Below, piece by piece: positions 1-64,000 of a DNA stretch of 64,000 nucleotides (the first letter of the stretch is position 1; each line of letters begins with the position of its first letter). The stretch comes from Candidatus Gastranaerophilales bacterium. Its GTDB lineage: Bacteria > Cyanobacteriota > Vampirovibrionia > Gastranaerophilales > Gastranaerophilaceae. The translations under genes and the position numbers were made by a program. The notes under the pieces are model-generated. The model was not told the origin of the DNA. It saw nothing but the letters and a program-made list of their open reading frames with translations, and did no database searches. The stretch spans positions 1 to 64,000 of the forward strand of contig CALVAQ010000001.1 in assembly GCA_944325595.1 (NCBI GenBank), given 5' to 3'.

Positions 1-1698
1 TTGTTTTATGCAAAACAGGATGCCTATCTTATAGATGTCGGCAGAGAAGCTTATATTCCCTGGCAGATGATTGAAGGAAAAGTTCTTTACAGAGATATTT
101 TCAATGTATACGGACCTCTGGGGTATCAGATAAATGCTCTTGCTTTTCTGTTTTTTGGGGTTAAATTGAACACTCTTTATTTGATGGGTTTTTTGAATTC
201 CGTTGTAATAACTTTTGTTTCTTATTTCATAACAAGACTATTTGCTTCAAGACAAATAGCTTTTTGTGTAATTGCACTCATAATGTCAGTTTGTATTTTT
301 ATCAGAACATTTTTTAACTTTATCTTTGCATATTCATATTCTGCTGTTTATGCATTGAGCGGGTTTTTGATTTCCTTGTTTTTTGCACTTTTATATTTAA
401 AAGACAGGAAAATACAATATCTTGCTTTTTCTTTTCTGGCTGCGGGTTTTTCGTTTGCAAACAAGATAGAAAATCTTCCGTATTTTTGTTTCTTGTTTTT
501 ATGTCTGCCGTTTTTTGTAAAAGATTGGAAAAATTGTATCAAAACAGCCGGACTGTTTTTTGTTTTTCCTGTATTGTCTTTCGATGTATTGCTTTTACAG
601 GGAGCATCTTTTAGTGATTTACTGAATGCTGCGGAGCTAATCCAAAAAATGATAAAAGCTCCTGTCACAGAGTATTTTTACAACTCATACGGTTTGTATT
701 TTAACCCGCTGTATATTCATGATTCATTTGTTATTCTGGCAAAAATTCTTAAAACTGCTTTGCCTTGCACATTATTATTTTACGGATTAAATTTTTTGAA
801 TGAAAAATATATAAAAAATGAGTTTTTAAAGACAGTTACAAATATCTTTGTTATTTTTTTGAGCATAATAATTATCGCAGGTAATTGCAAAATAGTCATG
901 ACTTCCGGCATAAAGCTGTTTTGCTGGCTCGGTTTGTGCGGAATAATTGTTTTTTTAGGTCTGCTCGGGTTTGGAATTTTTAAAGCGGTAAAAAACAAAT
1001 TTGATTTTTCAATTTTTGAAACACGAGACAAAATGTTTTTGTTTTTGCTCGTTTCTTCCATTCTTGTTTCTCTGAAAGGAATTTCCGGTATAACTACGGA
1101 GTGTTACGGAACATTTTCTCTTGCGGTTTTGTTTATTCCGTTTGTGGTGTTTTTTGTATTGTATTTACCTAAAATAAAGTTTGTTGACAAAACAGCTCTT
1201 GAAAAAACAGTTCAAAATCTTTGCTTCACACTTTTTGCTGTATTTTTGCTGGCAAATTTGTTCAAAATAGCTGAAAATCCTTTGTATGCCGTTGAAACAC
1301 CCAGAGGAAAAATCCATGTCAGAGAATCAATGAAATCTCAAAACGAATTCATAAAATTTTTGAAACAAAATACACCGGAAGACTCTTCTGTCATAGTGGT
1401 ACCGGAAGGTGCCATGATAAATTTTCTTTCCGAGAGAAAATCAGACGGATTTTATTATTATCTGATACCCGTTAATGTCCAAATTTTTGGCGAAGAAAAA
1501 ATAGTATCGGATTTTTCAAAAAATATGCCGGATTATTTTGTAATGAGCAATATCCCTTACACACCTTACAATGTCGGAACTTTTTGTGATTATGCACCGA
1601 AAATCTGCGGGTTTATAAAGGAAAACTATACACCTGCAGCAAAAGTAAAGGACAAAGTAAGTTTTGTGTTGTACAAGAAAAATCCTGTAGTAAAATAA
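1..1698 (+). CDS. GT-C type membrane glycosyltransferase, 5' truncated
   Basis: The reading frame is open to the left edge, so the true start and probably the first membrane helix lie outside the window. The first visible loop carries the pattern typical of PMT/ArnT-like glycosyltransferases: an acidic residue, then REAYIPW, GKVLYRDIF and YGPLGYQ. About nine to ten hydrophobic helices follow, and a soluble C-terminal part of roughly 130 residues ends the protein. Such enzymes use polyprenyl-phosphate sugars to glycosylate lipid or protein on the outer face of the inner membrane. The acceptor cannot be told. The HxlR gene follows 10 bases later. The family is fairly sure, the substrate unknown. 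Confidence 0.7.
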   Translation: MFYAKQDAYLIDVGREAYIPWQMIEGKVLYRDIFNVYGPLGYQINALAFLFFGVKLNTLYLMGFLNSVVITFVSYFITRLFASRQIAFCVIALIMSVCIFIRTFFNFIFAYSYSAVYALSGFLISLFFALLYLKDRKIQYLAFSFLAAGFSFANKIENLPYFCFLFLCLPFFVKDWKNCIKTAGLFFVFPVLSFDVLLLQGASFSDLLNAAELIQKMIKAPVTEYFYNSYGLYFNPLYIHDSFVILAKILKTALPCTLLFYGLNFLNEKYIKNEFLKTVTNIFVIFLSIIIIAGNCKIVMTSGIKLFCWLGLCGIIVFLGLLGFGIFKAVKNKFDFSIFETRDKMFLFLLVSSILVSLKGISGITTECYGTFSLAVLFIPFVVFFVLYLPKIKFVDKTALEKTVQNLCFTLFAVFLLANLFKIAENPLYAVETPRGKIHVRESMKSQNEFIKFLKQNTPEDSSVIVVPEGAMINFLSERKSDGFYYYLIPVNVQIFGEEKIVSDFSKNMPDYFVMSNIPYTPYNVGTFCDYAPKICGFIKENYTPAAKVKDKVSFVLYKKNPVVK

Positions 1699-1723
1699 TA
1701 GTATCAAATTGAAACTGAAAAAT

Positions 1724-2089
1724 ATGAAAAAGATAAAAACTAAAACAGCAAAAAAAACAACACATTGTCCTATTTCAACAGTGCTTTCTTTGATAGGACA
1801 CAAATGGAAAATCTTTGTTATAAGAGATTTGCTGGAGGGAGCAAAACGTTTTAACGAGTTGAAAAAATCGACCGGAGCTTCACAAAAATCCCTCACTATT
1901 CATCTTCGTGAACTGGAGGACAAAGGGATTGTCGAGAGAAAAGCCTACAAGGAAGTTCCGCCCAGAGTAGAATATTCTCTCACGGATATAGGTTATTCTC
2001 TGGCACCTGTTCTTGAATCGATGGCACAGTGGGGAACCGATTATACTGAATATCTGAGATTAAAAGAGAAAATGAAAAAATCGGAATAA
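1724..2089 (+). CDS. HxlR-family winged-helix transcriptional regulator
   Basis: A protein of about 121 residues with the HxlR winged-helix signature: an N-terminal HCPIST (Cys15), then LIGHKWKIFVIRDLL, the recognition-helix region SQKSLTIHLRELEDKGIV and the wing YSLTDIGYSLAPVL. HxlR proteins are dimeric DNA-binding regulators, and the conserved N-terminal Cys is often redox- or aldehyde-sensitive. An upstream in-frame TTG at 1709 would add five residues. I prefer the ATG at 1724, although neither has a clear ribosome site. The gene lies between a glycosyltransferase and asnS, and its targets are not evident. Confidence 0.85.
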   Translation: MKKIKTKTAKKTTHCPISTVLSLIGHKWKIFVIRDLLEGAKRFNELKKSTGASQKSLTIHLRELEDKGIVERKAYKEVPPRVEYSLTDIGYSLAPVLESMAQWGTDYTEYLRLKEKMKKSE

Positions 2090-2156
2090 TTTGTACTTGT
2101 TTTATCTATTGGATATAATAATTTTTATCTGAAATAAAAGATTGAGAGGAAGGCAT

Positions 2157-3437
2157 ATGAAAATTTACATCGAAGACATTGCAAAATACGAAGGACAAAC
2201 AATCACACTTCAAGCCTGGCTTTATAACAAACGTTCCAGCGGAAAACTGCATTTTTTACAGCTCAGAGACGGTACAGGCGAAATACAGGCAGTTGTTTTC
2301 AAAGGCAATGTTTCTGATGAAGTTTTTGAACTTTCAGACAAAATTACACAGGAATCCAGTGTTGAAGTAACCGGTACCGTTAAAAAACATGAACGCTCAA
2401 AAATCGGTTATGAAATTGATGCAACAGATGTTAAAGTAATCGGAGAATCAGTTGATTATCCTATTACTCCAAAAGAACACGGTACACACTTTTTGATGGA
2501 ACACAGACATTTGTGGCTGCGTTCGCTGAGACAAAAAGCTATTTTGAGAATCCGTCACAGAATTATCAAATCAGTACGTGATTTCTTTGACAACAAAGGT
2601 TTTACGCTTGTGGATGCACCTATTTTTACGCCTAATGCATGCGAAGGCACAACAAACCTCTTTAAAGTAGATTACTTTGATGAAAATGCATACCTTACGC
2701 AGAGCGGACAGTTGTATATGGAAGCTGCAGCAATGGCTGTTGGCAAAGCATACTGCTTTGGTCCTACTTTCCGTGCAGAAAAATCCAAAACAAGACGCCA
2801 CCTGACAGAGTTCTGGATGGTTGAGCCGGAAGTTGCGTTCTTTGATATTTATGATGACATGGATTTGGCAGAAGAATTTGTTGAATACATTGTTCAAGAG
2901 GTTGTAAAAAACAACAGGGCTGATTTGGAAGTTCTTGAAAGAGACATTTCAAAACTCGAAAATATCAAACGTCCGTTCCCGAGAATTTCTTACGACGAAG
3001 CTATTGAAATACTTAAGAAAAAAGGAAATGACACAGAATGGGGAGCAGACTTTGGCGGTGATGAAGAAACTCTTATTTCTGAAGAATTTGACAAACCCGT
3101 TATGATTCACCACTATCCGATGGCAATAAAAGCATTCTATATGAAACAGGAAGGTGACAAAGCCGCCTGTGTTGATATGATTGCTCCTGAAGGCTACGGT
3201 GAAATCATCGGCGGCGGACAAAGAGAAGAAGATATCAATAAACTCAAAGCAAAAATAAAAGAACAGGGACTGCCGGAAGAAGTCTTTGACTGGTATCTGG
3301 ATGTCAGAAAATACGGAAGCTGCAAACATGCTGGTTTTGGACTCGGCATAGAAAGAACGGTTGCATGGATTTGCGGCTTGCACCATGTCAGAGAAACAAT
3401 TCCGTTCCCGAGACTTATGGACAGATTGAGACCGTAG
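2157..3437 (+). CDS. asnS: asparaginyl-tRNA synthetase
   Basis: Charges tRNA-Asn with asparagine in the cytoplasm. The N-terminal OB-fold anticodon domain (about residues 10-105, containing [11 protein letters not shown]) is followed by a class IIb catalytic core. Motif 2 is [19 protein letters not shown], motif 3 is [12 protein letters not shown], and the C-terminus is [15 protein letters not shown], as in AsnRS rather than AspRS. The ATG at 2157 has a good ribosome site (agaggaagg) and gives 426 residues. An in-frame TTG at 2142 lies before that site and is less likely. A strong terminator follows. Having asnS suggests direct charging of Asn-tRNA, though GatCAB may also exist elsewhere. Confidence 0.95.
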
Positions 3438-3466
3438 TTTGGCGGTGTAGATTTTAAACATATTTC

Positions 3467-3502
3467 AAAAAGGGTTGATTATATATCAATCCTTTTTGTT
3501 TT
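3467..3502 (+). terminator. rho-independent terminator of asnS
   Basis: A 13-bp stem (AAAAAGGGTTGAT paired with ATCAATCCTTTTT, one G-T wobble) with a 5-base loop is followed by a T-rich tail. It starts 30 bases after the asnS stop codon. Confidence 0.85.
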
Positions 3503-3601
3503 TATTTCAAAGTTTTTTAATCTCAAACAGGAGTTTGGGGTGAAGCCGTCGTTTTTATGGTCATTCTTGTATATGTTAGGTAATTTGATGACAAAAAACA
3601 T

Positions 3602-3757
3602 GCAAACCCTCACTCCGCCATCTCTGTCTTGAAATTGGATGTTTCGGAAAACTCAACATTTCCCTTTGCCAGGGCACTGGGTTCGGCTTTGCCTTACACG
3701 GCGTGCCCGTCTGATTTTAAGACAGCCTGCGGCAACTGCGACACTAGATTAGATAAA
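3602..3757 (-). repeat. 96-bp-family intergenic repeat, one copy, reverse orientation
   Basis: One copy of the repeat found also near 10.6, 11.9, 14.8 and 60.4 kb, here in the opposite orientation to the 10.6 kb copies. It carries the core ACGGCGTGCCCGTCTGATT, the segment ACTGGGTTCGGCTTTGCC, the outer part CTTGAAATTGGATGTTTCGG and the tail CCTGCGGCAACTGCGACA. With the asnS terminator it fills the gap between asnS and the convergent hydrolase gene. No gene is supported in this gap. Confidence 0.85.
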
Positions 3758-3762
3758 CATAT

Positions 3763-4401
3763 TCAGTCCAAATTTTTTGAACCGAAATAGCAGTTATATT
3801 TTTTTTCGTAACCAATTGTTGTTTTCGAGTCATGTCCCGGATAGACAGTTATGTCATCATCAAGTGTGAAAAGTTTTTTTGTAATAGAATCGCTCAACTG
3901 TGCAAAACTTCCGCCCTCAAAATCTGTCCTGCCGACAGATGTATAAAACAATGTATCGCCGGAAAACAGATTTTTGCCGGTAAGAAAACAAACACTGCCC
4001 GGAGTATGTCCGGGTGTATAAATTACTTTTATTTCATTTTTACCAATCCAGAAGGTATTATTTTCCGTGAAAGTTTTTATATTTTGGGGAGGAAATGCGT
4101 TAGAAACAAAACCGAATTTTTCAAGCTGCTTTGGCAGATTTTCTACAAGATATCTGTCATTTTCGTGCACAAATACATCAACGCCTGTTTGTTCCTGTGC
4201 TTCTTTTTCTCCCAGAATATGGTCAAAATGTCCGTGGGTGTTCAGGATATATTTCAATTTTGCGTTTTCTTTTTCTATTTCATCCTTTATAACCTGAAAA
4301 TCGCCGCCAATGTCAATAACAACTGCTTCTTTTGATTCTTCATCAATCAGCAGATATGCATTTGTCCCGATTAACCCCATAGGAAAAGTTTTTATCAGCA
4401 T
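3763..4401 (-). CDS. metallo-beta-lactamase-fold hydrolase (glyoxalase II-like)
   Basis: A 212-residue MBL-fold hydrolase. The metal-binding motif is H56-G-H-F-D-H61. Further ligands are the His of TPGHTPGS, the Asp of FSGDTLF and the His of YPGHDSKT, so a two-metal site looks complete. Length and motifs fit the small single-domain glyoxalase-II/YcbL-like group, which hydrolyses thioesters such as S-lactoylglutathione or related substrates. The true substrate is unknown. The ATG follows an upstream gene on the same strand by 26 bases, suggesting a two-gene unit. Its 3' end abuts the repeat at 3602-3757. Confidence 0.85.
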   Translation of the reverse strand: MLIKTFPMGLIGTNAYLLIDEESKEAVVIDIGGDFQVIKDEIEKENAKLKYILNTHGHFDHILGEKEAQEQTGVDVFVHENDRYLVENLPKQLEKFGFVSNAFPPQNIKTFTENNTFWIGKNEIKVIYTPGHTPGSVCFLTGKNLFSGDTLFYTSVGRTDFEGGSFAQLSDSITKKLFTLDDDITVYPGHDSKTTIGYEKKYNCYFGSKNLD

Positions 4402-4427
4402 TTTTTCTCCAATATATGATTTGAAGA

Positions 4428-4742
4428 TTATACCATATAATCCAATTCCGTGTTATAGCCTATTTGTTTTTCATTTGCTTCTATTTCTGCCTGCTGGGAA
4501 ACGGTTCTTTTTTCGGGAGGGATGTTTTCAAGTTTTTTCATTCTTGCTTCAAATATTTTTTGTTTTATTTTTTGTGCAAAGTTGTTTAAAAAATTATTTT
4601 CAAACAACGGTTCTTCGTATCTTGGCAAATCGTCTTTTACATCAGAGACATTTACACTCGCAACAGAAGGAACGGATACTGTTGTTTGTATATTTTGTGA
4701 AGGTAATGGTATTGTGTTTAACAAACTTGGAGAAACAGTCAT
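4428..4742 (-). CDS. small uncharacterised protein
   Basis: A 104-residue hydrophilic protein that I do not recognise. Its N-terminal third is rich in Ser, Val and Pro and looks disordered. The rest (about residues 50-95) is charged and probably helical. It has no signal peptide or membrane segment. The ATG is preceded by AAAAGGAATATTTC, a usable ribosome site, and the stop lies 26 bases before the MBL hydrolase start, so the two are probably co-transcribed. It is divergent from flhA. That it is a real gene rests on the ribosome site, spacing and composition. Confidence 0.6.
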   Translation of the reverse strand: MTVSPSLLNTIPLPSQNIQTTVSVPSVASVNVSDVKDDLPRYEEPLFENNFLNNFAQKIKQKIFEARMKKLENIPPEKRTVSQQAEIEANEKQIGYNTELDYMV

Positions 4743-4909
4743 GAAATATTCCTTTTTTGTAATAAATATTAAAACATATAATCGATTTTTTTTGCTATCA
4801 AATATGTGAAAATGTTTATAATTATTTAAGTTTGGTAAACAATTCGATAAATTAGCGCATATAGGCTATTATTTATATTGGGAAAGAGTGAAATTAAAAT
4901 TTTAATAAA

Positions 4910-7027
4910 ATGAACCTGGGCGCATTAGCAAGCTTACTAAAAAATAATGATATTATAATGGCAATAGGTATTGTCATAATTGTTGCTATGATGATTATCC
5001 CGCTGCCGCCCATGCTGTTGGATATTTTGCTGACCCTGAATATTTCTCTTTCCGTAATAATTTTGCTTGTCTGCCTTTTTATAAAAGAGCCGCTGGAGTA
5101 TTCCTCTTTCCCAATAATACTTCTTGTGGCTACTATTTTTCGTCTCGGATTGAACGTTAGTTCAACAAGGCTGATTTTGCTGAACGGTGCAGCCGGTGAA
5201 GTAATTAACGCATTCGGGCAGTTTGTTGTCGGCGGCAATTACATTGTCGGTTTTATCATCTTTATTCTGCTTGTTGTAATCAACTTTATGGTTATCACAG
5301 GCGGTGCAACCAGAGTCGCAGAAGTATCCGCCAGATTTACTTTGGATAGTATGCCCGGAAAACAGTTGTCTATCGATGCGGATTTGAACTCGGGCTTGAT
5401 TAACGAAGAACAGGCAAAAGCCAGAAGACGAAAACTCGAAAGGGAAGCTGATTTCTACGGTACTATGGATGGTGCTTCAAAATTTGTAAAAGGTGATGCC
5501 ACAGCAGGTATCATCATTACAGTCGTGAACATTTTTGCCGGTATTGTTATTGGTTTGTGGCAGATGAAAATGGATATCATGACAGCACTGAATACATTTA
5601 CAATTTTGACTGTCGGCGACGGTCTTGTTTCTCAGCTTCCGGCTCTTTTGATTTCTTTCTCAACGGGTTTGATTGTTTCCCGTGCGAGCGGTCAGGATGA
5701 GTCTTTGAGTGATGATATCAAAAAAGAAATGTTCTCCAATCCGATAGTGTTGGCAATAGTTTCTGTTTTGCTTTTCCTTCTTGGGCTTGTTCCCGGTATG
5801 CCGACAATACCGTTTATTCTTGTTTCAATAGGACTTGGCTGGCTTGCATACAGCAAAAATCAAACTGAAAAAACGAAGAAAGTTGAAGAAGAAAAAGCGG
5901 CGGAAGAAGCAAAAAAACAAGAAAATGCTTTTGGTCCAAAAACCGGCAAGAAAAAGAAAAAAGCTACAAGAGAAAGTGTCATGGAGCTTTTAAATGTAGA
6001 AACAATCGAAATGGAAATAGGCTACAGACTGGTACCGCTTCTTGATGTTGAGCAGGGCGGAGATTTGCTTGAGAGAATAGCACAAATCAGACGTCAGACA
6101 GCACTGGATTTGGGTATTGTTTTACCCTCTATCAGGGTTAGAGACAATTTGCAATTGCAGCCAAACAGTTATCAAATCAAACTGAAAGGTGTGCCTATAG
6201 AGTCCGGTGAAGTTTATCCCGACAGAAACCTGGCTATGAACGCAGGCGGCTCAAGCAATGACCCCGGAATTAACGGCATCAGTGCAATAGAACCTGCTTT
6301 TGGACTTCCCGCTATATGGATTGAAGATAAAGACAAAGAAATTGCCGAAACATACGGCTACACCGTTGTAAGTCCTTCTGCCGTAATTTCTACTCACCTG
6401 ACAGAAGTAATAAAGAAAAATGCCGCAGAAATTGTTTCAAGAGCAGATATACAGCAGCTTATAGACAACCTCAAAAAAGAAGTTTCGGAAGAATATGTTG
6501 CAGATTTGATGAAAGATTTGACGGTTGCAGAAGTTCAGCAAATTGTCTACAATCTGCTCAGAGAAAGAGTTTCTGTCCGTGATTTGAAAACAATTCTCGA
6601 GGTTTTGAGCCTTCAATCCCGTGTAAGCAAAAATGCAGATTACCTGACAGAACAGGTCAGACAGGCACTTTCAAGAAGTATCTGCAAACAGAACCTTGCC
6701 GATACAGGTGAACTGCTTGCCGTAACTCTTGCACCGGAGGTTGAAAACACTATTGCGCAAGGTGTAAGCCCTGATGGTACAAGTCTTACACTTGATCCGG
6801 AATTTACAAGAAAACTCATGGACAACCTGAACAGCGAACTCGAAAGAGCCATCAGTACTTCCGGAAATCAACCGGTGCTATTGTGCTCTTCTCCTATCAG
6901 ATTGCCTTTCAGAAGACTCATAGAAAGAACGTATCCACAAATTGCGGTTATGTCGTATAATGAAATCAGCAGCAACATTAAAGCAAAATCAATAGGTGTT
7001 GTGAGGGTTGCCGCAACAAGAACATAA
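4910..7027 (+). CDS. flhA: flagellar export gate protein FlhA
   Basis: A 705-residue inner-membrane component of the flagellar type III export gate, forming the nonameric ring that accepts substrates and couples export to the proton-motive force. The first ~320 residues hold about eight membrane helices and the conserved cytoplasmic loop (DLNSGLINEEQAKARR, FVKGDATAGIIIT). The C-terminal half is the soluble FlhA-C domain (MEIGYRLVPLLD, ending IGVVRVAATRT). The upstream sequence has no obvious ribosome site close to the ATG (ATTTTAATAAAATG), which is unusual beside its neighbours. It heads a plus-strand unit with PilZ, kinase and HD-GYP genes; flhB is not adjacent. Confidence 0.95.
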   Translation: MNLGALASLLKNNDIIMAIGIVIIVAMMIIPLPPMLLDILLTLNISLSVIILLVCLFIKEPLEYSSFPIILLVATIFRLGLNVSSTRLILLNGAAGEVINAFGQFVVGGNYIVGFIIFILLVVINFMVITGGATRVAEVSARFTLDSMPGKQLSIDADLNSGLINEEQAKARRRKLEREADFYGTMDGASKFVKGDATAGIIITVVNIFAGIVIGLWQMKMDIMTALNTFTILTVGDGLVSQLPALLISFSTGLIVSRASGQDESLSDDIKKEMFSNPIVLAIVSVLLFLLGLVPGMPTIPFILVSIGLGWLAYSKNQTEKTKKVEEEKAAEEAKKQENAFGPKTGKKKKKATRESVMELLNVETIEMEIGYRLVPLLDVEQGGDLLERIAQIRRQTALDLGIVLPSIRVRDNLQLQPNSYQIKLKGVPIESGEVYPDRNLAMNAGGSSNDPGINGISAIEPAFGLPAIWIEDKDKEIAETYGYTVVSPSAVISTHLTEVIKKNAAEIVSRADIQQLIDNLKKEVSEEYVADLMKDLTVAEVQQIVYNLLRERVSVRDLKTILEVLSLQSRVSKNADYLTEQVRQALSRSICKQNLADTGELLAVTLAPEVENTIAQGVSPDGTSLTLDPEFTRKLMDNLNSELERAISTSGNQPVLLCSSPIRLPFRRLIERTYPQIAVMSYNEISSNIKAKSIGVVRVAATRT

Positions 7028-7061
7028 TGATTCCTAAAAAAAGAGGATAGATTTACCTGAT

Positions 7062-7676
7062 ATGAAAAAATTGTTGAAAAAAAATCAAAAAATATATGTT
7101 GTTCCGCAAGACATTAAAGGCGCAATGTCTTCAAAAATTGTCGGTACGGAGCGCAGTGTAATTGAGTTTGAAATCAATGAAAAAGACCTTCCGTATTATG
7201 AAAAAAACGGTGCGCTTGAAATTTTTACAGTTGTAGATGAAGGAATGCTTTATTTTAAAACAAAGGCAGATGAGATAGATTCAAAAAACAGGACAATTAA
7301 AGCAGTTTTCGATAAAAAATCATATGACCTTCTTCAAAGAAGAGAATACACCAGAATTGATTTTGAAAAAGAATTTACCCTTAAAGACGGTGAAAATGAC
7401 TATATTTGCTCCACTTTAGACATAAGTGCGGGCGGAATGAAAATTCTGGCAGATTTGCCGCTTTCTACTGAAAAAGATTATACTATAGAGTTTTCACTTG
7501 AAAGCAATATACCGATACAGTGTTTTTTCCGTCCAATCAGAGTTGATGAAGTTCGTCTGAAAGACAAAACAACAAAAAATATCATCTCAGGACGATTTAT
7601 TGCATTAAAGAATATCGACAAAATTGCAATCGTTCAATTCTGTTTCAAAAAACAATCTGAAAATACCAACAAATAG
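7062..7676 (+). CDS. PilZ-domain cyclic-di-GMP effector, YcgR-like
   Basis: A 204-residue protein with an N-terminal beta-rich domain resembling the YcgR/PilZN flagellar-brake domain and a C-terminal PilZ domain. The cyclic-di-GMP signature is present: RREYTR (Arg94 and Arg98) and DISAGG (Asp120 to Gly125). In the YcgR family, c-di-GMP binding slows or biases the flagellar motor. The position 34 bases after flhA fits a motility role. The HD-GYP gene three genes downstream could degrade the same messenger. That the protein acts on the motor is inferred from family and context. Confidence 0.88.
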   Translation: MKKLLKKNQKIYVVPQDIKGAMSSKIVGTERSVIEFEINEKDLPYYEKNGALEIFTVVDEGMLYFKTKADEIDSKNRTIKAVFDKKSYDLLQRREYTRIDFEKEFTLKDGENDYICSTLDISAGGMKILADLPLSTEKDYTIEFSLESNIPIQCFFRPIRVDEVRLKDKTTKNIISGRFIALKNIDKIAIVQFCFKKQSENTNK

Positions 7677-7685
7677 AGAATAGTT

Positions 7686-7925
7686 ATGGCAAAAAATATT
7701 ACATGTGCAAAAAAATTCTGCGGAATGTCAGCCAGTCTGACAGTATTTTTGTGCAGTGCAATTATTTTTGTAAAAACTAAAGGCATGATTAATTTTGAAA
7801 CTTTGCTATACACTCTCTATATAGTTGTTCCGGGTGCACTAATTGTGGGAACTCTGGGCTACTATACAGGCAAAATTTTTGACGGAACAAAAAAGAAAAG
7901 AAAACTCAATAAATTTATAAGATAA
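7686..7925 (+). CDS. small two-helix membrane protein
   Basis: A 79-residue protein of unknown function with two hydrophobic stretches (about residues 15-30 and 42-62), a short loop and a very basic C-terminus (KKKRKLNKFIR). The topology is probably a hairpin with the basic tail in the cytoplasm. The start lies 10 bases after the PilZ gene, with GAGAA as a weak ribosome site, and the kinase gene follows 14 bases later. It is therefore likely translated from the flhA-PilZ-kinase transcript and may accompany the kinase. I do not recognise a family. Confidence 0.65.
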   Translation: MAKNITCAKKFCGMSASLTVFLCSAIIFVKTKGMINFETLLYTLYIVVPGALIVGTLGYYTGKIFDGTKKKRKLNKFIR

Positions 7926-7938
7926 AAGAAGATAAAAT

Positions 7939-9555
7939 ATGAAAAAGATGCCTGAAAAAAAGAAAAAAATCAATAAAAGACCAACAAAACTAAGCACGCA
8001 ATTTGCTGCATTTACTACAATGCTCATTGCTATTACGGTATTTTGTATTGCGTTGTATTCTATTACAACAGTGAATGATTTGGCACATCAAATCACAGAC
8101 CAGTCAAAGGATTTGAATGATTCTATTTCTATTACAATTTTTTCAACACTTGGAGAGCAGTTAAAAAATCCTGCAGAATTAAGAACAACGGCACAAAAAA
8201 TGGTGGACAGCAATATTGTTGCAACAGTAACAATTACAGATATGGCGACAAAACAAGATATTGTCAAAACAGAGCCCAGTATGAAGTTAAAACAACTGTT
8301 CATACAAAACAATATTTCTGACAAATCTTTGAAGAAAAAAGCAAAAGAAAAACCAATCAGCGAAAATATATACAAATTGTCTGTAAAAAAAGATAACAAA
8401 CTAATAGAGCTCGGTTTTTATAATGAACCTATCACAAAGATTTACCTTGATATGCTGCGGGATAACATGCTCGCAATGGTTTTCATCTTTATTTTTCTCG
8501 GTTTTTTCCTGTCAAACCTTATTTCCGGTATTTTAATTAAACCGATAAACATTCTTATCAAAAGTTTGGGAGACTTTGCAAAAGGTAATTTCTCCCACCG
8601 TCTTGAGGAAACGAACTATCTGGAAATTAACAGGCTGATTCGTTCTTACAACGAGATGGCTGAATCACTTGAAAAACTTTATCAATCTTTGGAACAACAG
8701 GTGAAAGACAGAACAAAAGAGTTGGAAGCTGCTTATTCGGAATTGAAAAGCACTCAGGCAATGATGGTTCATTCGGAAAAAATGAAATCTTTAGGCGAAC
8801 TTGTTGCAGGAATTACTCATGAAATAAACAATCCCGTAAACTTTATTTACGGAAACCTTATTCACCTAAAAAACTACACAACGGATTTGATGTCTGTTAT
8901 AGACAAATATACTGAATTTGATTCCGATTTGTCAGATGAACACAAACAGCAGATAAAAGATTTGAAAGAAGAAATTGATCTTGCCTTTTTGAAAGAAGAC
9001 CTGCCCGAGTTAATCAGAAGCTGTCAAGAAGGAACAGAAAGAACAAAAAATATTGTACTCGACTTGAAAAACTTCTCAAGACTGGAAGAAGCTGTTGTCA
9101 ACAATGTTGATTTGCCAAGAGAAATCGATACAACACTCAATATATTGCACAACAAAATGAAAAACAGAATAACTATTCACAAAGAATATCAAGAAAACCT
9201 GTCTCATGTAGAAGGTTTTGGCGGACAGCTAAATCAGGTGTTTATGAACATTTTGGACAATGCGGCTTTTGCTATTCAAGATAAGGGTGATATCTGGATA
9301 AGATTAAAATCCGATGACAAAAATGTTACAATAGAATTTGAAGACAACGGCTGCGGTATGGACGAAGAAACCCGCAAAAAAGTTTTTGATCCTTTCTTTA
9401 CAACAAAAGAAGTCGGTCAGGGAACAGGTCTCGGTATGGCAATAAGCTATAAAGTTATAAAAAATCATAACGGCAAAATTGACCTTATCAGCGAAAAGGG
9501 CAAAGGCAGCAAATTTATTATCACTTTGCCTATAAAAATGGAACACAAAAAATAA
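7939..9555 (+). CDS. membrane sensor histidine kinase
   Basis: A 538-residue kinase. TM1 (about residues 22-45), a periplasmic sensor region of about 130 residues, TM2 (about 175-200), a HAMP domain, a coiled coil (QVKDRTKELEAAYSELK), a HisKA domain with His294 in VAGITHEINNP, and a HATPase domain with N box NILDNAAFAI, DNGCGMD and GTGLGMAI. The HEINNP form of the H box is typical of NtrB/atypical HPK4-like kinases. Sensed ligand unknown. The response regulator with an HD-GYP output starts 16 bases downstream and is the obvious partner. Together they could couple a signal to c-di-GMP breakdown. Confidence 0.92.
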   Translation: MKKMPEKKKKINKRPTKLSTQFAAFTTMLIAITVFCIALYSITTVNDLAHQITDQSKDLNDSISITIFSTLGEQLKNPAELRTTAQKMVDSNIVATVTITDMATKQDIVKTEPSMKLKQLFIQNNISDKSLKKKAKEKPISENIYKLSVKKDNKLIELGFYNEPITKIYLDMLRDNMLAMVFIFIFLGFFLSNLISGILIKPINILIKSLGDFAKGNFSHRLEETNYLEINRLIRSYNEMAESLEKLYQSLEQQVKDRTKELEAAYSELKSTQAMMVHSEKMKSLGELVAGITHEINNPVNFIYGNLIHLKNYTTDLMSVIDKYTEFDSDLSDEHKQQIKDLKEEIDLAFLKEDLPELIRSCQEGTERTKNIVLDLKNFSRLEEAVVNNVDLPREIDTTLNILHNKMKNRITIHKEYQENLSHVEGFGGQLNQVFMNILDNAAFAIQDKGDIWIRLKSDDKNVTIEFEDNGCGMDEETRKKVFDPFFTTKEVGQGTGLGMAISYKVIKNHNGKIDLISEKGKGSKFIITLPIKMEHKK

Positions 9556-9570
9556 ATACGGATTTGAAAA

Positions 9571-10584
9571 ATGGCAGAAAAAAAATACAATATATTGCTT
9601 GTTGATGACGAAGAAGACAATCTGGCACTTTTGTACAGAACACTGAGAGGTACATATAATCTGGAAAAGACCACATCTCCTTTGCATGCGCTTGAGCTGA
9701 TGAAAGAAAAAGATTTTGAACTTGTCATATCAGACCACAAGATGCCGGAGATGGACGGAGTAGAGTTTTTGAAGGAAACACACCTGATAAGACCGGATGC
9801 AATGAGAATACTTCTCACGGCATACTCCGATGCAAACATACTTATTGATGCAATTAATTATGCAAAAATATACAGATATGTAAAAAAACCGTTTAATCCT
9901 GATGAATTACAGCTTATAGTTTCTTCTGCTCTGGAGTATTATCAGCTGAAATATGATAACGACAAACTCATTGCAGACTTGAAAGAATTGTTTTCCGGTA
10001 CTATCAAGGCTATTATGGAAGCATTGGATGCAAAAGATTCTTTTACTTCCGGCAGAAGCAGAAGAATTACTTATTATTCTGTGCTTATTTCAAAAAAACT
10101 CGGATTATCTGCCATTGATACGGGCAAAATTGAACTAGCCGGAATGCTGCATGATATAGGCATGATTGGTATTTCCGATGACATTTTGTACAAAATAGAC
10201 GAACTTACACAGGAAGAATATGATGAAATAAAAAAACATATCACCTACAGTGTAAAAATTCTTGAAGACATAAAACAACTCAAAGATGTGGTTGAAATAA
10301 TTAAATATCACCACGAAAAATATGACGGCACCGGCTATCCTTACGGAATTAAAGGTGAAGAAATACCTATTGGCTCACGTATTATTGCCATTACGGATGC
10401 GTTTGACAGTATAGTTTCAAACCGCTCTTACAGAAACAAAATTGATTTGAATGAAGCTTTGAACATAATAAAACAAGGCTCCGGCACGCAGTTTGACCCT
10501 GTTGTGGTAAAAGCGTTTGAAGACTGCTTTGATGAAATACGCAATTCTTTTGAAAGAGCGAAATCAGACGGGCACGCCGTGTGA
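9571..10584 (+). CDS. response regulator with HD-GYP phosphodiesterase domain
   Basis: A 337-residue regulator. The receiver (about residues 1-125) has Asp12-Asp13 and the phospho-acceptor Asp55 (SDHKMP). The HD-GYP domain (about 150-325) has His194-Asp195 in MLHDIGMIG and HHEKYDGTGYP, the set expected of an active c-di-GMP phosphodiesterase. It is probably phosphorylated by the kinase encoded just upstream. Oddly, the last residues (AKSDGHAV) and the TGA stop are encoded by the first copy of the intergenic repeat, so the original C-terminus was probably replaced or trimmed. The domains are complete before that point. Confidence 0.92.
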   Translation: MAEKKYNILLVDDEEDNLALLYRTLRGTYNLEKTTSPLHALELMKEKDFELVISDHKMPEMDGVEFLKETHLIRPDAMRILLTAYSDANILIDAINYAKIYRYVKKPFNPDELQLIVSSALEYYQLKYDNDKLIADLKELFSGTIKAIMEALDAKDSFTSGRSRRITYYSVLISKKLGLSAIDTGKIELAGMLHDIGMIGISDDILYKIDELTQEEYDEIKKHITYSVKILEDIKQLKDVVEIIKYHHEKYDGTGYPYGIKGEEIPIGSRIIAITDAFDSIVSNRSYRNKIDLNEALNIIKQGSGTQFDPVVVKAFEDCFDEIRNSFERAKSDGHAV

Positions 10585-10758
10585 GGTAAAACCGAACCCA
10601 GTGCCCTGGCGAAGGGAAACGTTGAGTTTTCCGCAGCGTCTGATTTCAAGACAGCGAAATCAGACGGGCACGCCGTGTGAGGTAAAACCGAACCCAGTGC
10701 CCTAGCGAAGGGAAACGTTGAGTTTTCCAAAAGCCTGCGGCAACTGCAACCCCAGAGC
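10556..10758 (+). repeat. two tandem copies of the 96-bp repeat
   Basis: Two head-to-tail copies begin at 10558 and 10654, a period of exactly 96 bp. The second ends in the tail CCTGCGGCAACTGC. Within a unit GGGCAC and GTGCCC form one hairpin. At the junction GTCTGATTTC and GAAATCAGAC form a perfect 10-bp stem with an 8-base loop. The first copy overlaps the end of the HD-GYP gene. The unit is a multiple of three, so frames stay open across copies. Those frames are not genes. Confidence 0.9.
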
Positions 10759-10779
10759 TGATAAGAGACAATCTGTCAA

Positions 10780-11100
10780 TTATTCACCATAAACATTGAC
10801 AGTGACTTTTCTCCAAAAAATAAAAACCATTCTCTCGTTTACATCAATGTAGCAAATCTTTTTTATATCTCCGTTCTTTGCTGCTGTGTTTATCCCTGCA
10901 TCTCCAATTTCTACAAGAAACAGAATATTTGTAGAATGAGCTGTTCCTTTTTTCAATGTTGAAAGTTCTTTTACTTCATTTCCCGTTGCTGTAACAGGGT
11001 ATGTTGCATTTGTATAAAACAGTCCTGCAGCTTTTGCAGATGTTTGTGAAAACATTACAAACATAAACGAGAGTGCTGCAAAAATAAATAGCTTTTTCAT
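10780..11100 (-). CDS. TRL-like secreted protein, copy B
   Basis: A 106-residue protein with an N-terminal signal peptide (MKKLFIFAALSFMFVMFSQTSAKA) and a mature part of about 80 residues. It matches the TRL-like (tRNA-associated locus) family pattern as I remember it: GLFYTNATYP, a Lys-Gly-rich turn before a hydrophobic strand, GDAGINTAAKNGDIKKI, YIDV and the C-terminal VNVYGE. Function of the family is unknown; an envelope location is likely. It sits 3 bases after its paralogue, so the two form a unit. A ~200 bp repeat cluster lies directly downstream. Confidence 0.7.
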   Translation of the reverse strand: MKKLFIFAALSFMFVMFSQTSAKAAGLFYTNATYPVTATGNEVKELSTLKKGTAHSTNILFLVEIGDAGINTAAKNGDIKKICYIDVNERMVFIFWRKVTVNVYGE

Positions 11101-11103
11101 TTT

Positions 11104-11478
11104 TTATTCTCCATATACTACGGTTTTTGTTTCTTTAACATAAATTGGTATAAAGAATAAAGGGATATAGACTTTACCAACTTTTGTATCAACATAATGA
11201 ATTTTTTTGATGTTTCCGTTCTTTGCTGCGGCATCAATGCCTGCATTTCCTATATCAATCAGATTAAAAAAGTTGTGAGAAGCAGCTTCACCTTTTTTGA
11301 ATTTTGACAAATCATCCGGAAGGGTAGTATTTTCATTTCTTTTTACCACACTTTGAGGAAAAGTTGTGTTTGAATAAAATACCCCAATGTCTGAGTAATT
11401 TGTGGAATTAAATGCTTCTGCATTTGCGCAAAGATTTATTGTGAATAGAATAAACAGGCTATAGATTATTTTGTTCAT
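11104..11478 (-). CDS. TRL-like secreted protein, copy A
   Basis: A 124-residue paralogue of the downstream gene. It has a signal peptide (MNKIIYSLFILFTINLCANA), then GVFYSNTTFP, GNAGIDAAAKNGNIKKI, HYVD and TKTVVYGE. The two mature proteins share the same order of motifs, indicating tandem duplication followed by clear divergence. The ATG is preceded by AAGGAAATTATA, a good ribosome site. It is divergent from the XRE regulator, with about 66 bases between the two start codons, so that regulator could control the pair. Exact function is unknown. Confidence 0.7.
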   Translation of the reverse strand: MNKIIYSLFILFTINLCANAEAFNSTNYSDIGVFYSNTTFPQSVVKRNENTTLPDDLSKFKKGEAASHNFFNLIDIGNAGIDAAAKNGNIKKIHYVDTKVGKVYIPLFFIPIYVKETKTVVYGE

Positions 11479-11499
11479 TATAATTTCCTTAGTAATGGA

Positions 11500-11528
11500 T
11501 TGATAGTCCTGTACGCTTTAACAATAAT
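11500..11528 (+). promoter_or_regulatory. candidate sigma-70 promoter of the XRE gene
   Basis: TTGATA at 11500-11505 and AATAAT at 11523-11528 are separated by 17 bases, the ideal spacing. The predicted start would leave a very short leader before the ATG at 11545. It lies in the divergent gap next to the TRL gene pair. Prediction by eye only. Confidence 0.35.
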
Positions 11529-11544
11529 AATTCATTATTGGATT

Positions 11545-11754
11545 ATGAGTCAAGAAGCAAGAAAAAGCATTGCAAAAAAAGTTAAAGAATTGCGTAAATT
11601 AGCCGGTCTTAATAAAGAACAACTTTCTTTAGCACTTAATCTTGATAATTCTTATATATCTAAACTTGAAAACGAAAAAATTAATATTACCATTGATAGA
11701 CTTGAACAGATTTCAGTTTTTTTTAATGTCAAAATAAAGACTTTTTTTAATTAA
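11545..11754 (+). CDS. XRE-family helix-turn-helix regulator
   Basis: A 69-residue single-domain Cro/CI-type DNA-binding protein. The helix-turn-helix reads VKELRKLAGLNKEQLSLALNL followed by DNSYISKLENEKINITIDRL, typical of restriction controllers and small phage-like repressors. A longer frame from 11500 exists, but its first 15 residues overlap a likely promoter, so the ATG at 11545 is preferred; there is no clear ribosome site. It is divergent from the two TRL-like genes and sits beside the repeat clusters. Targets are unknown; autoregulation or control of the TRL pair would be the simplest reading. Confidence 0.75.
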   Translation: MSQEARKSIAKKVKELRKLAGLNKEQLSLALNLDNSYISKLENEKINITIDRLEQISVFFNVKIKTFFN

Positions 11755-11808
11755 ATTCTTTTAGATTGTTGGACTCTCAATCCTGTCAAAATTTGTTTAT
11801 AAAGAATT

Positions 11809-11867
11809 GTAGGTTGGGGTTTCTACCCCAACATTATAGTTTTAGTTGGGCTGAAAGCCCAACCTAC
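11809..11867. repeat. paired GTAG-type REP element (BIME-like), copy 1
   Basis: A 59-bp inverted repeat starting GTAGGTTGGGG and ending CCCAACCTAC. Each half holds its own hairpin (GTTGGGGTTTCTACCCCAAC and GTTGGGCTGAAAGCCCAAC), so it can fold as a three-way or cruciform structure. A GTAG tetranucleotide before a hairpin is the hallmark of REP sequences mobilised by REP-associated tyrosine transposases. An identical copy lies at 60494-60552. Confidence 0.8.
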
Positions 11868-11874
11868 TTTGCTG

Positions 11875-12110
11875 ATTTCAAGACAGCGAAATCAGACGGG
11901 CACGCCGTGTGAGGTAAAACCGAACCCAGTGCCCTAGCGAAGGGAAACGTTGAGTTTTCCGCAGCGTCTGATTTCAAGACAGCGAAATCAGACGGGCACG
12001 CCGTGTGAGGTAAAACCGAACCCGGTGCCCTAGCGGAGGGAAACCTTGAGTTTTCCGAAACATCCAATTTCAAGACAGAGATGGCGGGGTGAGGGTTTGC
12101 GGGTTTATTC
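11875..12110 (+). repeat. two tandem copies of the 96-bp repeat plus tail
   Basis: Units begin at 11886 and 11982 (96-bp period) and are nearly identical to those at 10558 and 10654. The second ends CCGAAACATCCAATTTCAAG and a tail GATGGCGGGGTGAGGGTTTGCGGG that matches, inverted, the outer end of the copy at 3602. The REP pair joins it directly upstream through TTTGCTGATTTCAAGACAG. Together they fill the ~440 bp between the XRE gene and the gltX terminator. No gene is supported there. Confidence 0.88.
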
Positions 12111-12136
12111 ATTTACTTTTGCGAAATTAAATAATT

Positions 12137-12165
12137 AAACGGGTTTCAAAAATGAAACCCGTTTT
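12137..12165 (-). terminator. rho-independent terminator of gltX
   Basis: An 11-bp perfect stem (AAACGGGTTTC with GAAACCCGTTT) and a 6-base loop lie downstream of gltX. On the minus strand a T-rich run follows. It may also stop transcripts coming from the repeat side. Confidence 0.8.
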
Positions 12166-12192
12166 AAGTCCGAAATTATAAAAAGCCCTGTT

Positions 12193-13647
12193 TTATACAG
12201 CTTTTTTAATTCTATAAACAACTCTGTCTTTACCAAGAAGAACAAGTGTCGCTACCATATCAGCACCGTGTGTTCTGCCGGTAACAGCCGCTCTGATTGC
12301 CCACATAGTTTCTTTCGGCTTGATACCGTGTTGTTCTTTAAAATATGTTCTCAAATCGGCAAGCTGTTCATGGAGTTTTTCTTCGTCTTCAAAATCCCAT
12401 TTGTCGAGTTCATTTTCAATGACATAAGGCAAAACTTTTTTTGCTACTTCGCCATTTAGAATTTTTTCCTGAACATCCGGTTCTATTTCAACTTCTTTGC
12501 CAAAGAAATATTTTGTATCATTTGTAAGTTCTGAAAGCACCGTGATAGGCTCTCTTGTTACTTCGACTATTCTTTCGAGCTGTTTTTCATTGTATTCGCT
12601 CAAATCATAGCAGGACAAATATGGTTTTACGAGCTGAGTTAATTTTGCCAAATCCATTTTTTTGATATATTGACCGTTCATCCAGTTCAATTTGTCATAT
12701 TCAAAAATTGAATTTGATGAAGAAACTTCGTTTATTCTAAAATCTGCAGCAATCTCATCAAGAGTTTTGATTTCATGTCCGTCAGATGGAGACCAGCCCA
12801 AAAGTGCAACAAAGTTGACAAGAGCTTCTGTTAAATAACCTTTTTCAACAAACTCGGAAACAGCAGTAGCACCGTGTCTTTTTGAAAGTTTGCTTCTGTC
12901 GGGAGCAAGAATCATGCCAAGATGTCCGAATTTCGGGATTTCGGCACCAAGTGCATTATAAATCATGATTTGTTTTGCAGTATTGGAGATATGGTCTTCG
13001 CCTCTTATGATATGAGAAATTTTCATTTCCATATCATCTATTACAACAGCAAAGTTGTATGTAGGTGTACCGTTTGATTTCATAATTACAAAATCACCTA
13101 TGAGTGAATTGTCAAAATGCAAATGACCTTTTACCATATCATCATATGAAGTTTCGCCTTCTGGCACATGAAAACGGATTGACGGTTTTCTGCCTTCTGC
13201 TCTGAGTTTCTCTTTTTGTTCTTCTGTCAAATGTCTGCATTTGCCTGAATATTTGTGAGGTCTTTTATTTTTGATAGACTCTTCTTTTTCTGCATCCAGT
13301 TCTTCCTGTGTACAGAAACATTCATATGCATAGCCTTCATCAATAAGTTTTTGAGCATATTTCGGATAGATATCAAATCTTTCAGACTGCTGGTATGGAC
13401 CATAAGGACCGCCGACATCCGGACCTTCATCCCAGTTCAATCCGAGTGCCTTCAAACTGTCATAAATATTGTCAATATATGCTTGAGAAGAACGGTCCAA
13501 ATCTGTATCTTCAATTCTTAAAATATATTTTCCGTTGTTCTTTTTTGCAAAGAGGTAATTGAACAGTGCGGTTCTTGCCGTTCCGATATGCAAATTGCCG
13601 CTCGGTGAAGGGGCAATTCTAACCCTAACTTCATTTAAAGTAGTCAT
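12193..13647 (-). CDS. gltX: glutamyl-tRNA synthetase
   Basis: A class I synthetase of about 484 residues that charges tRNA-Glu. The HIGH-type motif is PSPSGNLHIGTA (His20-Ile-Gly), and the KMSKS-type motif is DRSKLSKRHGA. The N-terminal Rossmann domain, the GluRS-specific insert with Cys residues (YECFCTQEEL, GKCRHL) and the helical anticodon domain are all present. The ATG at 13647 has the ribosome site GGAG. A longer TTG start four codons upstream lies inside that site and is unlikely. It appears monocistronic, with a terminator downstream. It could be discriminating or non-discriminating; the sequence alone does not settle this. Confidence 0.95.
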   Translation of the reverse strand: MTTLNEVRVRIAPSPSGNLHIGTARTALFNYLFAKKNNGKYILRIEDTDLDRSSQAYIDNIYDSLKALGLNWDEGPDVGGPYGPYQQSERFDIYPKYAQKLIDEGYAYECFCTQEELDAEKEESIKNKRPHKYSGKCRHLTEEQKEKLRAEGRKPSIRFHVPEGETSYDDMVKGHLHFDNSLIGDFVIMKSNGTPTYNFAVVIDDMEMKISHIIRGEDHISNTAKQIMIYNALGAEIPKFGHLGMILAPDRSKLSKRHGATAVSEFVEKGYLTEALVNFVALLGWSPSDGHEIKTLDEIAADFRINEVSSSNSIFEYDKLNWMNGQYIKKMDLAKLTQLVKPYLSCYDLSEYNEKQLERIVEVTREPITVLSELTNDTKYFFGKEVEIEPDVQEKILNGEVAKKVLPYVIENELDKWDFEDEEKLHEQLADLRTYFKEQHGIKPKETMWAIRAAVTGRTHGADMVATLVLLGKDRVVYRIKKAV

Positions 13648-13795
13648 TATTTTCTCCAATTCTTAACTTAATATCCGTGATTATAATTTTACATCAAACA
13701 ATAAAATGGGAAAAAATTTTATGCAAAATGATTTGGAACTTTTTTGTAAAAAGTTTAAAATTTTATGAAACAGCATAAATTTTTATAAAACAAAA

Positions 13796-14425
13796 TTAAG
13801 CAGAACCGGTTTTTTCGCAGTACTCAATAAGCTCGTTTTGCCAATCTTCTATTTTTTCAATATAAAAATCGGCACCTTTTTTCATACAGAGCTGTCTGTG
13901 TTCTTTTTTGGAAGATGCTGTCATAACACCGACAACAGTGTTTGCATCGTTTATTTTTGAAAGTTTTACAAGTTCATCCAACAGAATAAAACCCTCTCTG
14001 TCCGTCGGAATGAACAAATCCATAATAACAAGTTTGTACGGATGTTTTTTGTATTTTGTAATTGCATCATAAATTTCTTTTGCAATAGTAACATCGTAAC
14101 CGAGGTTTCTAAACATTACCCCGAGCTGGTATGTAATTACACCCAAATCATCAACAATCAAAACGTTTTTGGGGTTTTCTTCGTCTGTAAATTCTTGTTC
14201 GGAAGTAATAGAACTGTTTTTGTTTTTACCTTTAGGAGAGCTCAACTCTTCAAGGGCTTCTGTTTTTGCTCTGTCGAGTTTGCGTTTTATATCAAGAATA
14301 AGGTCTTTCAACAAATCGACATTAATGTTTTTTTCTCCCGGAGGAATTTTGCCGACAAGACCGTATAGTTGTTCCAAAAACTCTTCGTCTACTTCTATTG
14401 TTCGTTTTTTTTGTTCTTCGCTCAT
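13796..14425 (-). CDS. receiver-domain protein with helical N-terminus
   Basis: A 209-residue protein. The first ~80 residues are charged and helical with no family I recognise. The rest is a CheY-like receiver with Asp92-Asp93 (VDD), phospho-acceptor Asp136 (VIMDLFIP) and a conserved Thr in VMTASS; the C-terminal Lys position is less clear (GADFYIEK). There is no DNA-binding output, so it probably acts through protein contacts, with the N-terminal helices a possible interaction module. No kinase gene is adjacent. The 63-residue gene follows on the upstream side, 53 bases away. Confidence 0.85.
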   Translation of the reverse strand: MSEEQKKRTIEVDEEFLEQLYGLVGKIPPGEKNINVDLLKDLILDIKRKLDRAKTEALEELSSPKGKNKNSSITSEQEFTDEENPKNVLIVDDLGVITYQLGVMFRNLGYDVTIAKEIYDAITKYKKHPYKLVIMDLFIPTDREGFILLDELVKLSKINDANTVVGVMTASSKKEHRQLCMKKGADFYIEKIEDWQNELIEYCEKTGSA

Positions 14426-14478
14426 GACTCTATCTTATCATATTTTTGTCATTATTAATATACTAATAATATCGTTTT

Positions 14479-14670
14479 TTAAAAAATTTGCCACCATTTT
14501 TTTTCAGGATTATTTTTTTTTAATCCGGAAATACAGTTTTTCAAAAGTTGTATCATCTGTACATCCGTAAGATTAAAATGGTGTTGTAAGTCACGAAAGT
14601 ATTTTAGAGCATATTTTTGTGCACTTTGCATGGTATTTTGTTTTTTGCCGTTTAAGAGATTTTCTCGCAT
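14479..14670 (-). CDS. small basic uncharacterised protein
   Basis: A 63-residue basic protein, mostly helical, with no membrane segment. The last half (LTDVQMIQLLKNCISGLK then NPEKKWWQIF) looks like a short helical domain ending in aromatic residues. The start codon has a strong ribosome site (AAAAGGAGCTAATATG), the main reason to accept the gene. It lies just upstream of the receiver gene on the same strand and may share its transcript. No family recognised. Confidence 0.6.
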   Translation of the reverse strand: MRENLLNGKKQNTMQSAQKYALKYFRDLQHHFNLTDVQMIQLLKNCISGLKKNNPEKKWWQIF

Positions 14671-14767
14671 ATTAGCTCCTTTTGTACCATAATATATGGA
14701 AACCGGCAGAAAAACATTGTCAAAAAGAGCAATAACAGGCTGGTTTAATTTAATCTGGCGCTACAGT

Positions 14768-15066
14768 TGATTTCGCTCTCTTGAAATCAGACGCTGCGGA
14801 AAACTCAACGTTTCCCTTCGCTATGGCACTGGGTTCGGCTTTACCTCACACGGCGTGCCCGTCTGATTCCGCTCTCTTGAAATCAGACGTTCGCCAAAAG
14901 CGTGGTTTAGGCTCACAAGGGCACTGGGTTCGGTTTCACCTCACACGGCGTGCCCGTCTGATTCCGCTCTCTTGAAATCAGACGTTCGCCATTAACGGCG
15001 AACGAGTCAGAACGTAGGTTGGATTTCAAGACATCCGGCGGCTACTGCGACATTAGATTAGATTAT
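14768..15066 (-). repeat. 96-bp repeat cluster, reverse orientation, with truncated REP
   Basis: Three junction segments (CTCTCTTGAAATCAGACG) start near 14775, 14871 and 14966, spaced 96 and 95 bp. The middle unit differs in its variable part (CAAAAGCGTGGTTTAGGCTC). After the third, a palindrome GTTCGCCATTAACGGCGAAC and a truncated REP end (GTAGGTTGG at 15014) occur, then the tail GGCGGCTACTGCGACATTAG. The cluster occupies most of the 600 bp between the small gene at 14670 and the prepilin-like genes. I see no gene in that gap. Confidence 0.85.
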
Positions 15067-15183
15067 TTCTTAATTTAACAAAATATAATAATTTAAACTT
15101 AACCGGCATATGCCGCTAAACAAATAATATGTTGAAAAAATTTATAAAAAAATTTTTCTGAGGAAAATAATGTTAACGTTTGA

Positions 15184-15212
15184 TTGCAAAATGTAACAAC
15201 AATGTTTAAAAT
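15184..15212 (+). promoter_or_regulatory. candidate promoter of the prepilin-like operon
   Basis: TTGCAA at 15184-15189 and TAAAAT at 15207-15212 are 17 bases apart. A leader of about 50 bases would precede the ATG at 15272, which has the ribosome site GGAG. Predicted by eye only. Confidence 0.4.
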
Positions 15213-15271
15213 ATTAAAATAAGTGGAATTATTAAATTAAAGCTATATTTAAAAAAACAAATGGAGCTCAT

Positions 15272-16891
15272 ATGAAAAATATTTTGTTTCGCAGATATGT
15301 TGGTTTTTCGCTTGCTGAGGCAATGATTACTATTTTGATAATAGGGATTATAGCTCTTTTGAGTGTGCCTATTGCAAAAAAAATAGAAAAAAAACAAGAC
15401 CAGCTTCATGGAAAATGGATATGTACTATCAACAAAGCGGGTCAACATGTTATGTGGCAAAAGGGATTTCCCGGTGATTCAGGCAATCCTGAAACCTGGC
15501 AGACTACAGGTAACAGCTGTACCTTTAATGCACCGCTGAAAGCCAGAAATTTCTCAATACAGGCAATTGGCGGCGGTGGCGGCGGCGCTGCTGGCGTGAG
15601 CGGGCTGGATGTTAAAACAGATTCTTTCAATGTAAAAAATTATGGTATCTACAGAATGGTAGCTATTGGTGCCGGTGGTTCAGGAGGAATGTCTGAGTGC
15701 GATCTTTATTATTATGATGTTACACAAATGAGACAGGAAATGAATGACTGGTTTGGTGAAGCCGGCGGTGGCGGCGGCGGCGGTGTAGGATATGCAACCG
15801 TCGAAATTGGTCCTGAAACATATCAAATACAAATGCAAAAAGGAAATGCTGTTAGCAACACTTCCAGTAAATGGGGTGGCTCAAAGGGCGGCGACTCATA
15901 TATTAAAAGGCTATATTCTGGCGGCAGCAAGTATACTATATATGCCACCGGAGGTGAAGGTGGTCAGCCTTTACAAAATATTTGTGAAAACTGGACAAAT
16001 AATACTCACAAGAAAAATAATGCACAGGGCTATGGCGGTGCAAACGGTACTGCAAGATTTGAAGATAATACAAGTATATACAAAGAAAAAGGTACCTATG
16101 CCGATACAAAAGCAAGAGACCGCTGCAGAGGATACATGACAAATGGTTCTTATGCTTATTGTTACGGATATAACCATTCTTTGAGTATGGCAAACAGGTA
16201 TTTAAGCGGTACACAAAACTATCAACAATTTATAAATACATCAATGGATGTGCTGCCAGGCAGAGGCGGAAACACAGGTGCAACAAATGACAGATGTGAG
16301 TATGGTCACAACTGCGGAGGCGGAACATATAGCTCTCACAGAGGAACAATGACAAGAAGCAATGAAGGTTTTGTTATAGCTGTTACTGACCTGATTATGG
16401 CAGGCGGTGCCGGAAAAACAGCACAAAGAACAAACGGTCAAGAATTCTATCCATCATTCCCCTCAAAACAACTTATTGTAACAATTGGCAAAGGCGGTGC
16501 TGGAGGCGTTGCAGATTCAGCATCAGGAACAACTGTTGATGAAAATACAAGTATAAACGGTGAAAAGGGCGGCAGTACGATTATCGGTAATAACTGGCTT
16601 ATTTTTGAAGGCGGTGAAGGCGGTACATCGCAAAGCGCAGTTGCCGGAAAAAGCAGTCCCGGAGGGAACGGAGAAAAAACTCCGATTGTAATGAGAAATG
16701 CTCCTGATATAGCTTTAGGCGGATTATCCGACAAAAACGGAAATCTAAATACAAGTCTTTCTGTTGACGGACAGACTGCTCTCGGCTTTGGTACCGGCGG
16801 TGGCGGAGGCGGTGTTCTCGTCTCCGACGATGAAATAACTGTCGGTAACGGCGGAAACGGTGCTCCCGGATACGTAATAATTGAATGGTAA
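15272..16891 (+). CDS. prepilin-like glycine-rich surface protein 1
   Basis: A 539-residue protein with a class III (type IV prepilin) N-terminus: basic leader MKNILFRRYVG, then FSLAEA with Glu at mature position 5 and a hydrophobic helix to about residue 35. Next come a small domain (HGKWICTINKAGQHVMW) with Cys residues, the block ARNFSIQAIGGGGGG, and many GG-rich runs to the C-terminus, which ends PGYVIIEW. Prepilin peptidase processing followed by assembly or surface display is the expected fate. It is first of three tandem paralogues, with a good ribosome site (GGAGCTCATATG). It is far longer than a typical pilin and its function is unknown. Confidence 0.8.
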   Translation: MKNILFRRYVGFSLAEAMITILIIGIIALLSVPIAKKIEKKQDQLHGKWICTINKAGQHVMWQKGFPGDSGNPETWQTTGNSCTFNAPLKARNFSIQAIGGGGGGAAGVSGLDVKTDSFNVKNYGIYRMVAIGAGGSGGMSECDLYYYDVTQMRQEMNDWFGEAGGGGGGGVGYATVEIGPETYQIQMQKGNAVSNTSSKWGGSKGGDSYIKRLYSGGSKYTIYATGGEGGQPLQNICENWTNNTHKKNNAQGYGGANGTARFEDNTSIYKEKGTYADTKARDRCRGYMTNGSYAYCYGYNHSLSMANRYLSGTQNYQQFINTSMDVLPGRGGNTGATNDRCEYGHNCGGGTYSSHRGTMTRSNEGFVIAVTDLIMAGGAGKTAQRTNGQEFYPSFPSKQLIVTIGKGGAGGVADSASGTTVDENTSINGEKGGSTIIGNNWLIFEGGEGGTSQSAVAGKSSPGGNGEKTPIVMRNAPDIALGGLSDKNGNLNTSLSVDGQTALGFGTGGGGGGVLVSDDEITVGNGGNGAPGYVIIEW

Positions 16892-16913
16892 TAGCAAAAA
16901 GTTTGGAGTTTAA

Positions 16914-18521
16914 ATGAATAAAAAAATTTGTTTAAAAAAATACACCGGTTTTTCTCTGGCAGAAACGTTAGTTACCCTGCTAATAGTAGCCATTGTTGCT
17001 ATTGCATCGGTACCTGTAATTACAAAGAAAAAAGCAACACCGGCAGAACCTTCCGGAACATGGATGTGTACTTTGAACTCACAGGGTCAGCATGTCGTCT
17101 GGGAAACCGGTGACAAAAATATGAATGATGCTGATCAGTGGAAAACAACAGGAAAAAACTACTGCGAGTTTTCCGTTCCTAAAGGAGCCAGAAACTTTGC
17201 TATTACAGCTATTGGCGGCGGCGGAGGCGGTGCCGGAGCAGGACTTGAAAGCAAAGTGTGGACAACCAGTTTTAACATACCATATGCTGGCAGATACAAA
17301 ATGGCGGCAATAGGTGCCGGCGGTAATGGTGCAAAAGGACCTGACGGCGGCGGTAAAAATGTTCCCGGCGGAGGCGGTGCCGGCGGTGTTGCTTTTGCAG
17401 AATATGAATTCACAGATAATGTAAAAAAACTAACTCTTACGAGAGGATATGTAAATTCTAACACAACAAACAACCAAAATGGCACTCAAGGCGGTTCTTC
17501 AAAAATTTCTGCAACGTATCAAGATAATTTATATAATAACCAAACGGTAGATCTTGTAACAGCAGAAGGCGGATATGGCGGAAGAGGCTGTTATTATGCC
17601 GGATTGTTTATGGCTTGTAATAAATGGCGAGATTATTATAGTAAACAGGGTTCTGTTTCTATCTCAAATATTAATAATGATTATATAAAAACAATAGAAA
17701 CAAAAAACTTTAATTCTGATACAGGTGACGGAGATGCACAGTGCAACGGTCTTTACTGCTTTGGATATAGAACTGTAGCACATCAGTTGGAAGTAAATAA
17801 AAAAATGGAACCGTTTGTGTTTTTCAATGTGTATAACAGCAACGGCGGTCTGGTAAGAGACACATATGAAGGACAGTACGGACGCGGCGGCACTGCATTG
17901 CATCAGGCAGAAAGAAGACAAGACAACAAATACAATGTATACTATAAACAACCGGGAAGAAATGGTTATGTGATGGTTATTACATCTCTTCACAAACCCG
18001 GTCTTGGCGGTGAAGCCGGTGAACATGTTGAAAGAGCTTTTTATTCCGAATTCGATTCGAAAAAACTCAAAGTTATTATCGGCAAAGGCGGAACAGGCGG
18101 CAGCGCAGGTTCTTCTGAGCCTGTAGGCAATGTATATAATCCTGCTGTCAGTACAAAAAAACCGACTGAAGCAACAGACGGAACAAGCACTCAAATCGTT
18201 GGATTAATTACATTAGATGGCGGAAAACACGGTAAGTCCTTGCAAGAAAACGATATTAAAGCAATGGAGGAAGCCAAAGGCGGTGACGGAGAACCAAGCC
18301 CGCTGAGAAATTCAAAAAAACTTGTTGAAGTCGGAAGTGATACGGATCTTCTCAAAAAGTATCAAACTGGTCTGGGCGGATTGTCACAGGGTAATACAAG
18401 TGTAGACGGTCAAACCAGCTTCTTCTACGGTGCAGGCGGCGGCGGTGGTGGAGTTAATTCAAATTCCCAAGCCGGCAAAGGTGCCAACGGCTCATCGGGA
18501 TTTGTAATGATTGAATGGTAG
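16914..18521 (+). CDS. prepilin-like glycine-rich surface protein 2
   Basis: A 535-residue paralogue of the preceding gene, 22 bases downstream. Leader MNKKICLKKYTG, then FSLAET (Glu5), a hydrophobic helix, TWMCTLNSQGQHVVW, a Cys at KNYCEF, ARNFAITAIGGGGGG, several glycine-rich runs, the conserved block FYSEFDSKKLKVIIGKGGTGG near residue 380, GGLSQGNTSVDGQ near the end and the C-terminus SGFVMIEW. The middle (about 190-330) is the most divergent part and contains several Cys residues. Presumed exported and possibly assembled with its neighbours. Upstream ribosome site is weak (TTTGGAGTTTAA). Confidence 0.8.
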   Translation: MNKKICLKKYTGFSLAETLVTLLIVAIVAIASVPVITKKKATPAEPSGTWMCTLNSQGQHVVWETGDKNMNDADQWKTTGKNYCEFSVPKGARNFAITAIGGGGGGAGAGLESKVWTTSFNIPYAGRYKMAAIGAGGNGAKGPDGGGKNVPGGGGAGGVAFAEYEFTDNVKKLTLTRGYVNSNTTNNQNGTQGGSSKISATYQDNLYNNQTVDLVTAEGGYGGRGCYYAGLFMACNKWRDYYSKQGSVSISNINNDYIKTIETKNFNSDTGDGDAQCNGLYCFGYRTVAHQLEVNKKMEPFVFFNVYNSNGGLVRDTYEGQYGRGGTALHQAERRQDNKYNVYYKQPGRNGYVMVITSLHKPGLGGEAGEHVERAFYSEFDSKKLKVIIGKGGTGGSAGSSEPVGNVYNPAVSTKKPTEATDGTSTQIVGLITLDGGKHGKSLQENDIKAMEEAKGGDGEPSPLRNSKKLVEVGSDTDLLKKYQTGLGGLSQGNTSVDGQTSFFYGAGGGGGGVNSNSQAGKGANGSSGFVMIEW

Positions 18522-18606
18522 TCTATACGTTTATATGGACAAAATCGGTTTATCACTCCGGAAATAAAAGCCGAAAAAGCCATACACAAGACCAGAAGGA
18601 GAAATA

Positions 18607-20013
18607 ATGACAATAAAAACTAAAAAATCCGGTTTTACCATTGCGGAAGCACTGATGGCATTACTTGTGATTTCTTTGATAACAATAGCATCTATACCCG
18701 TTATTACCAAAAAGAAAAGGGTTATCGGCACGGCTGTTCACGGAAGATGGGCATGTACGTTAAATGAACAGGGACAGCATATGGTCTTTGGTTCGGAACA
18801 AAATCCTTACGGGTGGACAGTTTCAGGAGACCAGTGCTATTTCAACCCGCCCCGTGATGCAAGAAACTTTGCTGTTTCGGCAGTCGGTGCAGGAGGCGGC
18901 GGTGCAGGCTCAAGCATGGCATCAGAATATCATAAAGGTCCCAAAAGTATAAATGTAACAAAATACGGTAAATATAGATTTTATGCCATAGGAGGAGGCG
19001 GTCAAGGCGGCGGATGGAATTGCTGGCAGGCTTTTAGCGACAGTAACGAATGGGGCTGGGGCGGTGCAACCGGCGGTTCAGGAACCGGAGAAATTGATAT
19101 AGGTTCAGATGTATCTGTAATTAGTATAGAAGTAGGCTCAGGCGGCGATGGCGGTTCAATGAACGGTGCCGCAGGAGGTGACTCGGTTATTACTGCATAT
19201 AACGGACCAAGTAGTAAAGAAATAATCAGAGCAAGAGGCGGTGCCGGCGGTCCGGAAAGACAAAGAAGCGTTGGCGGAAATGGTACTTGTGACAGCAACT
19301 GGACTGCGCCCAGTGCGGGCAGTGTCACTTTTGGTTCCGGAGTAACTGCAAAAAAAAGTTCCCCCGGAGATTATTATTCATCAAATGGAAACAAAAACAG
19401 ACAATCTGCTGTTGGTCTGGTAACCACATTGGATCCTATTGGAAAAATGTTTGACATTGAATTCAACGATTTAGACATTGGTGGCGGCGGTTCTTCTGTC
19501 AATTGCAGCGGCTCTAATAAATGTCCGGGAAATCCGGGAGGAAAAGGTGTTGCCGGGCTTATAATTGAAACAAGATTTATTGGTGAAGGCGGAAAAGTCA
19601 GCCCAAGTGATGTCAAAAGGCGTGAGTTTTATCCTTCTCTTGAAAGAATTTCTATTGTAATAGGCGAAGGCGGAGCAGGAGGTGCTGCAGGTACTGCTGG
19701 CAGTAAGGGAGGCACTACATATTTTGGTGATATCTTCTCACTTGAAGGCGGTGAAGGCGGAAAAGTTAAAAACCTTGAAACATCAAATTCAACTAACAAA
19801 TATGCCGGAGAAAACGGCGAAACAGGCAAACTTTCATTAAAAGATGTTACAAAAACAACAGCTCTTGGCGGAATGGCAAGCGGGAATACAAGCAGTGCTA
19901 ACGGACAGAATGCAAAATTCTATGGTTCAGGCGGCGGCGGTGCCGGATTGAACGGTTCAACCAGCGGCAAAGGCGGTAACGGAGCACCGGGGTATGTTCT
20001 TATTGAATGGTAA
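18607..20013 (+). CDS. prepilin-like glycine-rich surface protein 3
   Basis: A 468-residue third paralogue. Leader MTIKTKKSG, then FTIAEA (Glu5) and a hydrophobic helix, HGRWACTLNEQGQHMVF, a Cys at DQCYF, ARNFAVSAVGAGGGG, glycine-rich runs, FYPSLERISIVIGEGGAGG and the C-terminus PGYVLIEW. It is shorter in the middle region than the other two. The 85-base gap upstream ends in a strong ribosome site (AGAAGGAGAAATAATG). A terminator follows, so the three genes make one transcription unit. Whether they are major or minor subunits of a fibre cannot be told. Confidence 0.8.
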   Translation: MTIKTKKSGFTIAEALMALLVISLITIASIPVITKKKRVIGTAVHGRWACTLNEQGQHMVFGSEQNPYGWTVSGDQCYFNPPRDARNFAVSAVGAGGGGAGSSMASEYHKGPKSINVTKYGKYRFYAIGGGGQGGGWNCWQAFSDSNEWGWGGATGGSGTGEIDIGSDVSVISIEVGSGGDGGSMNGAAGGDSVITAYNGPSSKEIIRARGGAGGPERQRSVGGNGTCDSNWTAPSAGSVTFGSGVTAKKSSPGDYYSSNGNKNRQSAVGLVTTLDPIGKMFDIEFNDLDIGGGGSSVNCSGSNKCPGNPGGKGVAGLIIETRFIGEGGKVSPSDVKRREFYPSLERISIVIGEGGAGGAAGTAGSKGGTTYFGDIFSLEGGEGGKVKNLETSNSTNKYAGENGETGKLSLKDVTKTTALGGMASGNTSSANGQNAKFYGSGGGGAGLNGSTSGKGGNGAPGYVLIEW

Positions 20014-20047
20014 AATGTACGGCATATCTTTTTGTATAAATTTCACC

Positions 20048-20080
20048 AAAAAACAGGGTTCATTAAGAACCCTGTTTTTA
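20048..20080 (+). terminator. rho-independent terminator of the prepilin-like operon
   Basis: A 13- to 14-bp stem (AAAAACAGGGTTC with GAACCCTGTTTTT) and a 5-base loop, 35 bases after the last stop codon. A second, weaker inverted repeat (ACCGGAT with ATCCGGT) follows near 20091-20121. Confidence 0.85.
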
Positions 20081-20287
20081 TGCAAACTTACCGGATTTTT
20101 TTGTAAAAATTTCATCCGGTGCCGCAGCTGCCGTCTCGAGCCTCCCGCCCCGCACAGGCAGGCGTTTATGGCAAAATCTTGCCACGAATTTTTTCATACA
20201 AACTTTATCCAAAAACAAAATACAACGAATAAATGATGTGACTATCTGATACGGATATTAAGATTATTCTAGGGGAAGTTGCAGAGG
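20081..20287. other. gene-free spacer with a short GC-rich patch
   Basis: Between the operon terminator and the fli promoter there is no supported gene. Around 20118-20165 a short GC-rich patch (including CAGCTGCCGTCTCGAG) stands out from the AT-rich surroundings. It does not clearly match the 96-bp repeat and may be an old insertion remnant. Confidence 0.4.
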
Positions 20288-20293
20288 TATAAT
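20288..20293 (+). promoter_or_regulatory. candidate -10 box before the fli cluster
   Basis: A perfect TATAAT lies 26 bases before the TTG start of the SpoA gene. No good -35 box is seen at the usual distance, so an activator or another sigma factor may be needed. Confidence 0.35.
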
Positions 20294-20318
20294 CTTTCTC
20301 GGGGATTAGGGGAAAAAA

Positions 20319-21551
20319 TTGCAAACAAAAGCAAAAAAACAAAAAGCAGTTTCAAATTTTTCTAACGAACTAAACCTGTCTTTTGATTGGTTTAGCAGGA
20401 ATTTTAAAAACAATATCGAAGAATCTTTTTGCGATTTTTGGGAGAGAGACTTTGATGTGAAATTTCTGTGCCTTAGTGAAAACACAAACTTCCTCGCCCA
20501 GAATGAAGAATTTTTTGTCACAAAAATACGTTTGAACAAAGAACTTTCCGTATTTGTGAGACTGTCAAAAAACCTTGTAAAAAACCTTGTAGAAAACACT
20601 CTCGGTTCAAACGGAAAGCGGTTTGATATAAACAAAATATCCGAACTCGAAGCAAAAATTCTCACAGGTTTCAACAATTATATGTACAAAAGTTTTGCTT
20701 CCTCGATAAAACAGTCCGATGAACTTCCCAAAAATAATACAAATTATAACGAGTACAATCTTACATTTTTTGTTGAAAGCTGCGGAGATTCACTCGGAAA
20801 ACTTGTTGTGAAAATCCCTGTTGTTGCAATAAACCCTGAAAAACTTACCCTGAAAGAAGAAACCTTCGGCATTGACGACTTTCTCAGCACAAAAGCTAAA
20901 GTAAACCTTTGTGTAGGCAGTACAAAAATCAAACTGAGCGATTTAAAAAATCTGGAAAAAGACGATATCGTGCTGCTTGAAAACAGCAAAGCATCACAGA
21001 TGATTTTAAAATACGACGGGCACAAGCTGAAAATGCGTGTCACACCAAACCCCGGAATAATGATTGATTACGATATAGAAGAAAACGGAGCAGGCTCCGG
21101 AGGAGAAAAATATATGAGCGGTAACTATAACATGTGGGATACAATTCAGGTCGAAATAGGCGCCGAATTTGAAAAAGTAAAACTCACACTCGGAGAACTG
21201 AAACAGATTTCCGAGGGACTTGTTGTCGACATAGGTTCTGTATATGACAACAAAATTGATTTAAAAGTTGAAGACAAAATTGTTGCCTCCGGCGAATTGG
21301 TCATTATAAATGATAGGTACGGAGTCAAAATTAATCATATCTTCACTGAAGAAAAAAATCTCGCATCACAAAATGTTGAAGAAGCACAGTACGAAAAACA
21401 GCTCGAAGATGACCCTGTTGTTGAACAGCAAGAAAATTACCCGCAAGAGCAGGTTCACGAAACACCGGAAGTTCCGGCTCAACACAGTGATGAAGTAAAC
21501 GAAGAAGATTTTGATTACAGCGACTTTGATGTAGATGAAGAAGATATCTAG
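20319..21551 (+). CDS. flagellar motor-switch protein with two SpoA domains (FliN/SctQ-like)
   Basis: A 410-residue protein. Residues ~1-185 resemble the non-SpoA part of SctQ/FliM-like C-ring proteins. A first SpoA-like segment (about 190-250, KAKVNLCVGSTKIKLSDL) is followed by a clear second SpoA domain (about 268-340, DTIQVEIGAEFEKVKLTLGE to LVIINDRYGVKI). The last 60 residues are acidic and disordered. Two SpoA domains in one chain recall SctQ of injectisomes more than classical FliN. It probably forms part of the cytoplasmic C-ring. The TTG start has the ribosome site TTAGGGGA. fliO-fliP-fliQ-fliR follow, so a flagellar role is most likely. Confidence 0.75.
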   Translation: MQTKAKKQKAVSNFSNELNLSFDWFSRNFKNNIEESFCDFWERDFDVKFLCLSENTNFLAQNEEFFVTKIRLNKELSVFVRLSKNLVKNLVENTLGSNGKRFDINKISELEAKILTGFNNYMYKSFASSIKQSDELPKNNTNYNEYNLTFFVESCGDSLGKLVVKIPVVAINPEKLTLKEETFGIDDFLSTKAKVNLCVGSTKIKLSDLKNLEKDDIVLLENSKASQMILKYDGHKLKMRVTPNPGIMIDYDIEENGAGSGGEKYMSGNYNMWDTIQVEIGAEFEKVKLTLGELKQISEGLVVDIGSVYDNKIDLKVEDKIVASGELVIINDRYGVKINHIFTEEKNLASQNVEEAQYEKQLEDDPVVEQQENYPQEQVHETPEVPAQHSDEVNEEDFDYSDFDVDEEDI

Positions 21552-21564
21552 TTAAGAGGCAAAA

Positions 21565-22038
21565 ATGGGCGTATATCTCGTAAATTTTTTGGTATATTCA
21601 ATGGCAATGGTAGGGCTGCTTTTTGTATGTCTTATGGTATACAAAAAAACAATGCTCTCAAACAAATGTACAAACAACTGCGAAAAATTAACTGTTGAAA
21701 ATGCATTGAACCTTTCACAAAGAAAAACTCTGTATGTAATAAAAGCAGGCGATGAAAGATTTTTGATTGCGGCAGATGCGGAAAGAACAGCTTTTCTGGC
21801 AAAACTTGATGAAAAAACAAAAACTACTTCCGCCGTACCGGAAAATATTCAAAGGCAGGTTGTTGTTCCTGTTGAAACAATAAAAACTCCGCAGGCGAAA
21901 AAAGAGATACAAAAACCCGTTGATTATTCCGAAGTAATGAGTGCAATAAAAAGACAAAACAAACAACCGGTAATGAAAGAAATGCTGCGCAAGCTCTCAG
22001 AACCGGTAATAAAGGAAGAAACAGCCCAAACAAAATAA
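21565..22038 (+). CDS. fliO: flagellar biosynthesis protein FliO-like
   Basis: A 157-residue bitopic membrane protein. One N-terminal membrane helix (about residues 5-27) is followed by the compact FliO-like beta domain (LNLSQRKTLYVIKAGDERFLIAAD, about 49-75) and a charged, probably disordered tail. FliO helps the assembly of the FliP ring in the export gate. Family identity rests on that short motif, the membrane topology and the position directly before fliP. Sequence conservation in this family is always low. Ribosome site AAGAGGCAAAA. Confidence 0.75.
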   Translation: MGVYLVNFLVYSMAMVGLLFVCLMVYKKTMLSNKCTNNCEKLTVENALNLSQRKTLYVIKAGDERFLIAADAERTAFLAKLDEKTKTTSAVPENIQRQVVVPVETIKTPQAKKEIQKPVDYSEVMSAIKRQNKQPVMKEMLRKLSEPVIKEETAQTK

Positions 22039-22055
22039 AAGGAAGATAAAATAAA

Positions 22056-22697
22056 ATGGATAGCGTATTAAGAGATCTCAATCCGGTATTGCAAATGCTT
22101 ATGGTAATGACGATATTTTCGTTATTGCCGTTTATCTTTACCTGTATGACAAGCTTTTTGAGATATACAATTGTATTTTCAATGCTCAAACAAGCGCTCG
22201 GCACACAGCAGGTGCCTCCGGGAATTGTTCTTGTCGGATTATCCATGATTTTGACTATTTATACAATGAGTCCTGTTTTTTCAAAAATGTGGGAAATGGG
22301 CTCTGTTCCGTATCAAAAAAACGGAGATATTGTAGCGGCAATGACAGAAGGTTCAAAACCGCTCAAGGAATTTATGATGAAACAAACCCGTCAGCAGGAT
22401 ATGACATTTTTTATTCAGCTGTCCGGAGCGCCAAAACCAAAATCACCCGAAGATATTACTCTCTGGCAGGTTGCTCCTGCATATATCGTGAGTGAATTAA
22501 AAACCGCTTTTGAAATCGGGTTTGTAATATACGTGCCGTTTATTGTACTTGATTTGATTGTCGCAAACGTTCTTCTGGCACTCGGTATGTTTATGCTGTC
22601 GCCGACAATCATTTCACTGCCGTTTAAACTGCTCATATTCATTGCCGTTGACGGATGGAGCATGATTGTACACGGACTTGTTACAAGTTTCAATTAG
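22056..22697 (+). CDS. fliP: flagellar export gate protein FliP
   Basis: A 213-residue inner-membrane core of the flagellar export gate, with about four membrane helices. Characteristic stretches are FTCMTSFLRYTIVFSMLKQALGTQQVPP and LKTAFEIGFVIYVPFIVLDL, with MFMLSPTIISLPFKLLIF near the end. FliP pentamers with FliQ and FliR form the export channel. The N-terminus lacks the cleavable signal peptide seen in enterobacterial FliP. It follows fliO by 17 bases with the ribosome site AAAGGAAGAT. Confidence 0.95.
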   Translation: MDSVLRDLNPVLQMLMVMTIFSLLPFIFTCMTSFLRYTIVFSMLKQALGTQQVPPGIVLVGLSMILTIYTMSPVFSKMWEMGSVPYQKNGDIVAAMTEGSKPLKEFMMKQTRQQDMTFFIQLSGAPKPKSPEDITLWQVAPAYIVSELKTAFEIGFVIYVPFIVLDLIVANVLLALGMFMLSPTIISLPFKLLIFIAVDGWSMIVHGLVTSFN

Positions 22698-22722
22698 TTA
22701 ACCGACCGATAAAGGAATAAAA

Positions 22723-23217
22723 ATGGAAATACTGCTTGAATATATGGGTAAAGGACTGATAGTAATGCTGATGATATCAATGCCGTGCGTACTTGTCGCT
22801 GCAGGTGTCGGTCTTGTTGTCGGTATATTGCAGGCCGTTACTCAGGTTCAGGAGCAAACCATTGCCGCTGCGCCAAAAATTCTTGCAGTTTTTTTGGTAT
22901 TGATGATTATGGGTGTCGGGTATGTAAAACTTTTGACCAACCTTCTTTTAGAAGGCTATGCAATGGCATTCAATCAGATTCCGGCTGCCGAAAGCTATGT
23001 CCTGTCTTCCAATTATCACAAATATACAAGACCGTTTAACGAAGAATTCAAAAACGGTGCCGGAAGATTTGACAAGCAGGAAATCGGAGATATTATGAGA
23101 AACCCCGGCAAAATTCCTTTTATAGACTACAATTCAAAAATAAAACATTATCCCTCTGACAGAATGCCTAACCCTTCTCCGAATTTGATAGAACGTAATG
23201 CAATAATGAGCAGGTAA
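22723..23217 (+). CDS. fliQ: flagellar export gate protein FliQ with C-terminal extension
   Basis: The first ~89 residues are a normal FliQ: two membrane helices with VGLVVGILQAVTQVQEQTIA and the P-K-I-L-A-V turn. FliQ is usually about 90 residues. Here the frame continues for about 75 more, a hydrophilic tail rich in Asn, Pro, Lys and Tyr (from about residue 90 to 164). No stop or frameshift separates them, and the next gene starts 6 bases after the end. FliQ packs around the FliP-FliR gate; the tail would presumably emerge on one membrane face. What the tail does is unknown. Confidence 0.9.
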   Translation: MEILLEYMGKGLIVMLMISMPCVLVAAGVGLVVGILQAVTQVQEQTIAAAPKILAVFLVLMIMGVGYVKLLTNLLLEGYAMAFNQIPAAESYVLSSNYHKYTRPFNEEFKNGAGRFDKQEIGDIMRNPGKIPFIDYNSKIKHYPSDRMPNPSPNLIERNAIMSR

Positions 23218-23223
23218 TGAACT

Positions 23224-23628
23224 ATGAAAAAATTATTTTTTGCAATATTAGCGATTATATTGATGCCTGTTCAGACATGGGCAGTTGAAAACGGAGACGT
23301 ATTCAGCGTAAAAACCGATACGGCATATATTATTCCTTTAAATTACAGACCGATAAATCTGAAAAACACAAATACGGAAGTTCTGAGAGCAGAAGCCGTT
23401 ACAAACATTGATATGACAGATTCTTCCGTTTTGATTGCAACCCAAAAAGAAGGAATAGCTTACGTTTCGTTTAAACAAAAAAACAACACCGTTACTTTGA
23501 AATTTCTTGTAGACAACAAAGCACAGGAAGACACAACTCTGATAAAACTAGACAAAGCAGACCCGCCTCAACCGGAAACAAAACCTGCAAAAACACTTCA
23601 GACAACGCAAACGGAGCAGACTAAATGA
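23224..23628 (+). CDS. small exported protein with secretin-N-like domain
   Basis: A 134-residue protein with a signal peptide (MKKLFFAILAIILMPVQTWA), a beta-rich domain (about residues 30-105: IIPLNYRPINLKNTNTEVLR then DSSVLIATQKEGIAYVSF) and a Pro/Thr/Gln-rich tail. The domain resembles the pilus-assembly/secretin N-terminal domain of T2SS and T3SS secretins, based on its alternating strand pattern. It is set between fliQ and fliR, overlapping fliR by 4 bases (ATGA), so translation is coupled. A periplasmic role alongside the export gate or rod is plausible but unproven. Confidence 0.6.
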   Translation: MKKLFFAILAIILMPVQTWAVENGDVFSVKTDTAYIIPLNYRPINLKNTNTEVLRAEAVTNIDMTDSSVLIATQKEGIAYVSFKQKNNTVTLKFLVDNKAQEDTTLIKLDKADPPQPETKPAKTLQTTQTEQTK

Positions 23629-24407
23629 TAGATGCGGTTCTTGATGCATTTCCAAAATATTTTCCAGAAATAAACAATGCGCTTGGCGGCGGATTGTTGA
23701 TTTTTGCGAGGGTGCTTGGTTTTGTCAGATTTGCTCCCGTATTAAACAGAAAAGAAATGGCAGGATATATGAAACTTTGTTTTGCAATAATCCTGACTAT
23801 AATCCTTATGATGACTGTAGATACAGGACCGGTTCCTCACGGGTCTTCATTGATTCTGGGGCTGGTGCTCAATCTTGCCGGCGGAATGATGATAGGCTTT
23901 ATTGCAAACTGTATAGTTCAGGCAATATCAGCAGCAGGCGATATGATAAACATGCAGATGGGTCTGTCCTCTGCAATGGTTCTTGATCCGACTGTCGGAG
24001 CTCAGGTTTCTATTCTTGGCAACTTTTTCGGAATTCTTGCCGTTATTATATTTATACATGTCGGCGGAGTATACTGGCTCATAAACGCCCTGCACAGGAG
24101 TCTTGAGATTTTTCCGGTTTACGCAACTTCAATACCTATGGATCAGCTCATAAACAAAGAATATCTCATTACACTCACATCAAATGTTCTTTATGTGGGT
24201 TTGCAGATAGCATCGCCGGTTTTGCTGGCAACTCTCGGGCAGGATTTGATTCTGGGTATAATTTCAAAAACGGCACCACAGGTAAACGTATTTCAGCTAA
24301 GCTTTCTTTTTAAACCTGTTTTGGGTGCTGCAATCCTTTTGTGGATAATGCCTGTTATCATTAATGTAATAAGTGATTATTTTATATCCTTTGCAAAAAT
24401 ATTCTAA
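23625..24407 (+). CDS. fliR: flagellar export gate protein FliR
   Basis: A 260-residue inner-membrane protein with about six helices, the single-copy FliR subunit of the export gate. Recognisable stretches are ARVLGFVRFAPVLNRKEM and AISAAGDMINMQMGLSSAMVLDP, as well as LFKPVLGAAILLWIMPVI. It completes the fliO-P-Q-R set. flhB, which often follows or fuses with fliR, is absent here. Its stop overlaps the stop of the convergent PfpI gene by 4 bases. There is no terminator between them. Confidence 0.93.
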   Translation: MIDAVLDAFPKYFPEINNALGGGLLIFARVLGFVRFAPVLNRKEMAGYMKLCFAIILTIILMMTVDTGPVPHGSSLILGLVLNLAGGMMIGFIANCIVQAISAAGDMINMQMGLSSAMVLDPTVGAQVSILGNFFGILAVIIFIHVGGVYWLINALHRSLEIFPVYATSIPMDQLINKEYLITLTSNVLYVGLQIASPVLLATLGQDLILGIISKTAPQVNVFQLSFLFKPVLGAAILLWIMPVIINVISDYFISFAKIF

Positions 24408-25099
24408 CAGTGGTTGTTTTGGCTGCAGAGTTTTTTTATCACCGCTTGAGCAAGTTTTTTTGCGGAAGCAGGGTTTTGCCCCGTAATCAGATTTTTATCA
24501 ACAATTACGTTCTCCTCCCACGGTTCTGCTTCATTAAAAATAGCACCGAGTTGTCTGAGTTTTGACTCGAGCATAAACGGAACAAGTTTGTCTTTTTGTA
24601 CAATTTTTTCTTCTTTATTTGTGAAACAGGTAAGCTGCATTCCCTTTACAACAGGTTCGCCTGTCAGGGTTTTTGCATTAATCAAACCGGCAGGACCATG
24701 GCAGACAGCCGAAACTATTTTGTGTTCGTTATAAAAGTAAGAAACCACGTTGCCCAAAGTTTCGTCTTTTGCAAGGTCAATCATAGGACCGTGTCCGCCA
24801 GGAATAAATATGGCATCAAAAGATTTGTAGTCGATTTCACTCAATTTTGCCGTATTTTTTAACTCTTTTATTGTGTAATCCCATTCCGTCGGATTTTTGC
24901 ACTCAAGAGAGTCTTCATCCACCGGCGACTCCCCGCCCAGAGGACTGGCAACAGTAACGTCAAAACCTGCCTCCTTAAAAGCAAGAAACGGTACTGCAAA
25001 TTCTTCCAGCCAGACCCCTGTTTTATGAAAATCATCGAGCGCCGATGCATTGGTTGCAACAATCAAAATTCTTTTATATATATTATTCTGTTTTTTCAT
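24404..25099 (-). CDS. DJ-1/PfpI-family protein
   Basis: A protein of about 231 residues in the class I glutamine-amidotransferase-like superfamily. The nucleophile elbow is VSAVCHGPAGL (Cys133, His134); the conserved acidic residue is in GVWLEEFAVPF. The glycine turn FIPGGHGPM is present. This pattern is closest to Hsp31/glyoxalase III-like members, which remove methylglyoxal or act in protein repair. A longer frame to 25282 exists, but the ATG at 25099 has the ribosome site ACGGAGAAAA. The upstream part reads as noncoding. Convergent with fliR. Confidence 0.88.
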   Translation of the reverse strand: MKKQNNIYKRILIVATNASALDDFHKTGVWLEEFAVPFLAFKEAGFDVTVASPLGGESPVDEDSLECKNPTEWDYTIKELKNTAKLSEIDYKSFDAIFIPGGHGPMIDLAKDETLGNVVSYFYNEHKIVSAVCHGPAGLINAKTLTGEPVVKGMQLTCFTNKEEKIVQKDKLVPFMLESKLRQLGAIFNEAEPWEENVIVDKNLITGQNPASAKKLAQAVIKKLCSQNNHC

Positions 25100-25321
25100 T
25101 TTTCTCCGTTTATCGTTTGTTTTTTCTTGAACATTTTCAAAATTAATCAAAACCGGACTTTGTTTCATTGGAGAAAAGGGCAAAAGTTTTTTATTACCGG
25201 ATTTTACAATATTAAGAAATGTTAATAAAAAATAAATTAAACAGGCAATTTTTACGAAAAAAAATACTTTATATAAATACAAGGGATTAAGGGATTAAAA
25301 TTTTATAGGGAGAAAAAGATT

Positions 25322-25561
25322 ATGGCAGTTGGACCAAGAGATTACATCGATCAGTTGTTAGTTAAAAAATACGCAGATGAAAAGGTAGACAATCCTGATA
25401 TTACATCAGCAGTAGCGCCTGAAAAGATTTTGACAGCAATGGGTGATTTTTCTGATATGAGAAAAAATATGATGCTTTTGAGCAACAAACTCACAAGTTT
25501 CTGCGCAACATTGAATGCAAAATCTGCTCAATACAGATGCTCAAGATTTGCTACAGCGTAG
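25322..25561 (+). CDS. small uncharacterised protein
   Basis: A 79-residue soluble protein of no family I recognise. The first part (PRDYIDQLLVKKYADEK) and the second (a helical stretch, about residues 32-58) are followed by a Cys-, Ser- and Arg-containing end. The start has a strong ribosome site (AGGGAGAAAAAGATTATG). It precedes maf by 68 bases. A tandem AAGGGATT pair just upstream is of unknown meaning. Confidence 0.6.
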   Translation: MAVGPRDYIDQLLVKKYADEKVDNPDITSAVAPEKILTAMGDFSDMRKNMMLLSNKLTSFCATLNAKSAQYRCSRFATA

Positions 25562-25629
25562 TTTGTCTTTTACGGGACAACTGTGTCCAAAACGACAAAA
25601 ACCCGCAGATTTTATGCTAAAATCGGGTT

Positions 25630-26268
25630 ATGAACAAAGATTTTTCCAACAAAAGAATAATCCTTGCCTCACAATCACCGAGGCGTCACTCTCTTATTAA
25701 AAAACTGAATGTTGATTTTGAAACAGCACTTCCGACATTTGATGAAAAACTGGAATCAGACAACTATTCAGACCGGATAATCCAATCCCTCTCTCTTAAA
25801 AAAGCTTTGTCCGTCCTGGATAACCCAAAGGACGGGGCGGACAAAAAATCCCTTAAAAACAGTCTCGTTGTTAGTGCCGATACCGTTGTAGTGTTGGAAA
25901 ACAAAATACTGGGAAAACCAAAAAATTCCGCCCATGCAATACAAATGCTCCATTCTTTAAGCGGAAAAACTCATTTTGTTGTAACCGCCGTATCCGTTGT
26001 TGACTCGGATACAAAAAAAGTTTTTTCAAAACTTGTAAAAACATACGTCACTTTCAACAAACTGTCTGATAAACTCATAGAAGACTATGTCTCTCAGAAA
26101 AAACCTCTGGACAAAGCCGGTGCATACGGCATACAGGAAATGGGGTCCGAATTTATAAAAGATGTTGACGGTGATTTGGAAAACGTAATAGGTCTGCCCA
26201 CAAAAGCGCTCAAAGAATTGCTTTTGCAGGCAGGTTACAGCTTTAGCAGCAGTATTTCCCAATACTAA
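25630..26268 (+). CDS. maf: Maf-family nucleoside triphosphate pyrophosphatase
   Basis: A 212-residue cytoplasmic pyrophosphatase. The family signature is ASQSPRR (residues 13-19), then FDEKL, ADTVVVLENKILGKPKN and the GAYGIQEMGSEFIKDVDGD block. Maf proteins hydrolyse non-canonical or modified nucleotides, and overexpression affects septum formation. All residues typical of the active family seem present. It ends in a 4-base convergent overlap with the zincin-like gene, so no terminator can lie between them. Confidence 0.9.
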   Translation: MNKDFSNKRIILASQSPRRHSLIKKLNVDFETALPTFDEKLESDNYSDRIIQSLSLKKALSVLDNPKDGADKKSLKNSLVVSADTVVVLENKILGKPKNSAHAIQMLHSLSGKTHFVVTAVSVVDSDTKKVFSKLVKTYVTFNKLSDKLIEDYVSQKKPLDKAGAYGIQEMGSEFIKDVDGDLENVIGLPTKALKELLLQAGYSFSSSISQY

Positions 26269-27068
26269 AGATTCTCATCTTCAAATCCCGGTGAACGTGA
26301 GGGCAGATTTGCATATCCGGGATTGGAATATACGGTTTTTTTGATAAATTTGTTTGTATAGTTTCCTTTTATAAAAAGCTTTTTCAACGTATTTTCTCTT
26401 ACAACGAGAGGGTGCATGCTGTCATTGTATTTCGGGTCTTTTTCAGACAGTTGTGTCCATACGGCTGCCTCCATGGTCCAGGCATATGTTTCTTCGTTCA
26501 ACGAATTAAACTCGTCCTGGTGCAAAGCCTCGTGAGCCAGCACTGCTGCCAGAGCCGGCGCAGGTGCATCCTGATGTTTTTTGTTTATGTATATATACAA
26601 TTTTTCTTTTTTCTTCCAGCCGAGTGCATCAAAGTTTGCATATGCCTGACCGAATTTGCTCAAATCTTCAAAATTTACACTAATAGGCTCTTCTGACAGA
26701 TTGTTTCCCAAAATTGCATTTCTTGAAAAATCGGCAAGTCCGCCTTTCATTAACTCAAGAGCTTCTATGAGTCGTTCTTCTTTTGTAACTTTTTTGTAAG
26801 TCTTTTTTAAAGAATCCATACGCTCTTTTTGCTCTTTTGATATCGGATTACCGTTTTTGTCCGTATAAAGTTCAACTTTTTTCTTTTTTTTAGGCTGCTC
26901 TTTTGTTTGTGTCGGAGCTGCAGCGCCGTTGATTTTTTGGATTGCAGAATCCGGAAGAATCATCGGTTTTAGTTTTTGCTGCGGTGCTGCAGCAAAAGAA
27001 CCCGTCTGAAATACACAAAAAACAAAGAACGCCGCCAATATTTTTTTTAGAGTTTTAAATTTTTTCAA
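26265..27068 (-). CDS. exported zincin-like protein
   Basis: A protein of about 267 residues with a signal peptide (MKKFKTLKKILAAFFVFCVF...SFA), a Lys-rich linker and a C-terminal domain carrying HEALH (His179, Glu180, His183) ten residues before an acidic pair in SLNEETYAW. This arrangement is that of a gluzincin metallopeptidase. The start is ambiguous: TTG at 27068 with a GGTGGGA site is preferred to TTG at 27089. The family is not one I can name. An envelope protease or peptidoglycan-linked role is possible. A catalytic role is suggested only by the motif. Confidence 0.6.
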   Translation of the reverse strand: MKKFKTLKKILAAFFVFCVFQTGSFAAAPQQKLKPMILPDSAIQKINGAAAPTQTKEQPKKKKKVELYTDKNGNPISKEQKERMDSLKKTYKKVTKEERLIEALELMKGGLADFSRNAILGNNLSEEPISVNFEDLSKFGQAYANFDALGWKKKEKLYIYINKKHQDAPAPALAAVLAHEALHQDEFNSLNEETYAWTMEAAVWTQLSEKDPKYNDSMHPLVVRENTLKKLFIKGNYTNKFIKKTVYSNPGYANLPSRSPGFEDENL

Positions 27069-27177
27069 TGTAAATCCCACCCGTCTCAACTATTCTAGAA
27101 AACATTATTAAGGATTATTTTTATAATATCAAATTTTCACAATTTCATGAAAAGATTTGTAAAGTAAAATCATAAAA

Positions 27178-27942
27178 TCAAATTTTCAAAAGCCTCTGAG
27201 CGTTTTCTGTAGTAGCTTTTGCCACTTCTTCAAAACTAATATTTCTCAGATTTGCAATTTCTTGAGCCACAAATTTTACGTATGCCGGCTGATTTTCCTT
27301 GCCTCTATAAGGAACAGGTGTCATATAAGGTGCATCTGTTTCCAGCAGCAATCTGTCTAACGGTACTGTTTTTGCAACTTCTTTCGCTTTTTTTGCGTTT
27401 TTAAATGTCGTAACTCCGCCTAGTGCAATGTAAAATCCTTCTTTTACGCACTCTGCAGCAAATTCGGGACTGCCCGAAAAACAATGCATAACAACACCTA
27501 TCTCAGCAGCATTTGTTTTTTTGAGGATTTCAAAAGTATCCTGATGAGCCTCTCTGTCATGGACAAGCACCGGTTTTTTTGCTTCTTTTGCTATCAGGAT
27601 TTGTTTTTCAAAAATCTCTTTTTGTTTTTCCGTTTGCGATTTGTCCCAGTAATAATCAAGCCCTATCTCGCCTACGGCAATAATCTTTTCGTGTTTTAAA
27701 TACTCTTTGAGCAGTTTTTCGGAGTTTTCATCAAAATAATTAACTTCCTCAGGGTGTATTCCTACTGCACCATATATGTTTTCATATTTTTCGCAAAGTG
27801 ACAAAATTCTCTCAAATCCGGACGGTTCAACACCCGGTATAACAATTTTTTTGACACCGTATTCAAAAGCGGTTTTGAGCACTTCTTCAAAACGTTCTTT
27901 GTAATTGTCCATATCAATATGTGAATGGGTATCAATCAGCAT
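27178..27942 (-). CDS. TatD-family metal-dependent hydrolase
   Basis: A TIM-barrel DNase/hydrolase of about 254 residues. All family metal ligands are visible: DTHSHID, GEIGLDYYW, VLVHDREA, MHCFSGS and LETDAPYM. TatD proteins are 3'-5' exonucleases involved in DNA repair or nucleic-acid turnover. The ATG at 27942 starts just beyond the stop of the upstream GT-D gene, and an earlier TTG at 27951 is less likely. Very probably the last gene of the pheT-HEAT-GT-D-tatD run on the minus strand. Confidence 0.9.
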   Translation of the reverse strand: MLIDTHSHIDMDNYKERFEEVLKTAFEYGVKKIVIPGVEPSGFERILSLCEKYENIYGAVGIHPEEVNYFDENSEKLLKEYLKHEKIIAVGEIGLDYYWDKSQTEKQKEIFEKQILIAKEAKKPVLVHDREAHQDTFEILKKTNAAEIGVVMHCFSGSPEFAAECVKEGFYIALGGVTTFKNAKKAKEVAKTVPLDRLLLETDAPYMTPVPYRGKENQPAYVKFVAQEIANLRNISFEEVAKATTENAQRLLKI

Positions 27943-27943
27943 A

Positions 27944-28843
27944 TTATACAAAATCCCTATATCTTTTGTTCATGATAATTCTTGAATAAAAATCTCCCAT
28001 ATCCAGTGCCTGATATCCCATTTTTGCCAAATCATAACTCAAAACCGTTGCACACGAACCCAGTTCAAGATATATGAGCCAATCTTTATCATAATTTTGT
28101 GTAATTTGATTTAATATACGGTCATATTCTGTAAAAGCCCATTGAGAAGGGGCATAAACATATTCTGTTTTTTGTGCATTCAAAAAGAATTTTTCATCTT
28201 TTAAAATATTAGAATTTTTTGAAATGACAAACAAAATTTTTTTGTTTTGCCATATAGATTTTATTTTTTCCAGTTTTTTTCTTTTTAACGACCCGTCATC
28301 ATTTTCATTGAAATAAAACAAAAAAGCATAAGCATCACCATAAAATGTTTTACTGTTAAAATGGAAAACTTTTTTGAATTTTTCTATTCCGATGGACTGC
28401 CAAAACCGTCCGAAATGATTTCTGAAAAACATTGGTACATTTTTATCAAAAACATTAAAATTATTCGTACATACAAGAACATTTTCATCTGAACCATGTT
28501 CTAAAATTTCTGTTAATCTTTGTTTTAACAAAGGAAACAGCGGTTTTTCATTTAATATGTTTTCAGTAAATTCCTCCCCGTCTCCCAATCTGGAAACAGA
28601 TTTTTTATTGAGAATAATTTCATCCAAAGTTTTTTCATAATCTAAAATGTTTTTGGGAAATAATGCCTGAATTTCCATGAGGTTGTCGATTTCCTCAAGC
28701 GTAAATTTTTTTGTACGTATTTCATATTCCCATCTGACATCTTTATCAAAAAAACTTAAAATGTATGTACGAATATTCCATGGCACACCAAATAATCGCA
28801 TAAATTCTTTAAAAATTTTTAAAATAAATTTTTTTATTTTCAA
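27944..28843 (-). CDS. GT-D fold glycosyltransferase (DUF1792-type)
   Basis: A 299-residue soluble enzyme. The motif SRLGDGEE (Gly87-Asp88-Gly89-Glu90) near the start of the domain and the C-terminal LELGSCATVLSYDLAKMGYQ followed by ALDMGDFYS are the signature of the GT-D glycosyltransferases first described on streptococcal serine-rich glycoproteins. The likely role is adding a sugar to a glycan or glycoprotein, with a nucleotide-sugar donor. Its stop is immediately next to the tatD start. There are no other glycan genes beside it, so the acceptor is unclear. Confidence 0.75.
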   Translation of the reverse strand: MKIKKFILKIFKEFMRLFGVPWNIRTYILSFFDKDVRWEYEIRTKKFTLEEIDNLMEIQALFPKNILDYEKTLDEIILNKKSVSRLGDGEEFTENILNEKPLFPLLKQRLTEILEHGSDENVLVCTNNFNVFDKNVPMFFRNHFGRFWQSIGIEKFKKVFHFNSKTFYGDAYAFLFYFNENDDGSLKRKKLEKIKSIWQNKKILFVISKNSNILKDEKFFLNAQKTEYVYAPSQWAFTEYDRILNQITQNYDKDWLIYLELGSCATVLSYDLAKMGYQALDMGDFYSRIIMNKRYRDFV

Positions 28844-28862
28844 AACGAATCCTCTTAATTTT

Positions 28863-30086
28863 TTAATTAAACAAACTTTCTATGATAGCTTTTTTGTTTT
28901 CATCTTTAATTTTTGAAAGAATTTCCGCTTTGTCTATTCCCACCAGCGCATCGAGCTGTTTGAGAGCAGCTGCAGCCTCGCATACAATTATTTCATTATC
29001 AGAATCCAAAAGTTTTTTGACTTCTTCTTCCGCATCTTTAATTTTGAATTCGCAAATCATTTGAAGAGCACTTGAAACTCTTAACGGAGCAGATTGAAGC
29101 TCCTGAACGGCAAGCCTTTTTTGTGCATTCCAGAAATATTCCTGCTGGCTTTTTAAGAGATTGTATATTTCCTGAACTTCCTGTTTTGTGCTTTTGTCTT
29201 CATCAAAAGTGTATTCCTCGTTGTTTGCAAGTGTATCAAACTTTGCAAGTGCTGACAGCAGAACAACCGCCGTTTGAGGATTTTTGTTTTTCTGGTTGTC
29301 TGAAATCAAAAAAGCGAGTATATCATACAGTTCAAAGTTAAAAACCTGATTTAAAGGCAAAATCTCGCCCAAACCTGACAAAATGTTTTCCAGACACATC
29401 AAAGCGGGTTCTTTTTTTGTTTGAACAAGTGTTAAAAGACTTTCGAGATAAGGTATTTCACCCGCAATATTTTCCGACATAGAGGATTTTTCCATTGCCT
29501 TGAACAAAGCATCCACCGCATCTTTGTTTTCATACGCAACCAGAAATTTTACGGCTTTCAAAACGGTAAAATCATCATCGCTGTCCAACAGTTCTACAGC
29601 TTTGTTGTATGCAGAATCAATCTGCATTGAGCCGAGAGCTTTGGCGGCATTGAAGGCAAGAGCTTCATTATCATTGTTCAGGGCATAATCCGTGAGCAAA
29701 TCAGCACTGATTGTGTCCGGAATATACGAAAAATACTTTGCGCTGTATGTTTTTTCGCTTTCCGTTCCGTTTTCAAGAAGCTCGAGCATTTCATCTGTCA
29801 AATCTTCATTTGCATAAGATGCAAATGCCCCGACAATGGTATCTTCAAAATCCGGCGCATAGATTTTCAAAAAACCGAACAAATTGCGGAAGTTTTTTTC
29901 GTTAATAGCTTTTTGAAGCCGTTTGTTGACATTATTTTTGACAAAGTCAAACAAAAATTCACTTTTGTCTGCAAGAATTTGAAAAGCTTCCGTATTTTTG
30001 TTGTTTATCAAAGATTGTGCGGCAGCAAAAGCCTTTTGTTCGTCTTTTGCAGTCAAATCTTTTACAAGTAATTCATTGTCTGTCAT
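28863..30086 (-). CDS. HEAT-repeat protein
   Basis: A 407-residue alpha-solenoid made of two-helix repeats, visible as EKTYSAKYFSYIPD, ALAFNAAKALGSMQID, FTVLKAVKFLVAYE and NEIIVCEAAAALKQLDAL. There is no signal peptide, catalytic motif or metal site, so it is probably a scaffold or binding protein. It starts 3 bases after the pheT stop and is surely co-transcribed with it. No specific partner can be named. The same repeats are found in phycobilin lyases, but nothing here suggests that chemistry. Confidence 0.8.
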   Translation of the reverse strand: MTDNELLVKDLTAKDEQKAFAAAQSLINNKNTEAFQILADKSEFLFDFVKNNVNKRLQKAINEKNFRNLFGFLKIYAPDFEDTIVGAFASYANEDLTDEMLELLENGTESEKTYSAKYFSYIPDTISADLLTDYALNNDNEALAFNAAKALGSMQIDSAYNKAVELLDSDDDFTVLKAVKFLVAYENKDAVDALFKAMEKSSMSENIAGEIPYLESLLTLVQTKKEPALMCLENILSGLGEILPLNQVFNFELYDILAFLISDNQKNKNPQTAVVLLSALAKFDTLANNEEYTFDEDKSTKQEVQEIYNLLKSQQEYFWNAQKRLAVQELQSAPLRVSSALQMICEFKIKDAEEEVKKLLDSDNEIIVCEAAAALKQLDALVGIDKAEILSKIKDENKKAIIESLFN

Positions 30087-30089
30087 AAA

Positions 30090-32555
30090 TTATTCTCTAA
30101 AACTTAGTTCAGTAACTGATTTTTTCAGGTTGTTTCTGATTGAATTCATTTGTTCTTCAACAGCTTCATCAGTGAGTGTTGCCTGCTCATCCTGAAATTT
30201 TATTCTGAATGCCATACTTTTGAAGCCGTCTTGGATATGTTCTCCCTGATATACGTCGAAAAGCTCTTCACCGTTGAATAAATTGCTTTTTACCGATTTT
30301 TTGATTATTTTTGCAATTTCATCGTGAGAAACACTCTCCGGAACTACAAAAGCAAGGTCTCTTTGAACTTCAGGGAACTGTGCAAGTTTTTTGTAACGTA
30401 TTGCGGAAGAGTGAACAACTTTCAAAAGTTCTTCAAGATTAACTTCAAAAAGATATACATTTTGCTGGAATTTTTCTTTGTCTTTCAGTATAGGATGAAG
30501 TTCACCGAAAAAGCCTACTTCAAGCGGTTGTTTCCCGAGCATTACCAGTTTTGCACTTTTTCCGGGATGCAAAAATTCTTTGCTGTCCTGAGCAGTAAAC
30601 GGACGGAACTGTACTCTGTTTTCAAGTCCCAAAATCTCAAGAACCTCCTGCATCATCCCTTTTGCACTAAAGAAATCAAGAGCGGGTTTTTTAATCCATT
30701 TGTCATTGCTGATATCACCTGTCATTACACCGGCAAGCATTCTGTATTCAGCAACGCCTGTATTAGTTTCCTCAGCAGGTTTTTCAACAAAATATGTTCT
30801 GCCGACTTCAAACAATCGAAGGTTTTTCTGTCCGTTTGCAAAATTTAATTTTACAATATTCAACATGCTGGGAACCATTGATTGGCGGAGCATTGTGTGT
30901 TCTTCACTCTGAGGATTGCAGACTTTGACTGCTTTTTCATCATTGTATGAAACACTGAATTCTTTGTATAAAGGTTTTCCGACAAGTGAAGAAGAAACTG
31001 TCTCACAAAAGCCCGAACCCAAAAAGAGATTGTGAATTTTTTTCAAAATTCTTGATTCTTCGGTAATCTCAGGCGATTGAGTGTTTTTGGGCAGAGTCGG
31101 TGCAATCTTGTCATAGCCGTAAATTCTTGAAACTTCTTCAATAAGGTCAATTTCTCTGTATACATCAACGGCTCTGAATGAGGGAACTTTGAATTTAGCG
31201 GCAATTTCATTTTTGCCCAGAAGCTCAAATCCCAGATTTTGAAGAATTTCAACACATTTTTCAGCAGGAATTTCATAACCGAGAATACGTTTTACCTGAG
31301 CAAATCTCAGTGTAATGTCTATTTCCGGCAGTTTATTTTCACCTGTTTCAACAATACCGCCGACTTTTGCCTCTGCCAAATCAACCATAAGCTGCATAGC
31401 ACGAAGCAAAGCAGGTTTTACCATTTCTATATCAACGCCTCTTTCAAATCTGGCGCTTGCCTCGCTTCTGTAACCGATGCTCCTTGCGGATTTTCTGTTT
31501 TGTGCGGGCGTGAAATATGCGGCTTCAAGTGCAATATTTTTTGTGCTGTCATCAACTTCACTGTTTGCCGAGCCGAATACGCCGCCTACACAAACAGACT
31601 GTTCTTTTGTTGCAATCAAAACTGTATCACTGTTTGTTTTTCTTTCAATTTCATCAAGAGTAACAATTGTTTCACCTTCAAAGGCACGTCTGACACAGAG
31701 ATATCCTTTCAATTTGTCTTTGTCAAATGCATGCAAAGGACATCCGTATTCCAGCAGGACATAGTTTGTTATGTCAACAACATTGTTGATTGCTCGAATA
31801 CCGCAGGCTTCGAGTCTTCTTTGCATCCAATCGGGCGACGGTTTTATTTTTACGTCATTTAAAAGTCCGACACTATAGTATTTGCAGCCTTCTTTGTCAA
31901 GGATTTCGACTTCGAAATCTTTTGTTGAAGTATCTTGAGTAGCCTGCAAAGGAGAGAAGTTCAGTTTTTTGTTGAAAATAGCCGACAACTCTCTTGCTAT
32001 ACCAATCACAGACATTTCATCCCCTCTGTTTGCTGTCGGGGCAACATCAAAAACAATGTCCTCTTTGATATCAAGAACTTTTTCAAGCTGTTCACCAAGT
32101 TTTAAATCGGAATAAAGCCTGTTCAGGATAAGAATGCCGTCTTCTTCCTGCATGTTTTCAAGACCGAGTTCGTCTTGAGAACAAAGCATACCCTGAGATT
32201 CAACCCCTCTGATTTTTGCGGGTGTTAGTTCAAACTGCTCGCCGGTTTTTCTGTCCAAAACTTTTGAACCTACGGAAGCATAAGGAATAATCTGACCGGT
32301 TTCAATATTTTGTGCTCCGCAGACAACTGTTTTTGTTTCATTTCCGAGGTCTACCGTAACAAGATGGAGTTTGTCGGCATTCGGGTGCTGCTCTATCAAT
32401 TGAATTTTTGCAACTCTTATATTTGAAAATTTCGGACCGGTTTTTTCGATATCTTCTACTTCCAACCCGCTCATTGTGAGCTCATGGGCAATTTGCTCCG
32501 GTGTAACATCTGACAAATCAATATATTCATTAAGCCATTCCAATGAAATTTTCAT
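30090..32555 (-). CDS. pheT: phenylalanyl-tRNA synthetase beta subunit
   Basis: An 821-residue beta subunit. It has the N-terminal EMAP-like tRNA-binding domain (about 40-150), the B3/B4 editing domain, B5, the class II-like fold with LFEVGRTYF and LHPGKSAKL, and the C-terminal FDX-ACB domain (RDLAFVVPES). It pairs with PheS to charge tRNA-Phe and edits mis-charged tyrosine. pheS is not adjacent, unlike the usual pheST order. The HEAT-repeat gene follows within 3 bases. The upstream 300 bp holds a possible small RNA on the opposite strand. Confidence 0.95.
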   Translation of the reverse strand: MKISLEWLNEYIDLSDVTPEQIAHELTMSGLEVEDIEKTGPKFSNIRVAKIQLIEQHPNADKLHLVTVDLGNETKTVVCGAQNIETGQIIPYASVGSKVLDRKTGEQFELTPAKIRGVESQGMLCSQDELGLENMQEEDGILILNRLYSDLKLGEQLEKVLDIKEDIVFDVAPTANRGDEMSVIGIARELSAIFNKKLNFSPLQATQDTSTKDFEVEILDKEGCKYYSVGLLNDVKIKPSPDWMQRRLEACGIRAINNVVDITNYVLLEYGCPLHAFDKDKLKGYLCVRRAFEGETIVTLDEIERKTNSDTVLIATKEQSVCVGGVFGSANSEVDDSTKNIALEAAYFTPAQNRKSARSIGYRSEASARFERGVDIEMVKPALLRAMQLMVDLAEAKVGGIVETGENKLPEIDITLRFAQVKRILGYEIPAEKCVEILQNLGFELLGKNEIAAKFKVPSFRAVDVYREIDLIEEVSRIYGYDKIAPTLPKNTQSPEITEESRILKKIHNLFLGSGFCETVSSSLVGKPLYKEFSVSYNDEKAVKVCNPQSEEHTMLRQSMVPSMLNIVKLNFANGQKNLRLFEVGRTYFVEKPAEETNTGVAEYRMLAGVMTGDISNDKWIKKPALDFFSAKGMMQEVLEILGLENRVQFRPFTAQDSKEFLHPGKSAKLVMLGKQPLEVGFFGELHPILKDKEKFQQNVYLFEVNLEELLKVVHSSAIRYKKLAQFPEVQRDLAFVVPESVSHDEIAKIIKKSVKSNLFNGEELFDVYQGEHIQDGFKSMAFRIKFQDEQATLTDEAVEEQMNSIRNNLKKSVTELSFRE

Positions 32556-32654
32556 AGTTGCATTATCCTTTTCTTTTCCTTTAATACATAAATTTTATAA
32601 TAAAGTGCGGTTAAATAAAAGCGCCAAAATATATTTGTGTGTCTAATTCGGTGT

Positions 32655-32660
32655 TATAAT
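32655..32660 (+). promoter_or_regulatory. extended -10 promoter for a candidate small RNA
   Basis: TGTTATAAT (TATAAT at 32655-32660 with an upstream TG) forms an extended -10 element. The -35 region has no good match at the standard distance. It lies between pheT and rpsO, both of which read away from it on the minus strand. Confidence 0.4.
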
Positions 32661-32666
32661 TGCCGG

Positions 32667-32785
32667 CAATAGCAGAGCAGAAAACAAAAAAGCAAAATAA
32701 GTCAAAGGTGAGCGATGTTGTCCAAACCCGCCATTGTTAGGTCGGAAGGCTCAAGGCGAAAACTGTGACAGCGAATTGGTTTTTA
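32667..32785 (+). ncRNA. candidate structured small RNA, partly SRP-RNA-like
   Basis: Downstream of the extended -10 box is about 119 bases without a coding frame. It can fold into stacked stems: GTTGTC with GACAGC, inside it CGCC with GGCG, then TTG with CAA, closed by a GGAA tetraloop in TTAGGTCGGAAGG. The order GCCA...TTAGGTC-GGAA-GG...CAAGGC resembles helix 8 of bacterial SRP RNA (4.5S), but the conserved 3' strand AAGCAGCC is absent. A T-run starts near 32780. It may be a divergent SRP RNA, an unrelated small RNA, or a chance fold. Confidence 0.3.
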
Positions 32786-32798
32786 TTTAATACAAAAT

Positions 32799-32829
32799 AA
32801 AAGACTTCCCCAAAATCGGGAAGTCTTTT
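32799..32829 (-). terminator. bidirectional terminator downstream of rpsO
   Basis: A 12-bp stem (AAAAGACTTCCC with GGGAAGTCTTTT) and a 7-base loop, with T-rich sequence on the rpsO side and Ts on the other. It can stop rpsO transcripts and also those of the candidate small RNA reading toward it. Confidence 0.85.
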
Positions 32830-32854
32830 AAATTTGTTTGATTTAAAACAAGTT

Positions 32855-33130
32855 TTATCCTCTGATACCGAGTTTTTTGATTAAATCTCTGTATTTTTGA
32901 AGGTCTTGTTTTTTCAAATAAGCAAGAAGTCTTTTTCTTTGACCAACCATCATCAAAAGACCTCTTCTGCCCTGAAAGTCTTTTTTGTTAGATTTGAGGT
33001 GTTCTGTAAGTTCAGAAATTTTTTGTGTCAAAAGTGCAACCTGAACTTCTACGGAACCTGAATCTTTGGCATCTTTACCAAATTTTTTGATGATTGCTTT
33101 TTTTTCTTCTTGTTTCAAATTTATTGCCAT
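32855..33130 (-). CDS. rpsO: 30S ribosomal protein S15
   Basis: A 91-residue ribosomal protein, close to the usual 89. It matches S15 from the early [16 protein letters not shown] through [18 protein letters not shown] to the C-terminal [10 protein letters not shown]15 binds 16S rRNA early in small-subunit assembly. The start has the site AGAAGGAAAAC. pnp, which often follows rpsO, is absent; instead a strong terminator lies directly downstream. Confidence 0.97.
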
Positions 33131-33335
33131 TTTGTTTTCCTTCTTCTAATTTTAATAAGTTTAAGTTGGTGGCGTAAACTCAATAAAATTATCTATTGTT
33201 CCTAAATAATAACATTTCAAATCCGCCCGTCAAGCATGATAGAGAACAAAATGTAAAAAAGATTAATCTTTTTACAAAAATTTTTCCAAATGATATTATT
33301 GTTAATTAGGAAAGAAGATTTAGTTGGGGAAGATT

Positions 33336-34046
33336 ATGGAAAACAACAAACCGGTCGTAAAACTGATTTCAAAACCGGAAAATATGCTCAGAACAATCTA
33401 TACGGCTTGCAGAACATGTTACAGTGCGGATTCACCGGTAAACATCTATGACAAAGCCGTTGATGAAGAAAAAATGCTCAAATTAATAGAAAGAGTTATT
33501 TCTTCCGGACACTATTCCACAATTGAACATATTCAGGTCTCTTTTGCTATTTCTAATGTCTCAAGAGCCTGTACACATCAGTTTGTAAGACACAGACATG
33601 TTTCTTTCTCACAAAAATCTCAAAGATATGTTAAAGAAAAAGGTCAATTTGACTATCTTGTTCCGCCGACAATCGAAAAAAATCCGGAGCTTTTGCAAAA
33701 ATACAATGATTTTATGTCAAAAGTTTCTGATTTTTATCTTGAAATGACAGAAGCAGGCATTCCGGCAGAAGATGCAAGATTTATTCTTCCGAATGCAACA
33801 TCAAGCTCAATGGTTGCATCAATGAACCTTAGAGAGCTAATACATCTTGCAAATATCAGACTCTGCACCCGTGCACAAACTGAAATCCGAATTATGACAA
33901 AAATGATGTGCGAAGAGCTTTTGAAAGAAGAACCTTGGCTGGCGCCTTATCTCGTACCCAAATGCGAACGACTCGGATACTGTGATGAAGACAAATGCTG
34001 CGGAAGAAAAATTAAAAAAGAAGACTTTCTTGCAAAATTGAAATAA
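33336..34046 (+). CDS. thyX: FAD-dependent thymidylate synthase
   Basis: A 236-residue flavin-dependent enzyme that converts dUMP to dTMP with methylene-tetrahydrofolate and NADPH. The diagnostic ThyX motif RHR-x7-S is present (Arg85-His-Arg87, Ser95 in VRHRHVSFSQKS), as is SSGHYSTIEH earlier and the substrate-binding part near RFILPNATSS. The ATG at 33336 has the site TTGGGGAAG; the upstream TTG is inside that site. A terminator follows. This implies that the organism does not depend on ThyA. folC, which supplies polyglutamylated folate, is nearby. Confidence 0.95.
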   Translation: MENNKPVVKLISKPENMLRTIYTACRTCYSADSPVNIYDKAVDEEKMLKLIERVISSGHYSTIEHIQVSFAISNVSRACTHQFVRHRHVSFSQKSQRYVKEKGQFDYLVPPTIEKNPELLQKYNDFMSKVSDFYLEMTEAGIPAEDARFILPNATSSSMVASMNLRELIHLANIRLCTRAQTEIRIMTKMMCEELLKEEPWLAPYLVPKCERLGYCDEDKCCGRKIKKEDFLAKLK

Positions 34047-34047
34047 C

Positions 34048-34079
34048 AAAAAACTTCCTCTTTTGAGGAAGTTTTTTTA
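34048..34079 (+). terminator. rho-independent terminator of thyX
   Basis: A 13-bp stem (AAAAAACTTCCTC with GAGGAAGTTTTTT) and a 4-base loop directly after the thyX stop. Being symmetric, it can also end the small minus-strand gene at 34093. Confidence 0.88.
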
Positions 34080-34092
34080 TGAAAAAAATTTA

Positions 34093-34272
34093 TTATTCAA
34101 AAAACAAAACATCATGCCCCGGTATTCTGTCCATCTTTGGCAGTTCTTTTATCGGTGCAGTGAGTCTTGCATCAATACTTTTTCTGAATTTTGAAAGATT
34201 TTCTGCAGGAGTTTCGGTATTTTGTACAGAAACAATTTTTCTGAAACTGTTTCTATTGCCAATGTTATTCAT
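34093..34272 (-). CDS. small uncharacterised protein
   Basis: A 59-residue hydrophilic protein with no match I recognise (start MNNIGNRNSFRKIV, end KMDRIPGHDVLFFE). The start at 34272 has the ribosome site AAAAGAGGT. The alternative upstream start adds a hydrophobic stretch but no ribosome site. The opposite strand has an 89-residue frame over the same bases, which has no ribosome site and starts inside the thyX terminator. This gene is the better of the two, but its reality is uncertain. Confidence 0.45.
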   Translation of the reverse strand: MNNIGNRNSFRKIVSVQNTETPAENLSKFRKSIDARLTAPIKELPKMDRIPGHDVLFFE

Positions 34273-34525
34273 ACACAGACCTCTTTTCTCAAAAATAATA
34301 AACACACAAATTAAAAAAATGACCTGCATACATTATGCACCAATTTGAAAATTTTGCCAATAGTTTTTATTTAAAATTTACATCTCATCCGGCATATATT
34401 CTGCCGACCTCCGAATAATACAGCAGTAGTAAAACAGGTGTCAAAAACCCCTGTCACAAACTTTTATCGGACAACATAACAAAATTCAATCAACAAACTG
34501 CTATGTTGGTTCGGCAGCAAAAAAT

Positions 34526-35896
34526 TTACATGTTTTTTGCAAAAATTTTCTGCATCTCAAGCAGTGCGGTATACGTCGGCATAATCAGGAGTTGTTCTCC
34601 CTTTTCAATGCCGGAGAGGGCATAGTTTATCGCCTCTTTGATATCTTTTTTTACTTCTATTTTTGAGAAATCAAAACCAGCATATTTCATCCTGACAGCC
34701 ATGTCATAGGCTCTTGTTCCGCTTACTATAATGTTTTGCGGGTAATCTTTCAAAAGTTCAAAATCCGCATCCCAAAGCCATGAGACATCTCTGCCGTCGG
34801 CATAGTTGTCATTTATTATTATCAAAAGTTTTTTAGACGTATTTTGATTGACAGTTCTCAAAACTTCTGAAGCCCCTGTCGGGTTTTTGATAAGCTGAAT
34901 CAGGACATTTTTTCCGTCAATAACTTTCTTTTCCGCCCTGCCGAAAACAGATTTGTATGTATCGAGTGCTGATTGTATAATTTCTTTTGAAATACCGAGT
35001 TCAAGAGCTGTGCTGACAGCGGCAAGAACATTATACGCATTGTATAATCCGACAAGATGCGTTTTAAAATAGAGTTCTTTTTCTTTTTCTTCTTTGTTGT
35101 AAAGACATTTCAGATATATCTCCGAATAGTCGTCATATATTACAGCATAACCTTTGTAGTCCGGTTCCGGTCTTTTACGCTCACAATTTTCGCAAAAGTA
35201 TTTTCCGATATGGGCATAATATCTTTTTTCGTATGACAAGTCTGATTTGCAAAGGCATGTCACTGCTTCGGCAGGAGCCTGAGAGTCTTTTAAAGTAGTT
35301 TTGTATGTTATATCATCAAACCCGAAAAAAATCTTTTTGTTTCCCGCTCCGAGTTCTGAAAGCATAGGGTCATCCGCATTTATAAACAGTTTTAAGTTTC
35401 TGTTTTTTTCGATAGCTTCTTGTATTTTCTTTGCGGTTGTATCCAGCTCTCCGTACCTGTCCAGCTGGTCTCGAAACAGATTTGTTACAAGCAGATAATC
35501 CGCATTTATGTAGTTGTACAATTTTGTCAAATAAGCTTCATCCGATTCCAGAACTGCATAGTCAAAACTCGAAAACGGTTTGTAATTTACAGCCAGAGAG
35601 CTGGCAATACCGGAGAGCATATTGGCTCCCTTTTCATTATGCAGAACAGTATCGTTGTTTGTTTTTAAAATATGTGCAACAAGCCCTGCTGTTGTGGTTT
35701 TTCCGTTTGTTCCGGTGATTGTGATTATGTTTTTTTCACAGTATTTTGACAAAAACGACAAAAAACCGTTTGATATTTTCAGAGCAATTACACCGGGAAG
35801 AGAGGTGCCGGCTCTTTTAAACAAATGAAGTCCTTTGTTTACAACTTTTGCACCAAAAAGTGCGGTATAAAAACTCATTTTGTCCGTAAATTTCAT
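34526..35896 (-). CDS. murT: lipid II isoglutaminyl synthase subunit MurT
   Basis: A Mur-ligase family protein of about 456 residues. The P-loop is TITGTNGKTTT (Lys66). A four-Cys zinc ribbon, characteristic of MurT, is at Cys214, 216, 235 and 238. The C-terminal DUF1727 region is IIINDNYADGRDVSWLWDADFELL. MurT works with the glutaminase GatD to amidate D-Glu of lipid II. gatD is not beside it. The preferred start is the ATG at 35896; a longer frame to 35944 has no ribosome site. A TATAAT just upstream of 35896 could give a nearly leaderless message. It is divergent from folC. Confidence 0.9.
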   Translation of the reverse strand: MKFTDKMSFYTALFGAKVVNKGLHLFKRAGTSLPGVIALKISNGFLSFLSKYCEKNIITITGTNGKTTTAGLVAHILKTNNDTVLHNEKGANMLSGIASSLAVNYKPFSSFDYAVLESDEAYLTKLYNYINADYLLVTNLFRDQLDRYGELDTTAKKIQEAIEKNRNLKLFINADDPMLSELGAGNKKIFFGFDDITYKTTLKDSQAPAEAVTCLCKSDLSYEKRYYAHIGKYFCENCERKRPEPDYKGYAVIYDDYSEIYLKCLYNKEEKEKELYFKTHLVGLYNAYNVLAAVSTALELGISKEIIQSALDTYKSVFGRAEKKVIDGKNVLIQLIKNPTGASEVLRTVNQNTSKKLLIIINDNYADGRDVSWLWDADFELLKDYPQNIIVSGTRAYDMAVRMKYAGFDFSKIEVKKDIKEAINYALSGIEKGEQLLIMPTYTALLEMQKIFAKNM

Positions 35897-35967
35897 ACTC
35901 TGATTATATCGTAAAATTGGTTTCAAATAATAGTATTTTTGCATTAGGTTTGTCGTAAAATTTGATT

Positions 35968-37242
35968 ATGGAAAATTTGTATGAACAGGCAAAAAATTTA
36001 ATAACATCAAGAGAAAAATTTCATATTTGTCTCGGACTGGACAGGGTTTCAAAAGTTCTTGAACTGCTAAAAAATCCTCAAAAAAACCTGAGAATAATCC
36101 ATGTCGCCGGAACAAACGGAAAGGGTTCAGTATGTGCAATTCTGTCAAAAATTTTTACCTGTGCGGGTTATAAAACAGGGCTCTATACAAGCCCTCATAT
36201 ACTGGAATATACAGAAAGAATAAAAATAAATCAAAAAGACATTTCAAAAAATGACTTTGCACAATTAATATTCGAAATCAGTGATATAGCAAAGAAAAAT
36301 GAAATTTACCTCACGGAATTTGAGCTTTTAACCGTTGCCGCATACAAATATTTTTCCGACAAAGAAACTGATATATGTGTAATAGAAACAGGTCTTGGCG
36401 GCAGGCTTGATGCGACAAACGTAATTGAAAAAAATCTTTTGTCCGTAATAACCTCCATCAGCCTTGATCATACGGACAGACTCGGAAACACAATAGAGAA
36501 AATAGCTTTTGAAAAAGCCGGCATAATAAAAAGCGGATGTCCTGTATTGATAAGTCAAGAAAACAGAGGTTTTGACACTGTTTTAATGATTGCTGAAGAA
36601 AAAAACAGCGAGCTTCTTATACCTGAAAACAATATAGAACTTGTTTTTGAAAACAATACAAATTATGCATTATACAAAGACAAAAAGTACAGGTTTAACC
36701 TTCTCGGACTCTGGCAGAAGGAAAATCTCGAACTTGCTCTGGCATGTATAGAATATCTGAACAAAACAGGATACGATATACCTGAAAACACAATAGAAAA
36801 AGCACTCAAGACTGTCTTTTGGGCATGCCGTATGCAATATATAAAAAAGCATAATCTATTGATTGACGGAACGCACAACCCTGACGGTGCAAGAGTTTTG
36901 AGACAGAGTTTGGATTATTATTTTCCGGATAAAAAGAGAGTATGGATTTATGGCTCTTTAAAAACAAAGGATTACAAAAAAGTTATGCAAATTCTTTTTC
37001 GCAATGAAGATGAAGTGTATTTTTACAACTTTGATTATCCAAACAGCGTAAAAATAGAAGATTTTAAGAAAATAAAGCCGGATGCCCGGCAGATAAACCA
37101 ATTTGATTTGGAGTATCTTGCAGCAGAAAATAAAAACAATTTAATAATAATTTCAGGGTCTTTTTATATGATAGGAGAAATACTGAGCAGCAAAAATTCA
37201 AATAATTTTTTCAAAAATATTGCCGAGTTGGATAATATCTAA
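35968..37242 (+). CDS. folC: folylpolyglutamate synthase / dihydrofolate synthase
   Basis: A Mur-ligase-fold enzyme of about 424 residues. The P-loop AGTNGKGS (residues 47-54), TSPHI, ETGLGGRLDATN and DGTHNPDGARVL identify FolC. It adds glutamates to folate and may also make dihydrofolate. The ATG at 35968 has no clear ribosome site. The promoter region is shared with the divergent murT, about 70 bases between starts. A NarL-type regulator follows on the same strand after 96 bases. thyX, a folate user, is two genes away. Confidence 0.93.
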   Translation: MENLYEQAKNLITSREKFHICLGLDRVSKVLELLKNPQKNLRIIHVAGTNGKGSVCAILSKIFTCAGYKTGLYTSPHILEYTERIKINQKDISKNDFAQLIFEISDIAKKNEIYLTEFELLTVAAYKYFSDKETDICVIETGLGGRLDATNVIEKNLLSVITSISLDHTDRLGNTIEKIAFEKAGIIKSGCPVLISQENRGFDTVLMIAEEKNSELLIPENNIELVFENNTNYALYKDKKYRFNLLGLWQKENLELALACIEYLNKTGYDIPENTIEKALKTVFWACRMQYIKKHNLLIDGTHNPDGARVLRQSLDYYFPDKKRVWIYGSLKTKDYKKVMQILFRNEDEVYFYNFDYPNSVKIEDFKKIKPDARQINQFDLEYLAAENKNNLIIISGSFYMIGEILSSKNSNNFFKNIAELDNI

Positions 37243-37338
37243 TAATTTTTTAATCATCAATAATTACATGAAAACAATTTGTTTCAAATAATTCTTAATT
37301 GGCTGATTAAAAACAAAGAGAAAGGAAAAGGTTATTTG

Positions 37339-38025
37339 ATGTTGACAACGGTTGAACAAGAAAAAAAAGTAATCAGTGTTGTAATTGTTGAAGATTACAA
37401 ACTGACAAGAGTAGGTTTGCGTTCTGCACTAAATGAGTTTGAAAATATAAACGTAATCGGAGAAGCCGAAGATGCTTCTGTCGGACTTGAGATTATAAAA
37501 AAAGAAAATCCGGATGTTGTTCTGATGGATTTGGGCTTGCCTGAGATGAACGGTATAGAAGCCACACAAAAAGTCAAAGAAATTTCTCCAAAGACAAAAG
37601 TCATTATTCTTACTTCCCACGACAGAGAAGAAGAGGTGCTTGCGGCACTGGGCTCGGGGGCTTCTGCATACTGTTTGAAAGATATAGACCCCAAAACTCT
37701 TTCTTCAGTTATAGCAAATGTAGCAAAGGGTGCCTGCTGGCTGGATTCAGCAGTAGCACAGGTCGCTTTGAACCTGTTTCCGAAACCGGAAAATATAAAT
37801 TTCCAGAACGGTTCAGACATGTCAGATGCAAGAGCACAATTGACAGAAAGAGAATTTGAAGTTTTGAGACTGCTGGTCAAAGGCAGAAGCAATACTGAAA
37901 TTGCAAAAGAACTCATTGTGAGTGTACATACCGCAAAAGCCCATGTATGCAGCATATTGCAAAAACTGTGCGTAGATGACCGTGTACAGGCTGCAGTAAA
38001 AGCTATTAAAGAAAACATTATATAA
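37339..38025 (+). CDS. NarL/FixJ-type response regulator
   Basis: A two-domain regulator of about 228 residues. Receiver domain: Glu18-Asp19 acidic pair (IVEDY), phospho-acceptor Asp64 (LMDLGLPEMNG), Thr/Ser at ILTSHD and a late Lys at YCLKD. C-terminal LuxR-type HTH (about residues 155-220): LTEREFEVLRLLVKGRSNTE followed by IAKELIVSVHTAKAHV. The ATG at 37339 has the site AAAGGAAAAGG. The longer frame to 37279 reads through noncoding sequence. No kinase gene is next to it, so its partner and regulon are unknown. A long-loop terminator follows. Confidence 0.92.
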   Translation: MLTTVEQEKKVISVVIVEDYKLTRVGLRSALNEFENINVIGEAEDASVGLEIIKKENPDVVLMDLGLPEMNGIEATQKVKEISPKTKVIILTSHDREEEVLAALGSGASAYCLKDIDPKTLSSVIANVAKGACWLDSAVAQVALNLFPKPENINFQNGSDMSDARAQLTEREFEVLRLLVKGRSNTEIAKELIVSVHTAKAHVCSILQKLCVDDRVQAAVKAIKENII

Positions 38026-38043
38026 AAAACATTGATTCACACT

Positions 38044-38093
38044 AAAAACCTCCTTTATTTCATAAAAATTGAGACAAAGGGGGTTTTGTTTTT
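38044..38093 (+). terminator. probable terminator after the NarL-type gene
   Basis: AAAACCTCCTTT pairs with AAAGGGGGTTTT (one G-T pair) across a ~19-base loop, followed by TGTTTTTAT. The loop is long for an intrinsic terminator, so confidence is moderate. Confidence 0.55.
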
Positions 38094-38142
38094 ATATTTG
38101 AGCTCAGATAAAACTGCATAACAGGTATAAACAAAGAGGTTT

Positions 38143-38301
38143 TTATTTTACATCAATAACAAAATCAAAAACAAAAAAATCGGGCAAAACCTTTGATGTA
38201 TATCCCCAGTAACGCCCGTAAATAAATAATGGTAAGATAAAATTTTTGAAAAAACCATCAGCACCGGTAAAAAACAGTGTTTTTACCTTTGTCACAGACA
38301 A
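38143..38301 (-). pseudogene. coding-like fragment after flgL (gene remnant or small gene)
   Basis: Just after flgL, in another frame on the same strand, a frame stays open for about 70 codons with no ATG. From the in-frame TTG at 38301 it would encode about 52 residues, including LFFTGADGFFKNFILPLFIY, then GRYWGYTSKVLP and a hydrophobic end. The amino-acid choice looks like real protein, not random AT-rich DNA. It could be the 3' end of a decayed gene whose 5' end was lost when flgL arrived beside it. It could also be a small TTG-started gene. No family recognised. Confidence 0.3.
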
Positions 38302-38338
38302 TTTGTCGTCCGCAAACAGTTTTTTATGGATTTTCAGA

Positions 38339-39271
38339 CTAAATGTAATCCAACAGTGATTGGTTGGATATTATTGTATAAGCCTGCATAGAAGCCTGTA
38401 ATGCATAGTTTTGCTGCATAAGTTCACTTATGGCGGTCGGCATATCTACTTCTGAAATTTCTGCCTTTCTTGAAGTTAATGTGAGTTTTGTTTCATCAAG
38501 AATTTCTGTTGTCATATTCAGCTTTGTGACAGTAGAACTGTGAACAGATTGGATTTCAGAAATATGTTCTATAGAGTTTTGCAGCGGTGTAAGCTGTTCT
38601 CTGATTTTTTCCTGATCACTGCTTTCAAATGCCGCACTCAAATCACCCAGCACTTTAAAAAGACCCGAGCTTACATCAGGATTGTCAGGATCATTTGCAT
38701 CATATGTACCGAAAATTGAATCACCGGCACTGTTGAGGTCAATATAATCTCCGTCTGATACCTCGAGATATCTTTCGTATCCTGCAAAGTTGTCGGATGT
38801 TGTTCCGGCATAAGTAATTGAACCGTCATCATTGAGAGTAAAAGGTTCCGTTGTTACATTTGTTCCGGAAAAAATATATTTGCCGTCATACTGGCTGTTA
38901 GCAAGACTGACGATTGTTTTTTTGAGTTCTTCAAACTCTGTTCTGCAAGCCTCAAGTCCTGATTCCCCGCTGGCACCGTTGGCTGCCTGAATTGCAAGGT
39001 CGTTTATTCTTTGCAATTTATCAACGATAGTAGAAAACACACTGTCCTGTGCATTTATCTGTGTAATTGCATTATTTACGTTTTTTGAATAAGTTTCAAT
39101 CTCTGCGAGTTGTTTGTTTATTCTGACCAAATCTGCAGCATCAATCGGATTTTCAGAAATATTTGTATATTTTTGATTGGTGTTTAGTTTGTTAAACAGC
39201 TCATAAAGCTTGTTTTGCTGGCTTGTGATTGTACCAATCATATTGTTTGATGAATAACCGCTTATGTTCAT
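38339..39271 (-). CDS. flgL: hook-filament junction protein FlgL
   Basis: A 310-residue flagellin-like protein linking hook to filament. The N-terminal helical region (ITSQQNKLYELFNKLNTNQK, RINKQLAEIETYSKNVNNAI) and the C-terminal coil (LTSRKAEISEVDMPTAISEL, then MQQNYALQASMQAYTIISNQ) are those of FlgL, and the position after flgK agrees. The ribosome site is TTGAGGTAAG. It is the last recognised gene of the rod/ring/hook-junction operon. It could be misread as a flagellin, but the length and context favour FlgL. Confidence 0.92.
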   Translation of the reverse strand: MNISGYSSNNMIGTITSQQNKLYELFNKLNTNQKYTNISENPIDAADLVRINKQLAEIETYSKNVNNAITQINAQDSVFSTIVDKLQRINDLAIQAANGASGESGLEACRTEFEELKKTIVSLANSQYDGKYIFSGTNVTTEPFTLNDDGSITYAGTTSDNFAGYERYLEVSDGDYIDLNSAGDSIFGTYDANDPDNPDVSSGLFKVLGDLSAAFESSDQEKIREQLTPLQNSIEHISEIQSVHSSTVTKLNMTTEILDETKLTLTSRKAEISEVDMPTAISELMQQNYALQASMQAYTIISNQSLLDYI

Positions 39272-39292
39272 TTTCTTACCTCAAAATATTAG

Positions 39293-40843
39293 TTAAATCA
39301 TTTGCATAATTGTCTGCATCAGTTCGTTTGCTACCGTGAACACTCTTGCAGAAGCTTCATAGGCTCTTTGATATTTAATTAAATCCGCAAGTTCTTCGTT
39401 CAAATCAACGCCGTAGAGTTCGTCTCTTTGGGATTGTGCCTGCTGGAGCACGGCATCTTGAGCATCACCGGCGCTTTTGATTGAATCAACACCCGAACCG
39501 ATTTTTGAAACAAGACTGGACAGGTAATCCGTAATGCTCATACCTTCTCCCGGCGGGTCAGATATGTTCAAACCTGCTATTTTGCCTTTTCCAAGCTCAT
39601 TAAACAACACCATATTTGAGGCATTGCCGACAGCTTCAGGTTCATAATCAGGGTTTGTTGTATCTATTCTCGCTGTTGCAACAAGGGTAGGATCATCAAT
39701 CAATGCCTGATTAATTTGAATGTTGCCTGCCGTAAAATCCGCAGAACCGTCTTTTGTAACAAAAAACGGTGTTGTTGATTCCGTCAGTGTTCCGTCAGGA
39801 CCGATATACAGCGGTGTTCCGTTTGCATCAGCCTGTGTTTGAATTTTGTTCATTTCCTGTGCAAAGGCGGATGCCAGTTTGTCCAAATCGTCTAAAATTG
39901 ATTGATAGCCGAAAGAATCGCCCTTGCCTGCCTGTAAAATTGCTGTAATTGAACAGTTTCCGAGTGAATCGGAAATATCATCTTTTTTTACATTACCTTC
40001 TTCGTCCAAAAGCTGAATTTTGACGGGATTGTCAGGGTCATCACTCTGTACAGCCTGGATTGTCAGTCTTTTTTCACCGCCTTTGACAACAGTTTGCCCG
40101 TCAATTAGCACATTGACTGTTCCGTTTTCATTTGTTGTTGTGGTAATCGGAACCATAGACGAAATATCGTCAAGAAGCATATTTCTTTGGTCAATCAAAG
40201 CGTTTGATGATGGATTTTGCGCTATTTGATTATTCAAATCAGCAAGCTGTTCGAGTTTTGAATCCAGTGAATCTACGTTCGTATTTATTAAAGAAGCTTC
40301 AAAACTGTCTGCATCACCAAAAGTACCGATAGCTGTGTTCATGTAGTTTTTAATTGTACTGGACATATTGTTCAGCGCATCGGCAACATTCTGGGCTGCA
40401 TTTACGAATGCAATTTTGTATGCTTTGTTTGTAGGGTCGCCGCTCAAAGCCTCTGAAGCTGCAAAAAAGTCGTTAAACAGCTTGGAAAGTCCGTTTGAAC
40501 TCAATTCATCATTAAGAAGGTTTTCCATATTATTAAGCATTCCGCCGATTTGGTCATAATAACCGGCATCTGCATTCTGGTCTCTGAAATAATTGTCGAG
40601 CCACTCGGATCTTTTTGTTGATATGCCGGTAATTTCGGCACCCTGACCGGGCGTAACTTTGCCGTTGCTTGCGCACCAGTCAAAAATTCTGTATCCCGGA
40701 ATAGCGGCAAAATCCACTGTTTGTCTTGTGTAGCCCTCTGTATTCATATTTGAAATATTATTGCTCACGACATTCAGTGCAACCTGATTGTTGTTGACCG
40801 AGTTTATTGCAATATTCATTAATCCGTTTAAGGTGCTTCCCAT
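39293..40843 (-). CDS. flgK: hook-filament junction protein FlgK
   Basis: A 516-residue hook-associated protein 1. The N-terminal rod/hook motif is NQVALNVVSNNISNMNTEGYTRQ, and the C-terminal one is NEELADLIKYQRAYEASARV. A variable middle domain lies between them (about 200-400). FlgK forms the junction next to the hook, before FlgL. Start ATG with the site AAAGGAAAAAC. The spacing of 15 bases to FlgN upstream and 21 to flgL downstream shows tight operon packing. No anomalies. Confidence 0.95.
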   Translation of the reverse strand: MGSTLNGLMNIAINSVNNNQVALNVVSNNISNMNTEGYTRQTVDFAAIPGYRIFDWCASNGKVTPGQGAEITGISTKRSEWLDNYFRDQNADAGYYDQIGGMLNNMENLLNDELSSNGLSKLFNDFFAASEALSGDPTNKAYKIAFVNAAQNVADALNNMSSTIKNYMNTAIGTFGDADSFEASLINTNVDSLDSKLEQLADLNNQIAQNPSSNALIDQRNMLLDDISSMVPITTTTNENGTVNVLIDGQTVVKGGEKRLTIQAVQSDDPDNPVKIQLLDEEGNVKKDDISDSLGNCSITAILQAGKGDSFGYQSILDDLDKLASAFAQEMNKIQTQADANGTPLYIGPDGTLTESTTPFFVTKDGSADFTAGNIQINQALIDDPTLVATARIDTTNPDYEPEAVGNASNMVLFNELGKGKIAGLNISDPPGEGMSITDYLSSLVSKIGSGVDSIKSAGDAQDAVLQQAQSQRDELYGVDLNEELADLIKYQRAYEASARVFTVANELMQTIMQMI

Positions 40844-40858
40844 TGTTTTTCCTTTTTT

Positions 40859-41359
40859 TTAAGCTTCTTCAATAATTGATGACATTTCGAGCTGATCTTT
40901 TGTAATATTTTTGCCGTTTTTGTTGTATTCTTCGGTTATCGGCTTCAATCCTCTCAAGATAATTTCAAGTGTTTTGTTTGTAACATGCATTCCGTGTTTT
41001 AGAAGTTCCATGTTTATTTTTTCAAGTTCAAAAATTCTGTGAGAAAGTTCTTTTACCTCATCTCTTTTCTTTTCAAGATTTTGAGCCGCCTGTGCATCCT
41101 GTTCTTTGATATTGTTAATAATATCTGTCAGAGAAAAAGTCGGCATATTCAGTGCTTTTGAGATGTTTTTTCTCATTTCGGAATAACTGTTTATGCTTTT
41201 GTAAGTATCAACAATTTTTGCATCAACATCAAAAAGTTCCGTACTTTTTCCTTTCACAAGGATTTCTTTTTTGTCTACATAGAGTTTTTCTATGTTTTTG
41301 TATCCGTCAATTTCTTTGTCTATAACGTTTTCGAGTGTTTTAATCTGTTCTTGTAACAT
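40859..41359 (-). CDS. flgN: FlgN-like export chaperone
   Basis: A helical protein of about 166 residues matching FlgN in length, composition and place: long amphipathic helices (LQEQIKTLENVIDKEIDGYK, EKKRDEVKELSHRIFELEKI) and no membrane segment. FlgN is the cytoplasmic chaperone that hands FlgK and FlgL to the export gate, and it is encoded here directly before them. Sequence conservation in the family is low, so the name rests largely on context. The ATG at 41359 has the site ACGGAGAAAATAT; a start 15 codons earlier is unlikely. Confidence 0.8.
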   Translation of the reverse strand: MLQEQIKTLENVIDKEIDGYKNIEKLYVDKKEILVKGKSTELFDVDAKIVDTYKSINSYSEMRKNISKALNMPTFSLTDIINNIKEQDAQAAQNLEKKRDEVKELSHRIFELEKINMELLKHGMHVTNKTLEIILRGLKPITEEYNKNGKNITKDQLEMSSIIEEA

Positions 41360-41384
41360 ATATTTTCTCCGTAGTAAGTAATTC

Positions 41385-41666
41385 TTATGCAAGATATTCC
41401 ACAATCACACTTCTTCCATAGCTGAGACCGTATTTGATGTCTTCTTCGCTCAAATTTTCTTCGCCCGCAAGTTTTGCATATTCTTTAATTTCATCTACAT
41501 TTTGTGATTTCAAAATATCATTGTCGTTTATATCCGTACCGTCTGTGGTGAACGGTTCTTGCGGCTGTACTGGATTTGAAACCGCCTGTGTATTTTTGAA
41601 TGCGTGTGCGGCATTTAAAAGTTGTATTGCGCTAACCTGTGATGATGAATTTACTGATCCCAACAT
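41385..41666 (-). CDS. small flagellar-operon protein, possible FlgM
   Basis: A 93-residue protein in the position where FlgM (anti-sigma-28) often lies, between flgJ and flgN. The first half looks disordered (Ser-, Gln-, Pro-rich), as in FlgM. The second half has two helices, EIKEYAKLAGEENLSEEDI and KYGLSYGRSVIVEYLA. It lacks any FlgM signature I can confirm, so the name is only a suggestion from location, size and build. The ribosome site is AAGGAGATATAAC. It ends 25 bases before the flgN start. Confidence 0.5.
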   Translation of the reverse strand: MLGSVNSSSQVSAIQLLNAAHAFKNTQAVSNPVQPQEPFTTDGTDINDNDILKSQNVDEIKEYAKLAGEENLSEEDIKYGLSYGRSVIVEYLA

Positions 41667-41673
41667 TTTTTAG

Positions 41674-42162
41674 TTATATCTCCTTATCGACTCGATTTGT
41701 TGTTATTTCCGGCATATCCGCTTCAAATACTGTTGCGGGGCGAAGCGTTTTGTTGTTTGCGGTATAATGCATTGCTGCTGTTGTTTTTGCTTCGGTATTT
41801 GCCGCTGTTTGAAGTTCTTCCGGTTCTTTCGGAAGGTATCTTTCCATTTGTGAATATATTTGTTTTGCAAAACCAACGCTTGTTCTCGGGTTTTTGGCAA
41901 TATCTCTGCCTATTTCGTCATAAATAAAAGTTTTAAATTTATCCATGTATTTGTCGTCATTGCCAAAGATACTTCCTTCTCTGTCAACTGTTTTGTCCAT
42001 CATATTGAGCATTTTTGTCACGAAGATAGCTTCAAACTCTTTAGAAACTTTTTCCAGCTGCTTTTTGGGAGACTTCATTGTTTTTACGTCTCCGAGGCGC
42101 TGAACATCGTAGTTTATGATATCCGGTGATAAATGTGCTGTTTGTGATGAAATAAGTGACAT
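41674..42162 (-). CDS. flgJ: rod-binding protein FlgJ (N-terminal domain only)
   Basis: A 162-residue protein with the FlgJ rod-binding domain: KKQLEKVSKEFEAIFVTKML and NMMDKT, and later FIYDEIGRDIA. The C-terminal muramidase domain found in enterobacterial FlgJ is missing. The tail here (about 110-162) is low-complexity and Thr/Ala-rich. A separate lytic transglycosylase at the head of the same operon could do the wall-cutting job. FlgJ caps the growing rod in the periplasm. Confidence 0.85.
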   Translation of the reverse strand: MSLISSQTAHLSPDIINYDVQRLGDVKTMKSPKKQLEKVSKEFEAIFVTKMLNMMDKTVDREGSIFGNDDKYMDKFKTFIYDEIGRDIAKNPRTSVGFAKQIYSQMERYLPKEPEELQTAANTEAKTTAAMHYTANNKTLRPATVFEADMPEITTNRVDKEI

Positions 42163-42201
42163 TTTGTTTTTGTGTCCTTTTAGTTGTTTTTACGAAAAAG
42201 G

Positions 42202-43305
42202 TTATATTACCTGTATTTCTGCCTGCAGGCTGCCTGCTTCTCTTAATGCCTGCATGATTGATATAAGGTCAATCGGCGCTACACCTATTGCATTCAGTGC
42301 ACGAACCAAATCGTTCAGTGTGCTGTTAGCAGGCATTGTAACAAGACTTCCGCCGCCTTTATTTACGGATACCGCACTGTTTGCAAAAGCAGTGGTTGTT
42401 CCGCCGGCAAATGACTCAGGCTGTGATATCTGATTTGTTGTTTGGACAGTAACTGTAATATTTCCGTGAGCTACCGCAGCAGGAAGAAGTTTTACTTCGC
42501 TGCCTATTACAATAGTTCCTGTTCTTTCATTTACAACAACTCTTGCCTTGTCTTTTGTTGCATCTACCATCATGTTTTCAAGAATTGAAAGAAAAGCGAT
42601 TCTGTCATTATCAAATTTTGCCGGAATAGCAACTTTTATGCTTGAGCCGTCTTCCGCTTTTGCAGCTGTAACGTTTCTTGAAATTGCATTTGCAACTCTT
42701 GTTGCCATTGTATAATCTGATTTGTCCAGAAGAAGAGTGAGTGAGTTTTCGTCGCCTATTACGGTGTTTATGTCTCTTTCAACAATACCGCCTCTGGGAA
42801 TACGTCCTGTTGTAGTGATTGCGGTTCTAGTGCTGGAGCCGTTTGAATCTTTTGAAATACCGCCGACGGAAACAGGACCTTGTCCTATTGCAACGATTTC
42901 TCCGTTCGGTGCTCTCAATTGTGTTTGAACAAGCACACCACCCTCAAGGCTCTTTGCATCAGCCATTGTAGAAACAGTCAGGTCAATCTGGTCTCCGTTT
43001 TTTGCAAACGGAGGAACTGTCGCAGTAACGAGAACGGCGGCTGATGAACCTTTCTGGATATAGTTTGACTGTTCAATTACCGTACCCAGATTTTGTAATA
43101 ACATCTGGTTTGTAATCTGTGTTGAACGTGAGTTGTCACCTGTACCGGGCAAACCGACAACAACACCGTAGCCGACAAGCTGGTTGTTTCTGACTCCTTT
43201 GACATGGGCAATGTCTTTTATTCTGACCATAGTCGCCATGGCATCAGATGTCATCATGCCTGCTATCATTATTACCGCTGTTATTACTTTTAGAAACTTG
43301 TTCAT
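42202..43305 (-). CDS. flgI: flagellar P-ring protein FlgI
   Basis: A protein of about 367 residues with a cleavable signal peptide (MNKFLKVITAVIMIAGMMTSDAMA). It carries the FlgI opening VRIKDIAHVKGVRNNQLVGY and GVVVGLPGTGDNS, and the conserved C-terminal NAIGVAPIDLISIMQALREA. It polymerises into the P-ring around the rod in the peptidoglycan layer. An ATG at 43329 overlaps the flgH stop by one base, but the ATG at 43305 has the site AAAGGAAAAAGAA and is preferred. P-ring genes indicate a diderm cell. Confidence 0.95.
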   Translation of the reverse strand: MNKFLKVITAVIMIAGMMTSDAMATMVRIKDIAHVKGVRNNQLVGYGVVVGLPGTGDNSRSTQITNQMLLQNLGTVIEQSNYIQKGSSAAVLVTATVPPFAKNGDQIDLTVSTMADAKSLEGGVLVQTQLRAPNGEIVAIGQGPVSVGGISKDSNGSSTRTAITTTGRIPRGGIVERDINTVIGDENSLTLLLDKSDYTMATRVANAISRNVTAAKAEDGSSIKVAIPAKFDNDRIAFLSILENMMVDATKDKARVVVNERTGTIVIGSEVKLLPAAVAHGNITVTVQTTNQISQPESFAGGTTTAFANSAVSVNKGGGSLVTMPANSTLNDLVRALNAIGVAPIDLISIMQALREAGSLQAEIQVI

Positions 43306-43328
43306 TTCTTTTTCCTTTGTTTTATTCA

Positions 43329-43982
43329 TTAGAACAGGTATTTTACCGCTCTGTTTATGATACCTTCGTTGCCTGCTCTTGAAACAGTACCCTTGCCTGC
43401 AAGTGCGAACTGGAAGTTGGCAACATTTCTTGAATATACCTGACCTTTTTGGTCAATAAATCTCGGGTCAACAACCCCGCTCACGAGAAAATCTACTCTT
43501 TCATTTCCGTTTACAAGAGTTTTTTTGCCTTGAACCATAAGGTTTCCGTTTGGCAAAAGCTGTACCACCTGAACGGTTACATAGTCGTTGATTCCCAACT
43601 GGCGCTGATTGCTGGTAGTTGATTCAACTGTGTTTGAACCGCCGAAGTTGTTGAACTGATTGTTCAAGGGAGTTCCCGGCAGAATTTTGTTGATAAAGTT
43701 AGTGAAGTTGTCTACCGTGTTTGCAGAACGGTCGGAAGAATAATTCAATGAATCATTGAATGTAATTGTTTCTGACAGGACAATTGTTACCAAATCACCT
43801 ACAGAACGTGCTCTTACACCGCCAAAAAGTGATTTCGGCTCAGAGTAATAGGACTGTGTTAAATTTAATGCGTAAAGAGATTCAGCTTTTGCGCACTGCT
43901 GTCCTGCATTTGCTGCAAACAAAAAGATTGCAAAGATAACCATTGCTCTTTTTATCAAATTGTTTGTTTTTTTCTTCCCCAT
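43329..43982 (-). CDS. flgH: flagellar L-ring protein FlgH
   Basis: A 217-residue outer-membrane ring protein. Family stretches are SLFGGVRARSVGDLVTIVLSETI, INDYVTVQVVQLLPNGNLMV and VVDPRFIDQKGQVYSRNVAN. The N-terminus is a signal peptide (MGKKKTNNLIKRAMVIFAIF then LFAANA), but the Cys in GQQCAKA has no proper lipobox. FlgH is usually a lipoprotein, so anchoring may differ here. Stop and flgI start overlap or nearly so, implying coupled translation. Confidence 0.93.
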   Translation of the reverse strand: MGKKKTNNLIKRAMVIFAIFLFAANAGQQCAKAESLYALNLTQSYYSEPKSLFGGVRARSVGDLVTIVLSETITFNDSLNYSSDRSANTVDNFTNFINKILPGTPLNNQFNNFGGSNTVESTTSNQRQLGINDYVTVQVVQLLPNGNLMVQGKKTLVNGNERVDFLVSGVVDPRFIDQKGQVYSRNVANFQFALAGKGTVSRAGNEGIINRAVKYLF

Positions 43983-44014
43983 TTTTGTTTTATCTCTCCC
44001 CTGAAATAAATTTT

Positions 44015-44728
44015 TTATATTTGTACAAGCACCTGATTTACGCCTGTGACTTCTCCCGTGTATATTTTGTTAAATCTTTTATTTTTTACCTGTATTGTGT
44101 CTCCGATGTTTCCCTGCATCATTGCAATACCCTCAACTGTAATATTGAGACCGGCACCGGCTCTGAAATTTACTGTAACCATTGCATTTTTTACGATATC
44201 CGGCTTTGCCATTGTATATCTTTTTGTAATCATTTCACCGGGATAAAAAACTTTTGTGGCTACAAGTTCTTTTGAAATATCATCAAGACTCACAGTGTTT
44301 TCAAGATTGCCGACTACATCCATTCTTTTAAACTCTACAGCCTGAAGCGGAACAATTTTGTCTCTTTGTATAACTTCCTTTGCTACCGCAACATGTTTGA
44401 ATGCTTTTGTTTCGATTGGTGCGTAGTAGGTTCTTGCATACTTGCCGTTTACATTGATGTTTATTTTTTTAAATTCTCTTGCGGAAAGATTGTTTGAACC
44501 CGAAACAATTTCTACACTGATTTTGCCGTCCGGCAGTGTAAAACTGCTCACAGGCAGATGACCGACGGAAATTTCGGAATCATCTATGTTGTATTTTTGC
44601 AAATCTTTTTTTGCCTGCTGAACAACAAGACTTTTAAATTTCTCAGCACTGACAACCTGAGCCTGACAAATGTGAGCCGACCCTATAAGTACTGATAATA
44701 TTAAAAATGTTTTGATTATGTTATTCAT
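44015..44728 (-). CDS. flgA: P-ring assembly chaperone FlgA
   Basis: A periplasmic protein of about 237 residues with a signal peptide (MNNIIKTFLILSVLIGSAHICQA) and a C-terminal SAF domain (about 115-180, VAVAKEVIQRDKIVPLQAVE to FYPGEMI), ending in a FlgA-like beta fold (NIGDTIQVKNKRFNKIYTGE). FlgA helps FlgI assemble into the P-ring. Here it is encoded next to flgH and flgI. The ATG at 44728 is one codon after a TTG; the ribosome site is weak. Confidence 0.88.
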   Translation of the reverse strand: MNNIIKTFLILSVLIGSAHICQAQVVSAEKFKSLVVQQAKKDLQKYNIDDSEISVGHLPVSSFTLPDGKISVEIVSGSNNLSAREFKKININVNGKYARTYYAPIETKAFKHVAVAKEVIQRDKIVPLQAVEFKRMDVVGNLENTVSLDDISKELVATKVFYPGEMITKRYTMAKPDIVKNAMVTVNFRAGAGLNITVEGIAMMQGNIGDTIQVKNKRFNKIYTGEVTGVNQVLVQI

Positions 44729-44755
44729 CAATTTAGATTTGCCTTATTTTTATTA

Positions 44756-45544
44756 CTAAGAAACTATTTGATTTGTTGTTCTGAGAATGTCTGATGCCGC
44801 AGTGATGATTTTTGAATTTGTTTCAAAAGCTCTTTCCGCTTTAATCAGGTTAATCATTTCATCAACAATCTGCACATTGGAGCCTTCCAAAAATGCCTGC
44901 TGGATTGAACCGAGTCCGTCCTGATCAGGAGTACCCGGAATAGGTGTACCTGAAGCCGGAGTTTCTACAAACAGATTGTGACCGATAGAAAGCAAACCGG
45001 CAGGGTTTTGAAATCTGACAAGCTGGATTTGCCCCACAATTGTTTGAGTGTTATCGTTACCTACTTTGACAGAAACGTTGCCGTCGGGCGTAATATTTAC
45101 CTCTGTAGTGTTCTGCGGAATTGTAATCTGCGGCTGCAGCAAATAACCGTCAGAAGTACAAAGCTGACCGACAGCATCCGGAGCGAAAGATCCGTCTCTT
45201 GTATATGCCAGAGTACCGTCCGGTCTTACGATTTGGAAAAAGCCTTCGCCTTCAATCGCCATATCGTATTTGTTGCCTGTGCTCTGCATTACACCGCCTG
45301 TCATAATTTTTCTTGTTGCGGATGTTTTTACACCGAGCCCGATTTCAACACCTACCGGCTGATATGTGCCCTGAGTAATCATCGCACCCGGAGTTCTTAC
45401 TGCCGTAGAAAGCAAATCCTGAAACTCTGCTCTGGATTTTTTGAAACCTGTAGTGTTTACGTTTGCAACGTTGTTTGCGACAACATCCAAATTGTTTTGT
45501 TGTGCTATCATACCTGTTGCTGCTGTAGTTAGTGATCTTAACAT
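44756..45544 (-). CDS. flgG: distal rod protein FlgG
   Basis: A 262-residue rod protein. The N-terminal motif is QQNNLDVVANNVANVNTTGF, followed by EIGLGVKTSATRKI; the C-terminal motif is NVQIVDEMINLIKAERAFET. The length matches FlgG (about 260). It forms the distal rod that runs through the P- and L-rings. The ribosome site is GCAGGAGAGAAAA. It follows a second rod gene (flgF-like) after 61 bases. Confidence 0.94.
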   Translation of the reverse strand: MLRSLTTAATGMIAQQNNLDVVANNVANVNTTGFKKSRAEFQDLLSTAVRTPGAMITQGTYQPVGVEIGLGVKTSATRKIMTGGVMQSTGNKYDMAIEGEGFFQIVRPDGTLAYTRDGSFAPDAVGQLCTSDGYLLQPQITIPQNTTEVNITPDGNVSVKVGNDNTQTIVGQIQLVRFQNPAGLLSIGHNLFVETPASGTPIPGTPDQDGLGSIQQAFLEGSNVQIVDEMINLIKAERAFETNSKIITAASDILRTTNQIVS

Positions 45545-45605
45545 TTTTCTCTCCTGCGGGTTTTTCTAATAGTCTTTAACCCTTTCCCCTTGCCTTTTAC
45601 TTAAA

Positions 45606-46421
45606 TTACGTACTCAACCTGCCCAGATTTATTGCCTGAGACAGCTGATTTGATTTTTCTCTGACAAAGCTGCTCAGTGTTTCGTAGTTTCTGGAAACTT
45701 TGATAGAGTTAATCATTTCATTAATAATATTTGCATTTGAAAGTTCGATTGCGCCCTGTTGTACGGAAAATTTCTGTGCTCTGATTTCAGGGTTTGTTTC
45801 TATATTTTTGGGAACATACATCGATGTTCCGACAGCCATCATGTCATCTTTGTTTGCAAAATCAAAAATACCGATTTTCTGCAGTGCCTGTGCGGTTTCA
45901 TCTCTGATGGAAACAATTGTTCCGTCTTCGTTTACGGTAAGGTCTTTTTCGGATTTTACATTCAATTCCGTCAAATTCAATCTGATAGGATTGTTTTGAT
46001 CATCCAGAACCTGATTGCCCTGCATATCTGTCAAAAGGTTTTGCGAATTTATACAGAAAGAACCGTTTCTTGTATAAGTGATAGTTCCGTCCGGTGCTCT
46101 GAGTTTGAAAAAGCCGTCTCCTTCGATACCCAGATCAAGCGGATTATCGGTACGTGAAAGTGTCCCTTGAGTAAACTGGTGAACCAGTCTGTTTGTAACA
46201 GAACCCATGCTGATTTCTCCTACCAGTCTGCCGTCCTGGTTTTTAGGGTTATTTCTTTCAACGGGTTCTTCAATAAGAGCGTTGTATACGTTTCTGAAAG
46301 ATAATCCCTCTTTTTTGTAACCTGCCGTATTTACGTTTGCAATATTGTTTGCCGTAGAGTCCTGAAGGTCAATCAGGCTCATCATACCTTTTGCTGCTAT
46401 GTCAATGCCTCTTGAAATCAC
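45606..46421 (-). CDS. flgF: proximal rod protein FlgF-like
   Basis: A 271-residue paralogue of FlgG: LQDSTANNIANVNTAGYKKE near the start, LDLGIEGDGFFKL and YTRNGSF in the middle, and NANIINEMINSIKVSRNYET near the end. The order before flgG and the lower similarity to FlgG suggest FlgF, but a second FlgG-type rod protein is possible. It begins with GTG, overlapping the stop of the transglycosylase gene by one base (TAGTG). The very strong ribosome site GGAGGAGGT is encoded by the Ser-Gly-Gly-Gly end of that gene. Confidence 0.85.
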   Translation of the reverse strand: MISRGIDIAAKGMMSLIDLQDSTANNIANVNTAGYKKEGLSFRNVYNALIEEPVERNNPKNQDGRLVGEISMGSVTNRLVHQFTQGTLSRTDNPLDLGIEGDGFFKLRAPDGTITYTRNGSFCINSQNLLTDMQGNQVLDDQNNPIRLNLTELNVKSEKDLTVNEDGTIVSIRDETAQALQKIGIFDFANKDDMMAVGTSMYVPKNIETNPEIRAQKFSVQQGAIELSNANIINEMINSIKVSRNYETLSSFVREKSNQLSQAINLGRLST

Positions 46422-47032
46422 TATTGACCTCCTCCGCTGTATCTTTGATACATACTCATGATATTTTTGACGTAATTTTGTGTTTCTTTATAAGGCGGAA
46501 TACCGTTGTATTTTGCAACCGCATTAGGACCGGCATTGTATGCCGCAAGTGCGAGTGATTTGTCTCCGCCGAACCTGTCCAAAAGGCCTTTGAGATATTT
46601 TGTGCCGCCTGCAATATTTTGTTCCGGATCATAGGCATCTTTTACACCCATAGAATTTGCTGTTGCAGGCATAAGCTGCATAAGCCCCATTGCTCCGCAG
46701 CTCGAAGTAACTTTTGGCTGAAAACCGGATTCTTGTTTTATTACCGCTTTTACAAAAGCACTGTCAAGACCGTTTTTCTCACTGTATGTTTCAATAAGAT
46801 GGTCTATATCCTCATTTCCGCTTGATATCGGATTGAGTTCACTTGAGAAAATCTTGTTGGCAAAAGGAGAAGAAGCGGAAGCTGAAGCTTTTTGAGACAT
46901 ATTGGCATCAAGAATTTTCTGGAAATCCTGATCCGGTTTCACTGGTTCCGAACCAAAAGATACCAGACTGTTGAAAGTGCTTTCAATAGCCTGCATACGT
47001 CTTAGAGTAATATCTAATCCACTGAGTTCCAC
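46421..47032 (-). CDS. lytic transglycosylase (SLT family), flagellum-associated
   Basis: A 203-residue protein. The first ~75 residues are low-complexity and unlike any domain I know. The rest is an SLT/Slt70-type catalytic domain with Glu101 in IKQESGF, then SSCGAMGLMQLMPATA, LKGLLDRFGGD and LALAAYNAGPNAVAKY. It cleaves peptidoglycan glycan strands. Being first in the flagellar operon, it probably opens the wall for the rod and replaces FlgJ's missing muramidase domain. There is no clear signal peptide; export through the flagellar gate is possible. GTG start, weak site. Confidence 0.88.
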   Translation of the reverse strand: MELSGLDITLRRMQAIESTFNSLVSFGSEPVKPDQDFQKILDANMSQKASASASSPFANKIFSSELNPISSGNEDIDHLIETYSEKNGLDSAFVKAVIKQESGFQPKVTSSCGAMGLMQLMPATANSMGVKDAYDPEQNIAGGTKYLKGLLDRFGGDKSLALAAYNAGPNAVAKYNGIPPYKETQNYVKNIMSMYQRYSGGGQ

Positions 47033-47071
47033 TATTCTTTTGTCCTACCCAAGTTTTCTTACCATTTGAGG

Positions 47072-47098
47072 CATGAAGTTACAATACGCCTCATTTAT
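47072..47098 (-). promoter_or_regulatory. inverted repeat in the leader of the flg operon
   Basis: TGAGGC and GCCTCA flank a 15-base spacer in the 190-base gap before the transglycosylase gene. It may be an operator or leader hairpin. No convincing sigma-28 or sigma-54 box was found nearby. Confidence 0.3.
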
Positions 47099-47223
47099 AA
47101 ATTACTTTATCCGGAGTATTTTCTCATCAACCCGATGGTTGAATTTTGAATTTCAGACATAGACCATGTGGTTAATATTTGTTTTTAAACGTATTAAAAT
47201 TTTAAAAAGTTTTTCAAAAGATT

Positions 47224-49593
47224 TCAGCGTATAAAAATTTCTTCCAAAGGCATTGTGCAAAGACTCTGGCGGTAGTCGTAAATTTTTTCTGTTTCGTTTT
47301 TCAGTACATCATACATTTCATGTTCTTTTATTTTTGAAAATTCAACCGCATGCAGGAATTTTATTTTGCAGTTTTGCATATTTTTTTCCACCGTTTGTAT
47401 CATGCCGAGATTTTCAAGTATATCAAAGCACAATTCCGTTACTTCATCCGAAATTGAAAGAAAATCGGAAATTTCACAAAGATTGATTTCTCCGTTCTTG
47501 TTTGTACAAACGTATTTAAGCATACCGGAAATATTTTTTATTAATTCCTGAATATCTGTTTTTTTGTTGTTATAGTTCATAAGATGAAAAACTTTTGCGC
47601 CTGTCTTTTGAAGAATTTCTGACAGAATACTTTCAGATGCGGGATAATCAAAAAACATTATCTGAGAGCATTTTGAAAGTTCTTTTCGGCTTTTGAGTCT
47701 TTTTTCTATTTCAGGATACGGTTTTAGTGCCGTACGCAGGCTGTTTGTCTGTGCAAACACCTGTGTCGGGACTTTTGTGGTCATAAGATAGTCATTTATT
47801 TGATTAAAAATATTTGTTTTTTTTCTGTGGTCATAAAGTTTAAACTCGGATTTTTCTTCTTTTTGAGCAAATTCGGATTTTACATCCTGCAAGTCAAGCT
47901 GGATTGTCGTTATACCGTTAAAAATATTGAGTTTCGGGTAAAATACGGCATCAAACTCTTTTCCCTGAGGAATGTTTATTGAACTTTTGTTCCAGAATAC
48001 GCATTCAAACGGTTTTGAGTTTTTATTCTCACAGAAAATCTTCAGATGATTGTTGTTTGAACCCATTGTCTTATATTGATTTAAAACAAGACCTTTTGTT
48101 GCAAAAAGAGGTGTTTTGTTGCCTTCGCCGAATGGCTCAAGCTTTTTAATTTCATCAATGAGTTCAAGCGTGATGTCATCAGAGTCAATTTCCATGTCAA
48201 TAAACAGCGAAGGTTTGAGTTCTTTGCCTTCCAGATGATTTTTTATTGTCTCGTTCAGTCTTTGTTTCACCGTTTCAAAGTTTGTTTTTGAAGAATCAAA
48301 AACGAGTCCGGCAGCCTGAGCGTGTCCGCCGTAGTATTCAAAAAGTTCATCGTTTTGTGCAATTACGTTTCTGAGATGGAGTTCGGGAATACTTCTTGAA
48401 GAACATCTGATAAGCCCTGTATTGGGGTCTTTTGTCATAAGAAACACAGGCTTGTAGAATTTTTCAACGAGTTTTGAAGCTACAATCCCGATTATACCTA
48501 TATGCCAGTTAGGATTGAAAAGAATAATACTCTCCTGCGGCGGTTCATTTTGAAGAGCATTTACGGCGTCTTCAAAAATTTTGTCACACAAATCCTGTCT
48601 GATGCGGTTGAAATTGTCGAGTTCCTGAGCACAGATGTCCACTTCTGCTTTGTTCTCCGAAATCAACAGTTTCACCGCACTATCTACTGTATCTAATCTG
48701 CCTGCGGCATTAATTCTCGGAGCAGCACCAAAAGCTATATTTTCGGAGGTTATTCCGTTTTTTATGTCATAACCTCCAACCTCAAGAAGTTTTGCAATGC
48801 CGTAATGTGCGCCGTTTTCAATAAGTTTTATTCCTGCTTCGACGAATGCTCTGTTTTCATACAAAATCGGAACAACATCTGCTATTGTACCAACTGCAAC
48901 AAAAGGAAGAAGCTGTTGTGCAAAATCGTAATCTTCTTTTCTTTCAAGCAGTGCACAGGCGAGTTTGAAAGCCACACCCACTCCGGCAAGCTGGTTGAGG
49001 GCTTCAATTTGTTCTATCTCCAAATCTTTTTCAAGAGCATTAAAGGCTTTCGGGTTGATTATTGCAAACGCCTCCGGAAGAGTCTCGGGCGCCTCGTGAT
49101 GGTCTGTAATTATTACATCTGTTTTAAAACTGTTTGCAAACCCTACCTGCTCAAAATCACTAACACCGCAGTCTACCGTGATAATGAGCTTTGCTTTGTT
49201 TTTTGCAATGAGCTTTACAAGCGCTTTTGTATTAAGTCCGTGGTTTTCTTTTTCACGGTTCGGAATATAAAAATCAACATTTGCACCCAGATGCATCAAT
49301 GTTTTGTACAAAAGAGAGGTTGAAGTGACACCGTCAGCATCAAAATCACCGTATACAATGATTTTTTCCTGTTTTTCTATTGCTTCAAAAATGCGTTCAA
49401 CGGATTTTTTCATATCCGTAAAAGCAAAAGGAGCGGTTATTTGCATTTTTGAAGGATTTAGAAAATCATGGATTTTTTTGGGGGTGTCAATTCCACGCTG
49501 CAGCAAAAGCTGTGCCAGCAGTTCACTTTGAGCGGCATCAAGAATTTCTTTTGAGATTTCTTTTTTTTCGTTTATTTTCCAGAGTTTATTCAT
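47224..49593 (-). CDS. recJ: single-stranded-DNA exonuclease RecJ
   Basis: A 789-residue DHH-superfamily 5'-3' exonuclease used in recombination and mismatch repair. Motif I is YGDFDADGVTS (Asp83, 85, 87), motif II is TVDCGVSD, and motif III is the DHH in IITDHHEAP. The DHHA1 part includes IGIIGIVASKL and FEYYGGHAQAAGL. The length is larger than E. coli RecJ (577), because a ~220-residue C-terminal region follows the OB domain, as in the long RecJ proteins of Firmicutes and cyanobacteria. It is upstream of the flg operon and reads toward it. Confidence 0.94.
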   Translation of the reverse strand: MNKLWKINEKKEISKEILDAAQSELLAQLLLQRGIDTPKKIHDFLNPSKMQITAPFAFTDMKKSVERIFEAIEKQEKIIVYGDFDADGVTSTSLLYKTLMHLGANVDFYIPNREKENHGLNTKALVKLIAKNKAKLIITVDCGVSDFEQVGFANSFKTDVIITDHHEAPETLPEAFAIINPKAFNALEKDLEIEQIEALNQLAGVGVAFKLACALLERKEDYDFAQQLLPFVAVGTIADVVPILYENRAFVEAGIKLIENGAHYGIAKLLEVGGYDIKNGITSENIAFGAAPRINAAGRLDTVDSAVKLLISENKAEVDICAQELDNFNRIRQDLCDKIFEDAVNALQNEPPQESIILFNPNWHIGIIGIVASKLVEKFYKPVFLMTKDPNTGLIRCSSRSIPELHLRNVIAQNDELFEYYGGHAQAAGLVFDSSKTNFETVKQRLNETIKNHLEGKELKPSLFIDMEIDSDDITLELIDEIKKLEPFGEGNKTPLFATKGLVLNQYKTMGSNNNHLKIFCENKNSKPFECVFWNKSSINIPQGKEFDAVFYPKLNIFNGITTIQLDLQDVKSEFAQKEEKSEFKLYDHRKKTNIFNQINDYLMTTKVPTQVFAQTNSLRTALKPYPEIEKRLKSRKELSKCSQIMFFDYPASESILSEILQKTGAKVFHLMNYNNKKTDIQELIKNISGMLKYVCTNKNGEINLCEISDFLSISDEVTELCFDILENLGMIQTVEKNMQNCKIKFLHAVEFSKIKEHEMYDVLKNETEKIYDYRQSLCTMPLEEIFIR

Positions 49594-49654
49594 TTTTTGT
49601 CTAAGTTCAAAACAGCCTGCAGCTGCATTGCCGGCTCAAATTTTCCGGTACAAA

Positions 49655-50044
49655 TTAAATGTTTTCCTCTTCGTCGTCATCAACGTCGTCGGCATCTTCT
49701 TTAATTTTATCTACAACCATTTTTGCCATTTCTTTTGCTACGGCTTTTTGTACGGGCAGAGGGCTGTTTTCGAGCATATTGATAGCTGTTCTGACCGTTG
49801 TATCGAGGTCATACCATCTTTTGTTTCCTCTTTCCACAAGCCCGTCTTCCACGGCTGTGAGCATATCCTCAACACCGGTGAATGTGTTTTCTGAAATATT
49901 ATGTTCGATGAGGATTTTAATCAAGTTCAGAGCAACTTTGATTTGTGTCTCATCATCAGAATTTTCCAGCGTATGCATTGTTTTTGAAAGCAGGGGATCT
50001 TTGTCATACCATCTGCGGTAATTGCTGCTGTATTCTTCTTTCAT
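49655..50044 (-). CDS. small acidic helical protein
   Basis: A 129-residue cytoplasmic protein of unknown function. Two similar helical halves each start with a RWYD motif (YRRWYDKDPLLSKTMHTLEN and KRWYDLDTTVRTAINMLEN), so it looks like an internal duplication. The last 15 residues are a run of Asp and Glu. The ATG at 50044 has the site AAAGGAGAGAGG. A frame reaching 50158 runs back over fixX and is not used. It lies between fixX and recJ. Confidence 0.65.
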   Translation of the reverse strand: MKEEYSSNYRRWYDKDPLLSKTMHTLENSDDETQIKVALNLIKILIEHNISENTFTGVEDMLTAVEDGLVERGNKRWYDLDTTVRTAINMLENSPLPVQKAVAKEMAKMVVDKIKEDADDVDDDEEENI

Positions 50045-50064
50045 ACCTCTCTCCTTTGCGCTTT

Positions 50065-50340
50065 TTATGATTTTTTGAAAATGACACCTTTTCCGCTTTT
50101 CGGATACTTCCAGTCTATATGTTCGCAGGCAATTCTGCAAGCTCCGCATTCGAGACATTTTTCGTAACTTACGGTCAGTTTCTTTTCTGTCTCATTGTAG
50201 CAGTAAACATTTGCCGGACATATTATTGTACAGGTTTTTTCCTGACATTGCAAGCATTTTGATAAATCCGGAGTCAAATGTCCGGCTTCATCCGTTTTGT
50301 ATTTCAGAGTATACAATTTGTCTTCTATCTTTTTTTTCAT
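50065..50340 (-). CDS. fixX: ferredoxin-like protein FixX
   Basis: A 91-residue ferredoxin-like protein. Cys clusters are KCLQCQEKTCTIICPANVY and KCLECGACRIACEH; the second is a full four-Cys [4Fe-4S] signature, the first is less regular. FixX passes electrons between FixABC-type flavoproteins and quinone. It directly follows fixC, 15 bases apart. fixA and fixB are not adjacent, so the ETF partner is encoded elsewhere. Confidence 0.88.
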   Translation of the reverse strand: MKKKIEDKLYTLKYKTDEAGHLTPDLSKCLQCQEKTCTIICPANVYCYNETEKKLTVSYEKCLECGACRIACEHIDWKYPKSGKGVIFKKS

Positions 50341-50355
50341 GGTGTTTTCCGTGTT

Positions 50356-51669
50356 TTATTTTAATATTCCGAAAATGAGTTTTATTGCCGTAAATCCATC
50401 CGAAAAAAGCTCCGACAGGCTTCTTTTTGTAAAAAAGTATTTTGCAAATTTTCTGAATTTTTCTTTTTTGGGCTGCCCGTCCGTTGTGGTAAAGATGTTG
50501 AAAAACTCGTTAATTCTTGAAGGATAATACCCGAGAAAAGAAGCTGAGCGCTTTGTTAAAGACGGAACAACATCTTTGTAAGTAATCAAATCTTTTAGAA
50601 TAAAGCTGTTTAACAATTTCTTTTTGTAAAGACAAAGACTGTTTGAAGTAAAATCATTGTTTTCAAACGCTTCCAGAGCGGTTTCTCCGGCATATTTTCC
50701 GCTAATCATTGCAAAATTTGTTCCTTCAAAATGTACATTGTTTACAAGCATTGCCGCATCACCCGCAATCATAGCTCCGTCTGTATAGAGTGCGGGCATA
50801 GAGTTGTATCCACCTTCGGGAATCAAATGTGCGGAATACTCCGAGAGTTCTCCGCCTTCAATGAGTTTTGATACATAAGGGTGAGATTTTAGCGTATCCA
50901 GCAATTCATACGGTTTGAGCTTTTTGTTTTTTAAATCTTCAAGAGAAACACCAAGTCCCACCGCAACGGAAGATTTGTTTGTATAAATAAAACCGAGTCC
51001 GAACATTCCGGCAAAAGGTCCGCCGACAAGTTCTATTGCTGCGCCCTGATTTTCTTGAAGGGCAAAACGTTTTTCGATAGTTTCCCGAGGAAGTTTTATA
51101 ACTTCTTTTACTCCCAGAACAACATTGCCGGGTTTCATTTTTTCACGAAGACCGAGTTGTTTTGCAAGAAGCGAGTTCACGCCGTCGGCAATAATAACAA
51201 TATCCGCATAATAATCTTCTATATCCGTTGTTATTCCGACAACTTTTCCTTTTTCAACAATCAAATTGTTTACAAGGGTCTGCGGTGCAAAATAGACACC
51301 TTCTTTCACAGCCTGTTCTACACACCATCTGTCCCAATCCGCTCTGATTGCAACAAACGAACTTTTTTCGTTTTGAGGATTTCTATAGCTGATTTCAGTA
51401 GAGTCTTCTCCGTCAGAAAGCAGAACATAGCTGTGTCTTTCTACAAAACGCTCTATAGGTGCACTCTGTTCAAAATCGGGAAAAATTTCTTTTGCGGCGT
51501 GGGAGTATATAACACCGCCATACATATTTTTTGAACCGGCGAATGTTCCCCTTTCAACCAGCACAACTTTTTTTCCGCCCCGTGCAACCGTAATTGCCGC
51601 ACTGACACCCGCCGGTCCGGCACCTACTACTATCACATCAACTTTGTTCTGTTTGTTATTTTCTGTCAT
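50356..51669 (-). CDS. fixC: FixC-like electron-transfer flavoprotein-quinone oxidoreductase
   Basis: A 437-residue FAD enzyme. The dinucleotide-binding fold is VIVVGAGPAGVSAAITVARG, followed by GTFAGSKNMYGGVIYSH, the FixC/ETF-QO hallmark, and GDAAMLVNNVHFEGTNFAM, the FAD ribose motif. It takes electrons from an electron-transferring flavoprotein to quinone, via FixX. In nitrogen fixers, FixABCX bifurcates electrons; here no nif gene is seen, so a role in carnitine, fatty-acid or redox metabolism is likely. Confidence 0.9.
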   Translation of the reverse strand: MTENNKQNKVDVIVVGAGPAGVSAAITVARGGKKVVLVERGTFAGSKNMYGGVIYSHAAKEIFPDFEQSAPIERFVERHSYVLLSDGEDSTEISYRNPQNEKSSFVAIRADWDRWCVEQAVKEGVYFAPQTLVNNLIVEKGKVVGITTDIEDYYADIVIIADGVNSLLAKQLGLREKMKPGNVVLGVKEVIKLPRETIEKRFALQENQGAAIELVGGPFAGMFGLGFIYTNKSSVAVGLGVSLEDLKNKKLKPYELLDTLKSHPYVSKLIEGGELSEYSAHLIPEGGYNSMPALYTDGAMIAGDAAMLVNNVHFEGTNFAMISGKYAGETALEAFENNDFTSNSLCLYKKKLLNSFILKDLITYKDVVPSLTKRSASFLGYYPSRINEFFNIFTTTDGQPKKEKFRKFAKYFFTKRSLSELFSDGFTAIKLIFGILK

Positions 51670-51711
51670 AAATTTTATCCCGTACGTTTGTATAAACTAT
51701 GATAGCATTTG

Positions 51712-54345
51712 TTACCGGAAATTTGTCAAAAATTTCTGCGGGGCAACTATTACCGTAACATACGGAGCATCAAAATATTTGTTTGCCGTTTTGATTACAT
51801 CTGAGGCGGTAACATTCTGAATTAATTCAGGAAACTCGTTTATGTAATCAATACCTCTTGAGCAAACCTCAAACCAGCCGAGAGTAGAGGCTTTTTCCAT
51901 GTTTGTTTCTTGCGAAAGTACAAAGTTTCCGAGGATTTTATCTTTTGCCTCCTGAAGTTCTTTGTCTGAGACAAATTCTTTTTTGAGGAGGTTAATTTGT
52001 TTTAAAAGCTCTTGTTTGGAATGAAGCGCTGTTTGCGGGTTTGTACCGATATAAACCGCAAAAACGCCCTGATTTATATTCGGAAGGAAAGTTGAACCCA
52101 CCTGATAAGCAAGACCCTGTTCCCCTCTGAGGCTGCTAAACAGTCTGGAACTCATACCGGAGCCCAGAAGCGAGTCAATAACCTGCAGTGCGGCAAGGTC
52201 TTTTTTGTCTTTTTCAGTTATACCGTCTGTAAGCCAGCCGAGAACAATCCATGCGGCTTCCGAATCCTTTGCCGTTTTGACGATTTTGTTTTTGCAAAGC
52301 GGTTTAAAGGCGTTTTGATACTGTGAATATTCAAATTTCTTTGCACCGCAGTCTTTTTTGTCATAAAAAATATTTGTTATTTGCTCGATTACGGCATTGT
52401 CATCCACATTCCCGTTGATTGAAACAACCAGATTTTGCGGACAGAAAATACTGTTATAAAAACCAAGCAGGTCTTCTCTTTTTATGGTTGGAATAGTTTT
52501 TTCCATAATTTTTCCAGTAATTCCGTACGGTGTATTTTCCCATATTGAGGTTTTAAAGTCTTCAAAAGCCACGCTTGAAGGAATATCACGATTTTTTTGG
52601 ATTGCATATATTTTTTCAGTTTTAATTCTTTCAATTTCCTGAGCATCAAAAGATGCGTTGTTCACTACTTCATTCAACAGTTCAAATGTCAGCGGAAGGT
52701 TGTTTTTTGTCGTCTTAACGGAAATTGAAAAATAGTCAGAACCCTGCGCCGGCACTATTTTTATACCGTTTTGTTCCATAATCTGAGACAAATCAAGGGC
52801 AGAATATTTTTTTGTACCCTTCATCATTGCCGATGCCGCTACGGAGCCTGTTCCGTATTTTTTTTCAAGAAAATTACCGCCTTTTGCATAAATCTGTATA
52901 GCAACAATATCGTTGAGATTGTTGTGGTTTATGATTAGATTTGTATTATTTGGGAGTTTATATTGAGTGATGTTTTTGTCTTTTTTGAGTACAACCGGAG
53001 GTTTTTTTTCAATGCTGCCGATTTTTTTAACGTTTTCTTCAGGCATATCTTGCGGAAGCATAACTGAAATCACAGCCCTGTCAGGGTTTAGATATTTTTT
53101 TGCGACCCTTACAATATCTGATTTTGTAACTTTTTTTATGTTAGAAATATATTCGTCATAGAATTTTGTATCACCGTATACAAGTGTAGTATAGCCGAGT
53201 TCATTGGCAATGTTTGATGTGGATTCTCTGGCATAAAATGTATCTCTTTCTATTATGCTTTTTGCAATATTAATGTCCTGTTCGTCAAAGTTTCCGTTTG
53301 AAACTTTTTGGATTTCAGAGAATATTGCTTTTTTGAGTTTGTCTTTGTTTGCGGGAATAAAATTTGCCCTGACAAAAAGAATACTGTCGTCTTTCATTGA
53401 AGCATGACCGGCAGAAATACTGTATGCAAGTTGTTTTTGTTCTTTGACGGACTGATAGAGTTTTGATGTACGGCCGTCGCCGAGAAGAACAGACAAAACA
53501 TCCAGAGCATAGCCGTCGTTTCTGTTTTCCTGCGGAACACCTCTGAATCCAATCATCATATAGCCTGTTTTTACATTGCCTTTATCATCAATTTCTATTT
53601 GTTTTGTAATCGGTTTATCCGACTTATAATCAGGATTTTTGCAGTTTTTTGCTTCTTTTTTATTAAAGTTTTGTTTTATAAGATTCAATGCGCTCTGAGT
53701 ATCGACATCACCCACAACAACGGTAATCATATTTGACGGGTTGTACCATGTATTGTAAAACTCCATGATTTCATCACGTGAAATGTTTTCTATGATATTT
53801 TTTTTGCCTATTACATTTCTTTTGTACGGATGATTTGTATAGAAAGCGCCAATCATGTTTTCATACAGTTTGTTTTCAGGATCATCAAGAGTCTTTGAGA
53901 TTTCTTCAAGAACAACTTTTCTCTCTTTTTCAAGTTCTTTTCTGGGAACAAGAGGATTCATAAGCATATCTGCATGCAAATCTATTGCCGTTTGAAAATC
54001 CTTTGAAGGCAGAGTTATGTAATAATGTGTAAAATCTTTGCTGGTAGCGGCATTTGTCTGTGCACCTTTTGCTTCAAGTATCCTGTCAAATTCACCGGTA
54101 GGATGTTTTGTTGTACCTTTAAAAAACAGATGCTCCAAAAAATGTGCAACACCGTTGTTGGTATCATTTTCGTTTATTGAACCGGTTTTTATCCAGGTAT
54201 CTATTGTGACAATCGGGTTGTCGTGCACTTCTTTTATGATAACAGTCTGCCCGTTATCCAGTTTGCTAACTGAAAAATCCTGTGCAAAAACATTGTTAAC
54301 GGTTAAAAATATTAAGCAAAAAATAAAAAATCCAAATTTTTTCAT
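51712..54345 (-). CDS. exported M16-family zinc peptidase, two-domain
   Basis: An 877-residue protein with a signal peptide (MKKFGFFIFCLIFLTVNNVF). The N-terminal M16 domain has the inverted zinc motif HFLEH (His68, Glu71, His72) and the acidic downstream ligand region in YENMIGAFY. The second half (about 440-877) is an M16C-like domain without the motif, as is usual. Such proteases form clamshells that cut peptides in the periplasm. The adjacent HCP-like gene is divergent. No obvious partner is seen. Confidence 0.92.
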   Translation of the reverse strand: MKKFGFFIFCLIFLTVNNVFAQDFSVSKLDNGQTVIIKEVHDNPIVTIDTWIKTGSINENDTNNGVAHFLEHLFFKGTTKHPTGEFDRILEAKGAQTNAATSKDFTHYYITLPSKDFQTAIDLHADMLMNPLVPRKELEKERKVVLEEISKTLDDPENKLYENMIGAFYTNHPYKRNVIGKKNIIENISRDEIMEFYNTWYNPSNMITVVVGDVDTQSALNLIKQNFNKKEAKNCKNPDYKSDKPITKQIEIDDKGNVKTGYMMIGFRGVPQENRNDGYALDVLSVLLGDGRTSKLYQSVKEQKQLAYSISAGHASMKDDSILFVRANFIPANKDKLKKAIFSEIQKVSNGNFDEQDINIAKSIIERDTFYARESTSNIANELGYTTLVYGDTKFYDEYISNIKKVTKSDIVRVAKKYLNPDRAVISVMLPQDMPEENVKKIGSIEKKPPVVLKKDKNITQYKLPNNTNLIINHNNLNDIVAIQIYAKGGNFLEKKYGTGSVAASAMMKGTKKYSALDLSQIMEQNGIKIVPAQGSDYFSISVKTTKNNLPLTFELLNEVVNNASFDAQEIERIKTEKIYAIQKNRDIPSSVAFEDFKTSIWENTPYGITGKIMEKTIPTIKREDLLGFYNSIFCPQNLVVSINGNVDDNAVIEQITNIFYDKKDCGAKKFEYSQYQNAFKPLCKNKIVKTAKDSEAAWIVLGWLTDGITEKDKKDLAALQVIDSLLGSGMSSRLFSSLRGEQGLAYQVGSTFLPNINQGVFAVYIGTNPQTALHSKQELLKQINLLKKEFVSDKELQEAKDKILGNFVLSQETNMEKASTLGWFEVCSRGIDYINEFPELIQNVTASDVIKTANKYFDAPYVTVIVAPQKFLTNFR

Positions 54346-54490
54346 AATAATAAATCCTCAAATCCGGTGATACAAAATTATACTATATATTTGAATATTC
54401 ACGCATAATCTTTAAGCGGAAAAAACGGTTTATTTGTTTATTGCTCTTTTGGTCAATGGTTTCGCTCAAAAGTTTGTATAAAATGCAGAT

Positions 54491-56122
54491 ATGTCAAATC
54501 AGTTTGAAAATTACAAAGACCCTGATTTCGGGGGAATATACAACGGAAAACTTTCATCCAGCCAGTGTGCAATAGAGGGGTTTTGCAGTGTAGACCCTAT
54601 TGTATATTCTCTGCTCGAGGTTCTTTTGTATGAACTCAAACTACTCACATATTATTATGTAAAAATGCAGGAGCTTGGTTATGAAAACCGTAAACTAAAA
54701 GACAGAATAATAAGTTACCTGTCTTTAATTATTGCCGGGTACGAGTTTGACAGAAATGAGTTTCAAAAGGCGCTGTCAGAAATTCATCGTGACAAAGAAG
54801 AAGCAAAAAATTCGTTCATCAAAGTGTGTGAACAAAAAAACATAGACTGTCAGATTTTGAAATCAAACATAAAGTTTGAAAAATTTGACCTGAATTCGCT
54901 TGTCAATCAAGGTGAACAACAGGCAATAAACCGCAATAAATCCGTTAATTCGGACACAAAAAACCTGTATGAAATTATTATGAACATAATAAAAAGCGCC
55001 AGTATCCGTCTTATTGAACTAAAAAGTTATACAAAAGACTATCTTCCGGAAGAAGATTCCATTTTAAAGCTGTTTAACAATCTCAATTTTTCAACAATGA
55101 CGGAACAAAAACTCATTAAAAAAATAAACGATTTTGCAAAAGTAAATTATGATATTCACAAAAAGCTTCATCAAAAAAAAGAAGAATATTTTGGAAAAAT
55201 AGATTTGCATAAAGTCACTATCGGGGTCAAAAAGGGTAAATCCATTCTTGCTTCCGGACAAAACCTCAAGGATTTTGAAAATTTGCTTGAGGCAACAAAA
55301 GATACCGGCATCAATGTTTATACTCACAACGGATTGATTGTTGCTCATGCATATCCCAAATTTGCGCAGTACAAAAATCTTGCAGGACATTTTCAATTGT
55401 CACCGGACAGTGTACAGTTTGATTTTGCTTCTTTTAAAGGTCCGGTTCTTGTAATCCGAAACTTTCAATACCTTCTGGACAAGTTATATCGTGGTCGTTT
55501 GTTTACAACAAACATCATTGCCGGCAAAGGTATGACAAAAATAGAAAACAATGATTTTTCTTCACTGATAGATTATGCGGAAAAATCAAACGGTTTTGAG
55601 CACGACCATCTGATAACGGAGGTGAAAGTAGGTTATCGGGAAGAAGAAATCATGGAAAAAATCAACAATCTGACAGAAAGAATTAAAAACAAAGAGATAA
55701 AACATCTGCTGGTTGTAGGTTTGCTAAATCATACAACAGGGCATTCTTCTTATTTCAGCGAACTTGAAAAAAACCTTCCGGAAGACTTTTTTGTCATATC
55801 AACAATCATGCCGTCAACAAAAAAGAATATTCTTTATTTTGACTCTTTCTTTAACTCTTCATTGATATACAAAATTCTTGCACACATAAAAACACAAACT
55901 GATTTTGAAAAATTTCCGGTCAGTGTATTTATTACAACCTGCAATCTTCACACCCTGTCTCATATTTTCAATCTAAAATATCTCGGGATAAAAAACATTT
56001 TTCTTCCCGAATGCGGTTCAAACACAATAACACCGCAGATGGCAAAGTTTTTAAAAACAAAATTCGGCTTCAAGCAGGTATCACAAAAACCGGAAAATGA
56101 TTTGTCTGCAATTAATTCTTAA
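54491..56122 (+). CDS. hybrid-cluster-protein (HCP)-fold homologue lacking the metal ligands
   Basis: A 543-residue protein whose length and block order match hybrid cluster protein: SILASGQNLKDFENLLEATK, INVYTHNGLIVAHAYPKF, FKGPVLVIRN and SSYFSELEKNLPEDFFVIST. In HCP the hybrid Fe-S-O cluster is held by a His, two Glu, four Cys and a Lys. Here the matching positions read Gln257, Gly281, Phe325 and non-Cys residues at all four later sites. The N-terminal Cys pair is also missing. It may be an inactive relative. It has no ribosome site; TATAAA at 54477 could give a leaderless message. It overlaps the convergent RNA methyltransferase gene by 11 bases. Confidence 0.7.
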   Translation: MSNQFENYKDPDFGGIYNGKLSSSQCAIEGFCSVDPIVYSLLEVLLYELKLLTYYYVKMQELGYENRKLKDRIISYLSLIIAGYEFDRNEFQKALSEIHRDKEEAKNSFIKVCEQKNIDCQILKSNIKFEKFDLNSLVNQGEQQAINRNKSVNSDTKNLYEIIMNIIKSASIRLIELKSYTKDYLPEEDSILKLFNNLNFSTMTEQKLIKKINDFAKVNYDIHKKLHQKKEEYFGKIDLHKVTIGVKKGKSILASGQNLKDFENLLEATKDTGINVYTHNGLIVAHAYPKFAQYKNLAGHFQLSPDSVQFDFASFKGPVLVIRNFQYLLDKLYRGRLFTTNIIAGKGMTKIENNDFSSLIDYAEKSNGFEHDHLITEVKVGYREEEIMEKINNLTERIKNKEIKHLLVVGLLNHTTGHSSYFSELEKNLPEDFFVISTIMPSTKKNILYFDSFFNSSLIYKILAHIKTQTDFEKFPVSVFITTCNLHTLSHIFNLKYLGIKNIFLPECGSNTITPQMAKFLKTKFGFKQVSQKPENDLSAINS

Positions 56123-57503
56123 AACTGTCATCTTTTTCCAGCCAGGCAACGGATTCAATATGATAAGAATGGCAGAACATATCCACAGGCTGAATGTATT
56201 TTGTTAAAAATCCGTTTTCGTGCAGATATTTCAAATCTCTGGCAAGTGTGGAAGGATTGCAGGAAACATAAATTACCGCTTTATTTGCCAGTTTAATTGC
56301 AAAATCCAGAGAGTCTTTTTCACAGCCTTTTCTTGGCGGGTCCAGCAAAACTACATCAAATTTTTCATTTTTGCCGACAAGTTCTCCAAAAATCTTTTTT
56401 GCATCTCCGTTAAGCGCTGTCAGGTTTGTTATATTGTTCAGTTTTACGTTTTCTGCCGCATCTTTTGTTGCCGAAGAAGCTTCCTCTACGGAAATAACTT
56501 CTTTTGCAATATCAGCAAGCCATATTCCGAAACTTGATACACCGGAATATGCATCCAGAATGCGTGGAGCCGGATAATTTTCTTTTACAATATTTTTCAC
56601 TGTATCAAAAATATTTTTTGCAGAACCGATGTTAATCTGGAAAAAACTGTTTGCCGAAATTTTGTATACTTTGTCGTCTATTTTTTCCGTTACAAAATTT
56701 TGTCCGTCAATTTTTCTTGTATCCTGAGTCATGATGAGGTTTGAGCGTGATGTATTGTAATTTACAAGACATCCTTTCACATGCGCAAATTCTTCCATAA
56801 CTTTTTTAGACAGTTTTTTGAATTTTTCGTTTATTTTTGTATCGTTGATGACAAAAATAACAATACATTCATTCTCAGAGCCGCTGTAGCGAAAAACCAG
56901 ATGTCTGAGTTCGCCTTTGCCTGTTTTTTCATTGTAGCCGGAAATTTCGAGTTCCTGTGCTGTTTTTCTGATAAATTCCGTAATTTTGTCTATAATTTTA
57001 GGCTGTATCGGACAGTATTTTATGTTTACAAGTTCGTGAGAACCTTTTTTGTAATAACCTGCAAGCAGTCTTTTTGAAACTTTTGTCTGAGATACCGGAT
57101 ATTGGACTTTGTATCGGTATTCTCTTGTTAAAGGACTTTTGAGAACAGGTTTTACCTCAATCTCTTTTCCCGTAATTTTTTTGACAGTTTCAAAGACAAT
57201 GTTTCTTTTCTGTTCAAGCTGAAAATCATAGTCGACATATTGCCAGCCGCAGCCGCCACATACGTTGTGAAGCGGACAGAAGGGTTTTGTTCTGTGGGAA
57301 GAGGGCTCAATTATTTCAACAATTTCTGCCTGAGCAAAATTTTTATTCGCTTTTTTTATACGGATTTTAAGTTTGTCTTCAGGGCAGCCGCCGTCTATAA
57401 AAATCGGATAGCCGTCAACTTTAGCAAGTGAAGAACCTTCGTAAACAAGTTTTTCTACTCTGACTTCAAGTTCGTCTGCGCCCTTAAAAACTCTTTGTGT
57501 CAT
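56112..57503 (-). CDS. 23S rRNA (uracil-5-)-methyltransferase, RumA/TrmA family
   Basis: A 463-residue SAM-dependent RNA methyltransferase. The N-terminal TRAM domain (about 8-65) is followed by a [4Fe-4S] Cys set (Cys76, 82, 85 and a later Cys at YCPIQP). The SAM fold includes ILDAYSGVSSFGIWLAD, and the catalytic Cys is in VIYVSCNPSTLARDL. It probably makes m5U in 23S rRNA. Which position it modifies (RlmD or RlmC type) cannot be told. It starts 2 bases after the GT2 gene's stop codon, so the two are co-translated. Confidence 0.88.
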   Translation of the reverse strand: MTQRVFKGADELEVRVEKLVYEGSSLAKVDGYPIFIDGGCPEDKLKIRIKKANKNFAQAEIVEIIEPSSHRTKPFCPLHNVCGGCGWQYVDYDFQLEQKRNIVFETVKKITGKEIEVKPVLKSPLTREYRYKVQYPVSQTKVSKRLLAGYYKKGSHELVNIKYCPIQPKIIDKITEFIRKTAQELEISGYNEKTGKGELRHLVFRYSGSENECIVIFVINDTKINEKFKKLSKKVMEEFAHVKGCLVNYNTSRSNLIMTQDTRKIDGQNFVTEKIDDKVYKISANSFFQINIGSAKNIFDTVKNIVKENYPAPRILDAYSGVSSFGIWLADIAKEVISVEEASSATKDAAENVKLNNITNLTALNGDAKKIFGELVGKNEKFDVVLLDPPRKGCEKDSLDFAIKLANKAVIYVSCNPSTLARDLKYLHENGFLTKYIQPVDMFCHSYHIESVAWLEKDDSFKN

Positions 57504-57505
57504 AG

Positions 57506-58849
57506 TTACACCGCTGGAGTTTCTTCTTCCAAAATATCTTCAGGCAGGTCATTTTTGACAATTTTTGTCACGCCGTGCTGGGTTTTTCCCCAATCCATTG
57601 TCTTTTTGAAGAATATGATTTTAAACACAATGAATACAACTATCGGAAACCATACACAGCAAAGGAAAATACCGGTCTCTACAGCCTGTTTTACACTCTG
57701 CCATCTGGAAAGATGATTATATTTTCTAACACTGTATAAAAGTCCTATCGTAAAAAATCCGCACACTATAATTGACACCATAAGTGAAGAAGATATGCAG
57801 TTCGGTGCTTCTTTTACGTATCTGAAAGCCTGAAAACAAATTTCTGAAATCATCCAGAAAGGCAGAATAAATTCCGTAATATAAGCAATCATATCAATAC
57901 TTACACGCAAAGACATGTCTTTTGAAAACAGAATACCCCAGAAGTGCTCAAGGTATCTTCTTATACTGCCTTCAACCCATCTTCTTCTCTGTTTCAAAAG
58001 AGGGATGAATTTTACAACAGCCTCTTCATAAACACATACATCGGGGCAAAAACGTACGTCCCAGCCTTTTATGTGAAGTCTTGTGGACATATCAAGGTCA
58101 TCTGTAATTGTATAATTATTCCAGCCGTGAATGTCCTCCAGAGCTTCTCTTTTGAGCAATTCTCCGTTGCCTCGTAATTCAACGGCGCCTTTTATGGAGC
58201 TTCTGCCGACCTGAAAATGAGTATCAAGGGCATATTCATTGTCCTGACAGCGTGTGAGGAAGTTTTCTTCTCTGTTGATGATAACTTTTCTCGCCTGAAC
58301 AGCGCCTACACTGTCTTTTTCAAGGTGAGGAACGAGTTTTGTTAAAAAGTCGGGGTTAACTCTTGCATCTGCATCAAAAACAAGAATAGCTTCTCCTTTT
58401 GCCAGCGGTAATGCTTCGTTCAATACTGCCGATTTGCCGGGAAAAGCATCTTTTGCTCTGATTATTGCTTTGACTTTGTCATATTTTTGTTCGAGTTCAT
58501 GGAGTTTTTCTGCAGTGTTATCTTCGCTTCTGTCATCAATGAGTATAATTTCAAACTTTTCATAGTCCATTGTCAGAACGTTTTCAACTGTTTTTTCAAT
58601 AACATCCTGTTCGTTGTGAGCGGGAATCATCACAGACACAAACGGTTTGTAGTTCCAATTGAGTTCTTCGGGTTTTTTTCTTTGTTTTATTTTCTGGTGT
58701 TTTAAAGCAACTTGCATATAAATGCAATACAAAGCCATAAAACCGCAGAGGAATAATATTGCCCAGAATGTAGACAGATAGTTTTGGAATATAAACAAAA
58801 AGACCCACAAAAAAGTAATCAGAATGAGTAAAACTATTCTCTCTATCAA
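57506..58849 (-). CDS. processive family-2 glycosyltransferase
   Basis: A membrane GT2 enzyme of about 447 residues. Two N-terminal helices, then the catalytic domain VSVMIPAHNEQDVIEKTVEN, VFDADAR, TDDLDMS and the processive motif QRRRW, with three or four C-terminal helices. This is the arrangement of cellulose/poly-GlcNAc synthase-like enzymes such as PgaC or IcaA. It probably makes and exports a polysaccharide. No accessory gene (deacetylase, cyclic-di-GMP site) is next to it. The TTG at 58849 has the site TTAGAGGA; a TTG at 58873 is possible. Confidence 0.85.
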   Translation of the reverse strand: MIERIVLLILITFLWVFLFIFQNYLSTFWAILFLCGFMALYCIYMQVALKHQKIKQRKKPEELNWNYKPFVSVMIPAHNEQDVIEKTVENVLTMDYEKFEIILIDDRSEDNTAEKLHELEQKYDKVKAIIRAKDAFPGKSAVLNEALPLAKGEAILVFDADARVNPDFLTKLVPHLEKDSVGAVQARKVIINREENFLTRCQDNEYALDTHFQVGRSSIKGAVELRGNGELLKREALEDIHGWNNYTITDDLDMSTRLHIKGWDVRFCPDVCVYEEAVVKFIPLLKQRRRWVEGSIRRYLEHFWGILFSKDMSLRVSIDMIAYITEFILPFWMISEICFQAFRYVKEAPNCISSSLMVSIIVCGFFTIGLLYSVRKYNHLSRWQSVKQAVETGIFLCCVWFPIVVFIVFKIIFFKKTMDWGKTQHGVTKIVKNDLPEDILEEETPAV

Positions 58850-58954
58850 AACAGATTCCTCTAAATTCTCCAACAGCTAAAATTATACCAGAAAAAACAG
58901 TTAAATTTGTAACAATAATAAACAATTCATGACAAAATCGTAATATTTTTAATT

Positions 58955-58981
58955 TACAATTATATAATTGTACATGTACAA
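58955..58981. promoter_or_regulatory. overlapping palindromes in the coaD/GT2 divergent promoter
   Basis: TACAATTATATAATTGTA (58955-58972) is a perfect 18-bp palindrome, and TTGTACATGTACAA (58968-58981) a perfect 14-bp one, sharing five bases. The first contains TATAAT on both strands, so it may serve as the -10 box in both directions. The region is a plausible operator of a dimeric regulator. No match to a named box is certain. Confidence 0.45.
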
Positions 58982-59033
58982 ATGTTAAAAAACAGTACAC
59001 AGACTCAATACAGAAACAGGAAAACCGCCGAAA

Positions 59034-59525
59034 ATGGGAAAAACAGCAGTGTATCCGGGCAGTTTTGACCCGATAACCAAAGGACATCTTGATGTTTTGA
59101 AAAAAGCATCAAAAATGTTTGACAGGGTGATTATTGCTGTTTTGAAAAATGATGCAAAAAAAGGTTTTCTTCCTACAGAAGACAGGATTGCCCTGATAGA
59201 AGAAGCTTTGAAGGAAATGGAATTGCACAATGTCGAGGTGGACAGTTTTGACGGTCTGACTATCGAATATGCAAAACATGTCGGGTCTGATATTCTTATC
59301 AGAGGCTTGAGAGCGGTTTCGGATTTTGAATACGAAATGCAGCTTTCTCAAACAAATAGTGCTCTGGCGCCTTCTTTGACCACGGTATTTTTGATTACAA
59401 AACCAAAATACAACTTTATCTCTTCAAGTACGGTTAAAGAAATTGCAAAGTACGGCGGGGATATCTCAAAATTTGTTCCCGAAAGTGTGGTAAAATATTT
59501 CAATAAATTGAATAATCAAATATAA
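59034..59525 (+). CDS. coaD: phosphopantetheine adenylyltransferase
   Basis: A 163-residue CoaD, the penultimate enzyme of coenzyme A synthesis (4'-phosphopantetheine plus ATP gives dephospho-CoA). The nucleotidyltransferase motif is PGSFDPITKGHLD (His18), then RGLRAVSDFEYEMQ and FISSSTVKEIA. Length is standard. It starts a two-gene unit with the coiled-coil gene and is divergent from the GT2 gene. The palindromes at 58955-58981 lie in the shared upstream region. Ribosome site ACAGGAAAACC is rather far from the ATG. Confidence 0.95.
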   Translation: MGKTAVYPGSFDPITKGHLDVLKKASKMFDRVIIAVLKNDAKKGFLPTEDRIALIEEALKEMELHNVEVDSFDGLTIEYAKHVGSDILIRGLRAVSDFEYEMQLSQTNSALAPSLTTVFLITKPKYNFISSSTVKEIAKYGGDISKFVPESVVKYFNKLNNQI

Positions 59526-59561
59526 TAAAATTAATAAAAAATCGAAAGGTAAAAATCAGTT

Positions 59562-60164
59562 ATGACACAACTCAGAATTAAAGAACTCCTAGGCAGAGCG
59601 AATTTGATACTGGACAAGGGTTTTCATTTTCTTCCGGGCTTTGTAATGGTAAAAAGCTCAGAGATGGAAGCTATTCTTGACAGAATTGATGCTTCTATTC
59701 CTGAAGATATCAAAGAAGCCGAATCCATTCTCAGAAGAAGAGAAGAAATGCAAATTGAAGCTCAGCAAAGAGCAGAAAGAATTATCATGGATGCCCGCAA
59801 TGAAGCGGAAAAAATTCTCTCTGAATCAGAACTTTTGAATCAGGTTCAAAGAGAAGCAGAAAAAATTAAAGAACAGGTGATTTCAGAGTGTCAGGAACTC
59901 AGAGAAAAAACCATTGAAGAAGCAAAACAAATCAAAATTCAAGCAGAAGACGAAGCACACAGAATTAAACAGGGTGCAGAAAATTATGCTGAACAAATTC
60001 TTAACAATATTGAAGGTGATTTGACACAGCTTCATCAAATAGTCAAAAACGGTCAGTTGTATCTGGAAAAATTGAAAACTTCCGGCAATGAATCTTCCGG
60101 ATACACCCAGCCACAGGATCAATATACGGAAAGCAATTATCCTTCCGCAAATTATCCTGTATAA
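59562..60164 (+). CDS. coiled-coil protein, DivIVA/ATPase-B-like
   Basis: A 200-residue protein. A short N-terminal region is followed by VMVKSSEMEAILDRIDASIP (about residues 28-47) and a long coiled coil (about 50-150) rich in Glu, Lys, Ala and Arg. The tail is Ser/Tyr/Pro-rich. This is the small DivIVA- or ATP-synthase-B-like protein commonly found next to coaD in Firmicutes and cyanobacterial relatives. Its function is not settled; a cell-envelope or division scaffold is one idea. It follows coaD by 36 bases. Ribosome site is AAAGGTAAAAATC. Confidence 0.8.
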   Translation: MTQLRIKELLGRANLILDKGFHFLPGFVMVKSSEMEAILDRIDASIPEDIKEAESILRRREEMQIEAQQRAERIIMDARNEAEKILSESELLNQVQREAEKIKEQVISECQELREKTIEEAKQIKIQAEDEAHRIKQGAENYAEQILNNIEGDLTQLHQIVKNGQLYLEKLKTSGNESSGYTQPQDQYTESNYPSANYPV

Positions 60165-60187
60165 AGAATGTGTTTATAACTGATTTT

Positions 60188-60220
60188 TAAAAGCGCTGCA
60201 AAAACAGCGCTTTTTGTTTT
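60188..60220 (+). terminator. rho-independent terminator of the coaD unit
   Basis: A 9-bp GC-rich stem (AAAGCGCTG with CAGCGCTTT) and a 6-base loop, followed by TTTTGTTTT, located 25 bases after the stop codon. Confidence 0.88.
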
Positions 60221-60370
60221 AAATTTCAGATATTTGTTGAACAAGGGGTGCCAAACCAGCAAGGACATAACCATCGGCGGGGGTGTTGTTTATTAAATAA
60301 TTTTAAAAAAGATTCAGAACACGGTTTTATCCTTATGACGATGTTTTTTGAGTGCTTCAGAATGACAGTT

Positions 60371-60605
60371 TGCCGGATTACATTCTCTCTCCGGCAGGAG
60401 CGAAATCAGACTGGCACGCCGTGTGAGGCAAAGCCGAACCCAGTGCCCATGTGCAGGCACCACGCTTTGCCGAAACATCCAATTTCAAGAATTGTAGGTT
60501 GGGGTTTCTACCCCAACATTATAGTTTTAGTTGGGCTGAAAGCCCAACCTACTTTGCCGATTTCAAGACAGAGAGCAAGGGTGAGAGCTTACAGAATATT
60601 TGTCG
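60371..60605 (+). repeat. composite repeat: partial 96-bp unit with a REP pair inside
   Basis: A hairpin TGCCGGA/TCCGGCA (60371-60397) is followed by a divergent 96-bp-family unit (GCGAAATCAGACTGGCACGCC to CCGAAACATCCAATTTCAAG), the REP pair and a second GATTTCAAGACAGAG end. With the terminator it fills most of the 529 bp gap between the coiled-coil gene and the Bax-inhibitor gene. The last ~90 bases before the latter gene hold nothing I can name. A 129-residue frame across it reads repeat DNA and is not a gene. Confidence 0.85.
60494..60552. repeat. paired GTAG-type REP element (BIME-like), copy 2
   Basis: Identical over all 59 bases to the copy at 11809-11867, with the same immediate flanks (AAGAATT before, TTTGC after). 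The two are 48.7 kb apart. Each half is a GTAG plus hairpin, in inverse orientation to the other. Confidence 0.8.
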
Positions 60606-60693
60606 TCCCTATGCCCAACCGACAAATTTTGGTGTAAGGTTTGTCATAGATTATTGTCTTACAAACATTAATCGCTTATCACTGGATACCAGA

Positions 60694-61434
60694 CTAGTTG
60701 TCTCTTAATTTTGCAATTAGCTGCAAAATTTCTATATACAGCCAAACCAGCGTAACCATCAATCCGAATGCGCCGTACCATTCAAAGTCCTTCGGCAGCA
60801 TGGATGCCTGTCCTCTTTCGATAAAGTCAAAATCCAAAATCAGGCTAAATGATGCAATCAGAACCACAATTCCGCTAAACACAATACTCATAGGACCTGA
60901 GCCCGAAACAAACGGTATTTGAAAATTGAAAAATGAACCGAAAAAGTTTATAAGATAAAGAACGAGTATTGTAATTAATGCAGACATAATTGTTGCTCTG
61001 AATTTTTCTGTTGCTCTTATGGCTCCGGTTCTGTACAAAACAAGCATTACCGCAAAAGCAAGCATTGTTCCGCATATTGCTTGTACTGCAATACCCGGAA
61101 ATTTTGCTTCCAAAAAAAGAGAAATACCTGTCAGAACAGCACCCTCACAAAAGGCATATACAGGTGCAAGGAATTTTGCAATTTTGGGGGCAAAAGAAGC
61201 CACAAGACCGATAACAAAGCCTGCAATGAGAGATATGCCCATAATGAGCATAACCTTGTCCGTATAGCCCATAAGTGCTTCATAAAACACAGCAGCACCT
61301 GCTACTATAGCAATCAATATCAAAGCAAAAGCTTTTGTTATTGTTCCGTTAACTGTCATCGGGGCGGAAGAGAGCATACCCTCCGCTATGTTGTTATCCA
61401 TTTTTGCAAGCATTGGATTTGAACTTTTAAACAT
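60694..61434 (-). CDS. Bax-inhibitor-1/YccA-like membrane protein
   Basis: A 246-residue protein with about seven hydrophobic helices, after a short N-terminal segment (MFKSSNPMLAKM). It has the Bax1-I/YccA fold pattern: GYTDKVMLIMGISLIAGFVI, AKFLAPVYAFCEGAVLTGIS and LILDFDFIERGQASMLPKDF, with WYGAFGLMVTLVWLYIEILQ near the end. Related proteins handle Ca2+ or regulate FtsH. Function in bacteria is not well defined. The start has the site CCGGAGGATAAAAT. It is apparently monocistronic. Confidence 0.85.
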   Translation of the reverse strand: MFKSSNPMLAKMDNNIAEGMLSSAPMTVNGTITKAFALILIAIVAGAAVFYEALMGYTDKVMLIMGISLIAGFVIGLVASFAPKIAKFLAPVYAFCEGAVLTGISLFLEAKFPGIAVQAICGTMLAFAVMLVLYRTGAIRATEKFRATIMSALITILVLYLINFFGSFFNFQIPFVSGSGPMSIVFSGIVVLIASFSLILDFDFIERGQASMLPKDFEWYGAFGLMVTLVWLYIEILQLIAKLRDN

Positions 61435-61578
61435 ATTTTATCCTCCGGTTTTCTAACATATTGTTAGCATATTTTTTGAGATTTTTCAATTGTCATTACA
61501 GAATATATCCGAGAAAAATTCCTGATAATATTCTGCTTTCTATTGTTGTAAAACGGCAGTTTTTCATTGCTTGTGACT

Positions 61579-62160
61579 TTAGATTAAATAGAAATTAACT
61601 TTTTTGTTGAAAACCGTTTCAAACATATCACTTTTCTCTTGAGCCATCTTTAGTTTCGGTTTGAAACCTATTGTTTTCAGATAAAAATCTATACTTTCAG
61701 GAGTTTCTTTCGCTTCTATGCGGAGAATAAGGTTTTTTGCGGGTTTATCAAGACCATCGGCAATTCTCAGGATTGCACCGAGTTTTTTTACCAGTTGTTT
61801 TTGATTTTCATCCAGACTTGCAAACCTTTTGTGTTTTGTTTCATCCGGCAGCGAAGAGCGGTGGTATCTGGCTATATGGGCGATTATTTTTGTTTCTTCT
61901 TCATCAAAACCCGCAATACCGTTTTCCAAAATGAGATTCATTGTATGTTTGTGGTGTGATTTTTTTTCAACGGCATATCCTATATCATGCAGATATGCGG
62001 CGGTTTTCAGGTATTCTTTTTCTCTTTGCGAAAAAGAACAAATATTTTTGTTCAATGCATCAAAAAGTTTCTGCGCATACTGTTCAACCTGTTGGGCGTG
62101 TTCTTTTGCCGAACCGTATCTTTCAAAGAGCTGTTGTATTGTAGGTTTTTCTACTGCCAT
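61579..62160 (-). CDS. HD-domain protein, Ppx/GppA C-terminal-like
   Basis: A 193-residue protein made of one HD domain: the metal motif is AAYLHDIGY (His58-Asp59), then SHHKHT (His69, 70, 72) and a later Asp in LRIADGLD. The closest match I know is the C-terminal HD domain of exopolyphosphatase/guanosine pentaphosphate phosphatases, which makes a stand-alone phosphohydrolase likely. Its start overlaps the end of cheA by 10 bases, so the two are translated together. The substrate is unknown; a nucleotide or polyphosphate is plausible. Confidence 0.8.
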   Translation of the reverse strand: MAVEKPTIQQLFERYGSAKEHAQQVEQYAQKLFDALNKNICSFSQREKEYLKTAAYLHDIGYAVEKKSHHKHTMNLILENGIAGFDEEETKIIAHIARYHRSSLPDETKHKRFASLDENQKQLVKKLGAILRIADGLDKPAKNLILRIEAKETPESIDFYLKTIGFKPKLKMAQEKSDMFETVFNKKVNFYLI

Positions 62161-64000
62161 TTTCTCTGTGAGTCCAAAAGTTTTTCTATAGTATCAAGCA
62201 GGTCGTCCTGATTGAAGTTTGATTTTCGTATAAATCCGTCTGCACCGGATATGTCTTGTGCTATTGTATCCGTGTCATACGAGGTTATAATGACAACGGG
62301 TATATGTTTGAATTTTGGATGTGCTTTTAGCTCTTTTACAAACATGCCTCCGTCCATTTCCGGCATTTCCATATCTGACAGAATGAGGTCAAAGTCTTCT
62401 TTGTACAAAAGTTCAAAGGCTTCTTTGGGGTTTTCGACCATATCAAAATTATATCCCCAGTGTGTCAGGATATTTTTCAAAAGTTCTCTTGTTGTTATTG
62501 AATCGTCAACAATCAGGATTTTGTAATCTTTGTTTTCTTTTGTTTCATATTGTTTTGATACCGGAATAAGCGGTTTTTCAACAGGAGTATATGTGCTTTT
62601 GTACAGTTCCGTGAGATTGAGAATAAGACAGACTTCTCCGTTTGCAAGTGTTGTGATGCCGGAAATATTTTTCAATTTCATAATAGGAGGGTCGAGTTTT
62701 TTCTGCAGGATATTCTGGTCTCCGAGAATTCTGTCGACAATTATTCCCATCAGAGTATTTTCTATTTCAACAAGTACAACTGTTTTTTTTGTGTTTTCTT
62801 CTGTTTCGGTGCGGGGGAGTTCCATAAGCTCACTTAAATAGAAGATATTTATGTTTTTATCCTGCATCAAAATTGTTTTTGCCGAGTTTCTGATATAAAT
62901 ATCTTTTTCGTCAATCCACATTACATTTTTTATTGATGTCATTGATATGGCAAACAACTGACCGGCGGCTTCGACAATAAAGGCTTTCAGGGTAGACATT
63001 GAAACGGGAAGTTCGATGGTTATTTTTGTACCCTGATTCGGAACGGAAAATACCTTTACACTGCCGTTTAGCTGAGAAATTTTGGTTTGGACTATATCAA
63101 GCCCCACTCCTCTGCCTGAAATTTCCGTAACCACCTGTTCTGTTGAAAAACCCGGCCAGAAAATTATATTCATTATTTGTTCATCTGTCAGATATTCTGC
63201 TTCTTTTTGGGTAATCATATTTTTTTCTAAAGCACGTTTGACTATTTTTTTGAGGTCAATGCCTCTGCCGTCATCGTGAATTTCGATTATGATTTTTGTC
63301 TGCAAACTTTTTGCTATCAGATATATTCTTCCTTTTGGTGATTTCCCTGCGGCAATACGTTCCTGCGGAGTTTCTATACCATGGTCAATTGAGTTTCTGA
63401 TGATATGCATCAATGGTGCTTTAATCTCTTCTATGACTTTTTTGTCAGCGCTGGTTTCACTGCCTGAAATTAAGAGTTCAATATCTTTTCCCGTATCACG
63501 GGAAATGTCTCTAATCATCCTCGGGAACATATGGAATATTGTTGCAAGCGGCAGAACCCTGATATTTTTAATCATTCCTTCGAGCTGTGTAACAATGAGA
63601 GACTGTTTTGTGTCTTCTTCGTCAACAGATTTTTGTAAACTCAATATTTTGTTATTAAGTTTCAAAATTTTTGATGAGTTTTCCTGCAATATTGAAAAAA
63701 TCTGTTTGCTAAAAACAGAAAAAGCGGAATAGTCTATGACACCATCGCTATTCAAGTATTTTCTGTCATAGTATTTGATAAAACTCTGTGATTTGTTGTT
63801 AAAATTTTTGAGTTCGGTAATATCAGAAAGAATTTTTTCCAGCTCTGCGATATTTTTTTTCTGTTTTATTCTTGCAATGATAAGTTCGCCTATCTGGTTT
63901 ACCATCCTGTCAAGTTTTTTTGAGTCTACCCGCAGAGTTTTGATAGATGTAGTTTCAAATGAATTGAAAAAATCCTGTGCTTTTTTTACGGGCAAAGAGG
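62151..64000 (-). CDS. cheA: chemotaxis-type histidine kinase CheA with C-terminal receiver, 5' truncated
   Basis: The frame is open to the right window edge, so the P1 histidine and P2 domains lie beyond it. Visible domains in order: dimerisation P3 (TLRVDSKKLDRMVNQIGELI), ATP-binding P4 (IRNSIDHGIETPQERIAAGK, DDGRGID, SGRGVGLDIV), a CheW-like P5 and, after a linker, a receiver with Asp-Asp (IVDDS) and the acceptor in LSDMEMPEMDGG. The fused receiver marks a hybrid CheA as in FrzE or type IV pilus CheA systems. It could control flagella or pili. Confidence 0.9.
   Translation of the reverse strand, partial: SLPVKKAQDFFNSFETTSIKTLRVDSKKLDRMVNQIGELIIARIKQKKNIAELEKILSDITELKNFNNKSQSFIKYYDRKYLNSDGVIDYSAFSVFSKQIFSILQENSSKILKLNNKILSLQKSVDEEDTKQSLIVTQLEGMIKNIRVLPLATIFHMFPRMIRDISRDTGKDIELLISGSETSADKKVIEEIKAPLMHIIRNSIDHGIETPQERIAAGKSPKGRIYLIAKSLQTKIIIEIHDDGRGIDLKKIVKRALEKNMITQKEAEYLTDEQIMNIIFWPGFSTEQVVTEISGRGVGLDIVQTKISQLNGSVKVFSVPNQGTKITIELPVSMSTLKAFIVEAAGQLFAISMTSIKNVMWIDEKDIYIRNSAKTILMQDKNINIFYLSELMELPRTETEENTKKTVVLVEIENTLMGIIVDRILGDQNILQKKLDPPIMKLKNISGITTLANGEVCLILNLTELYKSTYTPVEKPLIPVSKQYETKENKDYKILIVDDSITTRELLKNILTHWGYNFDMVENPKEAFELLYKEDFDLILSDMEMPEMDGGMFVKELKAHPKFKHIPVVIITSYDTDTIAQDISGADGFIRKSNFNQDDLLDTIEKLLDSQRKWQ

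Follow-up and report, generated by a model that had tools for sequence, protein, structure and literature searches.

A full-length protein of the hybrid cluster protein fold lacking the hybrid-cluster ligands in Gastranaerophilales

Introduction

The physiological role of hybrid cluster proteins (HCPs) has been debated for decades, and the reduction of hydroxylamine and NO, which constitutes their established biochemistry, needs the ligands of the hybrid cluster. The closest described relatives of P0001, a protein encoded in the window (the whole stretch of 64,000 nucleotides analysed), are the class I HCPs or prismane proteins (Desulfovibrio vulgaris, 1e1d; D. desulfuricans, 1gn9; Methanothermococcus, 8cnr). 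P0001 shares with them the predicted fold (Z about 30 over 497–509 residues), the length, and two of the four N-terminal cysteines, spaced CX5C. It differs from them in being without the seven ligands of the hybrid cluster, the Lys of the EQK motif and the N-terminal CX2C, in having new cysteines (Cys113, Cys484 and Cys508), and in that the genes of many of its relatives adjoin a glutaredoxin gene.

Departure from the standard active site within the HCP/CODH superfamily is also seen in CODH-V (CooS-V; 7b7q), which has no C-cluster and no CODH activity (PMC10502027). However, CODH-V still binds an Fe-S-O cluster with most of the ligands, whereas P0001 has lost the whole ligand set. Class III HCPs (7e0l; C67Y variant 7wsx) differ from P0001 in keeping the hybrid-cluster ligands and in lacking the outer helices; those of their loops that match the Cys484 and Cys508 loops of P0001 move when the N-terminal cluster is lost. 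The glutaredoxins concerned (Grx3-type, TIGR02181, and GST_N/Grx2-like) are separate proteins encoded upstream in relatives, and are not adjacent in the window's genus. Within the open-access literature, no paper was found that joins HCP with Melainabacteria or Gastranaerophilales or that describes a ligand-less HCP, and HCP and glutaredoxin appeared together only as unrelated co-mentions.

Results

P0001 is predicted to have the HCP fold

The sole Pfam match of P0001 is Prismane (2.8e-32, residues 25–438), and the corresponding profile (PF03063) scores 112.5 bits against a curated cut-off of 27. Alignment with solved HCPs by phmmer (1e-37) runs nearly end to end, at 21–23% identity in the structural alignment. 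An AlphaFold model built from the 60-row alignment A2 reached a mean pLDDT of 88 and a pTM of 0.88, with residues 1–32 below pLDDT 50. All of the top PDB matches returned by a structure search with this model are HCPs, with CODHs next; superposition on 1gn9 gave a Z of 30.4 and an rmsd of 4.0 for 497 residues, and the predicted fold is nearer to HCP (Z 30) than to CODH (Z 15). The HCP fold was predicted for a second, glutaredoxin-linked relative too. Pfam, phmmer and the superposition agree with the full-length HCP homologue proposed by the first-pass annotation, and on the predicted model P0001 is confirmed as a full-length HCP-fold protein, the match being far beyond chance. The features discussed below are collected in Table 1.

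Table 1. Positions in the window of the P0001 gene, its promoter elements, the divergent neighbour and the residues discussed in the text
Feature	Position	Strand	Basis or remark
Ligand-less HCP-fold protein P0001	54491..56122	+	543 aa ORF
Promoter element ATTGCTCTTTTGGTCAATGG, imperfect inverted repeat	54440..54459	+	conserved in genus
TATAAAAT, probable -10 box	54477..54484	+	6 nt before start codon
Divergent M16-type (zinc peptidase) gene	51712..54345	-	neighbour in genus, context only
Cys26...Cys32 (CX5C), kept from HCP N-terminal [4Fe-4S] motif	54566..54586	+	alignment
Cys113, Cys120 (CX6C)	54827..54850	+	113 family-wide; 120 mainly genus and two sister genera
Gln257 at His ligand position	55259..55261	+	phmmer, MAFFT, residue check
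Gly281 at Glu ligand position (THGEM)	55331..55333	+	phmmer, MAFFT, residue check
Phe325 at Cys ligand position (TNC)	55463..55465	+	phmmer, MAFFT, residue check
Leu412 at (persulfide) Cys position (GGCD)	55724..55726	+	phmmer, MAFFT, residue check
Met440 at Cys position (ACGK/GCAK)	55808..55810	+	phmmer, MAFFT, residue check
Phe454 at Cys position (GQCND)	55850..55852	+	phmmer, residue check; gap in MAFFT
Cys484 (new, conserved), Asn485 at Glu position, His487 at Lys position (WYEQK)	55940..55951	+	
Cys508, new, conserved	56012..56014	+	co-lost with Cys484

The hybrid-cluster ligands are replaced

Ligand positions in P0001 were read from the phmmer alignment, from MAFFT alignments that included intact HCPs from its own genus, and by a residue check. 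All eight hybrid-cluster residues are replaced, namely the Lys of EQK and the seven ligands (one His, two Glu and four Cys, including the persulfide Cys). Six of these substitutions (Gln257, Gly281, Phe325, Leu412, Met440 and Phe454) had been read correctly in the first-pass annotation; for W[FY]EQK, its assignment of Cys484 to the Glu and of Leu486 to the Lys was off by one, the residues being Asn485 and His487. No intact ligands in shifted positions were found in the alignments. The four-cysteine motif that binds the N-terminal [4Fe-4S] cluster of HCP has lost its first two Cys (CX2C), as had been noticed from the sequence, and the last two remain with the spacing they have in HCP. The Cys residues of the Ni,Fe-CO dehydrogenase cavity, at positions shared with HCP, are absent as well.

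Because the hybrid-cluster ligands are absent, hydroxylamine/NO reductase activity is expected to be lost. The scores of P0001 with the NCBIfam hydroxylamine-reductase models (229 and 226 bits) lie below their cut-offs (367 and 361). P0001 belongs to the HCP/Prismane fold family, yet lacks the features by which hybrid cluster proteins are defined, and should therefore not carry a hydroxylamine reductase annotation.

The ligand-less protein is near-universal in its family and conserved

The genomes used were MAG-based, with one genome per species. When the 239 genomes of the family were searched with the genus alignment, 226 of them, from 39 of the 41 genera, contained one to five matches each; in a few of these, intact HCP alone accounts for the match. 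At E below 1e-100, intact HCP was present in 89 of the 239. Across the family the ligand-less protein is thus near-universal and far commoner than intact HCP, which is patchy. The window's genome (G000; assembly 94% complete) contains the ligand-less protein only, and no second, intact hcp gene was found in it. Outside the order, the sampled genomes of the phylum contain intact HCPs or fragments and no ligand-less HCP; the few low-scoring matches there are fragments or split genes. The scaffold or regulator put forward in the first-pass annotation, if read as one of HCP, is unlikely, given a near-universal protein, a patchy HCP and none in this genome. A partner of intact HCP is ruled out by the distribution, since the ligand-less protein occurs without it.

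Orthologues with 65–84% protein identity are found in 22 of the 23 genomes of the window's genus, with the frame open over the whole length (one stops a few residues early), and alignment of close relatives revealed that the substitution of the ligands is fixed across the whole clade. For ten same-genus or sister-genus pairs, dN/dS was 0.05–0.09 in most and 0.01 in the closest, about equal to that of intact HCP (0.03–0.07). These ratios show the ligand-less gene to be under purifying selection. The kept reading frames and the low dN/dS rule out a pseudogene, and a singleton pseudogene in particular, the outcome that would have undone the earlier reading.

New cysteines and a putative four-cysteine site

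P0001 contains six cysteines (26, 32, 113, 120, 484 and 508), all conserved in the genus, Cys120 in all but one member. Cys26 and Cys32 correspond to the third and fourth N-terminal ligands of HCP, and the pairs 113/120 and 484/508 are new relative to HCP. Hence the earlier view that the fold was kept and the active site dropped holds, but the cysteine chemistry is not simply gone. Cys113, Cys484 and Cys508 are 77–100% conserved in the three subgroups of the ligand-less clade of family f1 and are absent from intact HCP. Cys484 and Cys508 have been lost jointly in three separate lineages (L068/L143, L133 and L129), all of which retain the N-terminal pair 26/32; loss of only one of the two was never seen.

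Summed over the N-terminus, the 484 loop and the 508 loop, exactly four Cys are present in 87 of 102 copies; copy L082:2126 has three of them. All eight copies without Cys26 or Cys32 have an extra Cys at most two residues from Cys508 (CC or CXC), against 2 of the 92 others. When the whole protein was scanned in 5-column windows, the Cys508 loop came out best (p 2.4e-10) and the next unrelated place at 1e-3, where p serves as a ranking only, since related sequences are counted and the N-terminal Cys losses represent four events, with the extra Cys in three backgrounds.

In class III HCP, the loops around Glu434 and Trp461 move on loss of the N-terminal cluster (PMC10502027), and these loops must therefore abut that cluster. 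Judged by spacing, Cys484 lies one residue before the equivalent of Glu434 and Cys508 four residues before that of Trp461. From the cysteine compensation together with the loop positions in class III HCP we infer a four-cysteine site at the place of the N-terminal [4Fe-4S] cluster, in which Cys26, Cys32, Cys484 and Cys508 would form one rebuilt site replacing that cluster. The three lineages that keep 26/32 without 484/508 count against a strict four-ligand site, which would not predict them.

A glutaredoxin gene is linked to many ligand-less genes

In genera other than the window's, many ligand-less genes are immediately preceded by a glutaredoxin gene; this holds for 43 of the 107 ligand-less genes, as compared with 0 of 19 intact HCP genes. 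The gap is −20 to +27 nt, mostly 0–14, and the glutaredoxin motif is CPYC, CPFC or CPYS. Two unrelated kinds are involved, GST_N_3/Grx2-like (75–95 aa) and Grx3-like (TIGR02181; 88 aa), and their linked copies fall into separate regions of the tree; the association thus arose at least twice or outlived a swap of partner. The linked copy is the genome's only Grx3-type match in G053 and G096. No linked glutaredoxin occurs in the window's own genus. In the tree, the window's lineage falls together with the Grx3-linked clade (support 90–94), and G000 encodes an unlinked Grx3-type glutaredoxin on contig 19 and a protein with a glutathione-synthetase domain. Gene linkage makes glutaredoxin a likely partner of the ligand-less protein.

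In many genera the pair of glutaredoxin and HCP-like genes adjoins rpsL-rpsG, encoding S12 and S7 (loci L158, L159, L162–L168, L171–L174 and L178).

Promoter and gene context

In most of the genus the element ATWGCYNNNNNRGYYAATGG (TAGCY-N5-RGYTA) is found at the −35 region upstream of the ligand-less gene. It occurs essentially once per genome and is specific to this gene, so that a regulon sharing the element was discarded. In most members of the genus a TATAAAAT/TTTAAAAT box also precedes the start codon by 6–7 nt; the mRNA of the ligand-less gene would be near-leaderless. Near the P0001 gene, at 50065–51669 of the window, are genes for a FixX-like ferredoxin and a FixC-like flavoprotein, by eye of the electron-transfer flavoprotein oxidoreductase type.

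Part-decayed forms and the tree

About 100 ligand-less ORFs (family f1) and 19 intact HCPs were extracted from the order. Every ligand is kept in all 19 intact HCPs, and ligand-less f1 copies match a ligand residue at two or so positions at most, which differ between genera. Part-decayed forms occur in two neighbouring families, f7 and f6. L107 (f7, 800–2446) retains all four N-terminal Cys, the Glu and two cavity Cys; L111/L113 retain the last two N-terminal Cys, the Glu and one Cys; L114/L115 retain two cavity Cys, the N-terminal motif being absent. L107 passes the NCBIfam 'hydroxylamine reductase' cut-off despite several missing ligands, and this annotation is likely a misannotation.

In an IQ-TREE tree without a CODH root, the intact HCPs are set apart by a branch with support 100, the ligand-less f1 proteins come together in a single group (support 100), and f7 and f6, both on long branches, lie in between. 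One duplication of HCP followed by stepwise ligand loss would be the simplest reading of this tree. Origin as a recent copy of a local HCP was rejected, as the local intact HCPs have about 510 aa, partly miss the middle region and belong to another clade.

Three further observations concern individual loci. Tandem ligand-less genes, overlapping or 14 nt apart, occur in L067 (429–2093, 2090–3688) and L082 (504–2111, 2126–3751), arranged as if their products might form a heterodimer. A very divergent ligand-less subgroup (L093, L094, L119, L121, L122, L128, L130 and L131), of 483–501 aa when complete, has a weak Pfam Prismane score and a mostly kept cysteine pattern. In f6, the ligand-less gene of L181 (9183–10748) and L182 follows, after 65–82 nt on the same strand, a gene for an uncharacterised protein of 450–520 aa.

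Discussion

With the fold kept, the site gone and the substitutions fixed throughout the clade, a new role, as suggested in the first-pass annotation, is very likely. According to our model, an HCP paralogue in Gastranaerophilales would have lost the hybrid cluster stepwise and been kept as a new protein. Two C-terminal loops (484 and 508), which in HCP lie against the N-terminal cluster domain, would have supplied new cysteines that, with the old Cys26 and Cys32, make a single site substituting for the N-terminal [4Fe-4S] cluster. The product would be a single-site redox protein, the site being a rebuilt Fe-S cluster or alternatively of the Zn or thiol/disulfide type, and would reduce neither hydroxylamine nor NO by the HCP mechanism. 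A glutaredoxin may reduce, deglutathionylate or load with Fe-S these cysteines, the host bacteria carrying a glutathione-synthetase gene. On balance we lean towards such a rebuilt thiol/Fe-S redox protein served by glutaredoxin, its metal, partner and reaction all being putative. Somewhat more tentatively, the one-cluster HCP derivative with C-terminally recruited cysteines and glutaredoxin might represent an Fe-S/thiol redox or sensing module throughout the family.

The strongest competitor, to which we would give about one chance in four, is a metal-free protein of thiol redox or glutathionylation, in which a reversible disulfide between Cys484 and Cys508, close to the former active-site cavity, is reduced by glutaredoxin, and the CX5C pair has a structural role or makes a second disulfide. 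The joint loss of 484/508 with 26/32 staying shows that the former can be a unit of their own, and the glutaredoxin coupling and the glutathione synthetase would fit. However, the compensation between N-terminal Cys and the Cys508 loop suggests one shared four-cysteine site, and the presence of glutaredoxins does not decide, as these also carry Fe-S clusters. It is rather improbable that P0001 is a pseudo-enzyme scaffold or regulator whose empty HCP cavity binds a metabolite, an NO-derived species or a partner protein, the cysteines being secondary. In its favour, Gln257, His279, His286, His300, Asn485 and His487, in or close to the former ligand motifs, do not vary within the genus, but the pocket replacements differ between genera whereas the cysteine pairs are shared, and a protein present without intact HCP is no HCP partner. 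A still catalytic hybrid-cluster or related oxidoreductase with shifted ligands, which the fold and the family-model scores could indicate, is highly improbable, since none of the six Cys is at a cavity ligand position and no conserved set of His, Glu and Cys replaces the seven ligands across genera. A decaying gene without function, for which the stepwise ligand loss in related families might be taken, is least credible of all against the orthologues and dN/dS of the genus, a conserved promoter element of its own and new conserved residues.

An HCP homologue that is under selection and unable to carry the hybrid cluster shows that the fold alone can serve another use, and the part-decayed forms in two sister families provide a natural series that leads from the enzyme to a non-enzyme. 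Annotation by automatic means cannot be relied on here, as the case of L107 illustrates. The coupling to glutaredoxin offers a direct and testable handle on function in these uncultured gut bacteria.
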